Of a stretch of DNA of 62,233 nucleotides, positions 1 through 62,233 are shown one piece after another. Under the pieces are notes generated by a model. The model was not told where the DNA came from. It saw only the letters and a program-made list of their open reading frames with translations, and did not search any database. The position numbers and the translations under genes were made by a program. The stretch is from Spirochaetota bacterium (lineage in GTDB: Bacteria > Spirochaetota > JAAYUW01 > JAOAHJ01). Location: contig JAOAHJ010000007.1 in the NCBI GenBank assembly GCA_026415295.1, positions 1 through 62,233 on the forward strand, read 5' to 3'. Each line of letters starts with the position of its first letter. Position 1 is the first letter of the stretch.

Positions 1-82
1 CTCTATAAGTATTCAAATTAGGAGTATTACAAAAAATCGTTACAAGAAAAATCTTATTTTGATTATTTAAAATATTTCCCAA
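1..82 (-). CDS. Possible 5' end of a gene leaving the window
   Basis: A minus-strand frame stays open from a TTG at 82 to the window edge (27 codons). It has a hydrophobic beta-strand-like stretch (KIFLVTIFC) followed by NTPNLNTYR, which is reminiscent of the start of a Rossmann-type or radical-SAM enzyme. No Shine-Dalgarno is visible, and a short plus-strand frame also covers the area, so this may be chance. The family cannot be named from so little. Confidence 0.25.
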   Translation of the reverse strand, partial: MGNILNNQNKIFLVTIFCNTPNLNTYR

Positions 83-270
83 TTTAATTTAACTAATTTA
101 TATTTTTTATATCCTTCTTTTAATTATATTATATATTAAAATCTCTTTTTTTAAAAATATTTAAAATTTATAAAATTTATTTGTATACTTTCTTTATTTA
201 TATTTTTTAATTTTTATTTCAATTAATTTATTATAATTATTTTATTTCTAATTTTCTATTATTTAAAATA

Positions 271-1428
271 TTAACCTAAAATAATTTTCGATATCAACTC
301 AAAATGATAAGTCCCTGCAAAATTATCAAGAAATACCAAATTATCAATATTATAACCATTTCTATTTAACTTTGAAAAATCCCTTACAAAAGTAGAGGGA
401 TTACAGGAAATATAAATTAATTTTTTAATTTTTTTTTCAATAATTCTACTTATAAGCCTTTCTGTTAAACCACTTCTTGGTGGGTCTACCAACAAAATAT
501 CAATATCTTCAACATGGTCTATTGCAATTTCAGCATCCATTTGGATAAAATTAATAAAAGTATTATTTTTAAAGTTGTTAATTTTTGCATAATCTATAGC
601 TTTTTTTGATATTTCATATGCATAATAGTTAGAAATCTTTTTATTAATAAATATAGGAATTGAAAAAAAACCAACTCCGCAATACAATTCAACAAAATTA
701 TTTATTTTATCATCACCAATAATTTCTAAAACTTTCTCAATAAAGAGAGGATTTGTAAATTTATTTACTTGAAAAAAACCATCTATATCAAGTTCATAAT
801 AGTAATCTTTAACTTTATAAATAGCTTTTTCATCTTCTTTGTAACCTTTAAGACCTTTCAAAAAAATATCTATTCCATCACGAATCCTAAAACCCTTATT
901 AAACAAAAGGATATCATCACTTAAGTTTTTTATAAATTCTCTAATTCTCTCAGTAAGAAAAAAACATATGTCATTTCTGAAAGGAATAACTCTCAAAGTT
1001 TTTTCTTTAAAAAAGCCAAGTTCTCCTTTTTCCGAAACTTTCAATTGAGCATTATTTCTATAATAGAATCTTGAAGGGGATTTAATAATTTCAAATTTCT
1101 TTTCATTTTCAAATTCATATTCAAGATGATTTCTAAAAAAAAGTTCTTTTAAAATTTCTATTTTTAGAACTATTTCATAATCATAATCTACATTTAAAAA
1201 ATCGCATCCTCCGCAATAACCAAAAATATCACATATGGGTTTAATTCTATATGGAGAACTTTTAACAATATCTTTTACTTCACCTATAAAATAATCTTTT
1301 TTATCTTCCTTTATTTTTATTTCTACCTCTTCCCCAGGTAAAACAAAAGGGGTAAAAATAATTTTCCCTTCCTCAGTATGACCAAATCCATAACCTTTAT
1401 ATGTCACTTTTTCTATAGTAATTAACAA
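271..1428 (-). CDS. rlmD: 23S rRNA (uracil-5-)-methyltransferase, RlmD/RumA family
   Basis: SAM-dependent enzyme that methylates C5 of a uridine in 23S rRNA. It has an N-terminal TRAM-like OB domain (about residues 1-58). Four cysteines, C66, C72, C75 and C154, match the family's [4Fe-4S] ligands. The SAM motif is ELYCGVGFFS (about 248-256), followed by DPPRSG (315-320), the nucleophile C342 in YISCNPST, and the general base E377. The start is TTG, well supported by GAGGGGAG about 10 nt upstream. Length (385 aa) is normal for the clustered form. Which uridine is modified (the RlmD, RlmC or RlmCD sites) cannot be read from sequence; the iron-sulfur cysteines argue against TrmA. Confidence 0.93.
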   Translation of the reverse strand: MLITIEKVTYKGYGFGHTEEGKIIFTPFVLPGEEVEIKIKEDKKDYFIGEVKDIVKSSPYRIKPICDIFGYCGGCDFLNVDYDYEIVLKIEILKELFFRNHLEYEFENEKKFEIIKSPSRFYYRNNAQLKVSEKGELGFFKEKTLRVIPFRNDICFFLTERIREFIKNLSDDILLFNKGFRIRDGIDIFLKGLKGYKEDEKAIYKVKDYYYELDIDGFFQVNKFTNPLFIEKVLEIIGDDKINNFVELYCGVGFFSIPIFINKKISNYYAYEISKKAIDYAKINNFKNNTFINFIQMDAEIAIDHVEDIDILLVDPPRSGLTERLISRIIEKKIKKLIYISCNPSTFVRDFSKLNRNGYNIDNLVFLDNFAGTYHFELISKIILG

Positions 1429-1624
1429 TTTAACAAATCTCCCCTCTATATTAAATATTAAAAATTTTCTTAGATATTCAATAATTTAATTAACTAAAAA
1501 ATTGTAAACTTTAATTAATAAATAAATTTAATTAACATTACTTATAAATTATACAAGATATTATTTTTTAATTAAGTTAGTAAGTTGTTTATATATAATT
1601 TAATAAAAATAAAAAAATAACATT

Positions 1625-2317
1625 TTAATTCTTATTATTATCTTCAACTTTTTCTATTTTTATCTTATACTTTTTAATCCTTTCTAAATAATCATCCATA
1701 GTTTCCATATTATTTAAAAAGTACCATGTAAGAGAATATACAGATCCACTACCAATAGACTCAATTAAAAGGTAAATTAACCTTTGAAAACCTTTACCAG
1801 GTAAAAGTGATGGGTCAAAAATTAATTTTAATATTAAAGTTATTAAAAAATAAAAAATAATACCATTAATAGAAATATTTAAATATTTATGTTCTTTTAA
1901 AAAATTAAATTTATCTATAAAGTTTATAGATATCATTAATAAAGCAATTAATAAAAAACCATAAAAACCAAAAACAATAGCTTTACCAAAACTATTAGCT
2001 GGACCATATGCAACTCTAGAAAAAACTACAAAAACAAAAAAAGCTAAAACAGCTGATAATAACAAATTTACTAAATATATTTTTATAGAAGAACTTTCTA
2101 TATTTAATTCTTGAAATTTAGAATTTGTTTTTAAAATCTCATAAATATATTTAGAAATTAAGGGAATAAATAAAAATAATAAAGAAAATAATAAATTTGA
2201 AAAATATGTTCCTGTTATTAAATTAAAAAACCATAAAATTATTGAACCAATGAATAAAAATAAAATTAATTTCACTTCATTATTTAAATCCTTAATTTTA
2301 TCAATAAAATTATTCAT
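1625..2317 (-). CDS. Hypothetical integral membrane protein, about six TM segments
   Basis: I do not recognise the family. Hydrophobic stretches at about 16-36, 38-58, 81-103, 110-131, 148-167 and 180-200 suggest six membrane helices. A charged cytoplasmic-looking tail (KKYKIKIEKVED) closes the protein. Translation is well supported by a consensus AGGAGG at 2326-2331, about 8 nt before ATG. It stands alone on the minus strand between rlmD and tRNA-Gly. No catalytic motif is visible, so no function is proposed. Confidence 0.75.
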   Translation of the reverse strand: MNNFIDKIKDLNNEVKLILFLFIGSIILWFFNLITGTYFSNLLFSLLFLFIPLISKYIYEILKTNSKFQELNIESSSIKIYLVNLLLSAVLAFFVFVVFSRVAYGPANSFGKAIVFGFYGFLLIALLMISINFIDKFNFLKEHKYLNISINGIIFYFLITLILKLIFDPSLLPGKGFQRLIYLLIESIGSGSVYSLTWYFLNNMETMDDYLERIKKYKIKIEKVEDNNKN

Positions 2318-2493
2318 TAAAAAAACCTCCTAAAAAAATAAAAACTAAAAAAACTATATTTTATTTCCCTTATAATATATAGCAATTATTAACAATTTTT
2401 CAATAAAAATATTATTTTATATTACTCTTTTTCTTTAAAATGTAATATAAATTATTTAAAAAATGTTAAAAACAAATGCTTAAATTTTTTTAC

Positions 2494-2519
2494 TTGACTT
2501 TTTTTTTTAATAATATAAA
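2494..2519 (+). promoter_or_regulatory. Candidate promoter of tRNA-Gly
   Basis: TTGACT (2494-2499) and TATAAA (2514-2519) lie directly upstream of the tRNA, with the -10 ending 15 nt before its first base. The 14-nt spacer is shorter than the usual 16-18. Either the true -10 differs or short spacers are tolerated here; the tRNA-Asn promoter candidate has the same spacing. Confidence 0.35.
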
Positions 2520-2534
2520 AAACTGATATGTAGA

Positions 2535-2605
2535 GCGCGAGTAGTTCAATGGTAGAACATCAGCCTTCCAAGCTGATTACGTGGGTTCGATTCCCATCTC
2601 GCGCT
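2535..2605 (+). tRNA. tRNA-Gly (anticodon TCC)
   Basis: A 71-nt cloverleaf with a perfect 7-bp acceptor stem (2535-2541 with 2598-2604), discriminator T at 2605 and a T-loop with the canonical GGTTCGATTCC pattern. The anticodon stem is TCAGC/GCTGA and the loop CTTCCAA puts TCC at 2567-2569, reading GGA (and other GGN by wobble). The 3' CCA is not encoded. A run of five T follows at once and may help termination. Confidence 0.97.
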
Positions 2606-2825
2606 TTTTATTTTTTAAATTTTCTTTAATTTTAATAATTGTCTTAATAACAAAACAAAATTATATATATTTAATATTTAATATAATTAAAAAACCTTAT
2701 AGTTATTTTTAAAAATTTACTTATTTATTCCCAATATTTTTTTATTTAATAAATAAAATTTTTATTTTTAATAAATTAAAGTTTTTCTGTAAAGAAAGTT
2801 AAAAGTAAATTTTTTAGGATTTTTT

Positions 2826-3329
2826 ATGGAAAAAAACATTGAAAGAAAAGAGAAGATGTATCAAAGACTTATTAAACAAATTTCAGAACATATATATAAA
2901 ACTGAAGATATTATCTCAAAAATGAGCACCATAATATCCATTTTACATAACAAAATTCCTTATTATTTTTGGACAGGATTTTATTTCTTAAAAAACGATA
3001 AATTAATTGTTGGACCTTATCAGGGAAGCTTAGCTTGCTTAATTCTTCCAAAACCAAAAGGTGTTTGCTGGAAGGCTGTTATTAACAATGAATCTATAAT
3101 TGTTCCAGATGTACATAAATTTGAAGACCATATAGCTTGTGATGCAAGATCCAATTCTGAAATAGTTATACCTTTGCATAATAGTAATGATTATATATAC
3201 GGTGTTTTTGATATCGATTCGAAAAATTATGATGCATTTGATAGTATTGATAAAAAATATTTAGAAGAAATATGTAATAGTTTTTTAAAATTACCAGATA
3301 AATTTATCACTACAAGTTATAATTTATAA
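2826..3329 (+). CDS. msrC: Free methionine-(R)-sulfoxide reductase (GAF-domain fRMsr)
   Basis: Reduces free Met-R-sulfoxide in the cytoplasm using thioredoxin-type reductant, a role in oxidative repair. The single GAF domain carries the family signatures WTGFYF (49-54), GPYQGSLAC (63-71), GVCWKAV (79-85), VPDVHKF (93-99) and HIACDARS (102-109). The three family cysteines C71, C81 and C105 are all present, with the 10- and 24-residue spacing seen in the yeast and E. coli enzymes. Length is typical. Start at ATG with a weak TAGGAT upstream. It is monocistronic. The triple-cysteine pattern makes this an enzyme rather than a generic sensory GAF domain. Confidence 0.93.
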   Translation: MEKNIERKEKMYQRLIKQISEHIYKTEDIISKMSTIISILHNKIPYYFWTGFYFLKNDKLIVGPYQGSLACLILPKPKGVCWKAVINNESIIVPDVHKFEDHIACDARSNSEIVIPLHNSNDYIYGVFDIDSKNYDAFDSIDKKYLEEICNSFLKLPDKFITTSYNL

Positions 3330-3407
3330 ACAATAAAAAATTATTTATAATAAAATAATAATTAATAAAAACCATTTTTTTTAATCATTTTATTAATAAC
3401 TATTTTT

Positions 3408-3746
3408 CTAAATATCAAAATTTTCAGCTTCATCTGAATCTATTATTTCGACTTTTGATGCTAACCACTTCATTATTTTACAATATCCAAATGGGATATA
3501 AATACCTAAAGTTATTATTGAAAGAAGGGACACAACAAAATATAATGGGAATAACTCACTTCCTTTTCCTACAAACTTAAATCTTTTATCATTTATTGAT
3601 AAGTTTCTATAATACCATCTATTATATCTACAAATTGCCCATGGAATATTCAATCCAAGAGTTATTAAAATAAGAAAAAAATTAACTAAATTTATCCATA
3701 AAAGATTTTCCCCTTTACCATAAAAATTTAATCTTATCTTACCCAT
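3408..3746 (-). CDS. DUF898/YjgN-like small membrane protein
   Basis: Resembles the DUF898 (YjgN) family: two hydrophobic hairpins each with the TLG-(L/I)xIPW/F signature (TLGLNIPWAICRYNRWYYRN, then TLGIYIPFGYCK), separated by a basic FKFVGKGSELF loop. No enzymatic role is known for the family. Start moved: an in-frame ATG exists at 3761, but the sequence right after it (GGAGGAG) is the ribosome-binding site for the ATG at 3746, six nt further on. The protein is therefore 112 aa. It is transcribed away from the PilZ gene. Confidence 0.75.
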   Translation of the reverse strand: MGKIRLNFYGKGENLLWINLVNFFLILITLGLNIPWAICRYNRWYYRNLSINDKRFKFVGKGSELFPLYFVVSLLSIITLGIYIPFGYCKIMKWLASKVEIIDSDEAENFDI

Positions 3747-3900
3747 ATATATCTCCTCCATTTCTTAAAAAAGAAGTAATCTAATAATTAAAAGCTAATT
3801 TTATCTTTTTCTATTAAAATCATATTGAAATATATAAACTATTAATTAATTTTAACTTTTATATTTAAAAATCAAATTTTAATATAAATTAAAATTAGAC

Positions 3901-3973
3901 AATCAAATTATAAGATAAAATGTATAAAATTAAATAAAAAATTTTATTTTATACAAAAAATTGTAATTTGATT
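3901..3973. repeat. 73-nt imperfect inverted repeat between divergent genes
   Basis: Left arm AATCAAATTATAA (3901-3913) pairs with TTGTAATTTGATT (3961-3973) with one mismatch, and GTATAAAAT (3922-3930) pairs with ATTTTATAC (3946-3954). The centre is A/T-only. A further half-site AATCAAATT sits at 3870-3878. The element lies in the 295-bp gap between the divergent DUF898 and PilZ genes, where promoters for both must be. It could be a regulator-binding site or a cruciform; being AT-only apart from a few C/G it is weak as a terminator. Confidence 0.6.
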
Positions 3974-4041
3974 TAAATAAAACTTAAACTATAATTATTA
4001 ATAAATAAAATAAAGAAATTTAACAAAAAAATTAAAATTAT

Positions 4042-5076
4042 ATGATTGAATTCTTTACATTAAAACCTGCAAATGAATTAGAAATTATACTCTTTATAAT
4101 ATCTTTAATATCAATACCTATATTTTTATTTATTGGAATAAGATTTATCAGAAAATTAATATATCCAATTGGAGAAGAAAAAATTGCTTTACTTAAAGAG
4201 AGGTGTTTAAATAGAGGATTAACTTTAGATGAAGCAAACTTATTTTTAGAGATATTAAAAAAAGAGAAAATTGAAAATTATAATTCTTATCTTGAAAACT
4301 TTGAACTTCTAAAAGATTTAATAATTAAATACATTTACTATTATTCTTCAAAAAAAATGGAAAAAAATGAAATTATAGCTATAAAAAATAAGCTTTATAG
4401 AATATTGAATTCTTCTGCAAATATTTATAAAAAAAGAAAAATCTTTAATACATACTCACTTAAAGAAGGAACTAAATTAAAAATTCAATTTAAAAGTAAA
4501 TTCTTTGATTCAAAAGTCATTTTATGCAACAATGATTACTTAATAATAGAAAGGGTTAATTTAATTGAAGATTCATCTTTGGAAAATTTTGAGCATTTAA
4601 AAATAACAATATATTTTTATGAACCTGATGATGCTGGGTATTCTTTCGAAACAACCATCATAAAAGATATTAAATCCAAAAAAATCAATGCCCTAATTGT
4701 AGAACACTCAGATAACTTAAGAAGACATCAAAAAAGAAGATTTATTAGAAAAACTTGCTCTATCCCATGTGAACTACAACCAATTAAAATAGAATTAATT
4801 GAAAAAAAAGCAAAGCAGATAATCTTAAACAAAATATTTAATGGAACAATAATAAATATATCTATAAATGGAGCAGAAATAGAAATAAAAGAAAAAAATA
4901 TTGTGGAGATTTTTGAAAGCATTAGTAGAGTTTATATAAAGTTTAAAATTGAAAATGAAATTATTAAATTAATAGGAGAAATTGTTTCTAAAGAAGAAAA
5001 TTTTCTTCATATAAAAATAGTAAAAATATTTGAAGAAAAAGATTATTTAATAAATGATTTTATATATTTAATATAA
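4042..5076 (+). CDS. Membrane-anchored PilZ-domain protein (c-di-GMP receptor)
   Basis: Residues about 12-38 form one membrane helix followed by a basic stop, then a helical, charged region (45-135). Residues 140-220 form a beta-rich segment, probably a YcgR-like or PilZN-like second barrel. The C-terminal PilZ domain has the RxxxR switch (R232-R236 in KRRFIRK) and the NxSxxG motif (N272, S274, G277 in NISINGAEI), so both c-di-GMP-binding motifs are intact. It probably links c-di-GMP levels to motility or envelope function, matching the two HD-GYP proteins in this window. No Shine-Dalgarno is obvious. Output partner unknown. Confidence 0.86.
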   Translation: MIEFFTLKPANELEIILFIISLISIPIFLFIGIRFIRKLIYPIGEEKIALLKERCLNRGLTLDEANLFLEILKKEKIENYNSYLENFELLKDLIIKYIYYYSSKKMEKNEIIAIKNKLYRILNSSANIYKKRKIFNTYSLKEGTKLKIQFKSKFFDSKVILCNNDYLIIERVNLIEDSSLENFEHLKITIYFYEPDDAGYSFETTIIKDIKSKKINALIVEHSDNLRRHQKRRFIRKTCSIPCELQPIKIELIEKKAKQIILNKIFNGTIINISINGAEIEIKEKNIVEIFESISRVYIKFKIENEIIKLIGEIVSKEENFLHIKIVKIFEEKDYLINDFIYLI

Positions 5077-5239
5077 AATATTTTTAAATATTTTACAAAA
5101 TTCTAGTTTTTTGTTTTATTTTTATTTCGCGTATTGTTCATTTTTTATAAATTAAATTAAGGGTCTATCTTTTATTCATATTTATCAATTTAATATTATA
5201 TAACAATATAATTAATATAAATACTATAATTAGTATTAT

Positions 5240-5722
5240 TTAGTAAGCATATTTTATATTTTTTTTTAAACATATACTTCTATAAATCTGTTCATAGACC
5301 ATAATTTTAAATATTTGATGACCAAATGTTAATTTGGAAAATGAAATTATATATTTTGAAATTTTTTTAATATTTGAAGGAATTCCATCCCTATTTCCAA
5401 TCATAAATATTATATGATCAAAGTCACAAAGCATATTATCAATTATTAAATTTGAAAACTCTTGCGAAGTAAGAGAATTCCCTTCTTCAGAAAAACAAAG
5501 TAAATTATCTAATTTATTAAAATCTCCTATTCTAATTTTAGTCTTATTTATTGATTCTAGCTTTTCTAAAATATCTTTTTCTAAATTTTTCTCATTACTC
5601 TCTTTAATATATATTTCATTTATTTTATAAAAACTCTCAATTCTTTTTTTAAATATATTACAAATACTATCTATCTCATTAAAATGTGTTTTCCCTATTG
5701 TTAAAACAAATATTTTTTTCAT
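5240..5722 (-). CDS. rlmH: RlmH, 23S rRNA pseudouridine-1915 N3-methyltransferase (unusual C-terminus)
   Basis: SPOUT methyltransferase that acts on helix 69 of 23S rRNA in the assembled 70S ribosome. The SAM-knot signature FMIGNRDGIP (106-115; usually IGG-x-(D/E)G), SFSKLTFGHQ (127-136) and EQIYRS (144-149) are clear, and length (160 aa) is normal. The extreme C-terminus reads KYAY where the family normally ends YH(R/K); the conserved His and basic residue that shape the active site are missing. Either this lineage compensates or activity is altered. No strong Shine-Dalgarno. Confidence 0.9.
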   Translation of the reverse strand: MKKIFVLTIGKTHFNEIDSICNIFKKRIESFYKINEIYIKESNEKNLEKDILEKLESINKTKIRIGDFNKLDNLLCFSEEGNSLTSQEFSNLIIDNMLCDFDHIIFMIGNRDGIPSNIKKISKYIISFSKLTFGHQIFKIMVYEQIYRSICLKKNIKYAY

Positions 5723-5790
5723 ATTTTAGGTTTATTTTATATTAATTACAATTATTATAAAAAATCATAAAATTTAATCTTTATTATAAT

Positions 5791-6774
5791 TTATAGATAA
5801 TCAAGAACATTTTTATTAACAATATTTTTTATTTGATCATATTTTCTTTCATAAAATAGTAAAAAAGATTCTACTAGTAACTCATTCATTCTTCTTCTTG
5901 TCTCAATAGTAGCAGACCCAATATGGGGAAATACTACAACATTATTGAATTTTTTTAGCCTATCATCAAGCTTAGGTTCATTATGAAAAACATCAAGCCC
6001 AACTCCAAAAAATTTACCTCTTTCAAGAGCTCTTATTAAAGCTTCTTCATCAATAACTTCTCCTCTTGAGGTATTAATCAAAATAGCATCATCTTTCATA
6101 AGATTTATTCTCTCTTCATTTATCATATTCATTGTTTCTTCTGTCAATGGTGTGTGAATAGAAATTATATCAGAAATTTTTAATAATTCATTTAAATCTT
6201 TTTTGTATATACCATTAAATTCAAGTTCCGGGTTTGTATGTCTATTATAATAAAAAACTTTACAACCTAGAGCTTTCATTTTCATTGCATAACTTCCCCC
6301 TATTCTACCAGCCCCAATTATACCAACTATTTTCCCATGAATATCTTTTCCTAAAAGATATTTTGGACCCCAATTTTTTACAGCATCATTTTCAATATCC
6401 TTTAAAGCTTCCTTTGCTCTTTTAGCAACCATAAAAGTTAAAGTTAATGCTGTTTCTGCAGTAGCTTCAGTCAAAACATCAGGTGTATTTAAAACAATTA
6501 TTTTCTTTTCTGTTGCTTTTTTTATATCTATATTATTGTAACCTACTGCATAATTACCTATAATTTTTAGTTTTTTTGATTGATCAATTATTTCTTCATC
6601 AATCTTAAAATTCAATAAAACAATTATACCATCAGCATCTTTAATCTTTTCAATAAAATTTTTTTTATTATCAATTTTATTTTTCTTATCAAACATAATA
6701 TCATAATATTTTTCTAATTTTAAACAGATATCTTCAAAAAGATCACCAAATATAATAATTTTCAATTTTTCCAT
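5791..6774 (-). CDS. D-isomer-specific 2-hydroxyacid dehydrogenase (glyoxylate/hydroxypyruvate reductase type)
   Basis: NAD(P)-dependent reduction of a 2-keto acid to the D-2-hydroxy acid. The Rossmann motif is GAGRIG (154-159). The second strand ends in YYNRHT (R178), as in enzymes that prefer NADPH. The catalytic triad is intact: R237 in NTSRGE, E266 in HNEP and H284 in PHIGSAT. Similar in layout to archaeal glyoxylate reductase (GyaR); the substrate could equally be hydroxypyruvate or a branched keto acid. GAGGGA lies 8 nt upstream of ATG. A second, more divergent paralogue is at 10690. Confidence 0.92.
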   Translation of the reverse strand: MEKLKIIIFGDLFEDICLKLEKYYDIMFDKKNKIDNKKNFIEKIKDADGIIVLLNFKIDEEIIDQSKKLKIIGNYAVGYNNIDIKKATEKKIIVLNTPDVLTEATAETALTLTFMVAKRAKEALKDIENDAVKNWGPKYLLGKDIHGKIVGIIGAGRIGGSYAMKMKALGCKVFYYNRHTNPELEFNGIYKKDLNELLKISDIISIHTPLTEETMNMINEERINLMKDDAILINTSRGEVIDEEALIRALERGKFFGVGLDVFHNEPKLDDRLKKFNNVVVFPHIGSATIETRRRMNELLVESFLLFYERKYDQIKNIVNKNVLDYL

Positions 6775-7010
6775 AAAATCCCTCTAAAAATTAAATTTTT
6801 TTTTCTATTTTAAAAAAATTTGATATTTAATTTAAATTTTAATATATTGGAATATAAAAAAATTTATAAAATTAATTATTGTTTTTAAATTATATTATAT
6901 TTTTGTTTTATCAATAAAATTTTATAAAAATAAAAATTTAGAATTGATTATTTATTAATTTTTTGTTATTTTTTTTTTACAAAATAATAAAAAATTAAGG
7001 AATTGTCATT

Positions 7011-8435
7011 ATGAGTTTAGATTACAAATTTGAAAAAGAAGGAATAAAAGGCAAGATTAATTTAACAATAACAAAGGAATATTTAAAGACCGAATATGAA
7101 AAAACATTACAAAATTATATTCCAAAAATTCAAATAAAAGGATTTAGACCAGGAAAAGCTCCTAGATCCTTAATAGAAGCAAAATATGGTGAATCTATTA
7201 AATTTGAGACATTCAAAGAAATAGTATCTAAAGAGTATGAAGAGATATTAAAAAAAGAAAATATTAATCCAATTAATGAACCATATATAGATTTTGATAA
7301 TAAAGAATTAGATTTTAATAAAGATATTAAAATTACTTATAACTTTGAGTTGCCCGCAGAAGCTAAAATTTGTGAATTATCAGAAGTTATAATAAATTAC
7401 GATAACTTCAATGTAAGCAACGAAGATGTAATGGATGAGCTTAAAGCATATCAAAAAAACTATTCTACTCTCGAAATAAAGGATAATCAATCCTCTAAAG
7501 GAGATTACATAAACATTAATTTACAAATTTTTGATTCCGAAGGAAATAAAATTAAAGAGCTTACAGAACAAACAATCATCATAGGAGATAATTTTTTAAA
7601 ATTAAATATAGATGATGAATTAATAGGTTTAAAAAAAGGAGATAAAAAAGAAATTATTAAAGACTATACAAAAATCAATGAAAATGAAATAATAGAAAAC
7701 GATGTAAAAAATAAAAAAGTTAAAATTAATATTTCTATAAATGAAGTAAAAGAAAGAAAATATCCTGAAATTGATGATAATTTTGCCAAAGATTATTCAG
7801 CATTTAACACAATAGAAGAATGGAAGCAAGAAATAAAAAATCAATTAACAGAATATGCAAAAAATTTTGAAAGAAGTCATAACCTTAGAAAAATTTATGA
7901 TGAAATTATCAAAAAATCTGAATTTTTAATACCAGAAACATACATTAATTTTGGAATAAAAAGAGCTTTCGATTCATACAAGAAACAATTTAATATTTCA
8001 GATGAAGTTTTTGAAAAATTGATAGGTTTAAGTGGAAAAGAAAAGGAAGGCTTTTTATATTCTTTTAGGCCATCTACAATAAAAGATATTCAAATAGAAT
8101 TAATTCAATTAGAATATTTAAAAAAACTAAATCCTCAAGTTACAAAAGAAGATATTGATAAATTTGTTGAAGAAGAAACAATAAGAACGAAAAAAAGTAA
8201 AGATGAAATATATAAAGAGGTGAATAAACACAAGGAAAACGTTGAGTTTTTTATCAAACTAAGAAAAATTGAAGATTATTTTATAAATAATGTAACAAAA
8301 AAAGAAGGGAAAAAATATTTTATAAAAGATATAAATAAAATAATAGAAGAAAAAAATAAAGAAGAAGATGAAAAAACGAAAAAAGCATATGAAGAATGGG
8401 AAAATATGAACAAAAATAAAAAAAGTGATCAATAA
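7011..8435 (+). CDS. tig: Trigger factor, ribosome-associated chaperone and peptidyl-prolyl isomerase
   Basis: Binds ribosomal protein L23 at the exit tunnel and shields nascent chains. The ribosome-binding loop is GFRPGKAP (44-51; canonical GFRxGKxP). Next comes the FKBP-type PPIase domain (about 155-245) and a helical C-terminal cradle with EEWKQEI and the INFGIKRAFDSYKKQF helix. The tail is very Lys/Glu-rich and longer than in E. coli (474 versus 432 aa). First gene of tig-clpP-clpX, the usual bacterial order, with a 176-nt A/T-only gap before clpP. Confidence 0.96.
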   Translation: MSLDYKFEKEGIKGKINLTITKEYLKTEYEKTLQNYIPKIQIKGFRPGKAPRSLIEAKYGESIKFETFKEIVSKEYEEILKKENINPINEPYIDFDNKELDFNKDIKITYNFELPAEAKICELSEVIINYDNFNVSNEDVMDELKAYQKNYSTLEIKDNQSSKGDYININLQIFDSEGNKIKELTEQTIIIGDNFLKLNIDDELIGLKKGDKKEIIKDYTKINENEIIENDVKNKKVKINISINEVKERKYPEIDDNFAKDYSAFNTIEEWKQEIKNQLTEYAKNFERSHNLRKIYDEIIKKSEFLIPETYINFGIKRAFDSYKKQFNISDEVFEKLIGLSGKEKEGFLYSFRPSTIKDIQIELIQLEYLKKLNPQVTKEDIDKFVEEETIRTKKSKDEIYKEVNKHKENVEFFIKLRKIEDYFINNVTKKEGKKYFIKDINKIIEEKNKEEDEKTKKAYEEWENMNKNKKSDQ

Positions 8436-8611
8436 TAATTTTCTTAAAAAATTAAATTAATTAAAAATAAATTAATTTTAATAAAATAAACTATAAAATA
8501 AAAAATTAATAAATTAAAAAAAAATAATTAAATTAAAAATTGTATAAAATTAAATTAAAAACTATTAATAATTAATAAAAAAATCTTAATTATTTAAACA
8601 AAGAGGAAAAT

Positions 8612-9250
8612 ATGAAAGAAAAAGATTTTGAAATCAGAAATAAAGATCCCGAAAATTTATTGAAAAATTCCTATTACATTCCATACGTAATTGAACAAGT
8701 ACCAGGTGGAGAAAGAGCTTATGATATTTTTTCGAGACTACTGAAGGATAGAATAGTTTTTTTAGATGGTGAAATTAATGATATTACTGCAAAACTTACT
8801 ATAGCTCAACTTTTATTTTTAGAATCTGAAGATCAAGAAAAAGACATTTTTCTTTATATAAATTCACCTGGAGGTTCGATTACTGCTGGACTTGCAATTT
8901 ATGATACAATTCAATATATTAAACCTCCAGTAGCTACAATATGCATTGGAATGGCTGCTTCAATGGCTGCTATTCTTCTTGCTTCAGGGAAAGAAGGGAA
9001 AAGAATAGCATTACCAAATTCAAGAATTATGATTCATCAACCTTGGGGGGGTTTCCAGGGGAAAGCTTCCGATATTGAACAACAAGCAAAAGAAATAATG
9101 ATTTTAAAAAATGTTATTATTGAAATATTAGCAAAACATACAGGTAAAACTAAAGACAAAATAAAAAAAGATATTGAAAAAGATTATTTCATGAGTTCTA
9201 AAGAAGCAAAAGATTATGGAATCATAGATAAAATTATAGAAAAAAGGTAG
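8612..9250 (+). CDS. clpP: ATP-dependent Clp protease proteolytic subunit ClpP
   Basis: Serine protease that forms the 14-subunit degradation chamber working with ClpX next door. The catalytic triad is complete: S117 (GMAASMA), H142 (MIHQPWGG) and D191 (KDYFMS). The handle helix and the SPGGSITAG loop (85-93) are conserved. A 30-residue N-terminal region precedes the IPYVIEQ start of the mature protein, so a short propeptide may be removed. AGAGG is placed about 5 nt before ATG. Length is typical. Confidence 0.98.
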
Positions 9251-9381
9251 AAAATATAAGGATAAATTCTTTTTATGTTACATATTATATATTTTTTATT
9301 TATATAAATTTCTATATTTATCAAATGTATATTTTTAATGATTAATAAAATAATTTTAATAAATAATTTATAGGTAAGAAA

Positions 9382-10659
9382 ATGAATAGAAAAGATAATC
9401 AAGAAATTACAAAATGCTCCTTTTGTGGAAAAAGCGAGAAAGAAGTAAAAGAAATTTTTAAAGGTTTTGAAGGTTCAATTTGTTCCGAATGCATTGATTT
9501 TTTATATAAATACTCAAAGAATTTTAATAATCAAATAGAAGATGAAAATAAAATGCCTTATAAATTACCATATCCAAAAGAAATAAAAAATTATCTTGAC
9601 CAATATGTAGTTGGGCAAGAAGAAACAAAAAAGATATTATCAGTAGCAGTTTATAATCATTATAAAAGAATATATCACAATTTAAGAAATAAAAATAGTA
9701 TAAAAGATAGCAGTAACATTGAAATTCAAAAATCTAATATATTACTTTTAGGTCCAACTGGTAGTGGTAAAACACTTCTAGCACAAACTTTAGCCAAACT
9801 ACTTAATGTACCTTTTGCAATTGCTGATGCAACTACATTAACAGAAGCTGGATATGTTGGAGAAGATGTTGAAAACATTCTATTAAGATTAATACAAAAT
9901 GCTAATGGAGATATAGAAGAAGCTCAAAGAGGAATTATTTATGTTGATGAAATAGATAAAATCTCAAGAAAAAGTGAAAGTCCTTCTATCACTAGAGATG
10001 TCTCAGGTGAAGGAGTTCAACAAGCTCTACTAAAAATTGTCGAAGGAACTATTGCAAATGTTCCTCCACAAGGAGGAAGAAAACATCCATATCAAGAATT
10101 TTTACAGATTGATACTACTAATATTCTATTTATTCTTGGAGGTGCTTTTGTTGGAATTGAAAAGATAATAGAAAAAAGGTTGAAAAAAAGTTCAATCGGT
10201 TTTGAAGCTATTTTTCCAGAAAAATCTGACAACGCAAATATTATAAAAAATATTTTGCCTGATGATCTTATAAAATATGGAATTATTCCTGAACTTGTTG
10301 GAAGAATGCCTGTAATTGCTGTTCTTGATGAGTTAAAAGAGGAAGATCTTGTAAGAGTATTAATAGAACCTAAAAATTCTATTATAAAACAATATCAAAA
10401 ACTTTTTCAGCTTGAAAACAAAGAACTTATTTTTACTGAAGAAGCATTAAAAGAAGTGGCTCATCTATCATATACAAGAAAATTAGGAGCGAGAGGTTTA
10501 AGATCTATACTTGAAAATAAATTATTGGATATTATGTTTAATGTTCCAGAGAATGATTCAATCAAAAAAATTATTATAACTAAAGAGTTTATAGAAGGAA
10601 CTAAAGAACCTATATATGAATACTCTAATAATTTTAAAAATAAAATAGTAGCAGATTGA
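9382..10659 (+). CDS. clpX: ClpX, ATP-dependent unfoldase of ClpXP
   Basis: AAA+ hexamer that selects, unfolds and threads substrates into ClpP. The N-terminal zinc-binding domain has C12, C15, C34 and C37. Walker A is GPTGSGKT (124-131), pore loop 1 is GYVG (157-160) and Walker B is IIYVDE (185-190). The RKH loop ([10 protein letters not shown]), the IGF loop that docks onto ClpP (SSIGFEA) and sensor 2 (KLGARGLRS) are all present. Ends in TGA, which confirms that TGA is a stop here. Length is normal. Confidence 0.98.
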
Positions 10660-10689
10660 AATTATTATATTTTATTATATATTTATTTT

Positions 10690-11874
10690 GTGAAATTAAA
10701 CATTGCTTTGATTGAAAATTTAAATGATGAGTTTTATTATTGGGCAAGAGACAACTCACATAATGTTTACAACTTATCTTCCTATTTTAAAAAATATAAA
10801 AATTTAAATAATTATAAATTCTTAAAAAATCCAGATCAAATTTTTGATTCAATAAAAAATGAAATATTATTAGATTTTGGAAATAATTTTTTTAGCTCAA
10901 TAGATATTGTTATCTTTAGGACAAATGTTATAATAGATAAAAATATAATTGATTTATTCAAAAACTCCAAATTATTTATCAGAGCTGGATCTGGTTATGA
11001 CAATATAGATATTAAATATCTGTATTCAAAAAAAATAATTGGACAAAATACTCCCAAAGCTAACTATATTGCTGCAGCAGAGCATACTTTATCATTAACT
11101 TTATCTTTAATTAAAAAAATAAAATTTTTCGATGATCATATTAGAGGTGGTAATTGGAGAGGTAATTCATCATTAAACATTGAGCTTTCTGGAAAAAATG
11201 TTTTAATTATTGGTTTTGGATGGGTTGGTAAAGAAGTATGCAAACTTTTTTCAAGTTATAGTACAAATATATATGTGTATGATCCTTATATGAATGAAAA
11301 AGAAAAAGATATATATTCTGAATATACAAATCTTATATATAAACTCAAACACAATTATTCAAAAAAATTTAGTAACTTTAAAAATAAAAATCCTTCTTTT
11401 TTAATAAATCCAAATCTCCTCTTACCAGAATTTAAAATTGGATTTATAAATAATTTTGAAAAATTAAAAAATATATTAAATACTATAGATATTATATCTT
11501 TACATGTCCCATTAACAGATGAAACATATAAATTTTTAAATTACGATTTTCTTGAAAATATTAAAGAAGATTCTTTTATAATCAATACATCAAGAGGAGA
11601 AATAATAGATGAAACATCATTAATAAACCTTCTTTCAGAAGAAAAACTTAAAGGCTATGCTTCAGATGTTTTTGATAGCGAACCAGTATTTTATTCAGAT
11701 TTGTTTAAATTTAAATATAATACTATCTTTTCACCTCATATTGGTTCTTATACATTTGAAGCAAAAGAAAGAATAACAAATGAAGTTATAGATGTTATAG
11801 ATAACTTTGTTTTTAATGATTTAGTTCTATACCCTTTTAATGAAAAATTCTATTTCTCAAAATATTTTAAATAA
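10690..11874 (+). CDS. Phosphoglycerate dehydrogenase-like 2-hydroxyacid dehydrogenase with an internal insertion
   Basis: D-2-hydroxyacid dehydrogenase fold: GFGWVG (175-180), R302 in NTSRGE, E331 in FDSEP and H350 in SPHIGSY are all present, so it should be active. The closest type is SerA-like, without the C-terminal ACT domain. About 50 extra residues (about 204-254, rich in Lys, Asn and Phe) interrupt the nucleotide-binding domain after the DPYMNEKE strand; I do not know this insertion. The start is taken as GTG 30 nt after clpX; no Shine-Dalgarno is visible and the first few residues are uncertain. Probably co-transcribed with clpX and plsC. Confidence 0.85.
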   Translation: MKLNIALIENLNDEFYYWARDNSHNVYNLSSYFKKYKNLNNYKFLKNPDQIFDSIKNEILLDFGNNFFSSIDIVIFRTNVIIDKNIIDLFKNSKLFIRAGSGYDNIDIKYLYSKKIIGQNTPKANYIAAAEHTLSLTLSLIKKIKFFDDHIRGGNWRGNSSLNIELSGKNVLIIGFGWVGKEVCKLFSSYSTNIYVYDPYMNEKEKDIYSEYTNLIYKLKHNYSKKFSNFKNKNPSFLINPNLLLPEFKIGFINNFEKLKNILNTIDIISLHVPLTDETYKFLNYDFLENIKEDSFIINTSRGEIIDETSLINLLSEEKLKGYASDVFDSEPVFYSDLFKFKYNTIFSPHIGSYTFEAKERITNEVIDVIDNFVFNDLVLYPFNEKFYFSKYFK

Positions 11875-11902
11875 TTTTTTATTAAATTTATAGAAAAATA
11901 AA

Positions 11903-12541
11903 ATGACTTTAACTTTTAAAATTGCTAAATTATTTATGCCCAAGTTATTAAATTTTCTTTTTAATATAAAGGTTCATGGTAAAGAAAAAATTCCAAATAA
12001 CGGACCTTACATAGTAGCATCAAATCACTTTTCAAATTGGGATCCCCCAATTCTTTACTATGCTTTATACCCAATTATTCCAATAACTATGGCTAAAAAA
12101 GAGCTCTTTAAATATTTTCCTATAAATATCATACTAAAATCATTATATTCTTTTCCAATAGATAGAAAAAACTTTAAAACATCAAGTTTAAAACTTGTTA
12201 AAAAACTAATAGAAGAAAAAAAGGTACTTTTAATGTTTCCAGAGGGAACTAGGACAAAAGGTAAAGATCTATCAAAAATTAAAATAAAACCTGGAACTAT
12301 TTATATTGCTTTACAAGAAAATATTCCTATAGTTCCTGTCCATATTGAATGGCCTGCTAATTGTACTAAAACATTTTTAAAAAGATTATCTGTCAATATA
12401 TACTTTAAAAATCCAATATTTTTTTCTAATTATTACAAAAACTCTCAACAAAATAGTAAAGAAAATTTATCAATAAAAAAAAATAATTCATCTATTGAAG
12501 AATTGTGTAATATTTTATTAAATGAAATAAGAAATAAATAA
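11903..12541 (+). CDS. plsC: 1-acyl-sn-glycerol-3-phosphate acyltransferase (PlsC family)
   Basis: Transfers an acyl chain to lysophosphatidic acid, the second step of phospholipid synthesis, at the inner membrane. The catalytic block HX4D is NHFSNWDPP (H42, D47), block II is FPIDRKN (84-90), block III is FPEGTRTKG (112-120) and block IV is VPVHIEWP. A hydrophobic N-terminus gives peripheral or single-pass attachment. It follows the dehydrogenase by 28 nt. Family members can differ in acyl-donor or lysolipid preference, which is not visible here. Confidence 0.93.
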   Translation: MTLTFKIAKLFMPKLLNFLFNIKVHGKEKIPNNGPYIVASNHFSNWDPPILYYALYPIIPITMAKKELFKYFPINIILKSLYSFPIDRKNFKTSSLKLVKKLIEEKKVLLMFPEGTRTKGKDLSKIKIKPGTIYIALQENIPIVPVHIEWPANCTKTFLKRLSVNIYFKNPIFFSNYYKNSQQNSKENLSIKKNNSSIEELCNILLNEIRNK

Positions 12542-12596
12542 AAGTAGTTAAAAATATTACTATTGTATTAATAACAATTCTAGAAAAAGTTTCAAA

Positions 12597-14486
12597 TTAA
12601 AACAATGAAATCGAATGTTTAGAAAAGAATAATTTATCATTACTAATTTTAAAATTATTTATTAAGGGGTTTTCTATTTTTTCTCTAAATTTTTCAAATT
12701 TTTCGAACTTTTCAATAAACTTACCTCCAAAGAAACCTTTAAAGTATAAATAAAAATCTTCAATTTTTATATAAAAATCACTATTTCTTAGATTTATACA
12801 ACCTATATACTCAAAATTTTTAGAAAAAATTAAATATATATCTTTATTAATTCTAACATTTCCAAAACTGAAATCCTTTAATTTTTCAAAATAATAAATT
12901 ATTTTATCTATTAATAGAAGATCAATATTATTTTGATCAAATAGATCATCAGAAATCATTAGTTGACTTCCAAATAAGAAATTAGCTAAAGCTATTAATT
13001 CTTTTTCATTATAACTAAGCTCAATATTATTGTTTCTTGTGAAAAAAACATCTGGATCATTAAAATAAAATACTTTATCAAATATTGATCTATTTAAAAC
13101 ATTTATTAAAGATATATAAGCAGAAGGTCTACCCTGATGCCTTATTAATTTTGGTAAGTTTTCATCCCATTTTTCCTTTACATCTGCTCCAATTCTATTT
13201 ATATGGAAATAATTAGAAGAAGTTTGTAATGGAACTCCACACCCAAGAAAAATAGCATCATACGAAGTTATCAAATTCAATGCATTTTCATACCATACAT
13301 AAGCACTTTTTCCATTTTTAAAGTTTCCTTCGATAAGACCTGCATATAAAAAATCTAGTTTCAAAAATTTATAACCCCATTCTATGATCAACTTATTAAA
13401 AACTTCTTTTAAATAATCTTGAACTTCTTTAATAGAAAGATCAAGTATATAAAATTGATTCCCCCATTCAGGGGTTGGAATAAAACCTGCAACAACTGGA
13501 ATACCATTCTCATCTTTTAGAACCCATTCAAATTTTTCCTTATATATTTTAGAAAACCTTGTTAAAACAAATGGGGCAATCCATATTCCAGGAATTAATC
13601 CTAAATCCTTAATTTTATCTGCAATATATTTCATTCCTTCAGGAAACCTATCATTTCTTACTTCCCATTCCCCCACTGTAACTTCCCATCCATCATCTAT
13701 TTGAAATATAATTTGATTTTTATTTATAAAATTTTTATTTATTAGTTTTGTAAATATATTCTCTGTTTTTAACAAATTTTCTAAATTATTTAAAATAATT
13801 TCTCTATTTATGTGTGAGTAATGGTTATACCAAGACTCCCAACCTATAATATATTTATAATTTATAGTTATTTTATTATTTTTAAGAATCTCCGTAAATC
13901 TACATATAATATCCATTTTATCCCTATAAAAAATAAGTTTCTCTTTAAATTCAAAAAAACCTTCTGCATAAAAGATTAACAAATCCCCCAAAAATCCCTC
14001 ATTTAAATCATCTAGATAATTAAATAAAAAATCCACAGATATTTCAAAAGTTCTTTTGTTAAAATAGAAAATAGCAGGAGGAGTTTTTAATGGTAAAAAT
14101 AACAATGCTATATATTTATTTTTTATTCTAAAGTAAGTAAAATAGTTTGAATAAAAAAGGTTGTTTCTATTCTTAATGAATGTTCTATCTCTTAAAACAA
14201 ATTTATTAAAAACCTTAAGCAAAGCTAACTTTTCATATTTTTCATTTAATTTATATTCTTTTGTAATTGACCAAGACTGAAAACCATTTGAAAAAAAATA
14301 TAAATCATCTTTTTTCTCAAATTCTATTTTAAAATATTCAAGTAAATCATTCAAATTAAAAAGAGTAAATTTATTTAATTTTTCATTTTTATTAAAAATT
14401 TTAACAATAAAATCACCATTATCAAAATATTTTATACCATAATTTATATTATCATATAATTTTAAATTAACTCCTCCCACTAACAT
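12597..14486 (-). CDS. Alpha-galactosidase, glycoside hydrolase family 36 (melibiase)
   Basis: Hydrolyses terminal alpha-1,6-galactosides (melibiose, raffinose type). The clan GH-D barrel is evident: IGWESWYNHY (214-223), IDDGWE (263-268), the nucleophile D378 in FLKLDFLY, and the acid/base D435 in RIGADVKEKW followed by GRPSAYISLINV. At 629 aa it is slightly short for GH36. There is no signal peptide, so the enzyme is cytoplasmic and the sugar must be imported. Galactose released would feed the galactokinase at 40290. Start is ambiguous: AAGGAG abuts this ATG, while a GTG two codons later sits 6 nt from it and may be the real start. Confidence 0.92.
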   Translation of the reverse strand: MLVGGVNLKLYDNINYGIKYFDNGDFIVKIFNKNEKLNKFTLFNLNDLLEYFKIEFEKKDDLYFFSNGFQSWSITKEYKLNEKYEKLALLKVFNKFVLRDRTFIKNRNNLFYSNYFTYFRIKNKYIALLFLPLKTPPAIFYFNKRTFEISVDFLFNYLDDLNEGFLGDLLIFYAEGFFEFKEKLIFYRDKMDIICRFTEILKNNKITINYKYIIGWESWYNHYSHINREIILNNLENLLKTENIFTKLINKNFINKNQIIFQIDDGWEVTVGEWEVRNDRFPEGMKYIADKIKDLGLIPGIWIAPFVLTRFSKIYKEKFEWVLKDENGIPVVAGFIPTPEWGNQFYILDLSIKEVQDYLKEVFNKLIIEWGYKFLKLDFLYAGLIEGNFKNGKSAYVWYENALNLITSYDAIFLGCGVPLQTSSNYFHINRIGADVKEKWDENLPKLIRHQGRPSAYISLINVLNRSIFDKVFYFNDPDVFFTRNNNIELSYNEKELIALANFLFGSQLMISDDLFDQNNIDLLLIDKIIYYFEKLKDFSFGNVRINKDIYLIFSKNFEYIGCINLRNSDFYIKIEDFYLYFKGFFGGKFIEKFEKFEKFREKIENPLINNFKISNDKLFFSKHSISLF

Positions 14487-14623
14487 CTCCTTTTTTTAAT
14501 TTTACTTTAATATTATATAATATATTTAAATAAATAAAAATTAATCTTTATAATTTATTTACTAAATGGGTTATTTTGCAAATAATTAAATAATTATTAT
14601 TCAACATTATAACTTTTTTTAAA

Positions 14624-15496
14624 CTACTTTAACATCTCCTTAGCTTCCTCTTTAGCTTCTCTATCCCACCTATGGACTGATGGAAGAGCAAGTAATTTTT
14701 GTAGATAATCTTTTGCTAACTCAACATCAGCTTTAACAGGTTTTGGTAAGAAGCCATAATAAAATTTAGCTTTTTCATACCAATCTTTAGCTTTATCATA
14801 ATTTTTTTTACATTCTTCCCAAATGCTTACAGATTTATTTAAATCATATTTTCTATTTGTTAAAAAGAATATAAAATCTTTATACATCAATGATAAAATA
14901 TCTGTTTCATAAGCTTTAGCTTCAGCAAGTTCAATAGCTTTAAGCATAAAAGAAAAAGCAATCATATAAGCGTTATCTTTATTTGCAAGTGGTAAAGCTG
15001 CTCTACCTTTATAATATAAGTTAGCAATTAAAAAATAACCATCGCCAAAATTTTTATTATATTCAATAGCTGCTTTTCCTTCTCTTTCCATAGGATCCAT
15101 TAATGCTACTGCATTAAGTACTCCCTTAAGAAGTCCAATAGAACCGTAGATAGCTCCAAGCCAATAGTGCCCCATATCATTTTGTGGTTTTACTTTGTTC
15201 GCTTCTTCAGCATATTTTTGAGCCTCTTCATAAATAGATATAGCTTTCTTTTTATCATTTTTTTCTAAATCTTTATTTACTAAATTCTTAGTAGCTCTTG
15301 CTAATCTCCATAATAGTTCATAATCTTTATTGCCAGCATCATAAGCCTTTTTAAGAACATTATAAGCACTCTGAAAATCATCTTTTAAATAAAATTCATC
15401 TGCCTGCTTTATAACATCTGTAGTTTGAGATGTAAAAATTACAAATGAAATTATCAAGAAAAAAAGTATAGATAAAACCTTGTAATTTTTAATCAT
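14624..15496 (-). CDS. Exported TPR-repeat protein
   Basis: N-terminal signal peptide (MIKNYK then a hydrophobic run to about residue 25, TSQT cleavage region, no lipobox Cys), so a periplasmic protein is expected. The rest is all-helical with TPR-like repeats (ADEFYLKDDFQSAYNVLKKA, WRLARATKNLV, AISIYEEAQKYAEEANK, HYWLGAIYGSIG). The layout resembles the RMD1/TatT-like TPR group. TatT proteins in treponemes partner TRAP transporters, but no TRAP genes are present here. AGGAGG precedes ATG. Role unknown; protein-protein scaffold is the safe call. Confidence 0.75.
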   Translation of the reverse strand: MIKNYKVLSILFFLIISFVIFTSQTTDVIKQADEFYLKDDFQSAYNVLKKAYDAGNKDYELLWRLARATKNLVNKDLEKNDKKKAISIYEEAQKYAEEANKVKPQNDMGHYWLGAIYGSIGLLKGVLNAVALMDPMEREGKAAIEYNKNFGDGYFLIANLYYKGRAALPLANKDNAYMIAFSFMLKAIELAEAKAYETDILSLMYKDFIFFLTNRKYDLNKSVSIWEECKKNYDKAKDWYEKAKFYYGFLPKPVKADVELAKDYLQKLLALPSVHRWDREAKEEAKEMLK

Positions 15497-15754
15497 AAAA
15501 AACCTCCTAATAATTTATTATTCAATAAATATTTTAACAATTATTTTTAATTATTCAACTTTTTTATATAAATTTAATATTTTTTAATCATTGAATTTTA
15601 AAATTATTAGATTATAATCTTATTGAAAATTTAATGTAAAAACTTTTAAAATTAAACTTTTTTAATTTTTTTAATAATTTTTTTAATTAAATTTAAATTA
15701 ATTTTTACAATTTATTATAAAATAATTTAAGAATTAGTATAGTGAGGATAATAT

Positions 15755-16144
15755 ATGAAAATTCTTTTTATTGAAGATAATAAGGATTTACTTGAACTCC
15801 TTAAAGAAGCTCTATCCTCTGATCATATAATTAATATTGCAAGCTCTGGGAAAGATGGGCTTTTTTTAATTTATCATGAAAAACCAGACCTCATATTCCT
15901 AGATATTATGATGAAAGGTTTAAATGGTTTTGATGTCCTTAAAATGATCAGAAAAGATAATGTTTCAAAAGATATTCCAGTTTATGTTATATCAGCATTA
16001 ACAGATAATGAAAACATTGAAAAAACAAAAGAACTAGGAGCAAATGGGTACATAAAAAAGCCATTTAAAATATCTGAATTAAAAGATTTTATAAACAAGT
16101 TATCAAATGGAATTATTGATAAAAATAAATTCTCAATATTATAA
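15755..16144 (+). CDS. Single-domain response regulator (CheY-like receiver)
   Basis: Receiver domain only, 129 aa, with the acidic pocket E7-D8, phospho-acceptor D50 (FLDIMM), switch Ser S80 (VISAL) and the conserved Lys K102 (IKKPF). There is no output domain, so it signals by protein contact, as CheY or Spo0F do. AGGA lies about 9 nt before ATG. No histidine kinase is encoded nearby, so the partner must be elsewhere. Whether it acts in chemotaxis or in a phosphorelay cannot be told. Confidence 0.95.
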   Translation: MKILFIEDNKDLLELLKEALSSDHIINIASSGKDGLFLIYHEKPDLIFLDIMMKGLNGFDVLKMIRKDNVSKDIPVYVISALTDNENIEKTKELGANGYIKKPFKISELKDFINKLSNGIIDKNKFSIL

Positions 16145-16172
16145 TTATAAAATTACAAGCTTTAAGAATTAT

Positions 16173-19100
16173 TTATAATTCAAAAATTTGATTAATTAAG
16201 TCTTTTAAATATTTGCATTTTTCTTCAAAAGAAATAAAAATATTTTTAATTTTAAATATGTTCTTGTTTTTTTTATCTATAATTATTTCTCCCTTTTCAA
16301 TCTTTTTTACCAACAAAGAAAGGTTTAATTTTGAACTCTCATTAATAAAAAATATAATATTTTCTTTATCCTCCCATATTTTATCAATTCTTTTATCTTG
16401 ACCTAATATCCTAATCTCATTTAATAAAAATAGATTTGCTAAATTATCTGGTATTGGGCCATAATTTTTTTGTAATTCTTGCATATAATCAATTAAATCC
16501 TCTTGTTTATCTATAAAATAAAGTCTCTGATAAACTTCAAATCTTTTTTCTTTATCACATATATAATTTTCTGGAACATATCCTCCTGTATCAATTTCAA
16601 CTTCACATTTTTTGATATCTTTTTTTTCTTTATTTTCTATACTATTTGTTACTTGTTCTAACAATAATTTATACATTTGAAATCCAACTCTTGATATAAA
16701 TCCAGATTGCTCTTTACCAAGAATATCACCATATCCCCTTAGTTCAAGATCTTTTATAGCAATTTTATATCCACTTCCAAGTTCTGCATACTCCTCAATT
16801 ATTTCAAGTCTTTTAATCCCAATAGAATTAACCAAATCATTTTTATACAATAAATAAGCAAAAGCTTCTTTTTCTCTCCTACCAACTCTTCCTTTTAATT
16901 GATAAAGTGTAGATAACCCAAATTTTTCTGCTTCGTCAATTATAATTGTGTTAACATCAGGAATATCTATTCCTGACTCTATAATTGTTGTAGCAACAAG
17001 AACTCTATAAAGTCCATTAATAAAATTTCTTATTTTATTTTTTATTTCTGATTTTTCCATTCTAGCATGAATATAAGTAATTGAAAGTTTATTGTCAAAA
17101 AGAGAATTTACATATGAAGTAAAAACTGCAATAGTACTAATTCTATTGTGAATAATATAAACCTTTCCTTCTCTTTCAAGTTCATTTTTTATAGCATTTT
17201 TAATAACTTCATCTGAAAATTTTGAAATAAAGACTTTTACTGGTTTTCTATTTTCTGGTGGAGTATTTATTACAGAAACAGGTCTCAATTTTATTAATGA
17301 AAGGTAAAGTGTTCTTGGAATTGGGGTGGCACTTAAAGATAAAACATCTATATTATATTTCATCATTTTTATTTTTTCTTTATGCTCTACACCAAATTTT
17401 TGCTCTTCATCAATAATAAGTAAACCTAAATTTTTAAATTGTATATCTTTTGAAAGTGCTCTATGTGTACCAATTAAAATATCCACATTTCCATTTCTAA
17501 TATCTTTAATTATTTTATTTTGCTCTTCTTTAGATACTAATCTAGATATTATGCCAATATTCACTGGATAATTTCTGAACCTTTTTGAAAAAACCTCAAA
17601 ATGCTGGTTTGCTAAAACTGTTGTAGGGCATAAAAATAAAACTTGGTAACCCGAATATACAGCCTTAAATGCAGCTCTCATTGCTATTTCAGTTTTCCCA
17701 AATCCTACATCCCCACATACAAGCCTATCCATAGGATAGCTTGCTTCCATATCCTTTTTTACTTCATCGATCGTTTTTAATTGGTCATATGTTTCAACAA
17801 ACTCAAACTCATCCTCAAATTTTTTCATTTCATCATTATCTGGTAAAAATGATATGCCTTTTTCCTTTTTTCTTTTTTCATAAATATCAAAAAGCTTTAA
17901 TGCAAATTCATAAATATTCTTTTTTGTTTCTTCAACTGTTTTTTTCCATGTCTTACCCGAAAGAGAATCAAGTTTAGGTTTATAATCTCCAAATGCAATA
18001 TACTTTTGTAAAAAGCCAATTTTATCTATTGGTACATTCAATTCCTCACCATTTTTATATTCTATGCTTATAAAATCTTTATAATTATCCTCAATAAGAA
18101 TAGACTTTATCCCTTTATATAAACCAATTCCATACTTAATATGAACAATATAATCCCCTGGTTTTATATCTAGATAGTCTTCTATTTGTTTAACTTCAGC
18201 TTTTTCACCACTTTTAATTTTAAATCTTTCTTGTATAATATCTCCATATGAAAATAATACTTTTTTTATTATTTCATTTTTAAAGCCTTTTTTTATTTCA
18301 AGTTTTATATAATTTATAAAATCATCTTTGAAAATTAATTTACATTTTTTTATCTGTTCATCATTTCCTGAAATATAAATTTCATAATTTTTTTTAGATA
18401 AAATACTTTTATCAAAATTAAATTTTTCAAAATTATTTTCATAGCTTTCAACAAAATATGTTTCTAAATCAATAAAAGTTTTAATATTTATTGTTTGGTA
18501 ATTTTCATCAATTTCATTATATATCTTTATGTATCTTCCTCTATCACTATAGTAATTTTTTTTTATTTTTAATATTAATTTATCTTTGGTTGTTAAACTT
18601 TTTATTCCTTCTCCATTATAAATAGAATCAAATAAATTAAAAATAGCTGTAAACTCATCGTATATTTTATTAAAATTATAGAATATTACCCTAAAATCAT
18701 TAACAAAATAATCAATTAAAAAACTCCTATTATTATCTGAAGTAAACCAAATAGAAGCAAAATCCTCTCCTGATGAAATGCTTTCAATAATAAAGTGCAA
18801 ATTTTCATCATATAAATTATTCTTCCCTATCTCCTCAAGCAGATCTATTTTATTATTTATAAAAAACTCTTTTACAGGTAAAATATTTATTTCATCAATC
18901 TCTTTAATTATTTTGCCTGAATCCTTTTCATATATCTTAATAAATTCACATATATCATCAAAAAAATCTATTTTAACAGGGTTCTCAAGAGGAGAATAAA
19001 AAATATTAAAAATCTCTCCCTTCTTTGAAAATTCACCATAATATTGAGGTTCCTCAACAAGATTAAATCCACAAGATATCAATTTTTGTAAAAATTTTTC

Positions 19101-19562
19101 CTGCGAAATTTTTTGTCCTTTTCTTATATAAATCTTTTTTTCAACTAAAACTTCTTTTTTTATAACTGGGTATATGAACCCTAAAATATCAGTAAAAACG
19201 ATGTTTATTTTTTCTTCAATTAAATTATTTAAAGTTTTTATCCTTTTATAAGTAATTAACTTATCATATTTATTAAATTCATAAGGATATAAAGGAATTG
19301 AACTAAAAATATCTAAACATTCTTTGTCAAAAAAATTTATAAAATAATTATATAACTGATAAAAATCCTCCTTTTTATTATAAACTATTATTATCTTTTC
19401 ATTTTTGTTAAATTTAATAAGATTTTTTATTAAAATAGGTAGAAGATGGAAAGTTAAGTTTTTAATATTTATTTCCTTATCAAAAAAGGATAATTTTTGA
19501 AATAAATTATCAAAATCTTTAAATAAATTAATTAAACTATTATTAATTGAAAATTTATCCAT
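16173..19562 (-). CDS. mfd: Transcription-repair coupling factor Mfd
   Basis: Displaces stalled RNA polymerase at DNA lesions and recruits UvrAB. The N-terminal UvrB-homology region has the IPLYPYEFNKYD motif near 89-100. The RNA-polymerase-interacting CarD-like domain starts at PGDYIVHIKYGIG (468-480). The RecG-like translocase has Walker A GDVGFGKT (617-624), DEEQ (718-721), SATPIPRT (744-751) and the TTIIESGID and QLKGRVGR motifs. The C-terminal TRCF domain follows (about 950-1070). Length 1129 aa is typical. It convergently meets the receiver gene with a 28-nt gap. No Shine-Dalgarno is obvious. Confidence 0.98.
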   Translation of the reverse strand: MDKFSINNSLINLFKDFDNLFQKLSFFDKEINIKNLTFHLLPILIKNLIKFNKNEKIIIVYNKKEDFYQLYNYFINFFDKECLDIFSSIPLYPYEFNKYDKLITYKRIKTLNNLIEEKINIVFTDILGFIYPVIKKEVLVEKKIYIRKGQKISQEKFLQKLISCGFNLVEEPQYYGEFSKKGEIFNIFYSPLENPVKIDFFDDICEFIKIYEKDSGKIIKEIDEINILPVKEFFINNKIDLLEEIGKNNLYDENLHFIIESISSGEDFASIWFTSDNNRSFLIDYFVNDFRVIFYNFNKIYDEFTAIFNLFDSIYNGEGIKSLTTKDKLILKIKKNYYSDRGRYIKIYNEIDENYQTINIKTFIDLETYFVESYENNFEKFNFDKSILSKKNYEIYISGNDEQIKKCKLIFKDDFINYIKLEIKKGFKNEIIKKVLFSYGDIIQERFKIKSGEKAEVKQIEDYLDIKPGDYIVHIKYGIGLYKGIKSILIEDNYKDFISIEYKNGEELNVPIDKIGFLQKYIAFGDYKPKLDSLSGKTWKKTVEETKKNIYEFALKLFDIYEKRKKEKGISFLPDNDEMKKFEDEFEFVETYDQLKTIDEVKKDMEASYPMDRLVCGDVGFGKTEIAMRAAFKAVYSGYQVLFLCPTTVLANQHFEVFSKRFRNYPVNIGIISRLVSKEEQNKIIKDIRNGNVDILIGTHRALSKDIQFKNLGLLIIDEEQKFGVEHKEKIKMMKYNIDVLSLSATPIPRTLYLSLIKLRPVSVINTPPENRKPVKVFISKFSDEVIKNAIKNELEREGKVYIIHNRISTIAVFTSYVNSLFDNKLSITYIHARMEKSEIKNKIRNFINGLYRVLVATTIIESGIDIPDVNTIIIDEAEKFGLSTLYQLKGRVGRREKEAFAYLLYKNDLVNSIGIKRLEIIEEYAELGSGYKIAIKDLELRGYGDILGKEQSGFISRVGFQMYKLLLEQVTNSIENKEKKDIKKCEVEIDTGGYVPENYICDKEKRFEVYQRLYFIDKQEDLIDYMQELQKNYGPIPDNLANLFLLNEIRILGQDKRIDKIWEDKENIIFFINESSKLNLSLLVKKIEKGEIIIDKKNKNIFKIKNIFISFEEKCKYLKDLINQIFEL

Positions 19563-19680
19563 ATTATATATAATTTTATAGCTCTTTAAATCTTAAAATG
19601 AAATTAAACTAAAAATTAAATTGAAATTTAATTGATAAAAATACAATGTAAATAAAAACCATAAATTTAATAACAAAAAT

Positions 19681-21024
19681 TTAATCAAGTATATCACTTA
19701 AATCTAAATTAAACTCTTTTGGATCTAAAGATTGTGTAATATATAAAGAATTTGATTCTTCTAAATCTATTTCATATTTTTCATTAACCTTTTCACCAAA
19801 TTCATCCATTAATACTTTAACAACAGGTCTTAGTGGTAATTTGGGGTTTGATCTTATTATCAAACCAATTATACCATTGTTCAATTGAACAAGGGATCCG
19901 ATAGGATATATGCTCATTATAGATAAAAAAGTCCTCAAAATATTGGGATCATAAAGATTTTTAGCTGCTGAAAGTACACTTTTAATAGCAATTGATGACA
20001 TGTATTTTGTTTTATAAGATCTTTTTTGAGTCATAGCATCATAAGAATCTGCAATTGCAACTACCCTTCCAAAGGCCGATATCTCGTCCCCTTTTAATCC
20101 AGATGGATAGCCACTTCCATTATATCTTTCATGATGTTCAAGTGCAACATTTGCAATTTCAGAAGAAAAGCCAAGTTTCTGATTTAAAAGTTTTTGACCA
20201 AGAATAGGATGCTGTTTTACAATTTTAAATTCTTCATCTGTTAGTTTTCCTTCTTTTTGAATTATTTCCGGTTTAATATTAAGCATTCCACAATCATGAA
20301 AAAGAGCACCTTTAACAAGTTGGGAAATTTTAAATTGAGGATACTCAAGTCCTATACCTATCACAATACTATAAATTGTTACATTAATAGAGTGTAAAAC
20401 TAAATATGGAACATTTTCATCTGTATAATTATAAATAAAACTTAGCAACTCATATTTATTTGATTTAACTAGATTAATTATATCTTGTGTAAGTTGATCA
20501 ACAGCATTATGAGATATTAAGCTACCTTTTTTAATTTCAAAAAATAGATCGTTTAGTCTTTTAGTAAAATCATTATAATTTTTAATCATCTTAACTGATA
20601 GATCTTCTGTTCCTTTTTTTGTTTCTTTTACATTTTTCTCAATCTCACTTACATCTTTTGAATACAATTTAAGAGCTTTAGCAAGAAGTTCTTTTCTTTT
20701 TTCTGGAGATAATTTTTCATTTTCTTTTTTATCCATATTACTACCCTTATTAACTATATTTGAAGTTCCATTCTGATTATCAATATTTTGTTTATTTATA
20801 TTTTTAATATTAGAAGAATCAATATCTACATTGCTTTTTTGATTATTTAAAGAATCAGGCAGTTCATACTCAACTTCTTCTATTTTCCACCTTTTCATTC
20901 TATCTATATCTGATTGTTTTACTGGTACATTGGCTGGAATAATAATATTTGTTTCATCAGTATATAAGGCTGATGGGTATACTTTTCCTACTATAAGATC
21001 ACTCACCTTTACCTTTACTCTCAT
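19681..21024 (-). CDS. HD-GYP domain protein, probable c-di-GMP phosphodiesterase
   Basis: The C-terminal HD-GYP domain has H211, H243-D244 (LFHDCGM), H272, HHE at 297-299 and GSGYP (303-307), giving a full metal and substrate site for c-di-GMP hydrolysis. The N-terminus (1-60, VSDLIVGKVYP...) resembles the DUF3391-type leader of soluble HD-GYP proteins and is joined by an Asn/Ser/Lys-rich linker (58-105). AAGAGG precedes ATG. Its 5' end overlaps the FlhB-like gene by 26 nt, so the two are translationally coupled at the end of the rpsP-trmD-rplS operon. Confidence 0.93.
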   Translation of the reverse strand: MRVKVKVSDLIVGKVYPSALYTDETNIIIPANVPVKQSDIDRMKRWKIEEVEYELPDSLNNQKSNVDIDSSNIKNINKQNIDNQNGTSNIVNKGSNMDKKENEKLSPEKRKELLAKALKLYSKDVSEIEKNVKETKKGTEDLSVKMIKNYNDFTKRLNDLFFEIKKGSLISHNAVDQLTQDIINLVKSNKYELLSFIYNYTDENVPYLVLHSINVTIYSIVIGIGLEYPQFKISQLVKGALFHDCGMLNIKPEIIQKEGKLTDEEFKIVKQHPILGQKLLNQKLGFSSEIANVALEHHERYNGSGYPSGLKGDEISAFGRVVAIADSYDAMTQKRSYKTKYMSSIAIKSVLSAAKNLYDPNILRTFLSIMSIYPIGSLVQLNNGIIGLIIRSNPKLPLRPVVKVLMDEFGEKVNEKYEIDLEESNSLYITQSLDPKEFNLDLSDILD

Positions 21025-21292
21025 AAAAAACCTCTTTTAAAAAATTCCTATTGAATTTAATAACAAACCTATAAATATCAACTAATATCTCCCATAAATC
21101 TTCAGGAATAATTTCCCCTTCTTCAACTCCATTCCACAAAATTTGTAACTTCTCTTTATCCTCAACTATCAAAATGCCATATTCTTTAGCTTTTTCTAAG
21201 ATTTTTTTTGCTAAAAGTTCCTCACCTTTTATTAATATTTTCGGACCAAACTCTTCTTTATTATATTTTATAACTAAAGCTCTCTTCTTCAT
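20999..21292 (-). CDS. FlhB-like small protein (C-terminal FlhB/EscU domain, YlqH type)
   Basis: 97 aa matching the soluble C-terminal part of the flagellar export switch FlhB: ALVIKY, then KGEELLAKKILEKAKEYGILIVED, then GEEIPEDLWEIL-like (GEIIPEDLWEILVDIYRF). The membrane domain and the autocleavage motif NPTH are absent; the protein begins just after where NPTH would lie. Stand-alone versions (B. subtilis YlqH, FlhX-type proteins) occur downstream of rplS in other bacteria. It overlaps the upstream gene by 32 nt and the HD-GYP gene by 26 nt. Role unproven; a modulator of flagellar export is the usual guess. Confidence 0.85.
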   Translation of the reverse strand: MKKRALVIKYNKEEFGPKILIKGEELLAKKILEKAKEYGILIVEDKEKLQILWNGVEEGEIIPEDLWEILVDIYRFVIKFNRNFLKEVFYESKGKGE

Positions 21293-21977
21293 AAGTAAAA
21301 ATAACTCTTATTTTATCTCTATAACTCAAAGTGATAAATTCATTATTTTCATATTTTTCTTTTAAACCTTTAAGATACTTTTTAAAATTACTTTTTACAT
21401 TCATATTGTAAAAGCCAGATTTGTCCTTACTAAGAATAATTTTACAATAGTAAAACTCATTTAATAAAAATAAAATACTAAAACCCTTTTTATCCTTATT
21501 TTCTATTGATATAATAATTTTCCTACTTTCATCTTTTATCGGTATAATATAATTTTCATCAATATTTAAAAAAACTATATTGCCTTCTTCCAATAAGTTA
21601 TCACTTGGATATTTATTATATTTATCATTCTCTTTTATTTTATTTAATTCCTCATTTAACTCGAAAATAAAATCATTAAATTTTAAATCTTCAATTAAAT
21701 TATAAAAGTCAATTTTTTTATCATTTAAAAATTTTGAAAAAGTAACTAATTCATTAAATATTTTATTTTCTAAAATACTATATTCAAAAATTGGTTTAGG
21801 ATTAAGAGAAATTAATTTTAACAATACAGAACTTCCTGGAAGCTTATTATAAGGTAAATCTATAATATAGTTATTTCCTTTTATTTCTACTAGATATTTA
21901 TTTGAATCAACTTTTGATTTTATAACACCCCTGTATCTTAAACCTGGCTTTAATATACCTTCGTTATCCTGCACCAA
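21261..21977 (-). CDS. Hypothetical protein in the YlqG/FliK-like position
   Basis: 238 aa, no confident domain. The N-terminal 60 residues look like a small beta-barrel (LRYRGVIKSKVDSNKYLVEIKG...). The C-terminal half is beta-rich (FSILFLLNEFYYCKIILS, FITLSYRDKIRVIF), reminiscent of FliK C-terminal cores. Position supports this: in B. subtilis YlqG, a FliK-like protein, precedes the FlhB-like YlqH after rplS, as here. Start is uncertain: TTG at 21977 or GTG at 21974, with only AAAGAG in front. The frame continues upstream without a better start. Confidence 0.55.
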   Translation of the reverse strand: MVQDNEGILKPGLRYRGVIKSKVDSNKYLVEIKGNNYIIDLPYNKLPGSSVLLKLISLNPKPIFEYSILENKIFNELVTFSKFLNDKKIDFYNLIEDLKFNDFIFELNEELNKIKENDKYNKYPSDNLLEEGNIVFLNIDENYIIPIKDESRKIIISIENKDKKGFSILFLLNEFYYCKIILSKDKSGFYNMNVKSNFKKYLKGLKEKYENNEFITLSYRDKIRVIFTYEEESFSYKI

Positions 21978-22023
21978 CTCTTTAGATAAATTTTTTATAT
22001 CTTTTATCCCATTAAAAGCAAAA

Positions 22024-22365
22024 CTACTTTTTTTCTTTTACTTTTGCCTTTTTGCCAACATATTTTCTAAGATAATAAAGTTTTGCTCTTCTAACTTTAC
22101 CTCTTTTTAATACTTCAACTTTTTCTACATTTGGAGAATAATAAGGAAATATTCTCTCTACCCCAACACCATAAGAAATTTTCCTTACTGTAAAAGTTTT
22201 TGAAACCCCATGATTTCTAAAAGCTATAACTGTACCCTCATAAGGTTGTATTCTCGTTTTATCTCCTTCTTTTATCTTATAATAAACTTTTACAGTGTCT
22301 CCAACCCTAAAGTCCCCTAAATCTTTTTCTGTATAATCTTTTGTTAATTCATCAATTTTATTCAT
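22024..22365 (-). CDS. rplS: 50S ribosomal protein L19
   Basis: L19 sits at the 30S-50S interface. The family signature is clear: [47 protein letters not shown] and [18 protein letters not shown] lies 6 nt before ATG. The gene overlaps the end of trmD by 8 nt in the conserved rpsP-rimM-trmD-rplS order. Length (113 aa) is standard. Confidence 0.98.
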
Positions 22366-23098
22366 AGTTTTCCTCCAGAAATTTATAATATAAATCTTTT
22401 CTATTTTCCTTCGTTATTTTAACTCTTTCTAAAAATCTCCAGTTTTCAATTTCTTTATGGTTACCAGATAATAAAACTTCAGGTACCTTATAACCCATAA
22501 ATATTTCAGGCCGTGTATAATGAGGGTACTCAAGCAAATTACCCTCAAAACTTTCTTCTTTTAAAGCATTTTTATCAAGAAATCCAGTACATTGTCTTAA
22601 AACACAATCAATAAAGCATAGAGCTGGCAACTCACCACCTGTTAATACAAAATCACCAATAGATATTTCCAAATCAACATAATTATCAATAATCCTTTGA
22701 TCAATACCTTCATATCTTCCACAAATTAAAGAAAAAGCTTTATTCTCTTTTTTTAATACTTCTTTATTAAAATTGCCATCTTTTTTTATTTCAAACTCGA
22801 AAAAACTTTTTATTAATTCATTGTTTAAAAGTTTTCCTTTTGGTGAAAAATAAATAATTATTCCCTTATCACTTATACTATTTAATGCTTTAGCAAGGGG
22901 TTCTGGTCTAAGTATCATTCCTTTACCCCCGCCATAGGGATAATCATCTACTTTTCTATGTTTTCCAATCCCAAATTCCCTTAAATTTATTATATTATAA
23001 TTAAAAATACCCTTTTTTTTACCTTTTTTAAATAAAGAAATATTTAAATAAATTTCAAATACTTCAGGGAATAAAGTTATTATATTAAATAAAATCAC
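22358..23098 (-). CDS. trmD: tRNA (guanine-N1-)-methyltransferase TrmD
   Basis: SPOUT enzyme that makes m1G37 in tRNAs reading CUN, CCN and CGG, preventing frameshifts. Signatures: [12 protein letters not shown] (7-18), [26 protein letters not shown] and the SAM-knot region [15 protein letters not shown]. The start is GTG, overlapping the rimM stop (GTGA, 4 nt), so translation is coupled to rimM; no strong Shine-Dalgarno is visible. Length 246 aa is typical. Confidence 0.98.
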
Positions 23099-23619
23099 CT
23101 TAAGTTTATCACTTCATTTAAATTTTTTAACTTTACTATTTTATTTTTATTATCAATTTCAACAAAAAAGTCTTCAATCGGCAAGAGATATTCAATACCG
23201 TTCACTAAAATATTAAAATAACTTTTTTCTTTACTTATCTCTAAATTAATTATTTTTAAATCAGTTTCATAAGTTTTAAACAAATCATCTTTTAAAATAA
23301 TTTTATATTGCTCTAACTTATATATTACTGCATCTTTTTTTAAATACTTAAAATCTAGTTTTCCAAAAAGAATAAAACCACACAATTTATAAGCAATTTC
23401 AATTTTATCAACATTCTTAAATTTTACTAAAAATATATCTTTAATCTTTTTTATATTTTCCTTTTCTAAATAATAAAATCCTTCTTTATCTAAATAAAAT
23501 CTTTCGATATTAAAAAAATAATCATCCTCAAAATTGTACTTTTTTAATTTTATATATCCTTCTTTCCCAAAAGTTGAAATAATCTTACCACACAAAATTA
23601 AATTAGTCAAGGATTTCAA
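23095..23619 (-). CDS. rimM: 16S rRNA processing protein RimM
   Basis: 30S maturation factor that binds S19. The N-terminal beta-barrel begins LILCGKIISTFGKEGYIKLKK (family: vGkI...hGirGevkv), and the C-terminal PRC-barrel ends INILVNGIEYLLPI followed by DNKNKIVKL. It is divergent but placed exactly where rimM belongs, between khpA and trmD. The start is TTG at 23619 (GGTGG just ahead) or TTG at 23610; both overlap the end of khpA. Confidence 0.93.
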   Translation of the reverse strand: MKSLTNLILCGKIISTFGKEGYIKLKKYNFEDDYFFNIERFYLDKEGFYYLEKENIKKIKDIFLVKFKNVDKIEIAYKLCGFILFGKLDFKYLKKDAVIYKLEQYKIILKDDLFKTYETDLKIINLEISKEKSYFNILVNGIEYLLPIEDFFVEIDNKNKIVKLKNLNEVINLR

Positions 23620-23839
23620 GCACCACCTTTTTACCTTGTTTTGTACCTGCTACATTTAATAAAGTTCTTATTGCTTTTGCAATATTTCCATATTTCCCAA
23701 TAACTTTACCTACATCTTCTTTATGAACCTTAAGTTCAAGTAAGGTAAGTCTCTCTCCTTCAATTACATTTATAATAACATCATTTTTATGATCTACTAG
23801 ATTTTTTACTATAAATTCAAGAAATTCCTTTTCTTTCAT
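23603..23839 (-). CDS. khpA: KhpA, small KH-domain RNA-binding protein
   Basis: 78-residue single KH domain with the GxxG loop GKYG in EDVGKVIGKYGNIAKAIRTLL. KhpA binds RNA, in many bacteria as a dimer with KhpB, and affects cell division and sRNA biology. The start was moved to the ATG at 23839: the in-frame GTG at 23857 is followed by AAAGGAGAT, which is the Shine-Dalgarno of that ATG. Second gene of the operon, after rpsP. Confidence 0.95.
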   Translation of the reverse strand: MKEKEFLEFIVKNLVDHKNDVIINVIEGERLTLLELKVHKEDVGKVIGKYGNIAKAIRTLLNVAGTKQGKKVVLEILD

Positions 23840-23963
23840 AATTTCATCTCCTTTCACTCATTTTCTTTTGTTTTACCAAAAACTCACTTAATAAAATCTA
23901 TTAATATGAGCAATTATTATAATAATTTAATATCTATATCTTTTTATACATTAAACTTTATTA

Positions 23964-24269
23964 TTAACTTTTTTTCCTTAATTCTGGTTTCAATAATATT
24001 CCATTCTTGGCAAGTAACTGATAAACTGTAGGGCTTGGTTCAGCTCCTAATTTATACCAATAAATCAATCTCTCGATTGTTTTTTTCTTTTCAATTTCAT
24101 CATTTGCACCTTTTAATGTTAATTTTTTTTCCCAACTTTCTTCTCTTGGATTATAATATCCAAGCTCTTCAATAAATCTTCCATCTCTTGGAAATCTTTC
24201 ATCTGTTACAACAATCCTAAAATATGGCTGGTTCCTTTTTCCAGTTCTTTTTAATCTAATTTTAACCAT
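23964..24269 (-). CDS. rpsP: 30S ribosomal protein S16
   Basis: S16 family start VKIRLKRTGKRNQPYFRIVV is unmistakable, followed by RDGRFIEELGYYNP and the ERLIYWYKLGAEPSPTV helix. It is a 30S assembly protein. GGAGG lies about 10 nt before ATG. First gene of the rpsP-khpA-rimM-trmD-rplS operon, and the 107-nt gap to khpA is the longest in it. Tail is slightly longer than in E. coli (101 aa). Confidence 0.98.
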   Translation of the reverse strand: MVKIRLKRTGKRNQPYFRIVVTDERFPRDGRFIEELGYYNPREESWEKKLTLKGANDEIEKKKTIERLIYWYKLGAEPSPTVYQLLAKNGILLKPELRKKS

Positions 24270-24322
24270 TTGCTCTTTTCCTCCTGATTTTTATCTTATT
24301 AGAAATTGAATTTGTAGAAAAA

Positions 24323-24349
24323 ATTTAACTTTAAAATTATATTAGTCAA
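24323..24349 (-). promoter_or_regulatory. Candidate promoter of the rpsP operon
   Basis: On the minus strand TTGACT (24344-24349) is followed after 15 nt by TTAAAT (24323-24328), about 55 nt upstream of the rpsP start. A perfect TATAAT lies two nt after the TTGACT and could instead be the -10 of an alternative promoter with TTTAAA as its -35. The A/T richness makes chance matches common. Confidence 0.3.
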
Positions 24350-24505
24350 GAATAAAAATTTAAATCTATATTAAAAATATATTTTTGCAGTTTAATAAAA
24401 TAAATTTACTACTAAATTATTGAATTTTAAAATTTTTATAATAAATTTAACTTTGCATTATAAGCAAAATAATTTAACTTTTAAATTGATTTTAAGGTTC
24501 ATAGT

Positions 24506-26254
24506 ATGAAATCAAACTATAATAACATTAAAAATATCAGTAAAAGCTCAAAAAATAAATCAATATTTTTACTATTTAAGAAGAAAATATTATTAAATTT
24601 AATTATAATTCTCTTTATTGTTTCTAATTCCCTCTATTTTATCATAGATTTAAATAAATATGTGAAATTTTTTAAAGATTCAACCCTAATTTTTAATTAT
24701 ATAAACCCTTTTTTTTCAAAAGGAATTTTAGAAGATAAAAAATTACTACCTTTACTTGAAAAATATTACAACACTCATAATTTAAAATACTTTTATTACA
24801 TTTTAAAAGACAACCAAAAAATAGCTGAGGAACTAAGAAATATTGTTAAATATTTACAAAATTTAAGAGAATCTTATCTTAATCATATTTTTTTACATGC
24901 TGAATTTACTATTTTAGTAAATCTTCTTTTTATATTTTTAATAATCATATCAAATATTAACTCTTTTATTTTTATTAAAAATTTCTCAATTAAATTTCAT
25001 TCTTTTCTAAATAAGTTAGATAATGTCTTTGTTAATTTCAATTTTGAAATAGAAGAGAATAAAATTTCCCTTACTGATGAATTTAATAATTTAGAAAAAC
25101 AAATCCATAAAAGCTCTACTATATTGAAAGTACTTCAAAAGATTATAACAATGAACCCTACTCTTAGTCTAGAACAATTTATAGATAGTTTTGGAGAAAT
25201 TATTTGCTCTAAAGAATTAAGTAATATCTTTCCATGCAATAGATTTTCCCTTGCTATATATGAAAAGGAAACGGATAATTTAGTTGCATATCATGCATAT
25301 AAAACTGATATTGCTAATATTAAATTAAAACCAGGTTTTACTCAAAAATTATCAGATACTTCACTAAAAAAAATAATTGAAGAAAAAAAGGAATATAGAA
25401 TAATAGATGATTTATCATTAATTAATTCTGAGAGTACAAAATTATTGTTGCAAGAGGGCATTTTATCCAATTTAACAATTCCAGTAATCATTAACGAAAG
25501 ATTATATGGATTTTTATTTTTTGCATCAAAAGAAAAGTATAGTTATAATAAAACAAATTATAAACTTGGTTTAATTTTCTCAAACATAGTTAAATTTAGA
25601 TTTTTTTACTCTTATGCAATACAGGATAACATTAAAACTATTGGTGATAGTATTGTTAATATTGTAGAATTTAAAGATGAAGAAACATATAATCATACAA
25701 TAAGAGTTTCTTTATATAGTGATTTAATTGCTGATTATTTATGTGAAAAAGAAATTATAACTCCACAAAAAGCTAGAGAAATTAGGGATTTTGCTCCATT
25801 ACATGATATAGGTAAAATTGGAATTCCTGATCATATTTTACTTAAACCTTCAAAACTTGATCATAATGAGTTTGAAATAATTAAAAATCATCCGATTATT
25901 GGAGCAAAAATCATTGACTCATCAAATGAAAAAATTTATGGTGATATTGGTTATAGACTTCTTGATACTGCTTTTAATATTATTTTAGAACATCATGAAA
26001 ATTGGGATGGATCAGGTTATCCATTTAGAAAAAAGGGAGAAGAAATATCTATTGAAGCAAGAATAGTTTGTATTGCTGATGTTTTCGATGCTTTAACAAC
26101 AAAAAGACCATATAAGGATGCTATACCATTTGAAGATTCACTAAAAATAATCAACTCTCTATCTGGTAAAAAATTTGATCCTTTTTTAATAGAAATATTT
26201 AATAACAAAATAGATGAAATTAAAAAAATTTATGAAAATTTAAAAGATGAATAA
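24506..26254 (+). CDS. Membrane-bound GAF-HD-GYP sensor, probable c-di-GMP phosphodiesterase
   Basis: Two TM helices (about 28-48 and 133-158) frame an 85-residue extracytoplasmic domain, likely the sensor. A linker helix leads to a GAF domain (about 205-365) and a C-terminal HD-GYP domain with H433-D434 (PLHDIGKIGIPD), HHEN (496-499) and GSGYP (502-506), all intact. It should degrade c-di-GMP in response to an envelope or small-molecule signal. AAGG lies 9 nt before ATG. It faces the V-ATPase operon convergently with a 14-nt gap. It differs in architecture from the soluble HD-GYP protein at 19681. Confidence 0.93.
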   Translation: MKSNYNNIKNISKSSKNKSIFLLFKKKILLNLIIILFIVSNSLYFIIDLNKYVKFFKDSTLIFNYINPFFSKGILEDKKLLPLLEKYYNTHNLKYFYYILKDNQKIAEELRNIVKYLQNLRESYLNHIFLHAEFTILVNLLFIFLIIISNINSFIFIKNFSIKFHSFLNKLDNVFVNFNFEIEENKISLTDEFNNLEKQIHKSSTILKVLQKIITMNPTLSLEQFIDSFGEIICSKELSNIFPCNRFSLAIYEKETDNLVAYHAYKTDIANIKLKPGFTQKLSDTSLKKIIEEKKEYRIIDDLSLINSESTKLLLQEGILSNLTIPVIINERLYGFLFFASKEKYSYNKTNYKLGLIFSNIVKFRFFYSYAIQDNIKTIGDSIVNIVEFKDEETYNHTIRVSLYSDLIADYLCEKEIITPQKAREIRDFAPLHDIGKIGIPDHILLKPSKLDHNEFEIIKNHPIIGAKIIDSSNEKIYGDIGYRLLDTAFNIILEHHENWDGSGYPFRKKGEEISIEARIVCIADVFDALTTKRPYKDAIPFEDSLKIINSLSGKKFDPFLIEIFNNKIDEIKKIYENLKDE

Positions 26255-26268
26255 TTTATAAAATATCT

Positions 26269-26895
26269 CTAATGCTTTTTTCTTACTATCTCTTTTATTT
26301 TCATTATTCTAACAAGATTAGACCTTTCCATTTCATTTATTTTCATACTAACAAACTTAATAGCTTCTTGTAAATCAGGAATTAAAACATATTCTAAAGC
26401 ATTTACTCTTCTTCTAGTCAACTCTATTTCTCTTGCCAAATCTTTAACTTCTTTCTCAAGTTGCGCTAAATTTAAAAGTTTTTTTGCTATCTCCTCAAAT
26501 ATTTTAATTGCATTATCAAGAACAACAGGAATATTTTCTTTTGAAAATGTCTTTTTTTCTTGCTCTTTAATGTTTATATTAAAAAGAGGGACTTTGACTG
26601 ACATTACATTTTTAAACTTTGCCTCTAGTTCAATTGACCTTAAAGGTATTAAAAAAGCATTTTCAATATCATCATCATTCATCAAAGATCTTGCATTTAT
26701 AAAGGAGGCATAAGCTTCCATTAGCTCTTTCTCAACCTCTTTTCTTAAATTCCTATATTCATAAATAATAGAAAAAAACTCTCTAACTAATTGATCCTGT
26801 TTATCTTTTAATAATTTATGTCCCTTAGTAGCAAGTTTCAATCTCTTTTTTAGTCTCATTAGTTGCATTCTATTTGCAGAAACCTTAATCCTCAT
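26269..26895 (-). CDS. ntpD: V/A-type ATPase subunit D (central stalk)
   Basis: Central rotor-shaft coiled coil. N-terminal signature KVSANRMQLMRLKKRLKLATKGHKLLKDK-type (ANRMQLMRLKKRL, GHKLLKDKQD) and the C-terminal RRRVNALEYVLIP helix are family hallmarks. Last gene of the nine-gene operon, 117 nt after the B subunit. AAGGGG precedes ATG. Length 208 aa is normal. Confidence 0.97.
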   Translation of the reverse strand: MRIKVSANRMQLMRLKKRLKLATKGHKLLKDKQDQLVREFFSIIYEYRNLRKEVEKELMEAYASFINARSLMNDDDIENAFLIPLRSIELEAKFKNVMSVKVPLFNINIKEQEKKTFSKENIPVVLDNAIKIFEEIAKKLLNLAQLEKEVKDLAREIELTRRRVNALEYVLIPDLQEAIKFVSMKINEMERSNLVRIMKIKEIVRKKH

Positions 26896-27012
26896 TAAAG
26901 CCCCTTATAAATATTACTAATAAAATTATATTACTTTATATTAAAAATGTAATACTTTTAAAATTTATTTTCCAAAAAACATAAAATAAAAACAACTAAT
27001 AATCTTATATTT

Positions 27013-28407
27013 TTATTCTTTCAACCTTGGTTTAAGATATTTCTCTATATATTCATCTCTAATTCTTTTCAATTCTCTTATAGGTATCATTTTCAATAAA
27101 TCCCAAGAAAGATCAAGAGTTTCAAAAATAGACCTGTTTTCATATTCTCCTTGTCTAATATATCTTTTTTCAAATTCATTTGCAAATTGATAAAATATCT
27201 TATCTGTTTCTGAAAGTGCAGCCTCTCCAAGTATAGCTTCCAACTCTCTTGCTTCAAGACCAGAGGCATATGCAGCAAATATCTGGTTAAATACATCTGA
27301 ATGATCTTCTCTGGTTTTCCCTTTACCTATTCCTTTATCTTTTAATCTAGAAAGTGATTGTAATATATCAACAGGTGGATAAATTCCTTTTCTATATAAT
27401 TCTCTAGAAAAAACAATCTGACCTTCAGTAATATATCCAGTTAAATCTGGAATTGGATGAGTTTTATCATCTTCTGGCATTGTTAAAATAGGAATCTGAG
27501 TTATGGAGCCTTCCTTTCCTTTTATTCTGCCGGCTCTTTCGTAAATAGTAGAAAGATCTGTATAAAGATAACCTGGATAACCTCTTCTACCAGGAACTTC
27601 TTGCCTTGCAGCAGATACTTCTCTTAAAGCTTCACAGTAATTTGTCATATCAGTTAAAATAACTAAAACATGCATCCCTTTATCAAAAGCTAAATATTCT
27701 GCTGTTGTTAAAGCTAATCTTGGAGTTGCTATTCTTTCAATAGCAGGGTCATTAGCAAGGTTAACAAAGAGAACAGATCTTTCTATAGCACCAGTCTTTT
27801 GAAAATCCTCAATAAAAAATTGAGCTTCTTCAAATGTTATACCCATAGCAGCAAATACTACAGCAAATCTTTGCCCCTTTTGGCCTTCTTTTTCAAGAAC
27901 TTTAGCTTGTCTTGCTATTTGAGCTGCTAATCTATTATGTGGTAAACCAGATCCTGAAAAAATTGGAAGTTTTTGTCCTCTTACAAGTGTATTTAATCCA
28001 TCTATTGTAGAAATACCAGTTTGAATAAATTCATTTGGGTAATCTCGTGCATAAGGATTTATAGGAGCTCCATTTATATCTCTTTTTACTTCAGCAATTA
28101 TATGAGCTTTACCATCTATAGGTCTACCTTGCCCATCAAATATTCTTCCAAGCATATCCTCTGAAAGACCAATTTCAACACCTCTTCCTAAAAATCTAAC
28201 TTTTGATTTTTCAAGATTTATTCCTCTTGCTCCCTCAAATAACTGGACAAGAGCCATATCACTATTCACTTCAAGAACTTTACCATTTCTAATTTCACCA
28301 TTTTGAAGTTCTATTTCAACAAGTTCCTCATATTTTATTCCTTCAACATTTTTAACAAGCATAAGAGGTCCAACAACTTCTGCTATAGTTCTATATTCCT
28401 TAATCAT
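27013..28407 (-). CDS. ntpB: V/A-type ATPase subunit B (regulatory, non-catalytic)
   Basis: Forms the A3B3 head with subunit A. The SGSGLPHN sequence in place of a P-loop, typical of B subunits, is present, with [44 protein letters not shown] and [18 protein letters not shown] motifs. Length 464 aa. GGAGGGAG precedes ATG, 47 nt from subunit A. The short minus-strand frame inside it is an overlap artefact. Confidence 0.98.
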
Positions 28408-28454
28408 TATCTCCCTCCAAAACTCAGAAATATTTTTAATAATGCTTAATATAT

Positions 28455-30227
28455 TTATTCATATTTTTTAGCGAGATCTTTAAGTTCTAAATCAATCTGA
28501 TCTTTTATTTTTCTTATCTCATCTATATTATCTTCTGAAACATATTTCATTCTTGCAATTTTTTCTTTAACTGGCAATGAAATTAGATCTTTAACTATAA
28601 TATTATGACTCTTAATATACTTTAATGATTCATGATGGAAATATAATATATTTTTAAGCATTTCATAAGACTTTCTTGATGAAGTATATGTATCTATCTC
28701 ATGAAAAGCATTTTGATGTAAATAATCCTCCCTTATTGATTTTGCAGTATCCATTAATAATCTATTTTCTGGGGATAAAGCATCAAGACCAACAAGTCTA
28801 ACAATTTCTTCAAGTTCTGCTTCTCTTTGTAAAATACTCATAGCTTCAACTTTCATATCAACCCAATCATCAGCAACATTCTTTTTAAGCCAATCTTTAA
28901 TATTATTATCATATAAAGAATATGAACCTAACCAATCTATTGCAGGAAAATGTCTTCTATATGCAAGTTTATCAGATAAAGACCAAAATACTTTTACAAC
29001 CCTTAATGTAGCTTGAACTACTGGATCAGATAGATCACCACCTGGGGGTGATACTGCTCCTATTACAGTTAAAGCTCCTTCTATATCTTCTTTACCAATA
29101 CACTTAACTTTACCAGCTCTTTCATAAAATTCAGCTATTCTAGTACCAAGATATGCAGGATATCCTTCTTCACCTGGCATCTCTTCAAGTCTACCAGACA
29201 TTTCTCTCATAGCTTCTGCCCATCTCGAAGTTGAGTCAGCCATTATTGCAACTGAATATCCCATATCTCTAAAATATTCACCTATTGTTATACCAGTATA
29301 AACTGAAGCTTCTCTTGCTGCTACTGGCATGTTAGATGTATTTGCAATTAAAACTGTTCTTTTCATTAATGGATGTCCTGTTTTTGGATCTTTAAGTTCA
29401 GGAAATTCCAGCAATACATCTGTCATCTCATTTCCTCTTTCTCCACATCCAATATATATAATTATCTGAGCATCTGCCCACTTTGCCAATTGATGTTGCA
29501 CAACGGTTTTCCCTGAACCAAATGGACCAGGAACACAAGCGGTTCCGCCTTTTGCTACAGGGAAAAATGTATCTATAACTCTCTGTCCTGTAAGTAAAGG
29601 TTCATAAGGATTAATTTTCATTTTTATAGGTCTTGGTTTTCTTACTGGCCACCTCTGTATCATATTAAACTGTTTTATTTGTCCATCATTTGTTTTTATT
29701 TTATAAATGGTATCCTCTATCCTATAATCCCCCTCTTTATTAATATCAACTATTTCTCCTTCAATATATGGAGGAACCATTATATAATGCTTAACAAGAA
29801 TTGTTTCTTCAACATACCCAATTTTATCTCCACCTACAACATAATCCCCTACTTTCTTAATTGGATGGAAATGCCACATTTTTTCTCTATCAAGAGATGG
29901 AACAGAAATACCTCTAGTTAACAAATCTCCAGCTTTTTCCTTTATTTTATCAAGTGGTCTTTGTATACCATCATATATATTTTCAATTAGACCAGGACCT
30001 AGTTCAACAGATAAAGGTTCACCTGTTGTATAAACTGGATCACCAACACCAATTCCTCCAGTTTCTTCATAAACTTGAATAGAAGCTCTATCTCCTCTCA
30101 TTTCAATTATTTCACCAACAAGGTTTAAATCTGAGACTTTAACTACATCAAACATATTTGCATGATTCATATTTTCAGCTATAATAAGTGGCCCAGCAAC
30201 TTTTACTATTCGACCTTTTTGCTGCAT
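28455..30227 (-). CDS. ntpA: V/A-type ATPase catalytic subunit A
   Basis: Catalytic ATP-binding subunit. Walker A is GPFGSGKT (234-241), the A-type variant. The V-type non-homologous insertion (about 115-200) precedes it, followed by [43 protein letters not shown] and the [11 protein letters not shown] loop. 590 aa matches bacterial and archaeal A subunits. GGAGG lies 7 nt before ATG. Confidence 0.98.
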
Positions 30228-30275
30228 TATAAATCCTCCAAAAAATAATATTGATATATTTAATACTATTTTACT

Positions 30276-30596
30276 TTACTTTAAAAAACTCCCACCTAAG
30301 GCTTTAATAACAAGTTTTTCAACCAATTCTTCAGAAAAATTAAGCCTTTCTTTGCTAGATGGTATTGCTATAACTATTGGATAAAGTTTATTTAAAGTTA
30401 ATTCTTCAATAGTATCAAAATTTTCTTTATAAATTGATTCTAGCAAAAAAATTATTTTGTAATTCTTTCTAATTGAAGAATTCAGAAGATTTTTTTGTTC
30501 TTCTTTATTATTTAAATCAACAATTATTGTATCAAATCCTATCGACTTAAATCCCATAGTAGAATCTTTATCACCAATAACTAAAATATCAGACAT
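30276..30596 (-). CDS. ntpG: V/A-type ATPase subunit F (Enterococcus NtpG)
   Basis: Small central-stalk subunit with a CheY-like fold: ILVIGDKDSTMGFKSIGFD at the N-terminus and the middle KIIFLLES strand are typical, as is PIVIAIPSSKE. 106 aa. AAGGAA precedes ATG, and the gene overlaps subunit C by 8 nt. Together with C it completes the central stalk that short spirochaete operons seem to lack. Confidence 0.93.
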   Translation of the reverse strand: MSDILVIGDKDSTMGFKSIGFDTIIVDLNNKEEQKNLLNSSIRKNYKIIFLLESIYKENFDTIEELTLNKLYPIVIAIPSSKERLNFSEELVEKLVIKALGGSFLK

Positions 30597-31614
30597 ATGA
30601 TTTCCTTAAAATCTTTTTTACTTTATCAGGAATTATATTGTTTATCTTAGAAACAAAAATAATCTTAATATTAGTCAATTCTAATTCTTTAGCATAAAAA
30701 TAAGCATAAATTAATGATAAATCTGAAGTTATATATTTGGTGGTTTCTCTTAAATATTCAACATAAGTATCATCAAAAAGCTTTTCAATTAAACCAAGAT
30801 CATTAGTTTTTTGTAGCTCAGTTAAACAATTTGCAATCTCTGTAGAAAATGGATTAAAAGAAAATTTAACTGAAATATTATTTAAATCAAGATCAAACAA
30901 TTCTTTAAAAAATGAAATATCATAACTTTCCTGAGGAATATAGAATTCTTCAAAACTAAAAGAATCTTTTCCTTCTAATTTTAACCTAATAAGGTTTTTT
31001 AAATTCAAAAAAAGTAGTTTATTTTCAATTAAATCTTCTAAAATTTTATTTTTAAGATTTTTCGCTATATTTCTTACATAATTAAAATAAAAAATATCCA
31101 AACTTCTGTCAATAAATTCACCTGATAATAAATCTAAAGATAAATTATTAAAATCTCTCAAAAAACTTGATAGTTCTGTAAAATTTAATAAATCATAATT
31201 TCCTTGAGCCAAAGTATCTATTAAAAATTTCAAATCATAAACTCCAGAAAAACCATTGGTTAAATTATCGAAGTTTTCACTTTTTAGAATATATTTTGCT
31301 TTTAAAAATTTTTTTATATGTGGCAAATCATATTTTAAAAAAAGTAATTTATAAACATCTTCAGTGCAATTTTCCAAAATTAATTTTTTTAAATGCCACA
31401 TTTCCCAGTCAAAAATCATATCATATGTAATTTTTTCATATTCTCCATGAAGCCTATAACCTTTTTCGATTAAAATATTAAACAAATTTTTTAGAGGTAA
31501 ATCTATAAGATCGAGAAAATCAGAGTCTTTTAATAATCTATTCTCAAAAGAACGAATAAGTCCACATATAAAAAAATAATTTTCATCTTCTTTTAAATTA
31601 ATGTTATATAACAT
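30589..31614 (-). CDS. ntpC: V/A-type ATPase subunit C (rotor socket, subunit d)
   Basis: Connects the D/F shaft to the K ring. All-helical 341-aa protein. FICGLIRSFENRLLKDSDF near the start, WEMWHLKKLI (about 81-90), LPHIKKFLKAKYI and the C-terminal YAYFYAKELELTNIKIIFVSKINNI (family: y...ke.E.kNir.I...k..gi) are diagnostic. It overlaps subunit E by 11 nt; GGGGAAG precedes ATG. Confidence 0.95.
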   Translation of the reverse strand: MLYNINLKEDENYFFICGLIRSFENRLLKDSDFLDLIDLPLKNLFNILIEKGYRLHGEYEKITYDMIFDWEMWHLKKLILENCTEDVYKLLFLKYDLPHIKKFLKAKYILKSENFDNLTNGFSGVYDLKFLIDTLAQGNYDLLNFTELSSFLRDFNNLSLDLLSGEFIDRSLDIFYFNYVRNIAKNLKNKILEDLIENKLLFLNLKNLIRLKLEGKDSFSFEEFYIPQESYDISFFKELFDLDLNNISVKFSFNPFSTEIANCLTELQKTNDLGLIEKLFDDTYVEYLRETTKYITSDLSLIYAYFYAKELELTNIKIIFVSKINNIIPDKVKKILRKSYV

Positions 31615-32176
31615 TTAATATCTTCCCCACTTCCTGTTCTAGTTTTTCTTTTTTTAACTTAAATATTTGATCAAAAGAGAGATTTATCTCAATATTCCCT
31701 TTTTTTAATATTAATCCAGCTTTTATATTCACAGTATCAGAAGAAAGTGTAAATCCATCACCAAGTTTATTAATAAGTTTGTCACCTAATTCGTCCCGAT
31801 CTCTTTTATTTAAAATAATTTGATACCCTCTATCTTTAACACTTTTTTTAACAAGGCTTTCTAAAAATTGAATATAAATATCTCTATCATAAGATAAATA
31901 CTTATTAAATACTTCATTAAAAACTTTATCTATTAAAGACCTCTTTTTTTCTAATATTTTATTTCTGCATTCAAGTTTAAAATCAAGAAATCTTTTTCTT
32001 TCATCATTTTCTATATCTTTTTCTAGTCTCTCTATCTGTTCTTTTACATAAATCTCAATCTCTTTATCAATTTTTTCTTTTTGTTGTTTAATTTTTTGAT
32101 CCCACTCTTTTTCTATCTGTTCAAGTTTTAATTTCCCATCATTTTCAATTTTATTAATAATATCTGTAAATCCCAT
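31604..32176 (-). CDS. ntpE: V/A-type ATPase subunit E (peripheral stalk)
   Basis: 190 aa: N-terminal coiled coil (about 1-80, Lys/Glu/Ile-rich) and C-terminal globular domain with LVKKSVKDRGYQIILNKRDRD and the GLILKKGNIEINLSFDQIF strand pair typical of V-type E subunits. It pairs with the small H/G-like subunit (34801) as peripheral stalk. AGAGG precedes ATG; 12 nt after subunit K. Confidence 0.94.
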   Translation of the reverse strand: MGFTDIINKIENDGKLKLEQIEKEWDQKIKQQKEKIDKEIEIYVKEQIERLEKDIENDERKRFLDFKLECRNKILEKKRSLIDKVFNEVFNKYLSYDRDIYIQFLESLVKKSVKDRGYQIILNKRDRDELGDKLINKLGDGFTLSSDTVNIKAGLILKKGNIEINLSFDQIFKLKKEKLEQEVGKILNVI

Positions 32177-32188
32177 TATTTTTGCCTC

Positions 32189-32668
32189 TTATTTAACATT
32201 TTTTAAAACTAAAAATAAAGAAGCAAGTAAACCTAATATTGCATAGAATTCTACAAATACTGCCATTGTCATAGCTTTTCCTGTTTCTTTAGCTTGTTTA
32301 GAAACCATAGCTATACCACTTGCACAAACTTTACCTTGAAAAATCCCTGAAACTAAACCAGCAATACCTACTGGAAGTCCTGCAAATGTATACATTAATC
32401 CCTGTGCAAGGGTTATTTCGTAAATCTGATCAAGAGTTGATGCTCCAATTATATTAAGTCTTAATAAAATTAGAAATCCAATTAAAAACCCATAAATACC
32501 TTGAGTACCTGGTAAAGCTATTAATAATAAAAATTTACCAAATCTTTTAGGATCTTCTGCTAGTGATCCAGCTGCTGTTCTAGCTGCATAAGATATGCCA
32601 AGTGCAGAACCAATTCCTGATAAAGCAACTGCAAATGCAACACCAAGTAAAGCTAAAGCTACTCCCAT
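32189..32668 (-). CDS. ntpK: V/A-type ATPase membrane rotor subunit K, predicted Na+-binding
   Basis: Two fused c-type hairpins (four TM helices, 159 aa). L52, T55 and Q56 in ALPGTQGIYGF, Q111 in IFQGKVCASG and the ion-binding E140 in FVEFYAILG correspond to L61, T64, Q65, Q110 and E139, the five Na+ ligands of Enterococcus hirae NtpK. This predicts sodium, not proton, coupling. A 10-residue longer loop lies between the hairpins. The first hairpin has no carboxylate, so one ion site exists per subunit. GGAGG precedes ATG. Confidence 0.97.
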   Translation of the reverse strand: MGVALALLGVAFAVALSGIGSALGISYAARTAAGSLAEDPKRFGKFLLLIALPGTQGIYGFLIGFLILLRLNIIGASTLDQIYEITLAQGLMYTFAGLPVGIAGLVSGIFQGKVCASGIAMVSKQAKETGKAMTMAVFVEFYAILGLLASLFLVLKNVK

Positions 32669-32683
32669 TTTTATCCTCCTAAA

Positions 32684-34708
32684 TTAATCTTTTAACTTAA
32701 TAAATTTATACACTTTAGAAAATGGAGTAAATTCCTTTCCCCCACCTTCATAAAATTGTTTAAAAAATTCAACATATTGTAATCTCATAGAATGAACAAA
32801 AGCACCTAATGAACCAATGAGAATATTAAATGTATGTCCTACTAAAAGAATAATAAGACCAAAAATAAACCCACTGATACTTTTACCTTCCCCTATAAAC
32901 ATTTTTGCAAGTGTATTTATAACCATAGCAATTACACCAGAAGATAAACTTAAAGCTAATAATCTTGAATATGAAAGAATATCCCCAATTATTCCAGTCA
33001 AACCATAAACACCAAAAAATTTCTTTAAAAATCTATCACTCTTTGGATCCTCAGCACCCATAAATAAAATAATTAATATAATACCAATTATAAATAGATA
33101 ACTCATTACATTAGTAATAGTTGGATTAACTTGTATATTAATGAGTGGTAACAATAAAAAAACAATTGAAACTATTAGTAGCAAATAAGAAAAATACTCT
33201 CCAAAGGCTTTCTTTATACTCCCTTGAGTTAAAGATATAACAAAGCCAATAAAATAGGAACAAAATAATTGTATAATTCCAAGGAGAAGTGATAATCCAA
33301 ACAAACTAAGAGGAGAATTCATAGAATCAATAATTGTAATTTTCTTAAGAAAAGAGGGAGAAAATCCAAAAAAACTTCCCATTAAAGCTCCAACGATAAT
33401 CGAAAGTATTCCAACTTGAAATAGCACCTGAAATAACTGTTTTGTTTCTCCTTGATATTTCTTCATTAAAAAAAATGACAATATAGAAAGAAATAAACCA
33501 TATCCAGCATCACCAGTACAAATTGCAAAGAATAATGCAAAAAAAGGTGTAAATAGAGGTGTAGGATCTATTTCATTATTTTTGGGAGGCGAGTATAAAT
33601 TTGTAATTAATTCATAAGGCTTTACTATGCTTTTATTTTTATATGCAATTGGAATTGTTTCATCAGGTTCAGGATCAACATATTCTATTTCAAGTTCTTT
33701 ATATTTTTCTTTTACCTTATTTAATCTATCAATATCCTTCTTTAAAATCCATGCAGGAAAAACCACAAAAGACTCTGATGATAAAAAATTTTCCTGTGTT
33801 TGAATCTTTGATAAATAAGAATAATAATAATCATAATATGCAAGAAGATTATTTTTATAACTCTTAAATTTTATCTCTATATCACTTATTAATTTATTGT
33901 TTTCTTCTTCTAGAAGAAGGATCTTTTTTTCATAATTTTTTATTATTTCTGTTATAATTCCCTTTTCTTCTTCAACACTAACTTCTTCTCCACCAAGTTT
34001 CCTAAGGATACCAAATATATCTTTATAAATATCTTTTTCAGAAATTATAGCAAAGTATATATCTGAATTAATGCTTGATATTTTTTCTACACTCCATAAA
34101 TTAAAAGGATTATAAATATTATCTTTTAAAGTTTCAGAACTTTTTTTAAGATCAAAATATTTATTAAGTTCATCAAGAAAATTTATATATTTTTGATTAT
34201 TAATCAAACCAAATCTTATAATAAAATCATTTGTATCTTTTATAATAGATATATCATAAGGGAAAGTGTGAAAAGGCTTTAAATGTTCAATCTTACCATT
34301 TAATTTTGATATCTCTTCATTATTCTTTAATATTTTATCAATATTATCTGATATATTCTTTATAATACTTTTCCCATCAAAATATTTAATTAAATCTTCA
34401 AATTCTTTTTTTGAAATTATAAGTTTTTCTTCAGAATTAAAATTCAATTCTTTTATATTTGAAGCAATAAACTGAAATATTTTATCAAGTTCAAAAACAA
34501 TTTCTTTAATAGATTCTTTTTCTTTTGATATACTATTCCTTAACTCAATTAAATTAATCTCTTTATTCTTTAAAATGTTTTCCTTAAGAAAATTTACAGT
34601 TTCTTCATCAATGTGAACCAATCCTATTTCTTGTAAATATTCAAGCACCTCATTTAATATCGAAATATGTGATGTTATAATTGCCTTTTTTACTTTATGT
34701 ACACCCAT
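32684..34708 (-). CDS. ntpI: V/A-type ATPase subunit I (a-type stator, ion channel half)
   Basis: 674 aa with a cytosolic, coiled-coil-rich N-terminal half (about 1-365) and a membrane half with about seven or eight helices (about 385-655). The essential region GDILSYSRLLALSLSSGVIAMVIN carries the conserved Arg that faces the rotor glutamate, and HSMRLQYVEFFKQFYEGGGKEFTPF closes the family signature. GAGG precedes ATG. 15 nt upstream of subunit K. Confidence 0.97.
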   Translation of the reverse strand: MGVHKVKKAIITSHISILNEVLEYLQEIGLVHIDEETVNFLKENILKNKEINLIELRNSISKEKESIKEIVFELDKIFQFIASNIKELNFNSEEKLIISKKEFEDLIKYFDGKSIIKNISDNIDKILKNNEEISKLNGKIEHLKPFHTFPYDISIIKDTNDFIIRFGLINNQKYINFLDELNKYFDLKKSSETLKDNIYNPFNLWSVEKISSINSDIYFAIISEKDIYKDIFGILRKLGGEEVSVEEEKGIITEIIKNYEKKILLLEEENNKLISDIEIKFKSYKNNLLAYYDYYYSYLSKIQTQENFLSSESFVVFPAWILKKDIDRLNKVKEKYKELEIEYVDPEPDETIPIAYKNKSIVKPYELITNLYSPPKNNEIDPTPLFTPFFALFFAICTGDAGYGLFLSILSFFLMKKYQGETKQLFQVLFQVGILSIIVGALMGSFFGFSPSFLKKITIIDSMNSPLSLFGLSLLLGIIQLFCSYFIGFVISLTQGSIKKAFGEYFSYLLLIVSIVFLLLPLINIQVNPTITNVMSYLFIIGIILIILFMGAEDPKSDRFLKKFFGVYGLTGIIGDILSYSRLLALSLSSGVIAMVINTLAKMFIGEGKSISGFIFGLIILLVGHTFNILIGSLGAFVHSMRLQYVEFFKQFYEGGGKEFTPFSKVYKFIKLKD

Positions 34709-34800
34709 TTTAACCTCAAGATTATTAATTTTTAAAAATAAATATTCTGAAATAAAAATACTTTAAAATTATTATAAATTTAAAGGTAAAATTAAAATGC

Positions 34801-35112
34801 TTAATCAAAAAGGTGTCTTTCTACAAAGTTTTTAGCATCATTAATTAAATTTTGAGGAATTTTATCCAATTTAGCTAATTCACTATCTGTTTCAGATTTT
34901 GTATCCTCTATTAATTTATTTATCTCTTTTTCTTTTATCTCTTTTATTTTTTTAAGTTCTTTCTCTATTACTAATTTTGCCTCATTATATTTATGATTTT
35001 TATATTCATTCAAACTTTCAAATTCTTTTTTCTTTTTTTCAATTAAATTTTCAATCCTTTCTTTAATTTCTTTTTCTTTTTCATAAATTAGTTTTATATT
35101 ATCAATTCCCAT
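34801..35112 (-). CDS. ntpF: V/A-type ATPase small peripheral-stalk subunit (H/G-like; Enterococcus NtpF)
   Basis: 103 aa almost wholly coiled coil (about 8-80, heptads of Ile/Leu with Lys/Glu), as expected for the partner of subunit E. First gene of the F-I-K-E-C-G-A-B-D order. The start was moved to ATG 35112, six nt after a GGAG; an in-frame GTG 12 nt further upstream overlaps that Shine-Dalgarno. Assignment rests on structure type and position because the sequence is low in complexity. Confidence 0.85.
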   Translation of the reverse strand: MGIDNIKLIYEKEKEIKERIENLIEKKKKEFESLNEYKNHKYNEAKLVIEKELKKIKEIKEKEINKLIEDTKSETDSELAKLDKIPQNLINDAKNFVERHLFD

Positions 35113-35153
35113 AAAATTCTCCACTGTATATTTAATAATTTATTTATTTTTAC

Positions 35154-36506
35154 TTAGTTGTCAATATTAAAAACTTTTTTCTTCTCCCCCATTTTTATTT
35201 TCATTGTTAATATTTTATCAGATTGAAAAATTTTATTTGTTAGAAAAATAAATATCATAAAGACTATAAATTGATATATTATTCCAGCTCCAACTAGTAA
35301 ATAATCTTTCAACAAAAGTGAGTTTATTACAAAGAAAGGATGCGCAAATGGTATTGCATAAATTATTAACTTAACCACTATAGGTAATTCATTAATATTT
35401 AAAAAAATACTTAAAAAATAAGGAATTAGAGACAAAAACATAATAGGAGTTATAACTGTTTGAACTTTCTTAACATCTTCTGCAAACAGACCAAGAATTA
35501 ATGAAATAGCAAGAACATTTAAAATAGCAGTAAAAATAGAAAGTGCTACTAATAAATAATCAATAAATTTCAAATTAAAATCTATATTTTTAAGAATAAT
35601 AGACATTTGTTTTGAAGCTTCAGATAATGAGGAAGTATTCATTCCAGTTACCCCTCTCATATATGAATTGAATCCTATAATATAAATTAGAGCCATAAAT
35701 AGTGAAACAATAGCACCAGCTATCATTTTAGAGGTTGCTATATCACTTCTTCTTATAGGTATAGAAAGTAAAGTTTCAAGTGTTTTATTCTCTTTCTCAG
35801 ATGCAATTGCAACTGCAACCATTTGAGAGGACATTATTATTAACATGTATACTATAATTGGAACTAATAAATTTTGTAAATACAAGAAACCAATTATCAT
35901 TTCTAGATTTCCTTTGGTAACTTTTCCATTAAAAATAACAAATTCGTTGTATGAGACTGGATTTTCATAAAATTTATACTTTTCATCTGGAAACAAATTA
36001 GTATATATCATTTTGTTAAAAGTTTTCAAAATATTAATTAAAGAACCTCCTGATGATCTACCAAAACTTATACCCCCAATACTTTTTAAAACATTATAAA
36101 TTTCAAACTGTATATCTTCTATATTTTTGCTTATTATAAAATTGAAATAGCCCTTTTTAATAAATAAAATTGTGTCGAGTTTATGTTCTTTAGCATATTG
36201 AAAATCTTTAAGAAAATCAATATTTTCTGCTTCTTTTACAAAAAAAACAACATTTGCTTTTTCTAAAAATGATAATAACTCTTTTTTTAATGGTTCATAT
36301 GAAGAAGACTGGGAATCTTTCTCAAAGATTATATAAGTCGATATTTTCTTATTTTGGGCTTTCTTAGTTTCAGAAGACATTATTTTTCCAATTAGAACAA
36401 AAATTAATACAGTAATAATTAAAGGAAGAATCATATTAATAGTAAGAAGTTCTTTAATCTCTTTTTTTAATAAAATAAAAAACTTATTTTCACCGATATT
36501 TTTCAT
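35154..36506 (-). CDS. ABC-2 type permease, NatB-like
   Basis: One N-terminal TM helix, a roughly 170-residue extracytoplasmic domain and five or six C-terminal helices, as in NatB/YhaP-like Na+ or drug exporters. The coupling region AIASEKENKTLETLLSIPIRRSDIATSKM is the family hallmark. Start set at ATG 36506, one nt after the ATPase stop, with GAGGAT as the Shine-Dalgarno inside the ATPase gene's last codons; an in-frame ATG at 36518 is less likely. It ends 41 nt before ntpF on the same strand. Substrate not determinable; Na+ is suggested by family and location. Confidence 0.9.
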   Translation of the reverse strand: MKNIGENKFFILLKKEIKELLTINMILPLIITVLIFVLIGKIMSSETKKAQNKKISTYIIFEKDSQSSSYEPLKKELLSFLEKANVVFFVKEAENIDFLKDFQYAKEHKLDTILFIKKGYFNFIISKNIEDIQFEIYNVLKSIGGISFGRSSGGSLINILKTFNKMIYTNLFPDEKYKFYENPVSYNEFVIFNGKVTKGNLEMIIGFLYLQNLLVPIIVYMLIIMSSQMVAVAIASEKENKTLETLLSIPIRRSDIATSKMIAGAIVSLFMALIYIIGFNSYMRGVTGMNTSSLSEASKQMSIILKNIDFNLKFIDYLLVALSIFTAILNVLAISLILGLFAEDVKKVQTVITPIMFLSLIPYFLSIFLNINELPIVVKLIIYAIPFAHPFFVINSLLLKDYLLVGAGIIYQFIVFMIFIFLTNKIFQSDKILTMKIKMGEKKKVFNIDN

Positions 36507-36507
36507 T

Positions 36508-37245
36508 TTAATCCTCATTTTTATTTAGACTTATAAGTTCAATAAAAACTTCTTCTAAATTTGATTTATTGAATTTTTTCTTTAACTCTTCTGGTTTTCC
36601 AATTTCAAGAATATTCCCTTTATATATGAATCCAACTCTATCTGATAAAAATTCAATTTCTAGCATATTATGAGAAGATAAAAGAACAGACATCCCTTCT
36701 TCTTTAAAAGATTTAATTATTTTTCTTATTTCAAATGCATTTTGAACATCAAGTCCGCTTGTTGGTTCATCTAAAATTGCAAGTTTAGGTTTAAACATAA
36801 TTGATCTTGCAAGTAAAAGTTTTCTTGTCATTCCTTTTGAATATGTGGTAACTTTATTTTTTAATCTATCTCCAAGACCACATATCTCTGAAGCTTTCTC
36901 AATAAATTTCTTTTTATCTTCTCTATTTTTAGCAAAAAATGATGCCATAAAATCAAGATATTCTTGTCCTGTTAAATTTTTATAGACCCCAGCTTCTTCA
37001 GGAAGATAGGAAATATTTTCTCTAATTTTATTATCATCTTTGCCATAAACGAAATCACCAAAATATATCTCTCCCTCATCTTTTTTTAATATTGTTGCAA
37101 TAATCCTTAAAGTGGTCGTTTTACCTGCTCCATTTGGTCCAATTAAAGCAAATATTTCTCCTTTTTCAATATTAAAACTAATACCTTTTAAAGCTTTTAA
37201 ATCTCCATAACTTTTCTTAAGATTACTAACACTTAATATACTCAT
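36508..37245 (-). CDS. ABC transporter ATP-binding protein, NatA-like
   Basis: Walker A is GPNGAGKT (36-43), the Q-loop region YLPEEAGVYKNLTG, signature YSKGMTRKLLLARS and Walker B LAILDEPTSGLD, followed by the switch His in LLSSHNMLE. The YSKGM signature is usual in the NatA/CcmA group. Energises the permease that follows after one nt. AGAGG precedes ATG. Probably the first gene of a transcript that may run on into the V-ATPase operon. Confidence 0.93.
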   Translation of the reverse strand: MSILSVSNLKKSYGDLKALKGISFNIEKGEIFALIGPNGAGKTTTLRIIATILKKDEGEIYFGDFVYGKDDNKIRENISYLPEEAGVYKNLTGQEYLDFMASFFAKNREDKKKFIEKASEICGLGDRLKNKVTTYSKGMTRKLLLARSIMFKPKLAILDEPTSGLDVQNAFEIRKIIKSFKEEGMSVLLSSHNMLEIEFLSDRVGFIYKGNILEIGKPEELKKKFNKSNLEEVFIELISLNKNED

Positions 37246-37421
37246 TCAAAAACCTCTAAAAATTATTTTGTTATTCTCTAAATTAATCTTATAAAGAATG
37301 AAACATCTTGTTTTAATAGTTAATAAAAAACTTTAATCTACAAGAACTAAATCTATTATTAAAACAGTTTTTTTCTATAAAAAAAAATACACCACTATTA
37401 AAAAATTAAAATAAAAAAATA

Positions 37422-38453
37422 TTAAAACTTATACCCCATTGAAAAAGAAAAGAAGCTTTCTTTATAATTTAAAAAATAGTTATAATATAAAATAAAAGCA
37501 AATCCAGCTAAATCTAAAACTATACCAGCTCCTATTGAATTATAGTAAGATGAATAATTTTCAACATTAGTAAAAAGATCATAGTAAATAATTATACCAT
37601 ATTTTATAAATCCTTCCCCAAATATAAATCTTATATCATTATTTAGAAAAGATTTCACATCACTTTCAAAAATATAACCATACTTATCAGAAGAAATTCC
37701 TCTTATTCCTGTCCCTATTCCTTTACCATAATTATAAAACCTATTCATGAGAGATCCATATTCAACAGCATTAATAAGAAATGGGGTATTATTCTTATCT
37801 GACATTTTATCAAAAACAAAAAGGTTATAATAAGAAATATCTATATTAGTAACTCTTAAAATATTAAATTTAATATATGATGTTAAAGAATATTTAATTA
37901 AATTATTGTTGAATAAAGGATTCTGGGCACTTTTTGGGTAATAATTTAAACTTAAATCTATTAACCAACAATTTTTTAAAAATTCCCCATCAAGAACTTT
38001 TATTATGGAAATAATAGAATTTAATGAAATTCTATTTAAATAATAAAATTGTTTCTCTAAATAACCAGCATTTGTATAGAAAGAACCAGGTGAAAAATAA
38101 ACATAGGATTGATTTTTTAAGACTAAACTTAAAATTAAAAAATTAATTGGCATGAAACTGAATTCAACTTTACCACCAACTGTAAAGTAATTAGCTTTAA
38201 CATTTTTTATATCCCCAGAAAAAACACCACTAAAGTTATTAGTTAGGTTATTAAAAAAGTAATCCCCATAATATCCAACATTTCCATATAAATTAATATT
38301 TCCAAAATTATAAATCATTAAAAGTTTTAAATCAAGCCCAAAAATCCCAATACCAAAATCAAAGTCAGTTTCAAAAGCATAAATATTAAAAGAGAATACA
38401 ATAATTAAAATCAATATTAACAAAATTAAATAATTAAAAGTTATTTTTTTCAT
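37422..38453 (-). CDS. Predicted outer-membrane beta-barrel protein
   Basis: Signal peptide (MKKITFNYL, hydrophobic to about residue 26, cleavage near NIYAFE), then alternating aromatic/hydrophobic beta-strands with many Tyr, Phe, Asn and Gly, ending in FSFSMGYKF with the terminal Phe that BAM recognises. 343 aa would allow a barrel of about 12-14 strands. No recognised family. AGGAG precedes ATG. It lies alone upstream of the NatAB-V-ATPase block on the same strand. Confidence 0.8.
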   Translation of the reverse strand: MKKITFNYLILLILILIIVFSFNIYAFETDFDFGIGIFGLDLKLLMIYNFGNINLYGNVGYYGDYFFNNLTNNFSGVFSGDIKNVKANYFTVGGKVEFSFMPINFLILSLVLKNQSYVYFSPGSFYTNAGYLEKQFYYLNRISLNSIISIIKVLDGEFLKNCWLIDLSLNYYPKSAQNPLFNNNLIKYSLTSYIKFNILRVTNIDISYYNLFVFDKMSDKNNTPFLINAVEYGSLMNRFYNYGKGIGTGIRGISSDKYGYIFESDVKSFLNNDIRFIFGEGFIKYGIIIYYDLFTNVENYSSYYNSIGAGIVLDLAGFAFILYYNYFLNYKESFFSFSMGYKF

Positions 38454-38650
38454 AAAAACTCCTATTTATATATAAAAATTTTACAAATTTAAAATTTTAA
38501 TATATATATTTTTTTCCTTTTAATTAATATTAAAATAAATTATTATTTTTTCAATTTTAATTTTTTTTATTATACCTTAAAAATTTTTAATTTAAATTTA
38601 TATTTTTTAATATAAAATCTGATTAGTATTAATTTTATAAGCAATTTTTT

Positions 38651-40312
38651 ATGAATAACTTTGATAAATTCGAATATTTATTTGAAAAATATTTTAATAT
38701 TGAAAATTTTAAGAAAAGAAACTGCTTTTTTCTATTAATTGACAATAACATTTTAAATTTTGAAAAAATTAAAGACTATTTTAATGAAAAAATTGTAAAA
38801 TTTGCAGAAAACTTTATTAATTTTGAAAATAATACTCCTAAACTAAGTGAAAATATAATTAAAAATCAGTATTTTTTAATTTTTTATAAACCTTCATATT
38901 ATGAAACAGAAATAGATAATAATGATATTAAAACATATTATATTTATAATTTTGAGGTTTCTTATATTAAAATAAACTTTAATAATAATATTATTTCTTT
39001 AAATAAAGATATAATTGATTTTTTATCAAATAGAGTAATTCCAATTAACATTGAAAACATATTTTTTGATCCTTCATTTAATAATGAAAAGAATATTATA
39101 ATAAAAAATTCTATAGACAAAATAATAGAAGAAAGTCTTATAAAATTTAGAACATCTCAAATAATGTCTTATAAATGGTTTAAAAATATTTTTAAATTTT
39201 TATATCACAATATTAACCTTATTAAAAAAGGATACAAAAATAATTTAAATATTTTAACAAATAATTTACCTAATAACATTGAAAATTTTAATAATATTCC
39301 AAACTATCTAACTAAAGAAAACAATAAAGAAAATATGCATAATGATAATGAAAATAATATAAATATTTTTTTAATAGGTTCCTCTCCAAATCTTGATTTA
39401 GAAATATCCAATCTTAAAGAAGAAATAAATTATTTTGATAAAAATAAAAAAAAGTATTTTACTTTTTGCATAGATAACTCCTACTTTACTCTTTTAAGAA
39501 ACAATATTAGTCCTGATTTTATAATTTCTTTTGACCCAGCTACTTTTACACAACTTTTTATATTAAAAAAATACATCCCATTTATAAAGAGTCCATCAAT
39601 AATATGTCCTACTACTTTAAATCCTAAAACTTACAAAAATTTAAAAAAAGTATTTTTATTTAATCCTGGAATAGATTTTGAAGATGAAATATTTAATTTT
39701 TCTTTTAATAGTTTTAATAAAATTTTTATAAATAAATTTCAAAATAAAGATAATCCAATTAATTTTATAAAAAATCTACCTATACTTAATTTTAACATCA
39801 CAAATGTTGGCTCTGCATCTCTTAAAATTATCTACACCATAAAAGAGCTTTTGAAAAATAATAAAGACAATAAGGGGGAAAATAATAGTTTAAATTTTAC
39901 CCTAAAAATATATGGAATAGATTACTCATTTAATTCATATAAATATTATTCAAAAGAGTGTTTCTGGCAAAAATATAATAGAACTAATGAATCATATAAA
40001 GACACAACAATTAAAAATAATTTTAAAAAATGTGTTTATAAAAATGAAAAAAAACTATTTTTAATTTATAAAGAAGAATTTTCTAATGAATTAGAATATC
40101 TAATTAAAAGTGATAAAATTTATGAAGATGGTAGTTTATTTATTTCTAAAAATAAATCCTCAATTTTAGTTCCTCTTTTATCTTACTTTTATTTTATTAA
40201 ACTCAAAAAAAAATCTAACCAGAAAATATCTTTTAATTTAAAAGAACAAGAAAAAACAAAAAAAGCTATTAAAGATTATATAAATAAAATTATTCTAAAC
40301 CTTTCTTTATAA
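38651..40312 (+). CDS. DUF115 / MptE-like protein (motility accessory factor type)
   Basis: The central region from about residue 235 has the DUF115 signature: NIFLIGSSPNLDLE (nucleotide-binding-like loop), then FTFCIDNSYFTLLRNNISPDFIISFDP and later NVGSASLKII and LKIYGIDYSF. DUF115 proteins in motile bacteria (Maf) are linked to flagellin glycosylation with nonulosonic acids; the archaeal relative MptE is a pterin pyrophosphokinase. The N-terminal 230 residues are Asn-rich and unassigned. No Shine-Dalgarno. Its 3' end overlaps galK convergently by 23 nt. Confidence 0.85.
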   Translation: MNNFDKFEYLFEKYFNIENFKKRNCFFLLIDNNILNFEKIKDYFNEKIVKFAENFINFENNTPKLSENIIKNQYFLIFYKPSYYETEIDNNDIKTYYIYNFEVSYIKINFNNNIISLNKDIIDFLSNRVIPINIENIFFDPSFNNEKNIIIKNSIDKIIEESLIKFRTSQIMSYKWFKNIFKFLYHNINLIKKGYKNNLNILTNNLPNNIENFNNIPNYLTKENNKENMHNDNENNINIFLIGSSPNLDLEISNLKEEINYFDKNKKKYFTFCIDNSYFTLLRNNISPDFIISFDPATFTQLFILKKYIPFIKSPSIICPTTLNPKTYKNLKKVFLFNPGIDFEDEIFNFSFNSFNKIFINKFQNKDNPINFIKNLPILNFNITNVGSASLKIIYTIKELLKNNKDNKGENNSLNFTLKIYGIDYSFNSYKYYSKECFWQKYNRTNESYKDTTIKNNFKKCVYKNEKKLFLIYKEEFSNELEYLIKSDKIYEDGSLFISKNKSSILVPLLSYFYFIKLKKKSNQKISFNLKEQEKTKKAIKDYINKIILNLSL

Positions 40313-41687
40313 TTACCTTATTGAAACTAATCTCTTTATTAAATAATCTTTTATATTTTTCATTTTTATTATATATTGTATTTTCTACCAAATTTTCATT
40401 TCCTTTTTCACAAACAAATATTATAGATCCTCCAAATCCACCACCCATCAATCTTGCACCTTTAATAAAATATCTATTTTTATAAAGTTCCATCATAATA
40501 TATTCAATTTCTTCAACTGATACTTCATAAAATAGAGCTAAAGAAATATGAGTAACCCAAAGAAGTTTAAAAGCTTCTTCATATTCTTTCCTTTTTACAA
40601 AATACTTAAATAATTTAGTTCTTCCTATCTCAGTTACAAAGTGAAACAACCTTTTTAAAATTATATTATAATCATAATTTTTATTATTTTTAATTTCATC
40701 AATAATATTAAGTACTATTTTATTCCATTTAAAAATAAAAAATGATTTATTTAAATCTTTATTACTATAAAAATATTCTATTATATCATCTATAAATTTT
40801 TCTTTTATAAATTCATATTTTGATTTTATATTGTTATTGTCCTTATTATCATAAATGCTTGCAAAATATTTATCTAAATTACATAATATAATCTCGTTAA
40901 TCTTTTTAATTTTTTCAAATCCATTAAAGTATTTAAGATATATTTCTGCAAAACTTCTTACATTTAAATTATATTTTTTTAATGCTTCCTGAATAATATC
41001 TTTTTCTTTAATACGAGTAGTATAACCTTCACCTGAAATAGAATGCTTTACATTTGAATTTATAATAAAAAATTCATAGTTACCCTTTAGGTTTAAATAA
41101 CAAACAAAATTAGTTTTTCTCTTATCACTTAAAATTTTATTTATTTTTTCATAATCCAAAAAAAGTAATTTATCTTTTTCACCATAACATATTGAAAGTT
41201 GGTCTAAAAATCCACATGGAGCACCTATATATTTATTTTCTGTTTCTTTAGCTAATAAAGCTACATCAAATCTGTTAAAAGGCAAGTTAAAATACTTAGT
41301 TAAACTGTAAATCATTCCACATAAAATGGAAGCAGAGGAGGAAAGGCCAGCAGATAATGGTAATGTAGTATCAATAATTATTTTGATTGGTTCATTAATA
41401 ATAACACCTTTATCCTTTAAAAGTAAAAAAGGTGCAATAATATAACCATACCATATTTTTTTCAAATCATCTTTATTAAAATCATATATTTCATCATATG
41501 AAATAAATAGTTCTTTATTATAAAGTTTTGAATAAATAAATATTCCTCTAACTTGAATATTTTCATATTTACTTATATTGATATAGTTTCCTAGATTTAT
41601 TGATGCAGGAATAGAAAGACCATTAACATAATCTACATGTTCCCCAATAATATTTATTCTACCTGCTGAATAAACTAAAACTTCCAT
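40290..41687 (-). CDS. galK: Galactokinase
   Basis: GHMP kinase: galactokinase signature GRINIIGEHVDYVNG (9-23), phosphate-binding loop LPLSAGLSSSAS (109-120), catalytic Asp D162 in CGFLDQLS and the C-terminal GARLMGGGFGGS motif. Phosphorylates galactose in the Leloir pathway, and can use galactose released by the GH36 enzyme at 12597. At 465 aa it is about 80 residues longer than usual, because of a Lys/Asn-rich insertion (about 255-340). GAGG precedes ATG. galT and galE are not in this window. Confidence 0.94.
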   Translation of the reverse strand: MEVLVYSAGRINIIGEHVDYVNGLSIPASINLGNYINISKYENIQVRGIFIYSKLYNKELFISYDEIYDFNKDDLKKIWYGYIIAPFLLLKDKGVIINEPIKIIIDTTLPLSAGLSSSASILCGMIYSLTKYFNLPFNRFDVALLAKETENKYIGAPCGFLDQLSICYGEKDKLLFLDYEKINKILSDKRKTNFVCYLNLKGNYEFFIINSNVKHSISGEGYTTRIKEKDIIQEALKKYNLNVRSFAEIYLKYFNGFEKIKKINEIILCNLDKYFASIYDNKDNNNIKSKYEFIKEKFIDDIIEYFYSNKDLNKSFFIFKWNKIVLNIIDEIKNNKNYDYNIILKRLFHFVTEIGRTKLFKYFVKRKEYEEAFKLLWVTHISLALFYEVSVEEIEYIMMELYKNRYFIKGARLMGGGFGGSIIFVCEKGNENLVENTIYNKNEKYKRLFNKEISFNKVIIKKGLE

Positions 41688-41894
41688 TTTAACCTCTTAA
41701 AATAATTTATAAAATATACACAAAAAATTTCTAAATTAAAATATATAATTTAAATAATAATATAATATTATTTAATAAAAATAAATTTAAATAATTTAAT
41801 TTTTTCTTATTTTATTTTATTTTTCATTCTTTTTATATTTATATATTCCATTCATTTTTGTAAAACTAAATATTTCTTAAAAATTGGATTCTAT

Positions 41895-41924
41895 AAAATA
41901 AAAAAAGCTGGCGTAAAGCCAGCT
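41895..41924 (-). terminator. Rho-independent terminator of tRNA-Asn
   Basis: On the minus strand a perfect 7-bp hairpin AGCTGGC-TTTAC-GCCAGCT is followed by TTTTTTATTTT. It starts seven nt after the tRNA 3' end. It is by far the clearest intrinsic terminator in the window. Confidence 0.92.
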
Positions 41925-41930
41925 CTTTAT

Positions 41931-42003
41931 CTCCAGCTGCAGGGATCGAACCTGCGACCCACGGATTAACAGTCCGTTGCTCTACCGGCTGAGCTAAGCT
42001 GGA
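41931..42003 (-). tRNA. tRNA-Asn (anticodon GTT)
   Basis: 73-nt cloverleaf read on the minus strand. The acceptor TCCAGCT/AGCTGGA pairs fully, the D-arm has AGCTCAGCCGGTAGAGC, the anticodon loop is CTGTTAA with GTT, and the T-arm is GCAGGTTCGATCCCTGC. Discriminator is G; CCA is not encoded. A TTGACA box lies upstream and an intrinsic terminator downstream, so it is a separate transcription unit. Confidence 0.97.
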
Positions 42004-42024
42004 ATATTATTTACAATTAATTTA

Positions 42025-42050
42025 ATTATCAAATTATAAATTTTTGTCAA
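42025..42050 (-). promoter_or_regulatory. Candidate promoter of tRNA-Asn
   Basis: A perfect TTGACA (42045-42050, minus strand) and GATAAT (42025-42030) lie 21 nt upstream of the tRNA. The spacer is 14 nt, the same short value as for tRNA-Gly. Confidence 0.4.
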
Positions 42051-42075
42051 TCATTTTTATAATAAATTTATCTTT

Positions 42076-42441
42076 TTATCTTCTATCGATTTTATTTTTT
42101 TTGTCTAAATTTTTTAAATGTTTTGCTCTATTTAAAACACTTTTTAAAAACCTTTCAAGAATTGCCTCAATATCAGACTCTTCATACATTTTCTTTATTG
42201 TCTCATTTGAAAAAAGTTTTTTTGAAATTTTATATTTTTCATTTTTAAAATCAACATCAAAATCTTCATCTTTAATATCAATATCATTCTTATATTCTTC
42301 ATTAATAATTTTAGTAAATATTTTCTTTGCTATATGAGAAAAAGCATTTGAAGCATCATTAAAATCTTCACTTTTATTTATAAGATCATTAAATTCATGT
42401 ATAAATTCATTTTCATATTTAACAAATGAAATTTTTTTCAT
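42076..42441 (-). CDS. Hypothetical small acidic/basic helical protein
   Basis: 121 aa, not recognised. Mostly helical and highly charged, with an acidic middle (DIDIKDEDFDVDF, about 54-66) and a basic end (NRAKHLKNLDKKNKIDRR). No signal peptide or TM. A GGAG nine nt before ATG supports translation. It follows secF by 39 nt on the same strand and is probably in the yajC-secDF operon, so a link to secretion or membrane assembly is possible but unproven. Confidence 0.7.
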   Translation of the reverse strand: MKKISFVKYENEFIHEFNDLINKSEDFNDASNAFSHIAKKIFTKIINEEYKNDIDIKDEDFDVDFKNEKYKISKKLFSNETIKKMYEESDIEAILERFLKSVLNRAKHLKNLDKKNKIDRR

Positions 42442-42480
42442 AAAAATTTCTCCAATAATTATTATTAAAATAAAATTTTA

Positions 42481-43377
42481 TTAAAAGGTTTTCTGTTTCT
42501 TACTTTGTTGAATAAGTATTGGAGAAGCTATAAAAATAGAGGAATATGTACCAACAACAATTCCAAAACTTAAAGCTAATCCGAAATCTCTCAAAACTTC
42601 ACCACCAAAAATAAAAATCATAAATACAACAAAAAAAGTTGTTAATGATGTTATTATTGTTCTAGAAAGTGTCTCATTTATAGATTTATTTATTAGTAAA
42701 GAAAAATCCATTTTTGGATATAATTGATAATTTTCTCTTATTCTAGAATAAACAACTATTGTATCATTTAAAGAATATCCTATAAGAGTTAAAATTGCTG
42801 CAAGAACATTCAATGTAAATTCCCTTTTCAATATAATAAGTAAAGATAATGTTAATAAAACATCGTGAATTAAAGCAACAACTGCACCTATAGAAAACTT
42901 CAAATGTTTAAATCTTATAAGAATATAAAATAATATCAAAACAAAAACTACAAGTACTAACCAAATAGAATCCCTTAAAAATTGTTTCGACATTGTTGCA
43001 CCAATTAAATTGATAGATAACCAATAAACATTGCTTTGTCCATATCTATCTTCAATCAATTTTTTTAATTTATCCTGTTTCATTTGATTTTCACTGTCTT
43101 CTTTAGAAACTGGAATTTTTATATTGTAAGTTTTTGATTCTTCACTTCCAATTTGTACAACATTGCTTCCAAAACCACCTTTTACAACTGTTTCTCTAAC
43201 ATTAGCAAGTGTAGCCTCTTTATTATCAATTTGAACAATAAATGAAATACCTCCTGTAAAATCAATCCCAAATTTAAATCCATTAATAAATATAAAAGCA
43301 ATACCGACTAAAAGAAACAAAATAGAAAATCCTATTGCAACAAATCTATATTTAACAAAATTTATCTCTTTTTTCAT
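42481..43377 (-). CDS. secF: Protein translocase subunit SecF
   Basis: Half of the SecDF proton/sodium-driven motor that pulls exported proteins through SecYEG. Six TM helices; GFKFGIDFTGGISF (the DFTGG motif) after TM1, and the conserved ALIHDVLLTL (helix 4 Asp) and GYSLNDTIVVYSRIREN regions. AGGAGG precedes ATG. 38 nt after secD. Confidence 0.98.
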   Translation of the reverse strand: MKKEINFVKYRFVAIGFSILFLLVGIAFIFINGFKFGIDFTGGISFIVQIDNKEATLANVRETVVKGGFGSNVVQIGSEESKTYNIKIPVSKEDSENQMKQDKLKKLIEDRYGQSNVYWLSINLIGATMSKQFLRDSIWLVLVVFVLILFYILIRFKHLKFSIGAVVALIHDVLLTLSLLIILKREFTLNVLAAILTLIGYSLNDTIVVYSRIRENYQLYPKMDFSLLINKSINETLSRTIITSLTTFFVVFMIFIFGGEVLRDFGLALSFGIVVGTYSSIFIASPILIQQSKKQKTF

Positions 43378-43415
43378 AATTAAAGAATCCTCCTTTTAAA
43401 TCAATTTTTCTTTTT

Positions 43416-44897
43416 TTATATTGATATGTTTTTCTTTCTTTCATCTTTGTAAATTGAAGTCATAATTAACCTAGAAGTAATTAATACCACGATCATATTT
43501 ATCACTATACCAATAGAAAGGGTTACAGCAAATCCTCTAATAGGCCCAGAACCCAATTGTGCTAATGCAATAGAAGCAATTAATGTTGTTAAGTTTGAAT
43601 CAAATATAGTTAGAAAAGCCTTATCATAGCCTATACTTACTGCAAGATATGGTGGTTTACCACCTCTTAACTCATCTTTTATTCTTTCATAAATAATTAC
43701 AAAAGCATCTATACCCATACCAATATTTAATATGATACCTGCAATACCAGGTAAAGTTAATGTATATGAAAATGCAGCTAAAAAAGCAACAAGAAAGAAA
43801 ATATTAAAAATAAGAAGAATATCTGTTAATAAACCTATTAATTTATAATAAATAATAGCAAAAATCAAAACTAGCAAACCTCCAATTAATCCTGCTTTAA
43901 TTCCTCTTTGAATAGAATCTTTACCAAGAGTAGGACCAACCTCATTTTGTTCAGCTATAACAATTGGTACAGGGAAAGAACCTGCTTTAAGAATCAAAGC
44001 TAAATCAAAAGCTTCTTCTGGTGTAAAATTACCTTGAATAGTAGCATTTGGAGAATTTATAGGTTCAGTAATCATAGGCATACTTAAAACTTTATTATCT
44101 AGAATTATAGCAAGTGGTTTATTTACATTATTTTTAGTAACCTCATAAAAGATTGCTGCTCCTTCAGCAGAAAGAGAAAATGCAACTTCTGGGCCCCATT
44201 GCCCATTTATAACATCAACTTTTTTTAAATATGTCCCATCAAGTTCCACTTTTTTCTTTACTACTGTAGCTACATCTTGAACATAATTTCCATATTTATC
44301 TTTTTTATATATTCCCATAACCTGTGAATCTTCTGGAATTAAATCTAACCTAACAATATTCCCTTTTTCATCTATAGCTCCAGGAGTATTCTTTAAAAGA
44401 TTAACAGTTTCAACATCCACTAATTGAAAAGTTAACCTTCCTTCTCCAACAATAATATTTTTAATTCTGTTGAAATCTTTTGCTCCAGGTAATTCTATGG
44501 ATATTAAATTTTTCCCCATCCTACTTATTTTAGGCTCAGTAACACCAAATTGATCTATTCTGTTTTTTAAGATAAGAAGCACCCTTTGCATAGCTTCTTC
44601 TTTATCAGCCTCTGTATAATCTTGAAAATTAGTAAAATCAGCTTTTAATACTATATATATTCCTCCTTTAAGATCAAGACCCAAATTGATAATTTGTTTT
44701 GAAAGTTTTCGCAAGTCTTCAATTCTTTTTAAATCTTTATCTGAAAGTCCTGCATTTGCAAGATCTTGAGGACTCAAAGTCAATAATAATTTATCCTGTT
44801 CAGAAACTAAGAAGTACCATTTATAAGTTGGAATAAGAAGATAAATAGAAAAAATTATCATAAAAATTGTTATAAATAATCTTGTCCTATTTCCCAT
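43416..44897 (-). CDS. secD: Protein translocase subunit SecD
   Basis: Six-TM partner of SecF with a large periplasmic region. LGLDLKGGIYIVL (DLKGG motif) after TM1, NRIDQFGVTEPKI, IELPGA and the C-terminal GIILNIGMGIDAFVIIYERIKDELR (ion-path Asp) are diagnostic. 493 aa is typical of the shorter SecD type. GGAGG precedes ATG. Confidence 0.98.
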   Translation of the reverse strand: MGNRTRLFITIFMIIFSIYLLIPTYKWYFLVSEQDKLLLTLSPQDLANAGLSDKDLKRIEDLRKLSKQIINLGLDLKGGIYIVLKADFTNFQDYTEADKEEAMQRVLLILKNRIDQFGVTEPKISRMGKNLISIELPGAKDFNRIKNIIVGEGRLTFQLVDVETVNLLKNTPGAIDEKGNIVRLDLIPEDSQVMGIYKKDKYGNYVQDVATVVKKKVELDGTYLKKVDVINGQWGPEVAFSLSAEGAAIFYEVTKNNVNKPLAIILDNKVLSMPMITEPINSPNATIQGNFTPEEAFDLALILKAGSFPVPIVIAEQNEVGPTLGKDSIQRGIKAGLIGGLLVLIFAIIYYKLIGLLTDILLIFNIFFLVAFLAAFSYTLTLPGIAGIILNIGMGIDAFVIIYERIKDELRGGKPPYLAVSIGYDKAFLTIFDSNLTTLIASIALAQLGSGPIRGFAVTLSIGIVINMIVVLITSRLIMTSIYKDERKKNISI

Positions 44898-44963
44898 TTT
44901 TCCTCCTGAAAATATAAAAAAATTTGAATAATATTATAAATTAAATTATCAAAAAATCTTTTT

Positions 44964-45113
44964 CTAAAATATATTTTTTTTATCTTTGCTTTTGATAAAA
45001 TAGATTAAAATCAAAACTATTATAACTAAAATTAAGTAAATAATATAAGATAAAGAAAGTTTAGGGGTTAAAATAAAGTCCCTAATAAGTTTGAAAATAT
45101 TATATTTTTCCAT
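44964..45113 (-). CDS. 49-residue single-TM peptide between yajC and secD
   Basis: A complete small frame (ATG at 45113, TAG at 44964) encodes an N-terminal amphipathic stretch (MEKYNIFKLIRDFILTPK), one clear membrane helix (YIIYLILVIIVLILIYFI) and a basic tail (KSKDKKNIF), giving an N-out/C-in or N-in topology not resolved by charge. It fills the 271-nt gap between yajC and secD. No Shine-Dalgarno is visible, which lowers confidence. It is not SecE (no W-P motif). It could be an accessory subunit of the SecDF-YajC complex. Confidence 0.5.
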   Translation of the reverse strand: MEKYNIFKLIRDFILTPKLSLSYIIYLILVIIVLILIYFIKSKDKKNIF

Positions 45114-45168
45114 AAAAAAATCTTTTATTATTATATATTAATAATTTTTTAAACTAATATAAATTTTA

Positions 45169-45501
45169 TTAATTATTTTGCTTTTTCTCAACATAAACAA
45201 TTGCAGATTTAGAAAACTCTATTGAAGTAGAATCATCTACTTTAACAATTACAGTATTTTCTTTTGTTGAAACAACAGTACCATGTATACCACCAGAAGT
45301 TATAACTTTATCACCTTTTTCAAGAGCATTAACCATTTCCTGATGCTTTTTTTCCTGTCTTTTCTGGGGAATTACAAGTAAAATATAAAATAAAACCATA
45401 ATAACAATAAAAGGCAAAAATAAACTTAAAAGATTTCCTGATCCACTTGTTCCTTGTGTACCAGTAGGAGCAGCCATTAACATTATATTTAACAAATTCA
45501 T
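45169..45501 (-). CDS. yajC: Preprotein translocase subunit YajC
   Basis: Single TM (LFLPFIVIMVLFYILLVIPQ) followed by the family signature PQKRQEKKHQEMVNALEKGDKVITSGGIHGTV. Associates with SecDF. First gene of yajC-(small peptide)-secD-secF. 110 aa, normal length. GGAGAG precedes ATG. Confidence 0.97.
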   Translation of the reverse strand: MNLLNIMLMAAPTGTQGTSGSGNLLSLFLPFIVIMVLFYILLVIPQKRQEKKHQEMVNALEKGDKVITSGGIHGTVVSTKENTVIVKVDDSTSIEFSKSAIVYVEKKQNN

Positions 45502-45797
45502 ATACTCTCCAAAAAATTTTGTTTTAATCTTTTTAACATATATTTTTATTTAGTCAATAAAATAAAAATTTTTAATAGATAAAAATAAACATTAAATTAC
45601 TTAAATATTAAACCTATAAAAATAAAAAGATAAATTATATTTTTAGAAAATTTAAATAAAATAAATATAAAATTAGATTTAGATTTTTCCAAAAAATTAA
45701 TAGTTCAAATTTTTTATTTTTAAAATATTTATATGTATCTGAAATTTTTTAATAATATTAATAAAATTGTATATTTTTAATTAAAGATAATTGATTC

Positions 45798-46498
45798 TTA
45801 AGGAGTTATTATTATATTTTTCATCTTCCCAGTTAAGATAGAATAGCTACCATTTGATGAAATAAAAATAAAATCCCAGATTCTTATAAAACTATTATCA
45901 TTTTTTATAACCCAACTATTTCCACCATCTTTAGAATAATATAATCCTTCTCCGTAAACCAATAAAGCTATAATAGAACCATCTGAACTCATAGAAACTG
46001 AAACCCAATTATTATTTCCAAGATTAGTTTTTTCTTCCCAATTATTGCCACCATCATTTGATAAATAAACACCACCATTTTCAACAAAAGCTATTATTTT
46101 TTGTCCATTAGAAGATATACACATTTTTTCCAATTCTTTGGACTCAAATTCATTTTTTCTTGTTATGGCAATTTTGTTACTGTCTCCAGAAATAGGTACA
46201 TCTCTCCAACCCCTCACTCCTAAAGAATTTATTTCATTCTAATTTGAACCACCATTGTTGAAAGATAAATATATCCTCAATTAACTAATGAAATAATCTT
46301 ATCCCCATTAGAAGACATATCACAGCCCATCCACTGACAAGAATTAATTTCTCCTGCTATTGTTTTTCAATATATGTGTTAAATATATTATTAACTGGAT
46401 TTTGTTCGTTTTGATTTTGATTATTAATAATATTATTTAACGGTTGTTTACAAGAAAACAAAAAAATTAATAAAATTAAAAAAAATAAACTTTTTCAT
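45798..46498 (-). pseudogene. Decayed lipoprotein with BNR/YCF48-like beta-propeller repeats
   Basis: An open stretch (45798-46217) holds repeats of the form SSNGQKIIAFVENGGVYLSNDGG-NW, SSDGSIIALLVYGEGLYYSKDGG-SW. Upstream, the same repeat continues in other frames: CDMSSNGDKIISLVN then GYIYLS, NNGGSN and NEINSLG, back to a lipoprotein signal (ATG at 46498, MKKFIFF... with a lipobox FSC followed by KQPLNN). Lesions: a frameshift in the signal T-run leading to TAA (46448-46450), TAG (46357-46359), TGA (46277-46279), a further frameshift, and TAG (46239-46241) where the repeat demands Trp. Several independent lesions favour true decay over sequencing error. Confidence 0.85.
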
Positions 46499-46648
46499 AA
46501 AAATTCCTTTAATTTTTTTAGATAAAAATATTTAAACCCAATATTTATTATTATAAATCAAAAAAAAATAGTAATTATTTTGAAAAATTATTTGTTTTTT
46601 ATTAAAAATAATATTTTATTAATTTAGTTAAAAACAAACTTAAACCAA

Positions 46649-48322
46649 ATGAAAAAAGAAATAAAAAAAATTTTAAAATATCTTTTTTACATTCCTTTAA
46701 GTAAAAGTGTTTTAATTAGAAAAATTATTTTAATTATATTATTAAATCCAAACAATAAATTTTCTTTTTTATACAAAAATAAAAAATGTTTTGGAGATGA
46801 TATAAAAAGTATCTTGAATTTATTTTATAAATTAGGTTTAACAAATAATTTTTTTGTTTATATTAGATTATTTTTATCAAAGTCTATAAAAATTAACATA
46901 AAAGAATCTGGATTTATTGCAAGATTTTCTATTCTTTTTGTCCCATTTTATTTTAAACATTTAAATAACTTTAAGTTAAAAAAAATATCAATCCTTCCAT
47001 CAAAGACTTTAAGAAATAGAAGGCTTCAAATTGAAAGAGAAATAGAAATTTTTTTAAGTCACTTTTTTTATGATATAGAAATTAGATACTTAAAGAATAA
47101 TGATTATCTGCCTGTTCAATTTACTTTAATAAATAATATTATAAATAAAGAAAATTTTAATAAAGAACAGTCTATAATTCAAAAGTGTGAAAATAATTTT
47201 ATTTTTGATAAAATAAAAAATTGTCTAACTATCAAGTTTAATATCTCTAAAACATCTCAATCTTTAAGTTCTCTTTTAATAATCATTCCATTAATTTTAA
47301 TATATAATAGTAAAACTAATAGCAAAATATCGAGTTTGAATTCTATAAAATTAATAATAACTAATATAAAAAGCTTCTCATTTATAATTATGACCTTATA
47401 TATTTTATTAAAAAATGGTATAATAATATACATTGAATCAGAAAAAAACAAATATAAAAAATTAACAAATAAAATATTGAATAATCTTTTTAAAAGTTTA
47501 ATTTTAGAATATTTTGAAATAAATAAGAAAAAAGATAAACCATCTAAACTTGATAATTTTAACTTAAATTTAATTTTTAAAAAAATAAAAATTTATGATA
47601 ATAATTATAAAGAATATAATTTAATTAAATTAAAAAATGATTTTAAATACATTTTAGAAAACTTTGAAGAAAACATACTTAATGAAAATTATATTAAAGA
47701 ACTTGATCTATCAATTCTTTCTTTCTTTTACATACTATTTTATTTATACCCCAATAATCTTTTTCTCAAAATTTTTTTTAATAAAAAATTAAAAAGGTTT
47801 TTAAAAAAACCTCAAAAAATTAATTATTTCTGCTATCAAGGTGATTTTCTATTTTTTATATTTTTTGATATATTAAATAAAAGTAAAAAAAATACTTTTT
47901 ATTTTAACTTTGAAAATTCACCAGATATTATTTTCCCATCAATTTTATTTACTATAATTAAAAAGAAAAAAGTATTTTTCTATGGTATAGAAAGATTAAT
48001 ATATAAAGAATCTAATAGGATAACTAGTATCCAAAACGAATTTCATAAACTTAATATAAACATTTTTTATAATAAAAAAGAGAATTACTTATACATTGAC
48101 GGAAAAGAAGCTTATGAAAAACTTATTAATTTTCAAAAGACTATTAAAAAAAAGGTTTTAATTAATTCTTACAATGATCACAGGATTGTGTTTTTATTTT
48201 CAATTCTATGTTCTATTTTTGGTTTAAAAATTAAAATAAAAGGGAAAAGTTCTATTTCAAAAACATTTCCAAACTTTTTTAATTTACTTAAAAAAATTTA
48301 TTGTTATAATAATAAAAATTAA
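46649..48322 (+). CDS. aroA: 3-phosphoshikimate 1-carboxyvinyltransferase (EPSP synthase), highly divergent
   Basis: Makes EPSP from shikimate-3-phosphate and PEP. Active-site landmarks survive: K19-S20-R24 (IPLSKSVLIR), SQ in KTSQSLSSLL, the catalytic Asp in ENSPDIIFPS, E and R in YKESNRI, NDHRI and K in SKTFPNFF. At 557 aa it is over 100 residues longer than usual, with Asn/Lys/Phe-rich insertions, and overall similarity is low. aroC begins 53 nt downstream, which strongly supports the call. No Shine-Dalgarno is visible. Confidence 0.88.
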   Translation: MKKEIKKILKYLFYIPLSKSVLIRKIILIILLNPNNKFSFLYKNKKCFGDDIKSILNLFYKLGLTNNFFVYIRLFLSKSIKINIKESGFIARFSILFVPFYFKHLNNFKLKKISILPSKTLRNRRLQIEREIEIFLSHFFYDIEIRYLKNNDYLPVQFTLINNIINKENFNKEQSIIQKCENNFIFDKIKNCLTIKFNISKTSQSLSSLLIIIPLILIYNSKTNSKISSLNSIKLIITNIKSFSFIIMTLYILLKNGIIIYIESEKNKYKKLTNKILNNLFKSLILEYFEINKKKDKPSKLDNFNLNLIFKKIKIYDNNYKEYNLIKLKNDFKYILENFEENILNENYIKELDLSILSFFYILFYLYPNNLFLKIFFNKKLKRFLKKPQKINYFCYQGDFLFFIFFDILNKSKKNTFYFNFENSPDIIFPSILFTIIKKKKVFFYGIERLIYKESNRITSIQNEFHKLNINIFYNKKENYLYIDGKEAYEKLINFQKTIKKKVLINSYNDHRIVFLFSILCSIFGLKIKIKGKSSISKTFPNFFNLLKKIYCYNNKN

Positions 48323-48375
48323 ATATTTTAAAATTAAATCTTAAGAATTTAATAGATTAAACTTATTAGAATGAT

Positions 48376-49491
48376 ATGAACTCTTTTGGAAAACTATTTA
48401 AAATTACTATATTTGGAGAATCTCACGGACCTTATGTTGGCATAACAATTGATGGAGTTCCTCCAGGAATAAAACTAAATATTTTAGACTTTAAAAGAGA
48501 CTTAAAAAGAAGATCTCCTAATTACTATGGTTCAACCAATAGAAAAGAGGAAGATATACCTATTATTATATCAGGTATAAAAAATAATTTAACAAATGGA
48601 TTTCCTTTGACTATTTTATTTGAAAATAAAAAATATAAAAATATTTATTTTAATTTTGATAAAGATAAAGAAAAAAATATTAATTACTATGAAAAATTCC
48701 TTACAATACCAAGACCATCACATGTTGATTTCGCTGCTATAAAAAAATGGGGTAAATTTTTTGATATAAGTGGTGGTGGACATTTATCTGGAAGACTTAC
48801 AGTTTGTATTGTTGCAGCAGGTGTTGTTGCAAGAAAAATAATAAATAATAATTTTACTGAAATCAATAGCAATATCGAAAAAAGAATAAAAAATGATCAA
48901 GATTTTGAAATTAAAAAAAATTTCAATAAATCAATCAAAATAAAATGCGAACCAATAGAAATATATGGAATAACGGATAAAAAAAAATTTTTAGATATTA
49001 TTAAAAAAATTAAAGATGAAAATGATAGTATCGGAGGAATATTACAATGCAGAATAAAAGGTTTACCTGCTGGCATTGGTGAGCCATTTTTTTATTCTCT
49101 TGAATCAGCCATATCTTCAATAATTTTTTCTATTCCATCAATAAAAGGTATAGAATTTGGTGCTGGTTTTAGTTTTTCAAAAATGAAAGGAAGTGAAGCA
49201 AATGACCCAATTGTAAATATAAATGGTAAAACAAGAACTAATTATAATGGTGGTATTACAGGTGGTATATCTAATGGAAATGATATAATTTTTAATATAG
49301 TTGCTAGACCTGTACCTTCCATAAAAAAAGAACAAGAAACAATAAATATAAAAACAAAAAAAATTGAAAAATTAGTTATTAATGGATGTCACGATTCTTG
49401 TCACATTTTAAGATTACCCCCTATAATAGAAGCAGCTTCTTATATTGCTATTCTTGACTTATTAATGATTAATAAATCTATAAACAAATAA
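48376..49491 (+). CDS. aroC: Chorismate synthase
   Basis: FMN-dependent last step of the shikimate pathway. All three signatures are present: GESHGPYVGITIDGVPPG near the start, RRSPNYYGSTNRKEED, and GGGHLSGRLTVCIVAAGVVA. The C-terminal RPVPSI and the HDSCHILRLPPIIEA region are intact. 371 aa, normal. Completes an aroA-aroC pair. Confidence 0.98.
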   Translation: MNSFGKLFKITIFGESHGPYVGITIDGVPPGIKLNILDFKRDLKRRSPNYYGSTNRKEEDIPIIISGIKNNLTNGFPLTILFENKKYKNIYFNFDKDKEKNINYYEKFLTIPRPSHVDFAAIKKWGKFFDISGGGHLSGRLTVCIVAAGVVARKIINNNFTEINSNIEKRIKNDQDFEIKKNFNKSIKIKCEPIEIYGITDKKKFLDIIKKIKDENDSIGGILQCRIKGLPAGIGEPFFYSLESAISSIIFSIPSIKGIEFGAGFSFSKMKGSEANDPIVNINGKTRTNYNGGITGGISNGNDIIFNIVARPVPSIKKEQETINIKTKKIEKLVINGCHDSCHILRLPPIIEAASYIAILDLLMINKSINK

Positions 49492-49642
49492 TGATACAAT
49501 TTTTAAATTAAATTATTAGATAAATCAGAAATATTTTAAAGATAAATATTTATAAATTGAAATTTTATAATTTTAAAATAAAATTTAATATAGAACACCC
49601 TTCAATATTAATAATTAAAATTGTTTATAAAAAAAATAGCTT

Positions 49643-50959
49643 ATGAAAAAGAAAATTTTATCCGTTTTATTTTCTATTTTTATAATTTTAATTAATTTTA
49701 TTTTAATTATTTCTTGTCATCCAAAATTTTTATATAATAAAAATGAAGATATAGAATTTCATTGGACAAAGTTAAGAGGTAGTATTTATGAAGAAAACTG
49801 CCAATCAACATGTAAAGATAATATTGGCAACATTTATATATTAGGTAATTCTAACAGTTCTTTTGATGGACAAACAAATTATGGTTCCTATGACTTTTTT
49901 ATAATTAAATATGACAGTAATGGAAACCATATATGGACAAGATTTAAAGGAGGTTCGGAAATAGATTATGCTTATGATATAGTTTATGACCCAAATGGCT
50001 TTTTATATGTTGTCGGTTATACGAGTGGAAGTTTTGACGGACAGACAAATAATGGTAGTGATGATATTTTTGTTGTTAAATACGATTTAAATGGTAATAC
50101 AATATGGACAAGATTAATAGGAACAAATTCTAATGATCAAGGAAGGGCAATCTGCATTGATAAATCTGGCTATATATATATTACAGGTTCATCATGGGGC
50201 AATTTTTATGGTGCTAATAATGGTCAAAACGATACTTTTATATTAAAACTTGATCCAGGAGGAAATGTTTTATGGGGTGTATTAAGAGGAAGTAATAATT
50301 ATGAAAATGGTATGGATATTATAACAGACAATGATAACAATATATATTTATGTGGAAATACAAATGGTTCATTCGATTCCCAACTTAATAATGGAGGAGA
50401 AGATATATTTGTTATAAAATATAGCTCAATAAATTCATCTCCAATTCATGAATGGACAATATTTAAGGGATCTAGTATTGATGATTATGTTACTAAAATA
50501 TTTTTAGATAGTAATAATAAAATTTATATTGTAGGAACAACATTTGGAAATATTGATTCTCAATTAAATATGGGTGGAGGAGATGGATTTATTATTAAAT
50601 TAAACAATATTAATGGAAATACAATTTTTACAAAATTAAAAGGTGGTCCATTACAAGAAGATGGTTATTTTAGCATTTTTATTAAAGAATATTTTATATA
50701 TGCCATTGGATATACCAATTCTTCTTTCGATAGTCAAATAAATAATGGCGGAGAAGATATATTATTAGTAAAATATGATATTAATGGCAATCATATCTGG
50801 ACTAAATTTATAGGAACAGAACAAAATGAAACAGGAGTTGATATATTAATTGATAATTTCGGAGCCATTATTATGGTAGGAAATGCTGCAGGTCCTCTAA
50901 ATAATCAACTCAATTTTGGAGAATCTGATGTTTTTATAATAAAATTATTAAGCAAATAA
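49643..50959 (+). CDS. Lipoprotein with seven SBBP-type repeats (seven-bladed beta-propeller)
   Basis: Signal with lipobox LIISC (C25). The rest consists of seven repeats of about 55-60 residues, each with W-T-(K/R)-(L/F)-x-G, then (D/N)xxGxIYIxG, SFDxQxNxGGxD(I/F)F(I/V)(I/V)KYDxNGN. Seven copies close one beta-propeller. Likely exposed on the outer membrane or in the periplasm. Ends KLLSK with no anchor. The decayed propeller lipoprotein at 45798 is a similar type. It meets the barrel gene at 50964 convergently with a 4-nt gap. Function unknown. Confidence 0.87.
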   Translation: MKKKILSVLFSIFIILINFILIISCHPKFLYNKNEDIEFHWTKLRGSIYEENCQSTCKDNIGNIYILGNSNSSFDGQTNYGSYDFFIIKYDSNGNHIWTRFKGGSEIDYAYDIVYDPNGFLYVVGYTSGSFDGQTNNGSDDIFVVKYDLNGNTIWTRLIGTNSNDQGRAICIDKSGYIYITGSSWGNFYGANNGQNDTFILKLDPGGNVLWGVLRGSNNYENGMDIITDNDNNIYLCGNTNGSFDSQLNNGGEDIFVIKYSSINSSPIHEWTIFKGSSIDDYVTKIFLDSNNKIYIVGTTFGNIDSQLNMGGGDGFIIKLNNINGNTIFTKLKGGPLQEDGYFSIFIKEYFIYAIGYTNSSFDSQINNGGEDILLVKYDINGNHIWTKFIGTEQNETGVDILIDNFGAIIMVGNAAGPLNNQLNFGESDVFIIKLLSK

Positions 50960-50963
50960 AAAG

Positions 50964-52379
50964 TTAAAAATTTATCGATGTATTAAGATTAATTGTTAAT
51001 ATCTTATTATAAGGATAGGTAAATTCTCCTTTTTCTTCACCAAAATTATATGAACACCTTATATTTATTGGAGGATAATCACCAAAATATATATTTGTAG
51101 AAAAAACCAAAATAAATGTATTATCTGTTAAATTTCCATACAAACTTAGACTTAAATTCAAATGATTTTGAAAAAGTTTACTTTTTGCTATTGAACTTGC
51201 GAAATAGTATTTTCCATAATAAAAGGGTATAAAATAATCAGATAAATTCTTACCTAAGACCATTATAAGAGGTATTACTTCATCTATCTTTTCAATTCTA
51301 TATCCCTGAGAATTGTAAAAAAAAGTAAAAGAAAAACTCAAACTTTTATCTTCTAAAAAATTTTTAGAAATTCCTGTAACTATTTGCAATGATGGTAAAG
51401 GTGGTAATATTTCTTCTACTAAATAAGGAAATGCTGCTTTCTTTATTCCTTTGATAAAATAACCATTAAAATATGACATTTCAAAATAGATATCTAAACT
51501 TAAATTGGTTCCACCAAAAAGAGTCCCAGAAAAATCAAAACCTATTTTTGGCTCATAACTCTTTCTAAAGTAACCTGTTAAACCAATTTCAAATCCAGAA
51601 AATGTAAAATCAATTCTTGTACCAAGACCACTTTTTTTAATATCATAATTTATAGAACTGCTATCTAATCCATATAGATCCCAGAAAAAAAACAAATTTA
51701 TTTTATTTAAAGGTATATGCATTCTAACTCCTGGTTTACCACCCCTTGTATCCTGAGAGGAAAGAAAATTATATTTCTCAAGATTGATAAAATCAACTGG
51801 AGTCCACATAAAAGATGGCCCCCAAGAAATCAACTGTTTACCAACCCTAATAAATAAAAATGGTAAAATGTTATAATCAAAGAAAAACTCGGAAAGATTT
51901 AAATTTAAGTTATTTAGTTGATATGAATTTTTAAATTTATCTATATTGTCTGTAAAATAATAAATATAATAAGAATAATTATACTTGACATAAAATTTTA
52001 ATATTTCCATAAATGAAATAGAACCAAAAAAATTACCTGAAATTAAACCATTTGAATTATAATTATTATAATCACTATAAAAATTATAGTTATTTGAATA
52101 ATTTATAAAACCTCCAAATAGAAAGGAAAAAGTATTTTTTTTTGCTTCTTCCTTTTGCTTTTCAAACTCTTTATCAAAATTTTCTTCAGAATAAATATCT
52201 TCTTCAGAAGAAGTTTCCTGAGACAACACTTTATAACTAAATAAAAAACTATAAACTGTTAAAATAGTTAAAATTATTATAGAATAACTAAGTTTTTTTA
52301 ACATATTTTTTATAAATAAATTATCAAACTTAAAAATTTTATTATAATTAAATTTTTTAAAAAAATTAATTAATCTCAT
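50964..52379 (-). CDS. Predicted outer-membrane beta-barrel of a Lol-like export cluster
   Basis: A leader of about 26 residues precedes a signal-like helix (KLSYSIIILTILTVYSFLFSYKVLSQ), then a Glu-rich stretch and a long Tyr/Phe/Asn-rich beta region. RVGKQLISWGPSFMWTPVDFIN with TRGGKPGVRMHIP is a motif of DUF1302-like porins found with LolA-like and FtsX-like genes. Start set at ATG 52379, six nt after GGAG; a TTG 12 nt upstream overlaps that site. It follows the LolA-like gene by 33 nt and is the last gene of the cluster, probably its outer-membrane partner. Confidence 0.8.
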   Translation of the reverse strand: MRLINFFKKFNYNKIFKFDNLFIKNMLKKLSYSIIILTILTVYSFLFSYKVLSQETSSEEDIYSEENFDKEFEKQKEEAKKNTFSFLFGGFINYSNNYNFYSDYNNYNSNGLISGNFFGSISFMEILKFYVKYNYSYYIYYFTDNIDKFKNSYQLNNLNLNLSEFFFDYNILPFLFIRVGKQLISWGPSFMWTPVDFINLEKYNFLSSQDTRGGKPGVRMHIPLNKINLFFFWDLYGLDSSSINYDIKKSGLGTRIDFTFSGFEIGLTGYFRKSYEPKIGFDFSGTLFGGTNLSLDIYFEMSYFNGYFIKGIKKAAFPYLVEEILPPLPSLQIVTGISKNFLEDKSLSFSFTFFYNSQGYRIEKIDEVIPLIMVLGKNLSDYFIPFYYGKYYFASSIAKSKLFQNHLNLSLSLYGNLTDNTFILVFSTNIYFGDYPPINIRCSYNFGEEKGEFTYPYNKILTINLNTSINF

Positions 52380-52412
52380 AAAAAACTCCAATTTTTTACT
52401 TTTTATAGATCA

Positions 52413-53168
52413 TTATCTTGATTGATTTTCTAAAAAAGCTTTAGTAAAAATATAATCAGGTATTTTTGAAATAGAAAAATCTTCAATCATTATTGAAGTT
52501 TTTTTGCCTTCTTCTATATTGTCAACAATCAATATTTTTGTTGCAATATATTTTTCACCTTTTAATTTCTCATACTTTATATAGTAATCAGTTTGCATCA
52601 ATTTTTCAGATTGGGAAAAATATTCTCTTTTTACTGGAAGCATAGATTCTTTATCAACATAGATTTTTTGTATTGGATATGAAACATCAAGTTTTTTTGC
52701 TTTTAGCAAAATTACATAAGTGTCAAATTTTGCTACTTTTTCATCCTTTAAATAAGAAATATCATAAAGTTCTTCTGTTTTCATTTTTTCAAAACTTTCA
52801 GCTTTAGCATTTGTATCCCCAACATTCTCTTTTCTATTCTTATAAACAAACTCTCTAGTTGCAGGAAGATACATATAAAAATCATCCTTTATTCTTAAAT
52901 AACCTTTTCCTTTCTCTGAGTCTGGTTCAATAAAAATAAGAACAAATTTATCTTCCTTATCTCTTCTATACCATCTTAACTTATAAACCTTATTTGAAGA
53001 ATTTGGATCAACCTGTATTATATTTAAAGTCGTTGTTATATCTTCATCATAGTTCAATTTATTTTCAATATCTCTTATAACTTTAACAGGATCAATCTTC
53101 TTTTGTGTTTGGGCAGTAAAAAAAATAAAAATTATTATTAACAATGTAGTTAAAAATACTTTTTTCAT
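52413..53168 (-). CDS. LolA-like outer-membrane lipoprotein-sorting protein
   Basis: Signal peptide (MKKVFLTTLL to about AQTQ) and the beta-barrel lipid-carrier fold: DPVKVIRDIENKL, LRWYRRDKEDKFVLIFIEPDSEKGKGYLRI, DDFYMYLPATREFVYKNR, then LDVSYPIQKIYVDKESMLPVKREYFSQSEKL. These match the LolA_like (outer membrane lipoprotein-sorting protein) group rather than classic LolA. Start moved to ATG 53168 because GGAGAGG lies just upstream, inside the longer frame. Probably ferries lipid or lipoprotein from the ABC transporter to the barrel next door. Confidence 0.87.
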   Translation of the reverse strand: MKKVFLTTLLIIIFIFFTAQTQKKIDPVKVIRDIENKLNYDEDITTTLNIIQVDPNSSNKVYKLRWYRRDKEDKFVLIFIEPDSEKGKGYLRIKDDFYMYLPATREFVYKNRKENVGDTNAKAESFEKMKTEELYDISYLKDEKVAKFDTYVILLKAKKLDVSYPIQKIYVDKESMLPVKREYFSQSEKLMQTDYYIKYEKLKGEKYIATKILIVDNIEEGKKTSIMIEDFSISKIPDYIFTKAFLENQSR

Positions 53169-53254
53169 TTTCCTCTCCAATTTAATTTATTATTTTATAT
53201 TTTAATATTTTATTATTGCAATGCTATCTTGTTAATTATTATTTAATAGACTTC

Positions 53255-54583
53255 TTAAAATTCTCTCCTCAATGCTTCAACTGGTTTTATTTTACCTGCA
53301 TATCTAGAAGGTATATACGCAAAAATAATAGTTAAAAAAATAATAGCTAAAAGAAGAAAAATTAATTGTAATAAATTTATTAGAAAAAATAAATGTCCCC
53401 CTTTCAAAAATAATTGAAGATCTCTAATAGATGAAAGATCAATAAAATATGAAAAAATAAAAATTAAAAACCCCCCAACTATATATCCAATAAGTGTAAA
53501 AATAATGCCAAGGATTACATTTTCTAAAATAAACAACTTAACAATATCTTCTCTTTTCATTCCAATTGTTCTTATAGTTCCAATTTCAACCATTCTATTA
53601 TTTATAGTCATTCTTATATTTATAAATAATGAAACTCCTATTATAAGAAAAAGTACAAAACCTATAACAAGTGCTACACCATTTAAAACAGAAGTAAATC
53701 TTTCAACAGCACTCATAATTTCATCTATTGCAAGAATAAAGAAAAAGGTACCATTTTTATTACTTTGCATAAAGTCTCTAATAAATTTTAAAAAAGCATT
53801 ACCTCCCTGTTTGCTAAAATCAAGATATTCTTTAATTACATTATAACCTTTCTCTTCTAAAATATTATTTACCTCTTTTTTTAAATTTAATGTATTTCTT
53901 TTCTCTTTTTTATCAAAATAGATCAAAATTTCTTCAGATGAATCCAAAGGGAAATTAAGTCCCTTTTTTAAATATGAAAGATGTCCAAAACTCTGAGTTG
54001 AAAGTAGAAGATTTGAGCTTTTATAAATCCCCTTTATTACAAAAAATATAGTATTATATGCCCCTGTATATGTTTTAACTACTCCAAGAATCTCGTCCCC
54101 AATATCAACTTCAAGATAATTTGCATCTTCTTCAGAAATTATTATTGAAGATTCATCTTCTAAAAAATCTTTCCAGGAGCCTTTTAATATGGTAATCTTA
54201 TTAATTCCTTTTTTATCAATTTCAGGGTCTATTCCAGTAATATCAATCATTTTTGAAAAACCTTTACTATAAACTCTAAATCCAGAAGAAATTCTAAATA
54301 AAATCTCAGAATCTTTAAATTTTTCTTTAATTATTTTCTCTATTTCTTTGTTGTAATTTATTATTCTTTTAAAACTTTGCCCATTTTTATCAAATCCAAA
54401 AATAGTTAAGTCTCCAAAAAATGCTTGTGTAAAATTCTCTTTGAAGTTTACTTTAACTCCATTAGTAAAAGAAAATACAATAATTAAAATAAATCCGATT
54501 ATTGAAAAAGTTGCACCCAGTGAGACTGATCTCTTTTTATCCCTAAAAATATTTCTAAATGCTATTTTTATTAAGTTTATCAT
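53255..54583 (-). CDS. FtsX-like (MacB/LolC-LolE type) ABC permease 1
   Basis: Four-TM MacB/LolCE topology: N-terminal helix, periplasmic domain (about 40-280), three C-terminal helices. N-terminal NLIKIAFRNIFRDKKRS and GTIRTIGMKREDIVKLFILENVILG plus C-terminal PSRYAGKIKPVEALRREF are family hallmarks. AAGGAA precedes ATG. Works with the ATPase at 56148 and the second permease. Confidence 0.93.
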   Translation of the reverse strand: MINLIKIAFRNIFRDKKRSVSLGATFSIIGFILIIVFSFTNGVKVNFKENFTQAFFGDLTIFGFDKNGQSFKRIINYNKEIEKIIKEKFKDSEILFRISSGFRVYSKGFSKMIDITGIDPEIDKKGINKITILKGSWKDFLEDESSIIISEEDANYLEVDIGDEILGVVKTYTGAYNTIFFVIKGIYKSSNLLLSTQSFGHLSYLKKGLNFPLDSSEEILIYFDKKEKRNTLNLKKEVNNILEEKGYNVIKEYLDFSKQGGNAFLKFIRDFMQSNKNGTFFFILAIDEIMSAVERFTSVLNGVALVIGFVLFLIIGVSLFINIRMTINNRMVEIGTIRTIGMKREDIVKLFILENVILGIIFTLIGYIVGGFLIFIFSYFIDLSSIRDLQLFLKGGHLFFLINLLQLIFLLLAIIFLTIIFAYIPSRYAGKIKPVEALRREF

Positions 54584-54657
54584 AAATGTTTTCCTTATTT
54601 TTACTTATATTTGAAATATCTATATAATACTTTTCTATATAATACTTTTTGTATCAA

Positions 54658-56046
54658 TTAAACTCTTTCTAACATAGCTTTAAGAGGAGTTATTTTAGTA
54701 GCAACTTTCAAAGGATATAATGTTGAAAGTATTGTTACCAAAATAAGTATAATAAAAATTGATATTAGAGATGAGCTTGTTAATTTAAAAAATAACTTTC
54801 CTCCTCCATACATCATCTGAGCAAAGTTTTTTGGTAATGAAATTCCTACCTTTCCAATAATAAAAACAACAACTGCTCCAATAATTATACCTAATATAGT
54901 AAAAAATATTGTAACTATTAATGACTCATATATATATTGCTTTGCTATGAAAGACTTTGATCCACCTATAGCTCTTATTGTTCCTATTTCAGCAGTTCTC
55001 TCAAATATATTTATTATAAAAGTATTCATTAAAATAATACCTACTGTTATAAAAAGAATAAAAGCAATAATTGTTATAAATATTTGAATAGCATTTGCAA
55101 TTTCATATATTCCAGCTGAAGCTTTTCTCCAATCAACAACTTTAACTCCTAACTCTTTTTTTTCATTTATTTTACTAATTATTTCTGGTATATCTTTCTC
55201 ATTTTTTAGTAAAACCATTATCATTGTTACCCCACTATTATTAGACCAACTCAGTTTACTAAAATCAATTGTTTCTCTATTCTTTTCTTCAGATACAGAA
55301 TCCTCGGCAAAAATATCTTCCTCGCTACCTGTAGAAAGAAGTTTCTGTAAATTATTAGGTAAAGACTCAATTAGTAAACCCTGAAAATTAAATAATTCTT
55401 TATAAGTTTCTATATCAATGTAATCAATTCCTCTAAATTGATCATTAAAAAGTTTATTTCTAAATATACCAACAACTTTAACCTTTTTAGAGTTAATTGA
55501 GCTTGATCCTGAAGTTCCAATTAAAGTTAAAATATCTCCTATTTTAACATCTATTCCTCTTTCTTTTAAACTTTTCTTTGTATTTGTTGAAATAATTATT
55601 CCAGACTCATTAAAAAAACTTCCTTCTATTATTTCAATATTTTTAAATATACCCTCATATTTTTTTGGATCTATTGCATTAAAAACAATTGAAACTGATA
55701 TATCTGAATCTGTATCAACTATTGCAAAATTTTGAGCCATAGGAACATAAGCTTTTATTTTATCTTGATCTTTTAAAAACTTAACAATCTGATCAAAATT
55801 TTCGATTGTTGGTAATGGTTGACTAAATGAAAAAGGACTTGGTAAAATTTTTGACTTTGATGAATAAATTACAATGTGCCCTGTATAATTGTTTATTATT
55901 GAATTTTTAGTTGCTTCTTTTAGTGAATATACAAAAGAATTACCTATTAACAAAAATAAAACCCCAAACAAAATTAATATTCCAATTGCTATAAGTTTAC
56001 CTTTATATCTTAATACTGATCTAAATGCAATTTTTAAAATTAACAT
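54658..56046 (-). CDS. FtsX-like (MacB/LolC-LolE type) ABC permease 2
   Basis: Paralogue of the next gene with the same four-TM layout: LKIAFRSVLRYKGKL at the start, GTIRAIGGSKSFIAKQYIYESL in the coupling region and TLYPLKVATKITPLKAM at the end. The periplasmic domain carries an acidic insert (about 235-260, TGSEEDIFAEDSVSEEKN). Two different permeases imply a LolCE-like heterodimer. AGGAG precedes ATG. Confidence 0.93.
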   Translation of the reverse strand: MLILKIAFRSVLRYKGKLIAIGILILFGVLFLLIGNSFVYSLKEATKNSIINNYTGHIVIYSSKSKILPSPFSFSQPLPTIENFDQIVKFLKDQDKIKAYVPMAQNFAIVDTDSDISVSIVFNAIDPKKYEGIFKNIEIIEGSFFNESGIIISTNTKKSLKERGIDVKIGDILTLIGTSGSSSINSKKVKVVGIFRNKLFNDQFRGIDYIDIETYKELFNFQGLLIESLPNNLQKLLSTGSEEDIFAEDSVSEEKNRETIDFSKLSWSNNSGVTMIMVLLKNEKDIPEIISKINEKKELGVKVVDWRKASAGIYEIANAIQIFITIIAFILFITVGIILMNTFIINIFERTAEIGTIRAIGGSKSFIAKQYIYESLIVTIFFTILGIIIGAVVVFIIGKVGISLPKNFAQMMYGGGKLFFKLTSSSLISIFIILILVTILSTLYPLKVATKITPLKAMLERV

Positions 56047-56147
56047 ACTTTTCTCCTAATTTATGAAAAAAATATTTTATGAAATAACCTATCTATGAAA
56101 TAATTTATCTTAGTAAAACTATTAATTATTTATAATTTTAAAATTTA

Positions 56148-56825
56148 TTAACTATTAACAATCTTTCCATCGTGGATTTTTATAATTCTATTTGCATGAC
56201 TCATAATATCTGGATCATGTGTTGAAAAAACAAAAGTTGTTCCCTCAATTTTATTTATTTCTTTCATTAAATCAATTATTTTTTGCCCTGTTTCTGAATC
56301 TAAATTAGCAGTTGGCTCATCTGCAAGTATAATCTTAGGATTTGTTACTAAGGCTCTTGCAATAGCAACTCTCTGCCTTTGACCACCAGATAGCTCAGCA
56401 GGTTTGTTTTTTATTCTATCTTTTAATCCTACTTCCTCTATGAATTTCATAACTATTTTTTCTCTTTCGGCTTTACTCATTTTACCTTTTAATAATAATG
56501 GAAATTCTATGTTTTCATAAACATTTAATACAGGAATTAAATTAAAAGATTGAAATATAAATCCTATTTTATTTAATCTAATTTTAGTTAACTCTCTATC
56601 TTTTAAATTATTAACCATTTCCCCATCAATAAAAACCTCTCCCTCCGTAGGAGAATCTATGCAACCTATTAGGTTCAATATTGTAGTCTTACCAGAACCA
56701 GAAGGTCCAGCAATGCATACAAACTCACCTGGGTCTATTTCCATATCTATCCCTCTTAAAGCATGAACTTCAGTCTTATCAAGTAAATATACTTTTTTTA
56801 CATTTTTAAGTATTATACAACTCAT
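56148..56825 (-). CDS. LolD/MacB-type ABC ATPase
   Basis: Walker A GPSGSGKT (40-47), signature LSGGQRQRVAIARAL, Walker B IILADEPTANLD and switch His in FSTHDPDIM. The FIFQSFNLIPVLNVYENIEFPL Q-loop region is typical of LolD/MacB ATPases that drive mechanotransmission permeases. AGGAG precedes ATG. First gene of the five-gene cluster reading ATPase-permease-permease-LolA-like-barrel. The three 14-mer repeats lie just upstream. Confidence 0.95.
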   Translation of the reverse strand: MSCIILKNVKKVYLLDKTEVHALRGIDMEIDPGEFVCIAGPSGSGKTTILNLIGCIDSPTEGEVFIDGEMVNNLKDRELTKIRLNKIGFIFQSFNLIPVLNVYENIEFPLLLKGKMSKAEREKIVMKFIEEVGLKDRIKNKPAELSGGQRQRVAIARALVTNPKIILADEPTANLDSETGQKIIDLMKEINKIEGTTFVFSTHDPDIMSHANRIIKIHDGKIVNS

Positions 56826-57141
56826 TTTATTCTCCTAAATTATTTATCAATTTAATTAACTAATTTAATTATTATATTTCTAATCATTATTCTTTTAATT
56901 ATTATGACTCTATCAATTTAATTAAATTAATCGTATTTAGCTTAATAATATAATTAAGTTTATCTAATTATTAAATCTTTAACTTTTAAGGATATTTTTA
57001 TAATAAACTTACATTTTAACCTTAATTAAATTTAATAATTTTTTAAATTATTATCAATTTAATTATTGTTAAATATTATTATTTAAAGTTAAATACACAA
57101 AATTGTATAAATTTATATTAAATAAACTAATGTAAAAGAAA
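56826..57141. other. 316-nt intergenic region upstream of the Lol-like cluster
   Basis: No gene seen in either strand. It must hold the promoter of the ATPase gene at 56825 (minus strand); no confident -35/-10 pair stands out. Its notable content is the 14-mer repeat described separately, plus many TTTAATTA variants. Confidence 0.7.
56845..57065. repeat. Three exact copies of the 14-mer TATCAATTTAATTA
   Basis: Copies at 56845-56858, 56911-56924 and 57052-57065, all in the same orientation, 66 and 141 nt apart. The core TTTAATTAA is nearly palindromic. The first copy starts 20 nt from the ATPase start codon, a good place for an operator. Another partial copy (TATCAATTTAATATTA) occurs at about 5184, so base composition contributes. 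Confidence 0.6.
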
Positions 57142-57816
57142 TTATTTCATAGGAACATAAATATTTAGAAATATAAAAACAGAAAGATTAAAAAGATCGA
57201 CAAGGAAATGACCAATTATAGGAAATAATAAATCTTTACACTTTTTAAAATTTATAGCCCAAACAAGACCCATAATAAATGTACTTATAAAAGTAACAGG
57301 GTGTCTATTTGCTATAGAATTAACCCCCCATGATATTGGATGATTTACTGCAAATAAAAATGTTGAATATAAAACACTTAAAAATGCTTTCCAATTTTCT
57401 GTATAAATAAGTAAAACACCTCTAAAATAGAATTCTTCAAAAAACGGATTTATTATTGAAAATAGTAACCAAAATATAATAAGATTTTTATTATTCTTTA
57501 TTAAATTTATATTCATTAAAAAAAGAGCAAAAGGAATAAAACCAGCAATTAAAGATAGTATTTTATAAATATTAATCTTTTCAAAAAATAAATAACTTTG
57601 AATCTTTAGATTTTTCTTTTTTAAACCAAAAAAAATAAAAAATCCCATTAAACCCCATAAAACTAAAGTCAAAGGAATCCATGCCCATTCTTTTAAGATA
57701 ATACCAGCAAATTTTGCAGTTAAAAAACCAGATAAAATTATTATAAAAGGAGAAATTATCATTAAGTATGAAATTTTAGAAAAATTATTAATTCTTATAT
57801 TATTCATAGGTTCCAT
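57142..57816 (-). CDS. CPBP-family intramembrane metalloprotease (Abi/CAAX-like)
   Basis: About seven TM helices with the three motifs of the family: EEFYFRG (E127, E128, R132), FAVNHP (H159) and GHFLVD (H203, D207). Members cleave membrane or prenylated proteins, or act in bacteriocin self-immunity. Start is ATG 57816 or the ATG three codons later; AGGAAATGGAA in front serves either. Substrate unknown. Begins a minus-strand series of four membrane or protease genes. Confidence 0.9.
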   Translation of the reverse strand: MEPMNNIRINNFSKISYLMIISPFIIILSGFLTAKFAGIILKEWAWIPLTLVLWGLMGFFIFFGLKKKNLKIQSYLFFEKINIYKILSLIAGFIPFALFLMNINLIKNNKNLIIFWLLFSIINPFFEEFYFRGVLLIYTENWKAFLSVLYSTFLFAVNHPISWGVNSIANRHPVTFISTFIMGLVWAINFKKCKDLLFPIIGHFLVDLFNLSVFIFLNIYVPMK

Positions 57817-57881
57817 TTCCTATATTTTTTTTGTAATTTATCTTTTAGCCTAAATATTAACGATTAAATTTTTTTTAAAAT

Positions 57882-58406
57882 TTATTCTTCTAAATCACTT
57901 ATACATTTATAATTTATAATTTTATCTTTATAATTCTTTATTAAATATAACATAAATTCTTTAAATTCTTTTTCACCAAATGCATCTTCTACCAATCTTA
58001 CTCTATCTCCAGAAAAAAAAGTCATATTATTCCCAACTCTTATTATTTTTCCATTGCCATAGACAAAATTTATAATATACCTACTTCCTTTAAATTTAGA
58101 AAATATATCTATTTCTTTAATATCATTTTTGTTTAATACAAAACTATTAAGGTTTTTCCCTCTATAAAAAATTATTTTCTCTTCATCTATTTCAACTTTT
58201 CTTATTCCTTTAATTTTCCAAATATAATAATCAAAAATTAAATATAGCATAACTAAAAAAGTAGCAAAAATAAAATAATTTTTAGAAAAAGAATCTCTTA
58301 ATTTTAACATAGAAAAAATAATAATAATAGCAAGAATAAAAGTTATAATATTTACGACAACTAAATTTTTTTCTTTTGCTTCAATTATTATCTTACTATC
58401 ATCCAT
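57882..58406 (-). CDS. Hypothetical two-TM protein with a PH-like C-terminal domain
   Basis: 174 aa. Two helices close together (about 16-36 and 43-61), then a beta-rich region (VEIDEEKIIFYRG, SFVLNKNDIKEIDIF, RYIINFVYGNGKIIRVG) and a C-terminal helix. This is the layout of small bacterial PH-domain membrane proteins (bPH-like/YcxB-like), but the match is by shape only. A G-rich element (TTGGGGTTG) precedes ATG. No function proposed. Confidence 0.72.
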   Translation of the reverse strand: MDDSKIIIEAKEKNLVVVNIITFILAIIIIFSMLKLRDSFSKNYFIFATFLVMLYLIFDYYIWKIKGIRKVEIDEEKIIFYRGKNLNSFVLNKNDIKEIDIFSKFKGSRYIINFVYGNGKIIRVGNNMTFFSGDRVRLVEDAFGEKEFKEFMLYLIKNYKDKIINYKCISDLEE

Positions 58407-58462
58407 TTTACAACCCCAACAATTTATAATTTTATTTAATTATTATTTAGTATACTATTTAT

Positions 58463-59140
58463 TTAAATAATTTCAATTATAAATGAATTTTCTTTTAACC
58501 ACTTTTTGCTATCTTTATATTGAGGAAATAGTTTTCCAACCTCATCCCAAAATTTTCTTTTATGATTTTTGATTTTTAAATGAACTAACTCATGGACAAC
58601 AATATATCTAATAACAAAATCTGGAACAAAAATAAGTCTAAATGAAAAATTTAAATTTCCATTTGATGTACATGATCCCCATCTTGTTTTAGAAGAGGTA
58701 ATTTTAATTGAATTAAATTTAACACTAAACTTTTTAGAATATTCTAAAACATAATTTTCCACTATTTCTTTAAGTTTCATTTTACTAAACTTTATAAAAT
58801 AGTATTTTATTTTAGGATACAATTTAGAATTTATATATATAGTTAGTAATTCTTTATTTAAATAAATAGATTTTTTAGAATCTGAAATAAATTTAAAAAC
58901 ATAAAAATTCCCCAAATAAGGAATCTTTTCACCCTCTTTAAAATCAATTTTTTTCCATTTTTTTTTCTTTTCTTTAAGAACTTCTAATTTTTTATAAATC
59001 CATTCTCTATTTTTTTCAATAAAATTATTACATTCTTTTTCTGAAATATTATATGGAACTTTAAGTAATATTTCAAGATCTGAATTTATTTGTAAACATA
59101 TTGTTTTTCTTTTTGATAAAATTTTTTTTATTTTTATCAT
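58463..59140 (-). CDS. YgjP/SprT-like zinc metalloprotease (DUF45)
   Basis: Zincin motif HELVH (183-187) with the third ligand H193 (KNHKRKFWDEV), preceded by the family signature KTRWGSCTSNGNLNFSFRLIF. Cytoplasmic. The related E. coli protein is YgjP; natural substrates are unknown. 225 aa is typical. No clear Shine-Dalgarno. Confidence 0.93.
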   Translation of the reverse strand: MIKIKKILSKRKTICLQINSDLEILLKVPYNISEKECNNFIEKNREWIYKKLEVLKEKKKKWKKIDFKEGEKIPYLGNFYVFKFISDSKKSIYLNKELLTIYINSKLYPKIKYYFIKFSKMKLKEIVENYVLEYSKKFSVKFNSIKITSSKTRWGSCTSNGNLNFSFRLIFVPDFVIRYIVVHELVHLKIKNHKRKFWDEVGKLFPQYKDSKKWLKENSFIIEII

Positions 59141-59251
59141 TATTATTTGAATAAATATTAATTTATAATTTATTTTTTTTATAATATTTTTTTATCATTT
59201 ATTTATTACTTTAAATTTAATTTATATTTCTGAATTTTCTATTATTATTCT

Positions 59252-60019
59252 CTATTTATTTTCATTACTTATCTTATTTATATCTTTTTTAATTGTATTA
59301 AATTTAATATAAATTTTTTGTAAAAAACTAGAAATAAAAATAATTAAAATTGAAAGAAAAATAAAAAAGAGAAAAAGATAAAATATATTTAATAAAACTT
59401 TTAGAATACCAATTTTGTAAAAATTTAAGAATGGATATGGGAAACTTTTTAAAAAATAACCACTTATTAAAATAATAAAAAGGTATAATAAAGGATAATT
59501 TAACCATTTTAATATTATTTTTATAATAAATATATAATATTTTATAATAATTAAATATTTATTTTTTTCTATAAAAAATACCCAATAAAATATATAAAAA
59601 ATTGGATTAATTATATGCAAAAAATTATCAACAATTCTCTGTAAACCAAATGTATTCCATAACTTTCTTAAAAAAATATTATAGACAAAAGCAACAATAA
59701 TAATGTAAACACAAACAGCTGTTGAATAAAATGAAAAATTTTTTCTATGATAACATTTTGAATAACTCTCTCCTTTTTTTGTCTTAATAATTTCATATAA
59801 GCTTCTCAAATAAACAAATATTATTAAAATATTTGTTTGAATAGTAAAATAAAAAAAGAATTTTATGTTTGAAAAAATGAAACTTTCTTTTTTTAGAATA
59901 AAACTCTTTTGAATAACAGAAAAATAGTATTGCGTAATTATTGAAAATAGTGAAGCAATTAAAAATAAAATAATTAAAAACAAATAAAAATCAATTTTAT
60001 TAAAATTTATTTTTTGCAT
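59252..60019 (-). CDS. Pr6Pr-family membrane protein (AIG1/FAR-17a-like)
   Basis: Six or so TM helices. FFYFTIQTNILI (T59), VDNFLHIINPIFYIFYW (H135) and NYPLLYLF...FPYPFLNFYKIG match the Pr6Pr/FAR-17a-AIG1 group. In the human relatives AIG1 and ADTRP a Thr and a His in the equivalent motifs form the active site of a hydrolase for fatty-acid esters of hydroxy fatty acids. Activity here is inference. No Shine-Dalgarno. Confidence 0.78.
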   Translation of the reverse strand: MQKINFNKIDFYLFLIILFLIASLFSIITQYYFSVIQKSFILKKESFIFSNIKFFFYFTIQTNILIIFVYLRSLYEIIKTKKGESYSKCYHRKNFSFYSTAVCVYIIIVAFVYNIFLRKLWNTFGLQRIVDNFLHIINPIFYIFYWVFFIEKNKYLIIIKYYIFIIKIILKWLNYPLLYLFIILISGYFLKSFPYPFLNFYKIGILKVLLNIFYLFLFFIFLSILIIFISSFLQKIYIKFNTIKKDINKISNENK

Positions 60020-60263
60020 AAAAAATTTATTATATTTTACTGATATATATTTTCAACATATTTTCTATTTTATATTCTTATATTCTATTTTATCGTTTCT
60101 TCATTTTATATTTTTTCAATTGATTATCTTATGTTATTTTAAAATATTTACTTTTTTTTTATTAGATATATTTTACCAAAAATTTATAACAAAAAATTTA
60201 AAATTAAAAACAATTTTATTTTTATTAATAGATTTAATTTAACCAAATAATTAAAAAGTTTTA

Positions 60264-61040
60264 ATGAATAAAAAAGGCTTTTTTAATAATATTATTTATA
60301 TTGAATCTATTGATTCTACTAACTCTGAATTACTTGAAAAAGAATATCCTGATAGAACTGTTCTATATACATTTAATCAGACAGCTGGAAGAGGTAGATT
60401 TGAAAGAAAATGGATAAATTTAAAAGATAAAGCTTTAGCTTTTTCAATTTTAATAAAAAATCTAAATAATTTTGAATTAAGTAAAACTTTTTATATAACA
60501 TCAATACTTGCTATATCATGCATTGATACAATCAAAGATATTTTTAATAATAAGAAAAAATTAAATATATGGATAAAATGGCCAAATGATATTTATATTA
60601 ACAATAAAAAGCTTGCTGGAATTTTAACAGAAACAAAAGTCATAAATGAAAATTCTTATAAAATTACGAGTGGTATAGGAATAAATATAAATTTAGATTC
60701 AAATGATATTAAACAAATAGAAGGTTCCCCTACTTCGCTTTTTATAGAAACTGGAATTTTAACTGAAATTCAGGGATTTACAATTAAACTTTTAGAAAAA
60801 CTAAATAGTAATATTGCTATATTTTTAGAAAATGACAATAGTTTAAATTATAATCTAATAAAAGATAAATGGAAAGAATATAGTCAATTGATTGGAAAAA
60901 ATATTATCTTCAAATTAAATGAAAATAATAAATTAATTGAGGCAAAAGTCATAGATATAGATGACATCGGTCATATCGTATTAAAAATTAAAAACAATAA
61001 ATTAATTTTTTCTGATTCAGATATTAAGATAATTTTTTAG
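60264..61040 (+). CDS. birA: Biotin--[acetyl-CoA-carboxylase] ligase, catalytic form without HTH
   Basis: Class I biotin protein ligase: SIDSTNSELLEKE (15-27), the biotinyl-AMP loop TAGRGRFERKW (40-50; usually GRGRxGRxW, so a Glu replaces Gly), IKWPNDIYINNKKLAGILTE (104-123, catalytic Lys) and a C-terminal SH3-like domain (about 210-255). No N-terminal DNA-binding domain, so it is not a repressor. 258 aa. No strong Shine-Dalgarno; the first residues align with the family. Confidence 0.94.
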   Translation: MNKKGFFNNIIYIESIDSTNSELLEKEYPDRTVLYTFNQTAGRGRFERKWINLKDKALAFSILIKNLNNFELSKTFYITSILAISCIDTIKDIFNNKKKLNIWIKWPNDIYINNKKLAGILTETKVINENSYKITSGIGININLDSNDIKQIEGSPTSLFIETGILTEIQGFTIKLLEKLNSNIAIFLENDNSLNYNLIKDKWKEYSQLIGKNIIFKLNENNKLIEAKVIDIDDIGHIVLKIKNNKLIFSDSDIKIIF

Positions 61041-61075
61041 TAAACTTTTTTTATGTTAAATTTTTACATTAAATA

Positions 61076-61408
61076 TTATTTGTTAATTTTAAAAAACTTT
61101 ACATCTTCAATTGTTATCAGAACTTCTTTTAAAATTGGTTCAATTGTATTTAAGAAATTATCTAGTTTATCTTCAGAATCAACAATTTCTATTATTATTG
61201 GAAGATTTTCAGATAACTCAACAAGTTTATTAGTGTGAATTTGAAAATGTGTTCCGTACCCCTCTATTGCCTTTATTATAGTAGCTCCATTTATTTTTAG
61301 TTCCCTAGCTTTAAGAATAATATATTCATATAGAGGTTTACCCTTATAGTGATCTGCTTCATCAAGAAAAATTCTTAGTAACTTAGAGTTAACAAATTTT
61401 TCAAGCAT
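61076..61408 (-). CDS. DUF190 family protein linked to CrcB
   Basis: 110 aa with the DUF190 pattern: LRIFLDEADHYKGKPLYEYIILKARELKINGATIIKAIEGYG, then IEIVDSEDKLDNFLNTIEPI, a PII-like small ferredoxin fold. DUF190 genes often sit beside crcB, as here (41-nt gap). The start is ATG 61408, six nt after GGAG; a TTG 12 nt upstream overlaps that site. A regulatory role on the fluoride channel is suspected in the literature of the neighbourhood, not shown. Confidence 0.93.
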   Translation of the reverse strand: MLEKFVNSKLLRIFLDEADHYKGKPLYEYIILKARELKINGATIIKAIEGYGTHFQIHTNKLVELSENLPIIIEIVDSEDKLDNFLNTIEPILKEVLITIEDVKFFKINK

Positions 61409-61449
61409 TTTAAACTCCAAAAACCTTAATTAATAATAAAAAAATATTT

Positions 61450-61842
61450 TTAAATCTTTTTTATTATTTGTAAAAAAACTTTAGATAATAATATCCCAAT
61501 AATAACTGCGATTAATGCAAATAAATTGTTTAATAAAAAATTAAAAAATGCTTCTTTATACTCTTTTTCTTTTATAAAATTGAATGTTTCAATAGCATAA
61601 GTTGAAAATGTTGTATAAGCACCAAGAAAACCAGTAAGAAAAAAAACTCTTAAATAAGATGGTATAGTAATCTCCTCAAAAATAGAATAAATAAAGCCAA
61701 TTAAAAAAGATCCTGTTACATTTACAAAAAGAGTACCTAACGGGAATATTTCACCAAAAAGAATATTTAATTTTTTTGAAATAAAATATCTTAAAATAGT
61801 CCCCAAAATTCCACCTGTTGCAACAAATAAAATATTTTTCAT
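61450..61842 (-). CDS. crcB: Fluoride channel CrcB/Fluc
   Basis: Dual-topology fluoride channel, four TM helices. GGILGTILRYFISKKL, the pore signature FPLGTLFVNVTGSFLIG and GFLGAYTTFSTYAIE (Phe-box and Na+ site) are all intact. 130 aa. Start set at ATG 61842 (AAGG nine nt upstream); a TTG codon just before is in frame but less likely. A single copy implies a homodimer. No fluoride riboswitch could be recognised upstream. Confidence 0.96.
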   Translation of the reverse strand: MKNILFVATGGILGTILRYFISKKLNILFGEIFPLGTLFVNVTGSFLIGFIYSIFEEITIPSYLRVFFLTGFLGAYTTFSTYAIETFNFIKEKEYKEAFFNFLLNNLFALIAVIIGILLSKVFLQIIKKI

Positions 61843-62181
61843 CAATAAATACCTTAAATAAATAATTGTTTTTTCAAAAACTATTTACTCAATAATTAAA
61901 TTATATAAATTTAAATTTTTGCTTTTTATTTTTATTTTCAATTTTTACATTTATACTATACTATTATTTATTTTTTATTTCATATTTAATATTATTTTAA
62001 TCAATATTTTTTATTATTTTAATTAATTAATAAATTTTTTTCATTTTTTTTCATATTATTTTTATATTATCCTTATATTCTTATTCTATTTCTATTTCTA
62101 TTTATAAAAAAGTTTATTATATACCAATCCTTTTTGTAAGCTTTCTTCAAAATTAAAAATTTATTTTTTAAAAATAAAAAT
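61843..62181. other. 339-nt intergenic region between crcB and tRNA-Leu
   Basis: No gene or RNA fold seen. Contains T-rich plus-strand sequence with three tandem CTATTT units (62086-62103). Nothing resembling the GGnGATGG core of the crcB fluoride riboswitch is present on the minus strand. Confidence 0.7.
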
Positions 62182-62233
62182 TGCGAGTGGAGGGACTTGA
62201 ACCCACACGCATTGCTGCACCAGATCCTAAGTC
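62182..62233 (-). tRNA. tRNA-Leu (anticodon TAG), 3' part, cut by window edge
   Basis: Minus strand reads, from the edge, the anticodon loop CTTAGGA (TAG at 62227-62229), stem TCTGG, a long class II variable arm (about TGCAGCAATGCGT), the T-arm GTGGG-TTCAAGT-CCCTC (one T-T mismatch) and acceptor CACTCGC with discriminator A at 62182. CCA is not encoded. The long variable arm and TAG make it a Leu tRNA reading CUA/CUN. The 5' half lies outside the window. Confidence 0.92.

Follow-up and report, generated by a model that had tools for sequence, protein, structure and literature searches.

A putative accessory Lol-like export cluster in spirochaetes with an acidic-LF motif shared by a permease loop and the barrel tail

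Results

The window, that is, the whole 62,233-nt stretch of DNA that was analysed, contains five open reading frames on the minus strand between positions 50964 and 56825, arranged in the order ATPase, permease P1, permease P2, carrier and barrel, with intergenic gaps of ~75–110 bp (Table 1). A sequence-only reading of this DNA had proposed a LolD-type ATPase and two LolC/E-type permeases here, and the open reading frames together with Pfam and NCBIfam profiles bear this out, below the equivalog level: the ATPase scores 240.4 bits against TIGR02211 (LolD equivalog cut-off 307.75), and P1 and P2 match TIGR02212 (lolCE) with 80.0 bits (E = 1.6e-22) and 73.7 bits (E = 1.3e-20), respectively, both far under its equivalog cut-off of 362.45. 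FtsX and MacB_PCD domains (Pfam) are found in both permeases, for which LolF and LolE ranked top in profile searches, above MacB. The gene neighbourhood contains no membrane-fusion protein, MacA or TolC, either among the five cluster genes or in the next genes.

The same reading had named a LolA-like carrier and a DUF1302-like barrel, and both assignments hold with a qualification. The carrier is well above the cut-off of 30 for PF17131 (LolA_like) at 124.5 bits and matches the solved LolA-superfamily proteins 3buu, 3bk5, 4z48 and 9tp6, but it belongs to PF17131 and not to PF03548, the true LolA family; an alternative Met start is possible at 53168. The barrel, whose reading frame stays open to 52391 with a likely start at 52304, matches DUF1302 (PF06980) weakly (8e-4, 18.9 bits), under the cut-off of 23.2, and the barrel of one relative passes just over it at 23.4 bits. 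By sequence, the cluster barrel would be at most a distant DUF1302 relative; as a barrel it is borne out by the porin-type model described below. Convergent with the barrel gene, at 49643–50959 on the plus strand, lies a gene for an SBBP beta-propeller lipoprotein (LipL53-like profile match 1.1e-54, below cut-off), the two stop codons being 4 bp apart; this gene is not kept beside the cluster in two related genomes of the same order that were compared.

Table 1. Positions of the cluster genes and of features within their products (window coordinates).
Feature	Position	Strand	Basis
LolD-type ABC ATPase, 225 aa	56148..56825	-	ABC_tran 6.7e-35; TIGR02211 LolD_lipo_ex 1.5e-71
Permease P1, 462 aa, type VII ABC permease (LolC/E-like), 4 TM helices	54658..56046	-	Profiles, AF2 model
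Low-confidence (probably disordered) periplasmic loop of P1, residues 224-268	55243..55377	-	AF2 confidence and secondary structure; absent from E. coli LolC
Docking-like motif in P1, residues 240-249, GSEEDIFAED	55300..55329	-	Sequence comparison
Permease P2, 442 aa, LolC/E-like, without motif, without Hook	53255..54583	-	Profiles, alignment
LolA-like periplasmic carrier (PF17131), 255 aa, signal peptide	52413..53180	-	PF17131 5.1e-36
Outer-membrane beta-barrel, 446 aa from likely start, ~18 strands, C-terminal Phe	50964..52304	-	Weak DUF1302 match, AF2 model
Docking-like motif in barrel N-terminal tail, residues 31-40, TSSEEDIYSE	52185..52214	-	Sequence comparison

The AF2 model of P1 (pLDDT 80.7) displays four TM helices and a periplasmic domain, and its best structural match is LolE of LolCDE (Z 28.0 over 386 aligned residues), compared with a Z of 19.9 for MacB. 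With LolE as the better match and no adjoining MacA/TolC, MacB-type efflux is disfavoured. The P1 loop is modeled with low confidence at residues 224–229 and 248–268, on either side of a short helix at 242–246. The barrel model (pLDDT 69, pTM 0.62) consists of ~18 strands preceded by a disordered N-terminal tail. The structural matches listed for it are of the porin type, all with 18 strands (C. jejuni MOMP, Z 20.8; Occ porins, ~20; AlgE, ~19), and there is no Omp85 protein among them. The predicted fold is thus, at this pLDDT, that of an 18-strand porin-type barrel.

A single-sequence contig search with the carrier returned nothing, and an alignment-based search gave 13 named loci; the same gene order is found at named loci in Treponema putidum, T. 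lecithinolyticum, several Spirochaetales MAGs and two MAGs labelled Bacillota, the latter two (L089 and L093) carrying the full five-gene cluster. A P1 profile detects relatives in 192 of 393 genomes of the phylum at E <= 1e-25, and a strong class at E <= 1e-80 in ~140 of the 393 (hand count), about a third of the sampled spirochaete genomes. Among 96 annotated P1 loci, P1, P2, carrier and barrel are contiguous in 84, with the ATPase first in 76 of these and eight more contributing the remainder. Conservation of order at this level excludes a chance grouping of genes and supports a conserved five-gene unit, with a barrel as its outer-membrane partner as earlier proposed. The other 12 loci comprise three contig ends, one interruption by an N-stretch, one paralogue from the cluster's own genome, two copies of one divergent Treponema cluster and three T. 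vincentii-like genomes, the last two loci being left out of this breakdown. In the three T. vincentii-like genomes the barrel has gone from the cluster and is found elsewhere on the chromosome (E ~1e-138 to 1e-140). A related lipoprotein gene lies directly 3' of the barrel at six loci (L087:10399-11862, L088:10590-11918, L090:2716-4134, L120, L132 and L171), and its product is a possible cargo or partner.

PF17131 itself is present in 159 of 198 genomes of the phylum (E <= 0.001). In many of its neighbourhoods the ABC genes are replaced by a large polytopic RND-like transporter (780–970 aa, 10–13 TM) together with a barrel ending in a C-terminal Phe; this RND-like version was recorded at L045-L059, L070, L071 and L083. 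To judge from gene order, the carrier and the barrel seem to stay together while the inner-membrane engine can be exchanged. At L062 (genome G146), two consecutive ATPase-permease-permease sets share a single PF17131 carrier and a single gene downstream.

The genome (2.10 Mb in 39 contigs, 96% complete) also encodes other Lol-type proteins. Its only PF03548 match, a canonical-type LolA, is located on contig C6, and contig C16 carries a LolF-like permease paired with a LolD; this LolF is the genome's top scorer against TIGR02212 (232.6 bits), likewise under the cut-off. The window cluster is therefore an extra, accessory system, and the reading that it serves as the cell's only Lol is rejected. 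The expectation that no separate canonical set would exist fails on this LolA and LolF/LolD and survives to the extent that the separate set is without LolB. No match to LolB (PF03550) was obtained anywhere in the genome at E <= 1, as the sequence-only reading had anticipated, but this absence is normal outside the beta/gamma-proteobacteria, to which LolB is limited (PMC11784454), and so says little about the cluster. A paralogous cluster of ABC, PF17131 and barrel-like genes is located on contig C39, followed by a TetR-like gene; its second permease (L011:6775-8073) is split by an in-frame TGA, which may reflect a pseudogene, an assembly error or readthrough.

The Hook of LolC grips and recruits LolA. 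An alignment with E. coli LolC shows every one of the 13 P1 and 13 P2 sequences to be short by 6 residues at the Hook, whereas the genome's own LolF shows no gap over this stretch and keeps its length. Judged from this alignment, both P1 and P2 are without the LolC Hook. The P1 loop, which has no counterpart in LolC, is situated downstream of the Hook position in the same periplasmic domain and bears an acidic motif, [DE]-x-[LI]-F, that recurs in the N-terminal tail of the barrel.

We counted this motif with the regular expression [DE][DESNA][LIMF]F[GSADEN] in the 76 clusters that remained after near-duplicates were removed at 85% P1 identity. It occurs in 71 of the 76 P1 loops and in 52 of the 76 barrel tails, at rates of 29.8 and 8.7 per 1000 aa, respectively. 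The corresponding background rates are 0.06 for P1 outside the loop, 0.39 for the barrel outside the tail, 0.16 for P2, 0.10 for the carrier and 0.13 for other ORFs. The LF core occupies one alignment column in nearly all P1 proteins, and the relocated T. vincentii-like barrels still carry the motif (SLEDELFG...). In some systems the ten-residue segments of P1 and barrel are near-identical, such as DDDLFGAPET and DEDLFGAPET at L114, or DDLDSLFSDA and DDLDSLFSEA at L153. Matched P1/barrel segments score 28.9, compared with 20.1–21.2 for composition-only shuffles and 18.2–18.8 for segments taken from elsewhere in the same systems. That P1 and barrel both have the motif is, at the level of sequence, well supported.

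A stronger proposition, that the two copies vary in lock-step, is convincing by eye and by a simple permutation (mismatched pairs score 24.2, z 8) but failed a partial Mantel test: once relatedness is removed, the co-variation between P1 and barrel motifs is gone (r 0.01, p 0.41). Compared with nearest relatives only, matched pairs gain +1.97 ± 0.87 in score. Nor is the motif supported as a general trait of PF17131 systems, as RND-type relatives are mostly without it on the pump side; it follows that the carrier can work without the motif. Three barrels of the RND version (L056, L057 and L059) begin with a similar motif, YDALF.

Discussion

The cluster shares a LolD-type ATPase, a LolA-fold periplasmic carrier and a type VII permease, here with a P1 fold closest to LolE, with both LolCDE-LolA-LolB of E. 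coli and the LolDF-LolA systems of most Gracilicutes. It differs from canonical Lol in that its carrier belongs to PF17131 rather than PF03548, both permeases are without the Hook, a barrel stands in LolB's place, P1 and barrel bear the acidic-LF motif, and canonical-type LolA and LolF/LolD exist separately in its own genome. With MacAB-TolC it has in common a type VII ABC permease that contains FtsX and MacB_PCD domains, but it is without a fused ATPase, MacA or TolC, and P1 scores clearly lower against the MacB structure than against LolE.

A literature search for this exact cluster found no description of it. The closest precedents are Borrelia BBJ23-BBJ29 and AmeABCD of Castellaniella defragrans. 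The former is also a spirochaete cluster, consisting of a LolD/LolE-like ABC transporter, a LolA-like protein and an outer-membrane barrel, and was proposed to export a non-polar ligand (PMC13078400); its barrel is of the Omp85 type rather than the porin type predicted here, it has one permease (a homodimer) instead of two, and it is plasmid-borne and includes two TPR proteins, of which the window cluster has none. The latter, tested for monoterpene tolerance (PMC6394551), likewise couples an inner-membrane engine to a LolA-fold protein and a DUF1302 barrel that act on apolar compounds, but uses an HAE3 RND pump, a DUF1329 carrier and an extra COG4447 periplasmic protein. What is new here is the combination of apparently Hook-less permeases with the same motif on the P1 loop and the barrel tail, in what we regard as a variant of Lol-like carrier export systems.

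We consider it reasonably probable that the cluster is an accessory Lol-like export system whose carrier is recruited at both ends by one acidic-LF peptide and hands its cargo to the barrel. In the proposed mechanism, the ATPase and the two permeases would extract cargo and pass it to the carrier, which would cross the periplasm, dock onto the barrel tail by means of the same motif that had recruited it to P1, and hand the cargo to the 18-strand barrel for release into or through it. The peptide would be held out on the disordered P1 loop and on the disordered N-terminal tail, replacing both the LolC Hook and the lipoprotein LolB. We infer that the carrier is the motif's receptor, since no other protein of the set is both soluble and periplasmic; complex formation, the direction of transport and entry into or passage across the outer membrane are inferred likewise. 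For a contact between carrier and barrel, the shared motif counts as indirect support. Carrier residues F111, Y203 and K247, conserved in this group alone, are candidates for the site of docking. The best reading of the sequences is that pump and barrel may dock the same carrier through one motif. The fuller version, in which both display one docking peptide, a single carrier recognizes both ends of the route and delivery is free of LolB, we advance tentatively, at somewhat less than an even chance.

The motif may, however, have nothing to do with the carrier: it could be a piece of low-complexity acidic sequence that two disordered segments tolerate, or bind another periplasmic factor. Both segments are indeed disordered and acidic, and they show no co-variation beyond phylogeny. 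We nevertheless hold this to be rather unlikely, since residue order counts (shuffled segments fall well below matched ones), the LF core stays in a single column of the alignment in almost every P1, other proteins very rarely contain the motif, a barrel no longer linked to the cluster has kept it, and the carrier is the sole soluble periplasmic candidate in the set.

As regards cargo, the foremost candidates for the Lol-like system outlined above are a lipid or glycolipid and some subset of lipoproteins; small apolar compounds could also be carried. The similarity to LolE and the lipoprotein gene that follows the barrel at six loci point to an acylated cargo, whereas the porin-like lumen of the modeled barrel could equally serve small solutes. 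Missing LptD was dropped as a pointer to lipid cargo: PF04453 gave nothing over cut-off in any of 21 relatives and is hence uninformative.

Detoxification after the manner of AmeABCD, with the ABC pump giving small apolar compounds to the carrier and the barrel acting as exit pore, would fit the resemblance of the barrel to small-solute porins and the RND-PF17131-barrel versions found in many spirochaetes; deletion of AmeABCD, an HAE3 RND pump with a LolA-superfamily protein and a DUF1302 barrel, lowers monoterpene tolerance (PMC6394551). The cluster's pump is LolE-like and not MacB-like, however, and LolCDE handles acylated substrates; the cluster's retention in oral Treponema as well as in environmental taxa points to an endogenous substrate. 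We judge this function improbable. Equally doubtful to us is a surface-export route in which particular lipoproteins are delivered and flipped to the cell surface by the barrel. The P1 structure is nearest to LolE of lipoprotein-bound LolCDE, a related lipoprotein gene follows the barrel at the six loci, and a similar role has been proposed for Borrelia BBJ23-29, but most clusters have no such downstream gene (it is present in 5 of 76), the genome encodes a separate LolA and LolF/LolD that would handle lipoproteins, and the barrel looks neither Slam- nor Omp85-like, by sequence or among the structural matches listed.

Two questions are described as open (PMC11784454): by what means diderms without LolB complete the delivery of lipoproteins, and how the spirochaete outer membrane receives its glycolipids. 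The shared tag suggests, from sequence, a hand-off route leading from the inner membrane to the outer. If the carrier binds both peptides, this would constitute a general hand-off principle that needs neither Hook nor LolB; in spirochaetes, such LolB-free delivery might then serve surface lipids or lipoproteins generally. Docking becomes a testable hypothesis through the specific peptide tag that both membrane components carry, in a gene set present in about a third of the sampled spirochaete genomes.

Another possible ABC-barrel pairing is located in the same window at 35154–38453 on the minus strand, where genes for an ABC-2 permease and an ATPase are followed by one for a 343-aa barrel-like protein that has a signal peptide, ends in KF and is without a Pfam match.
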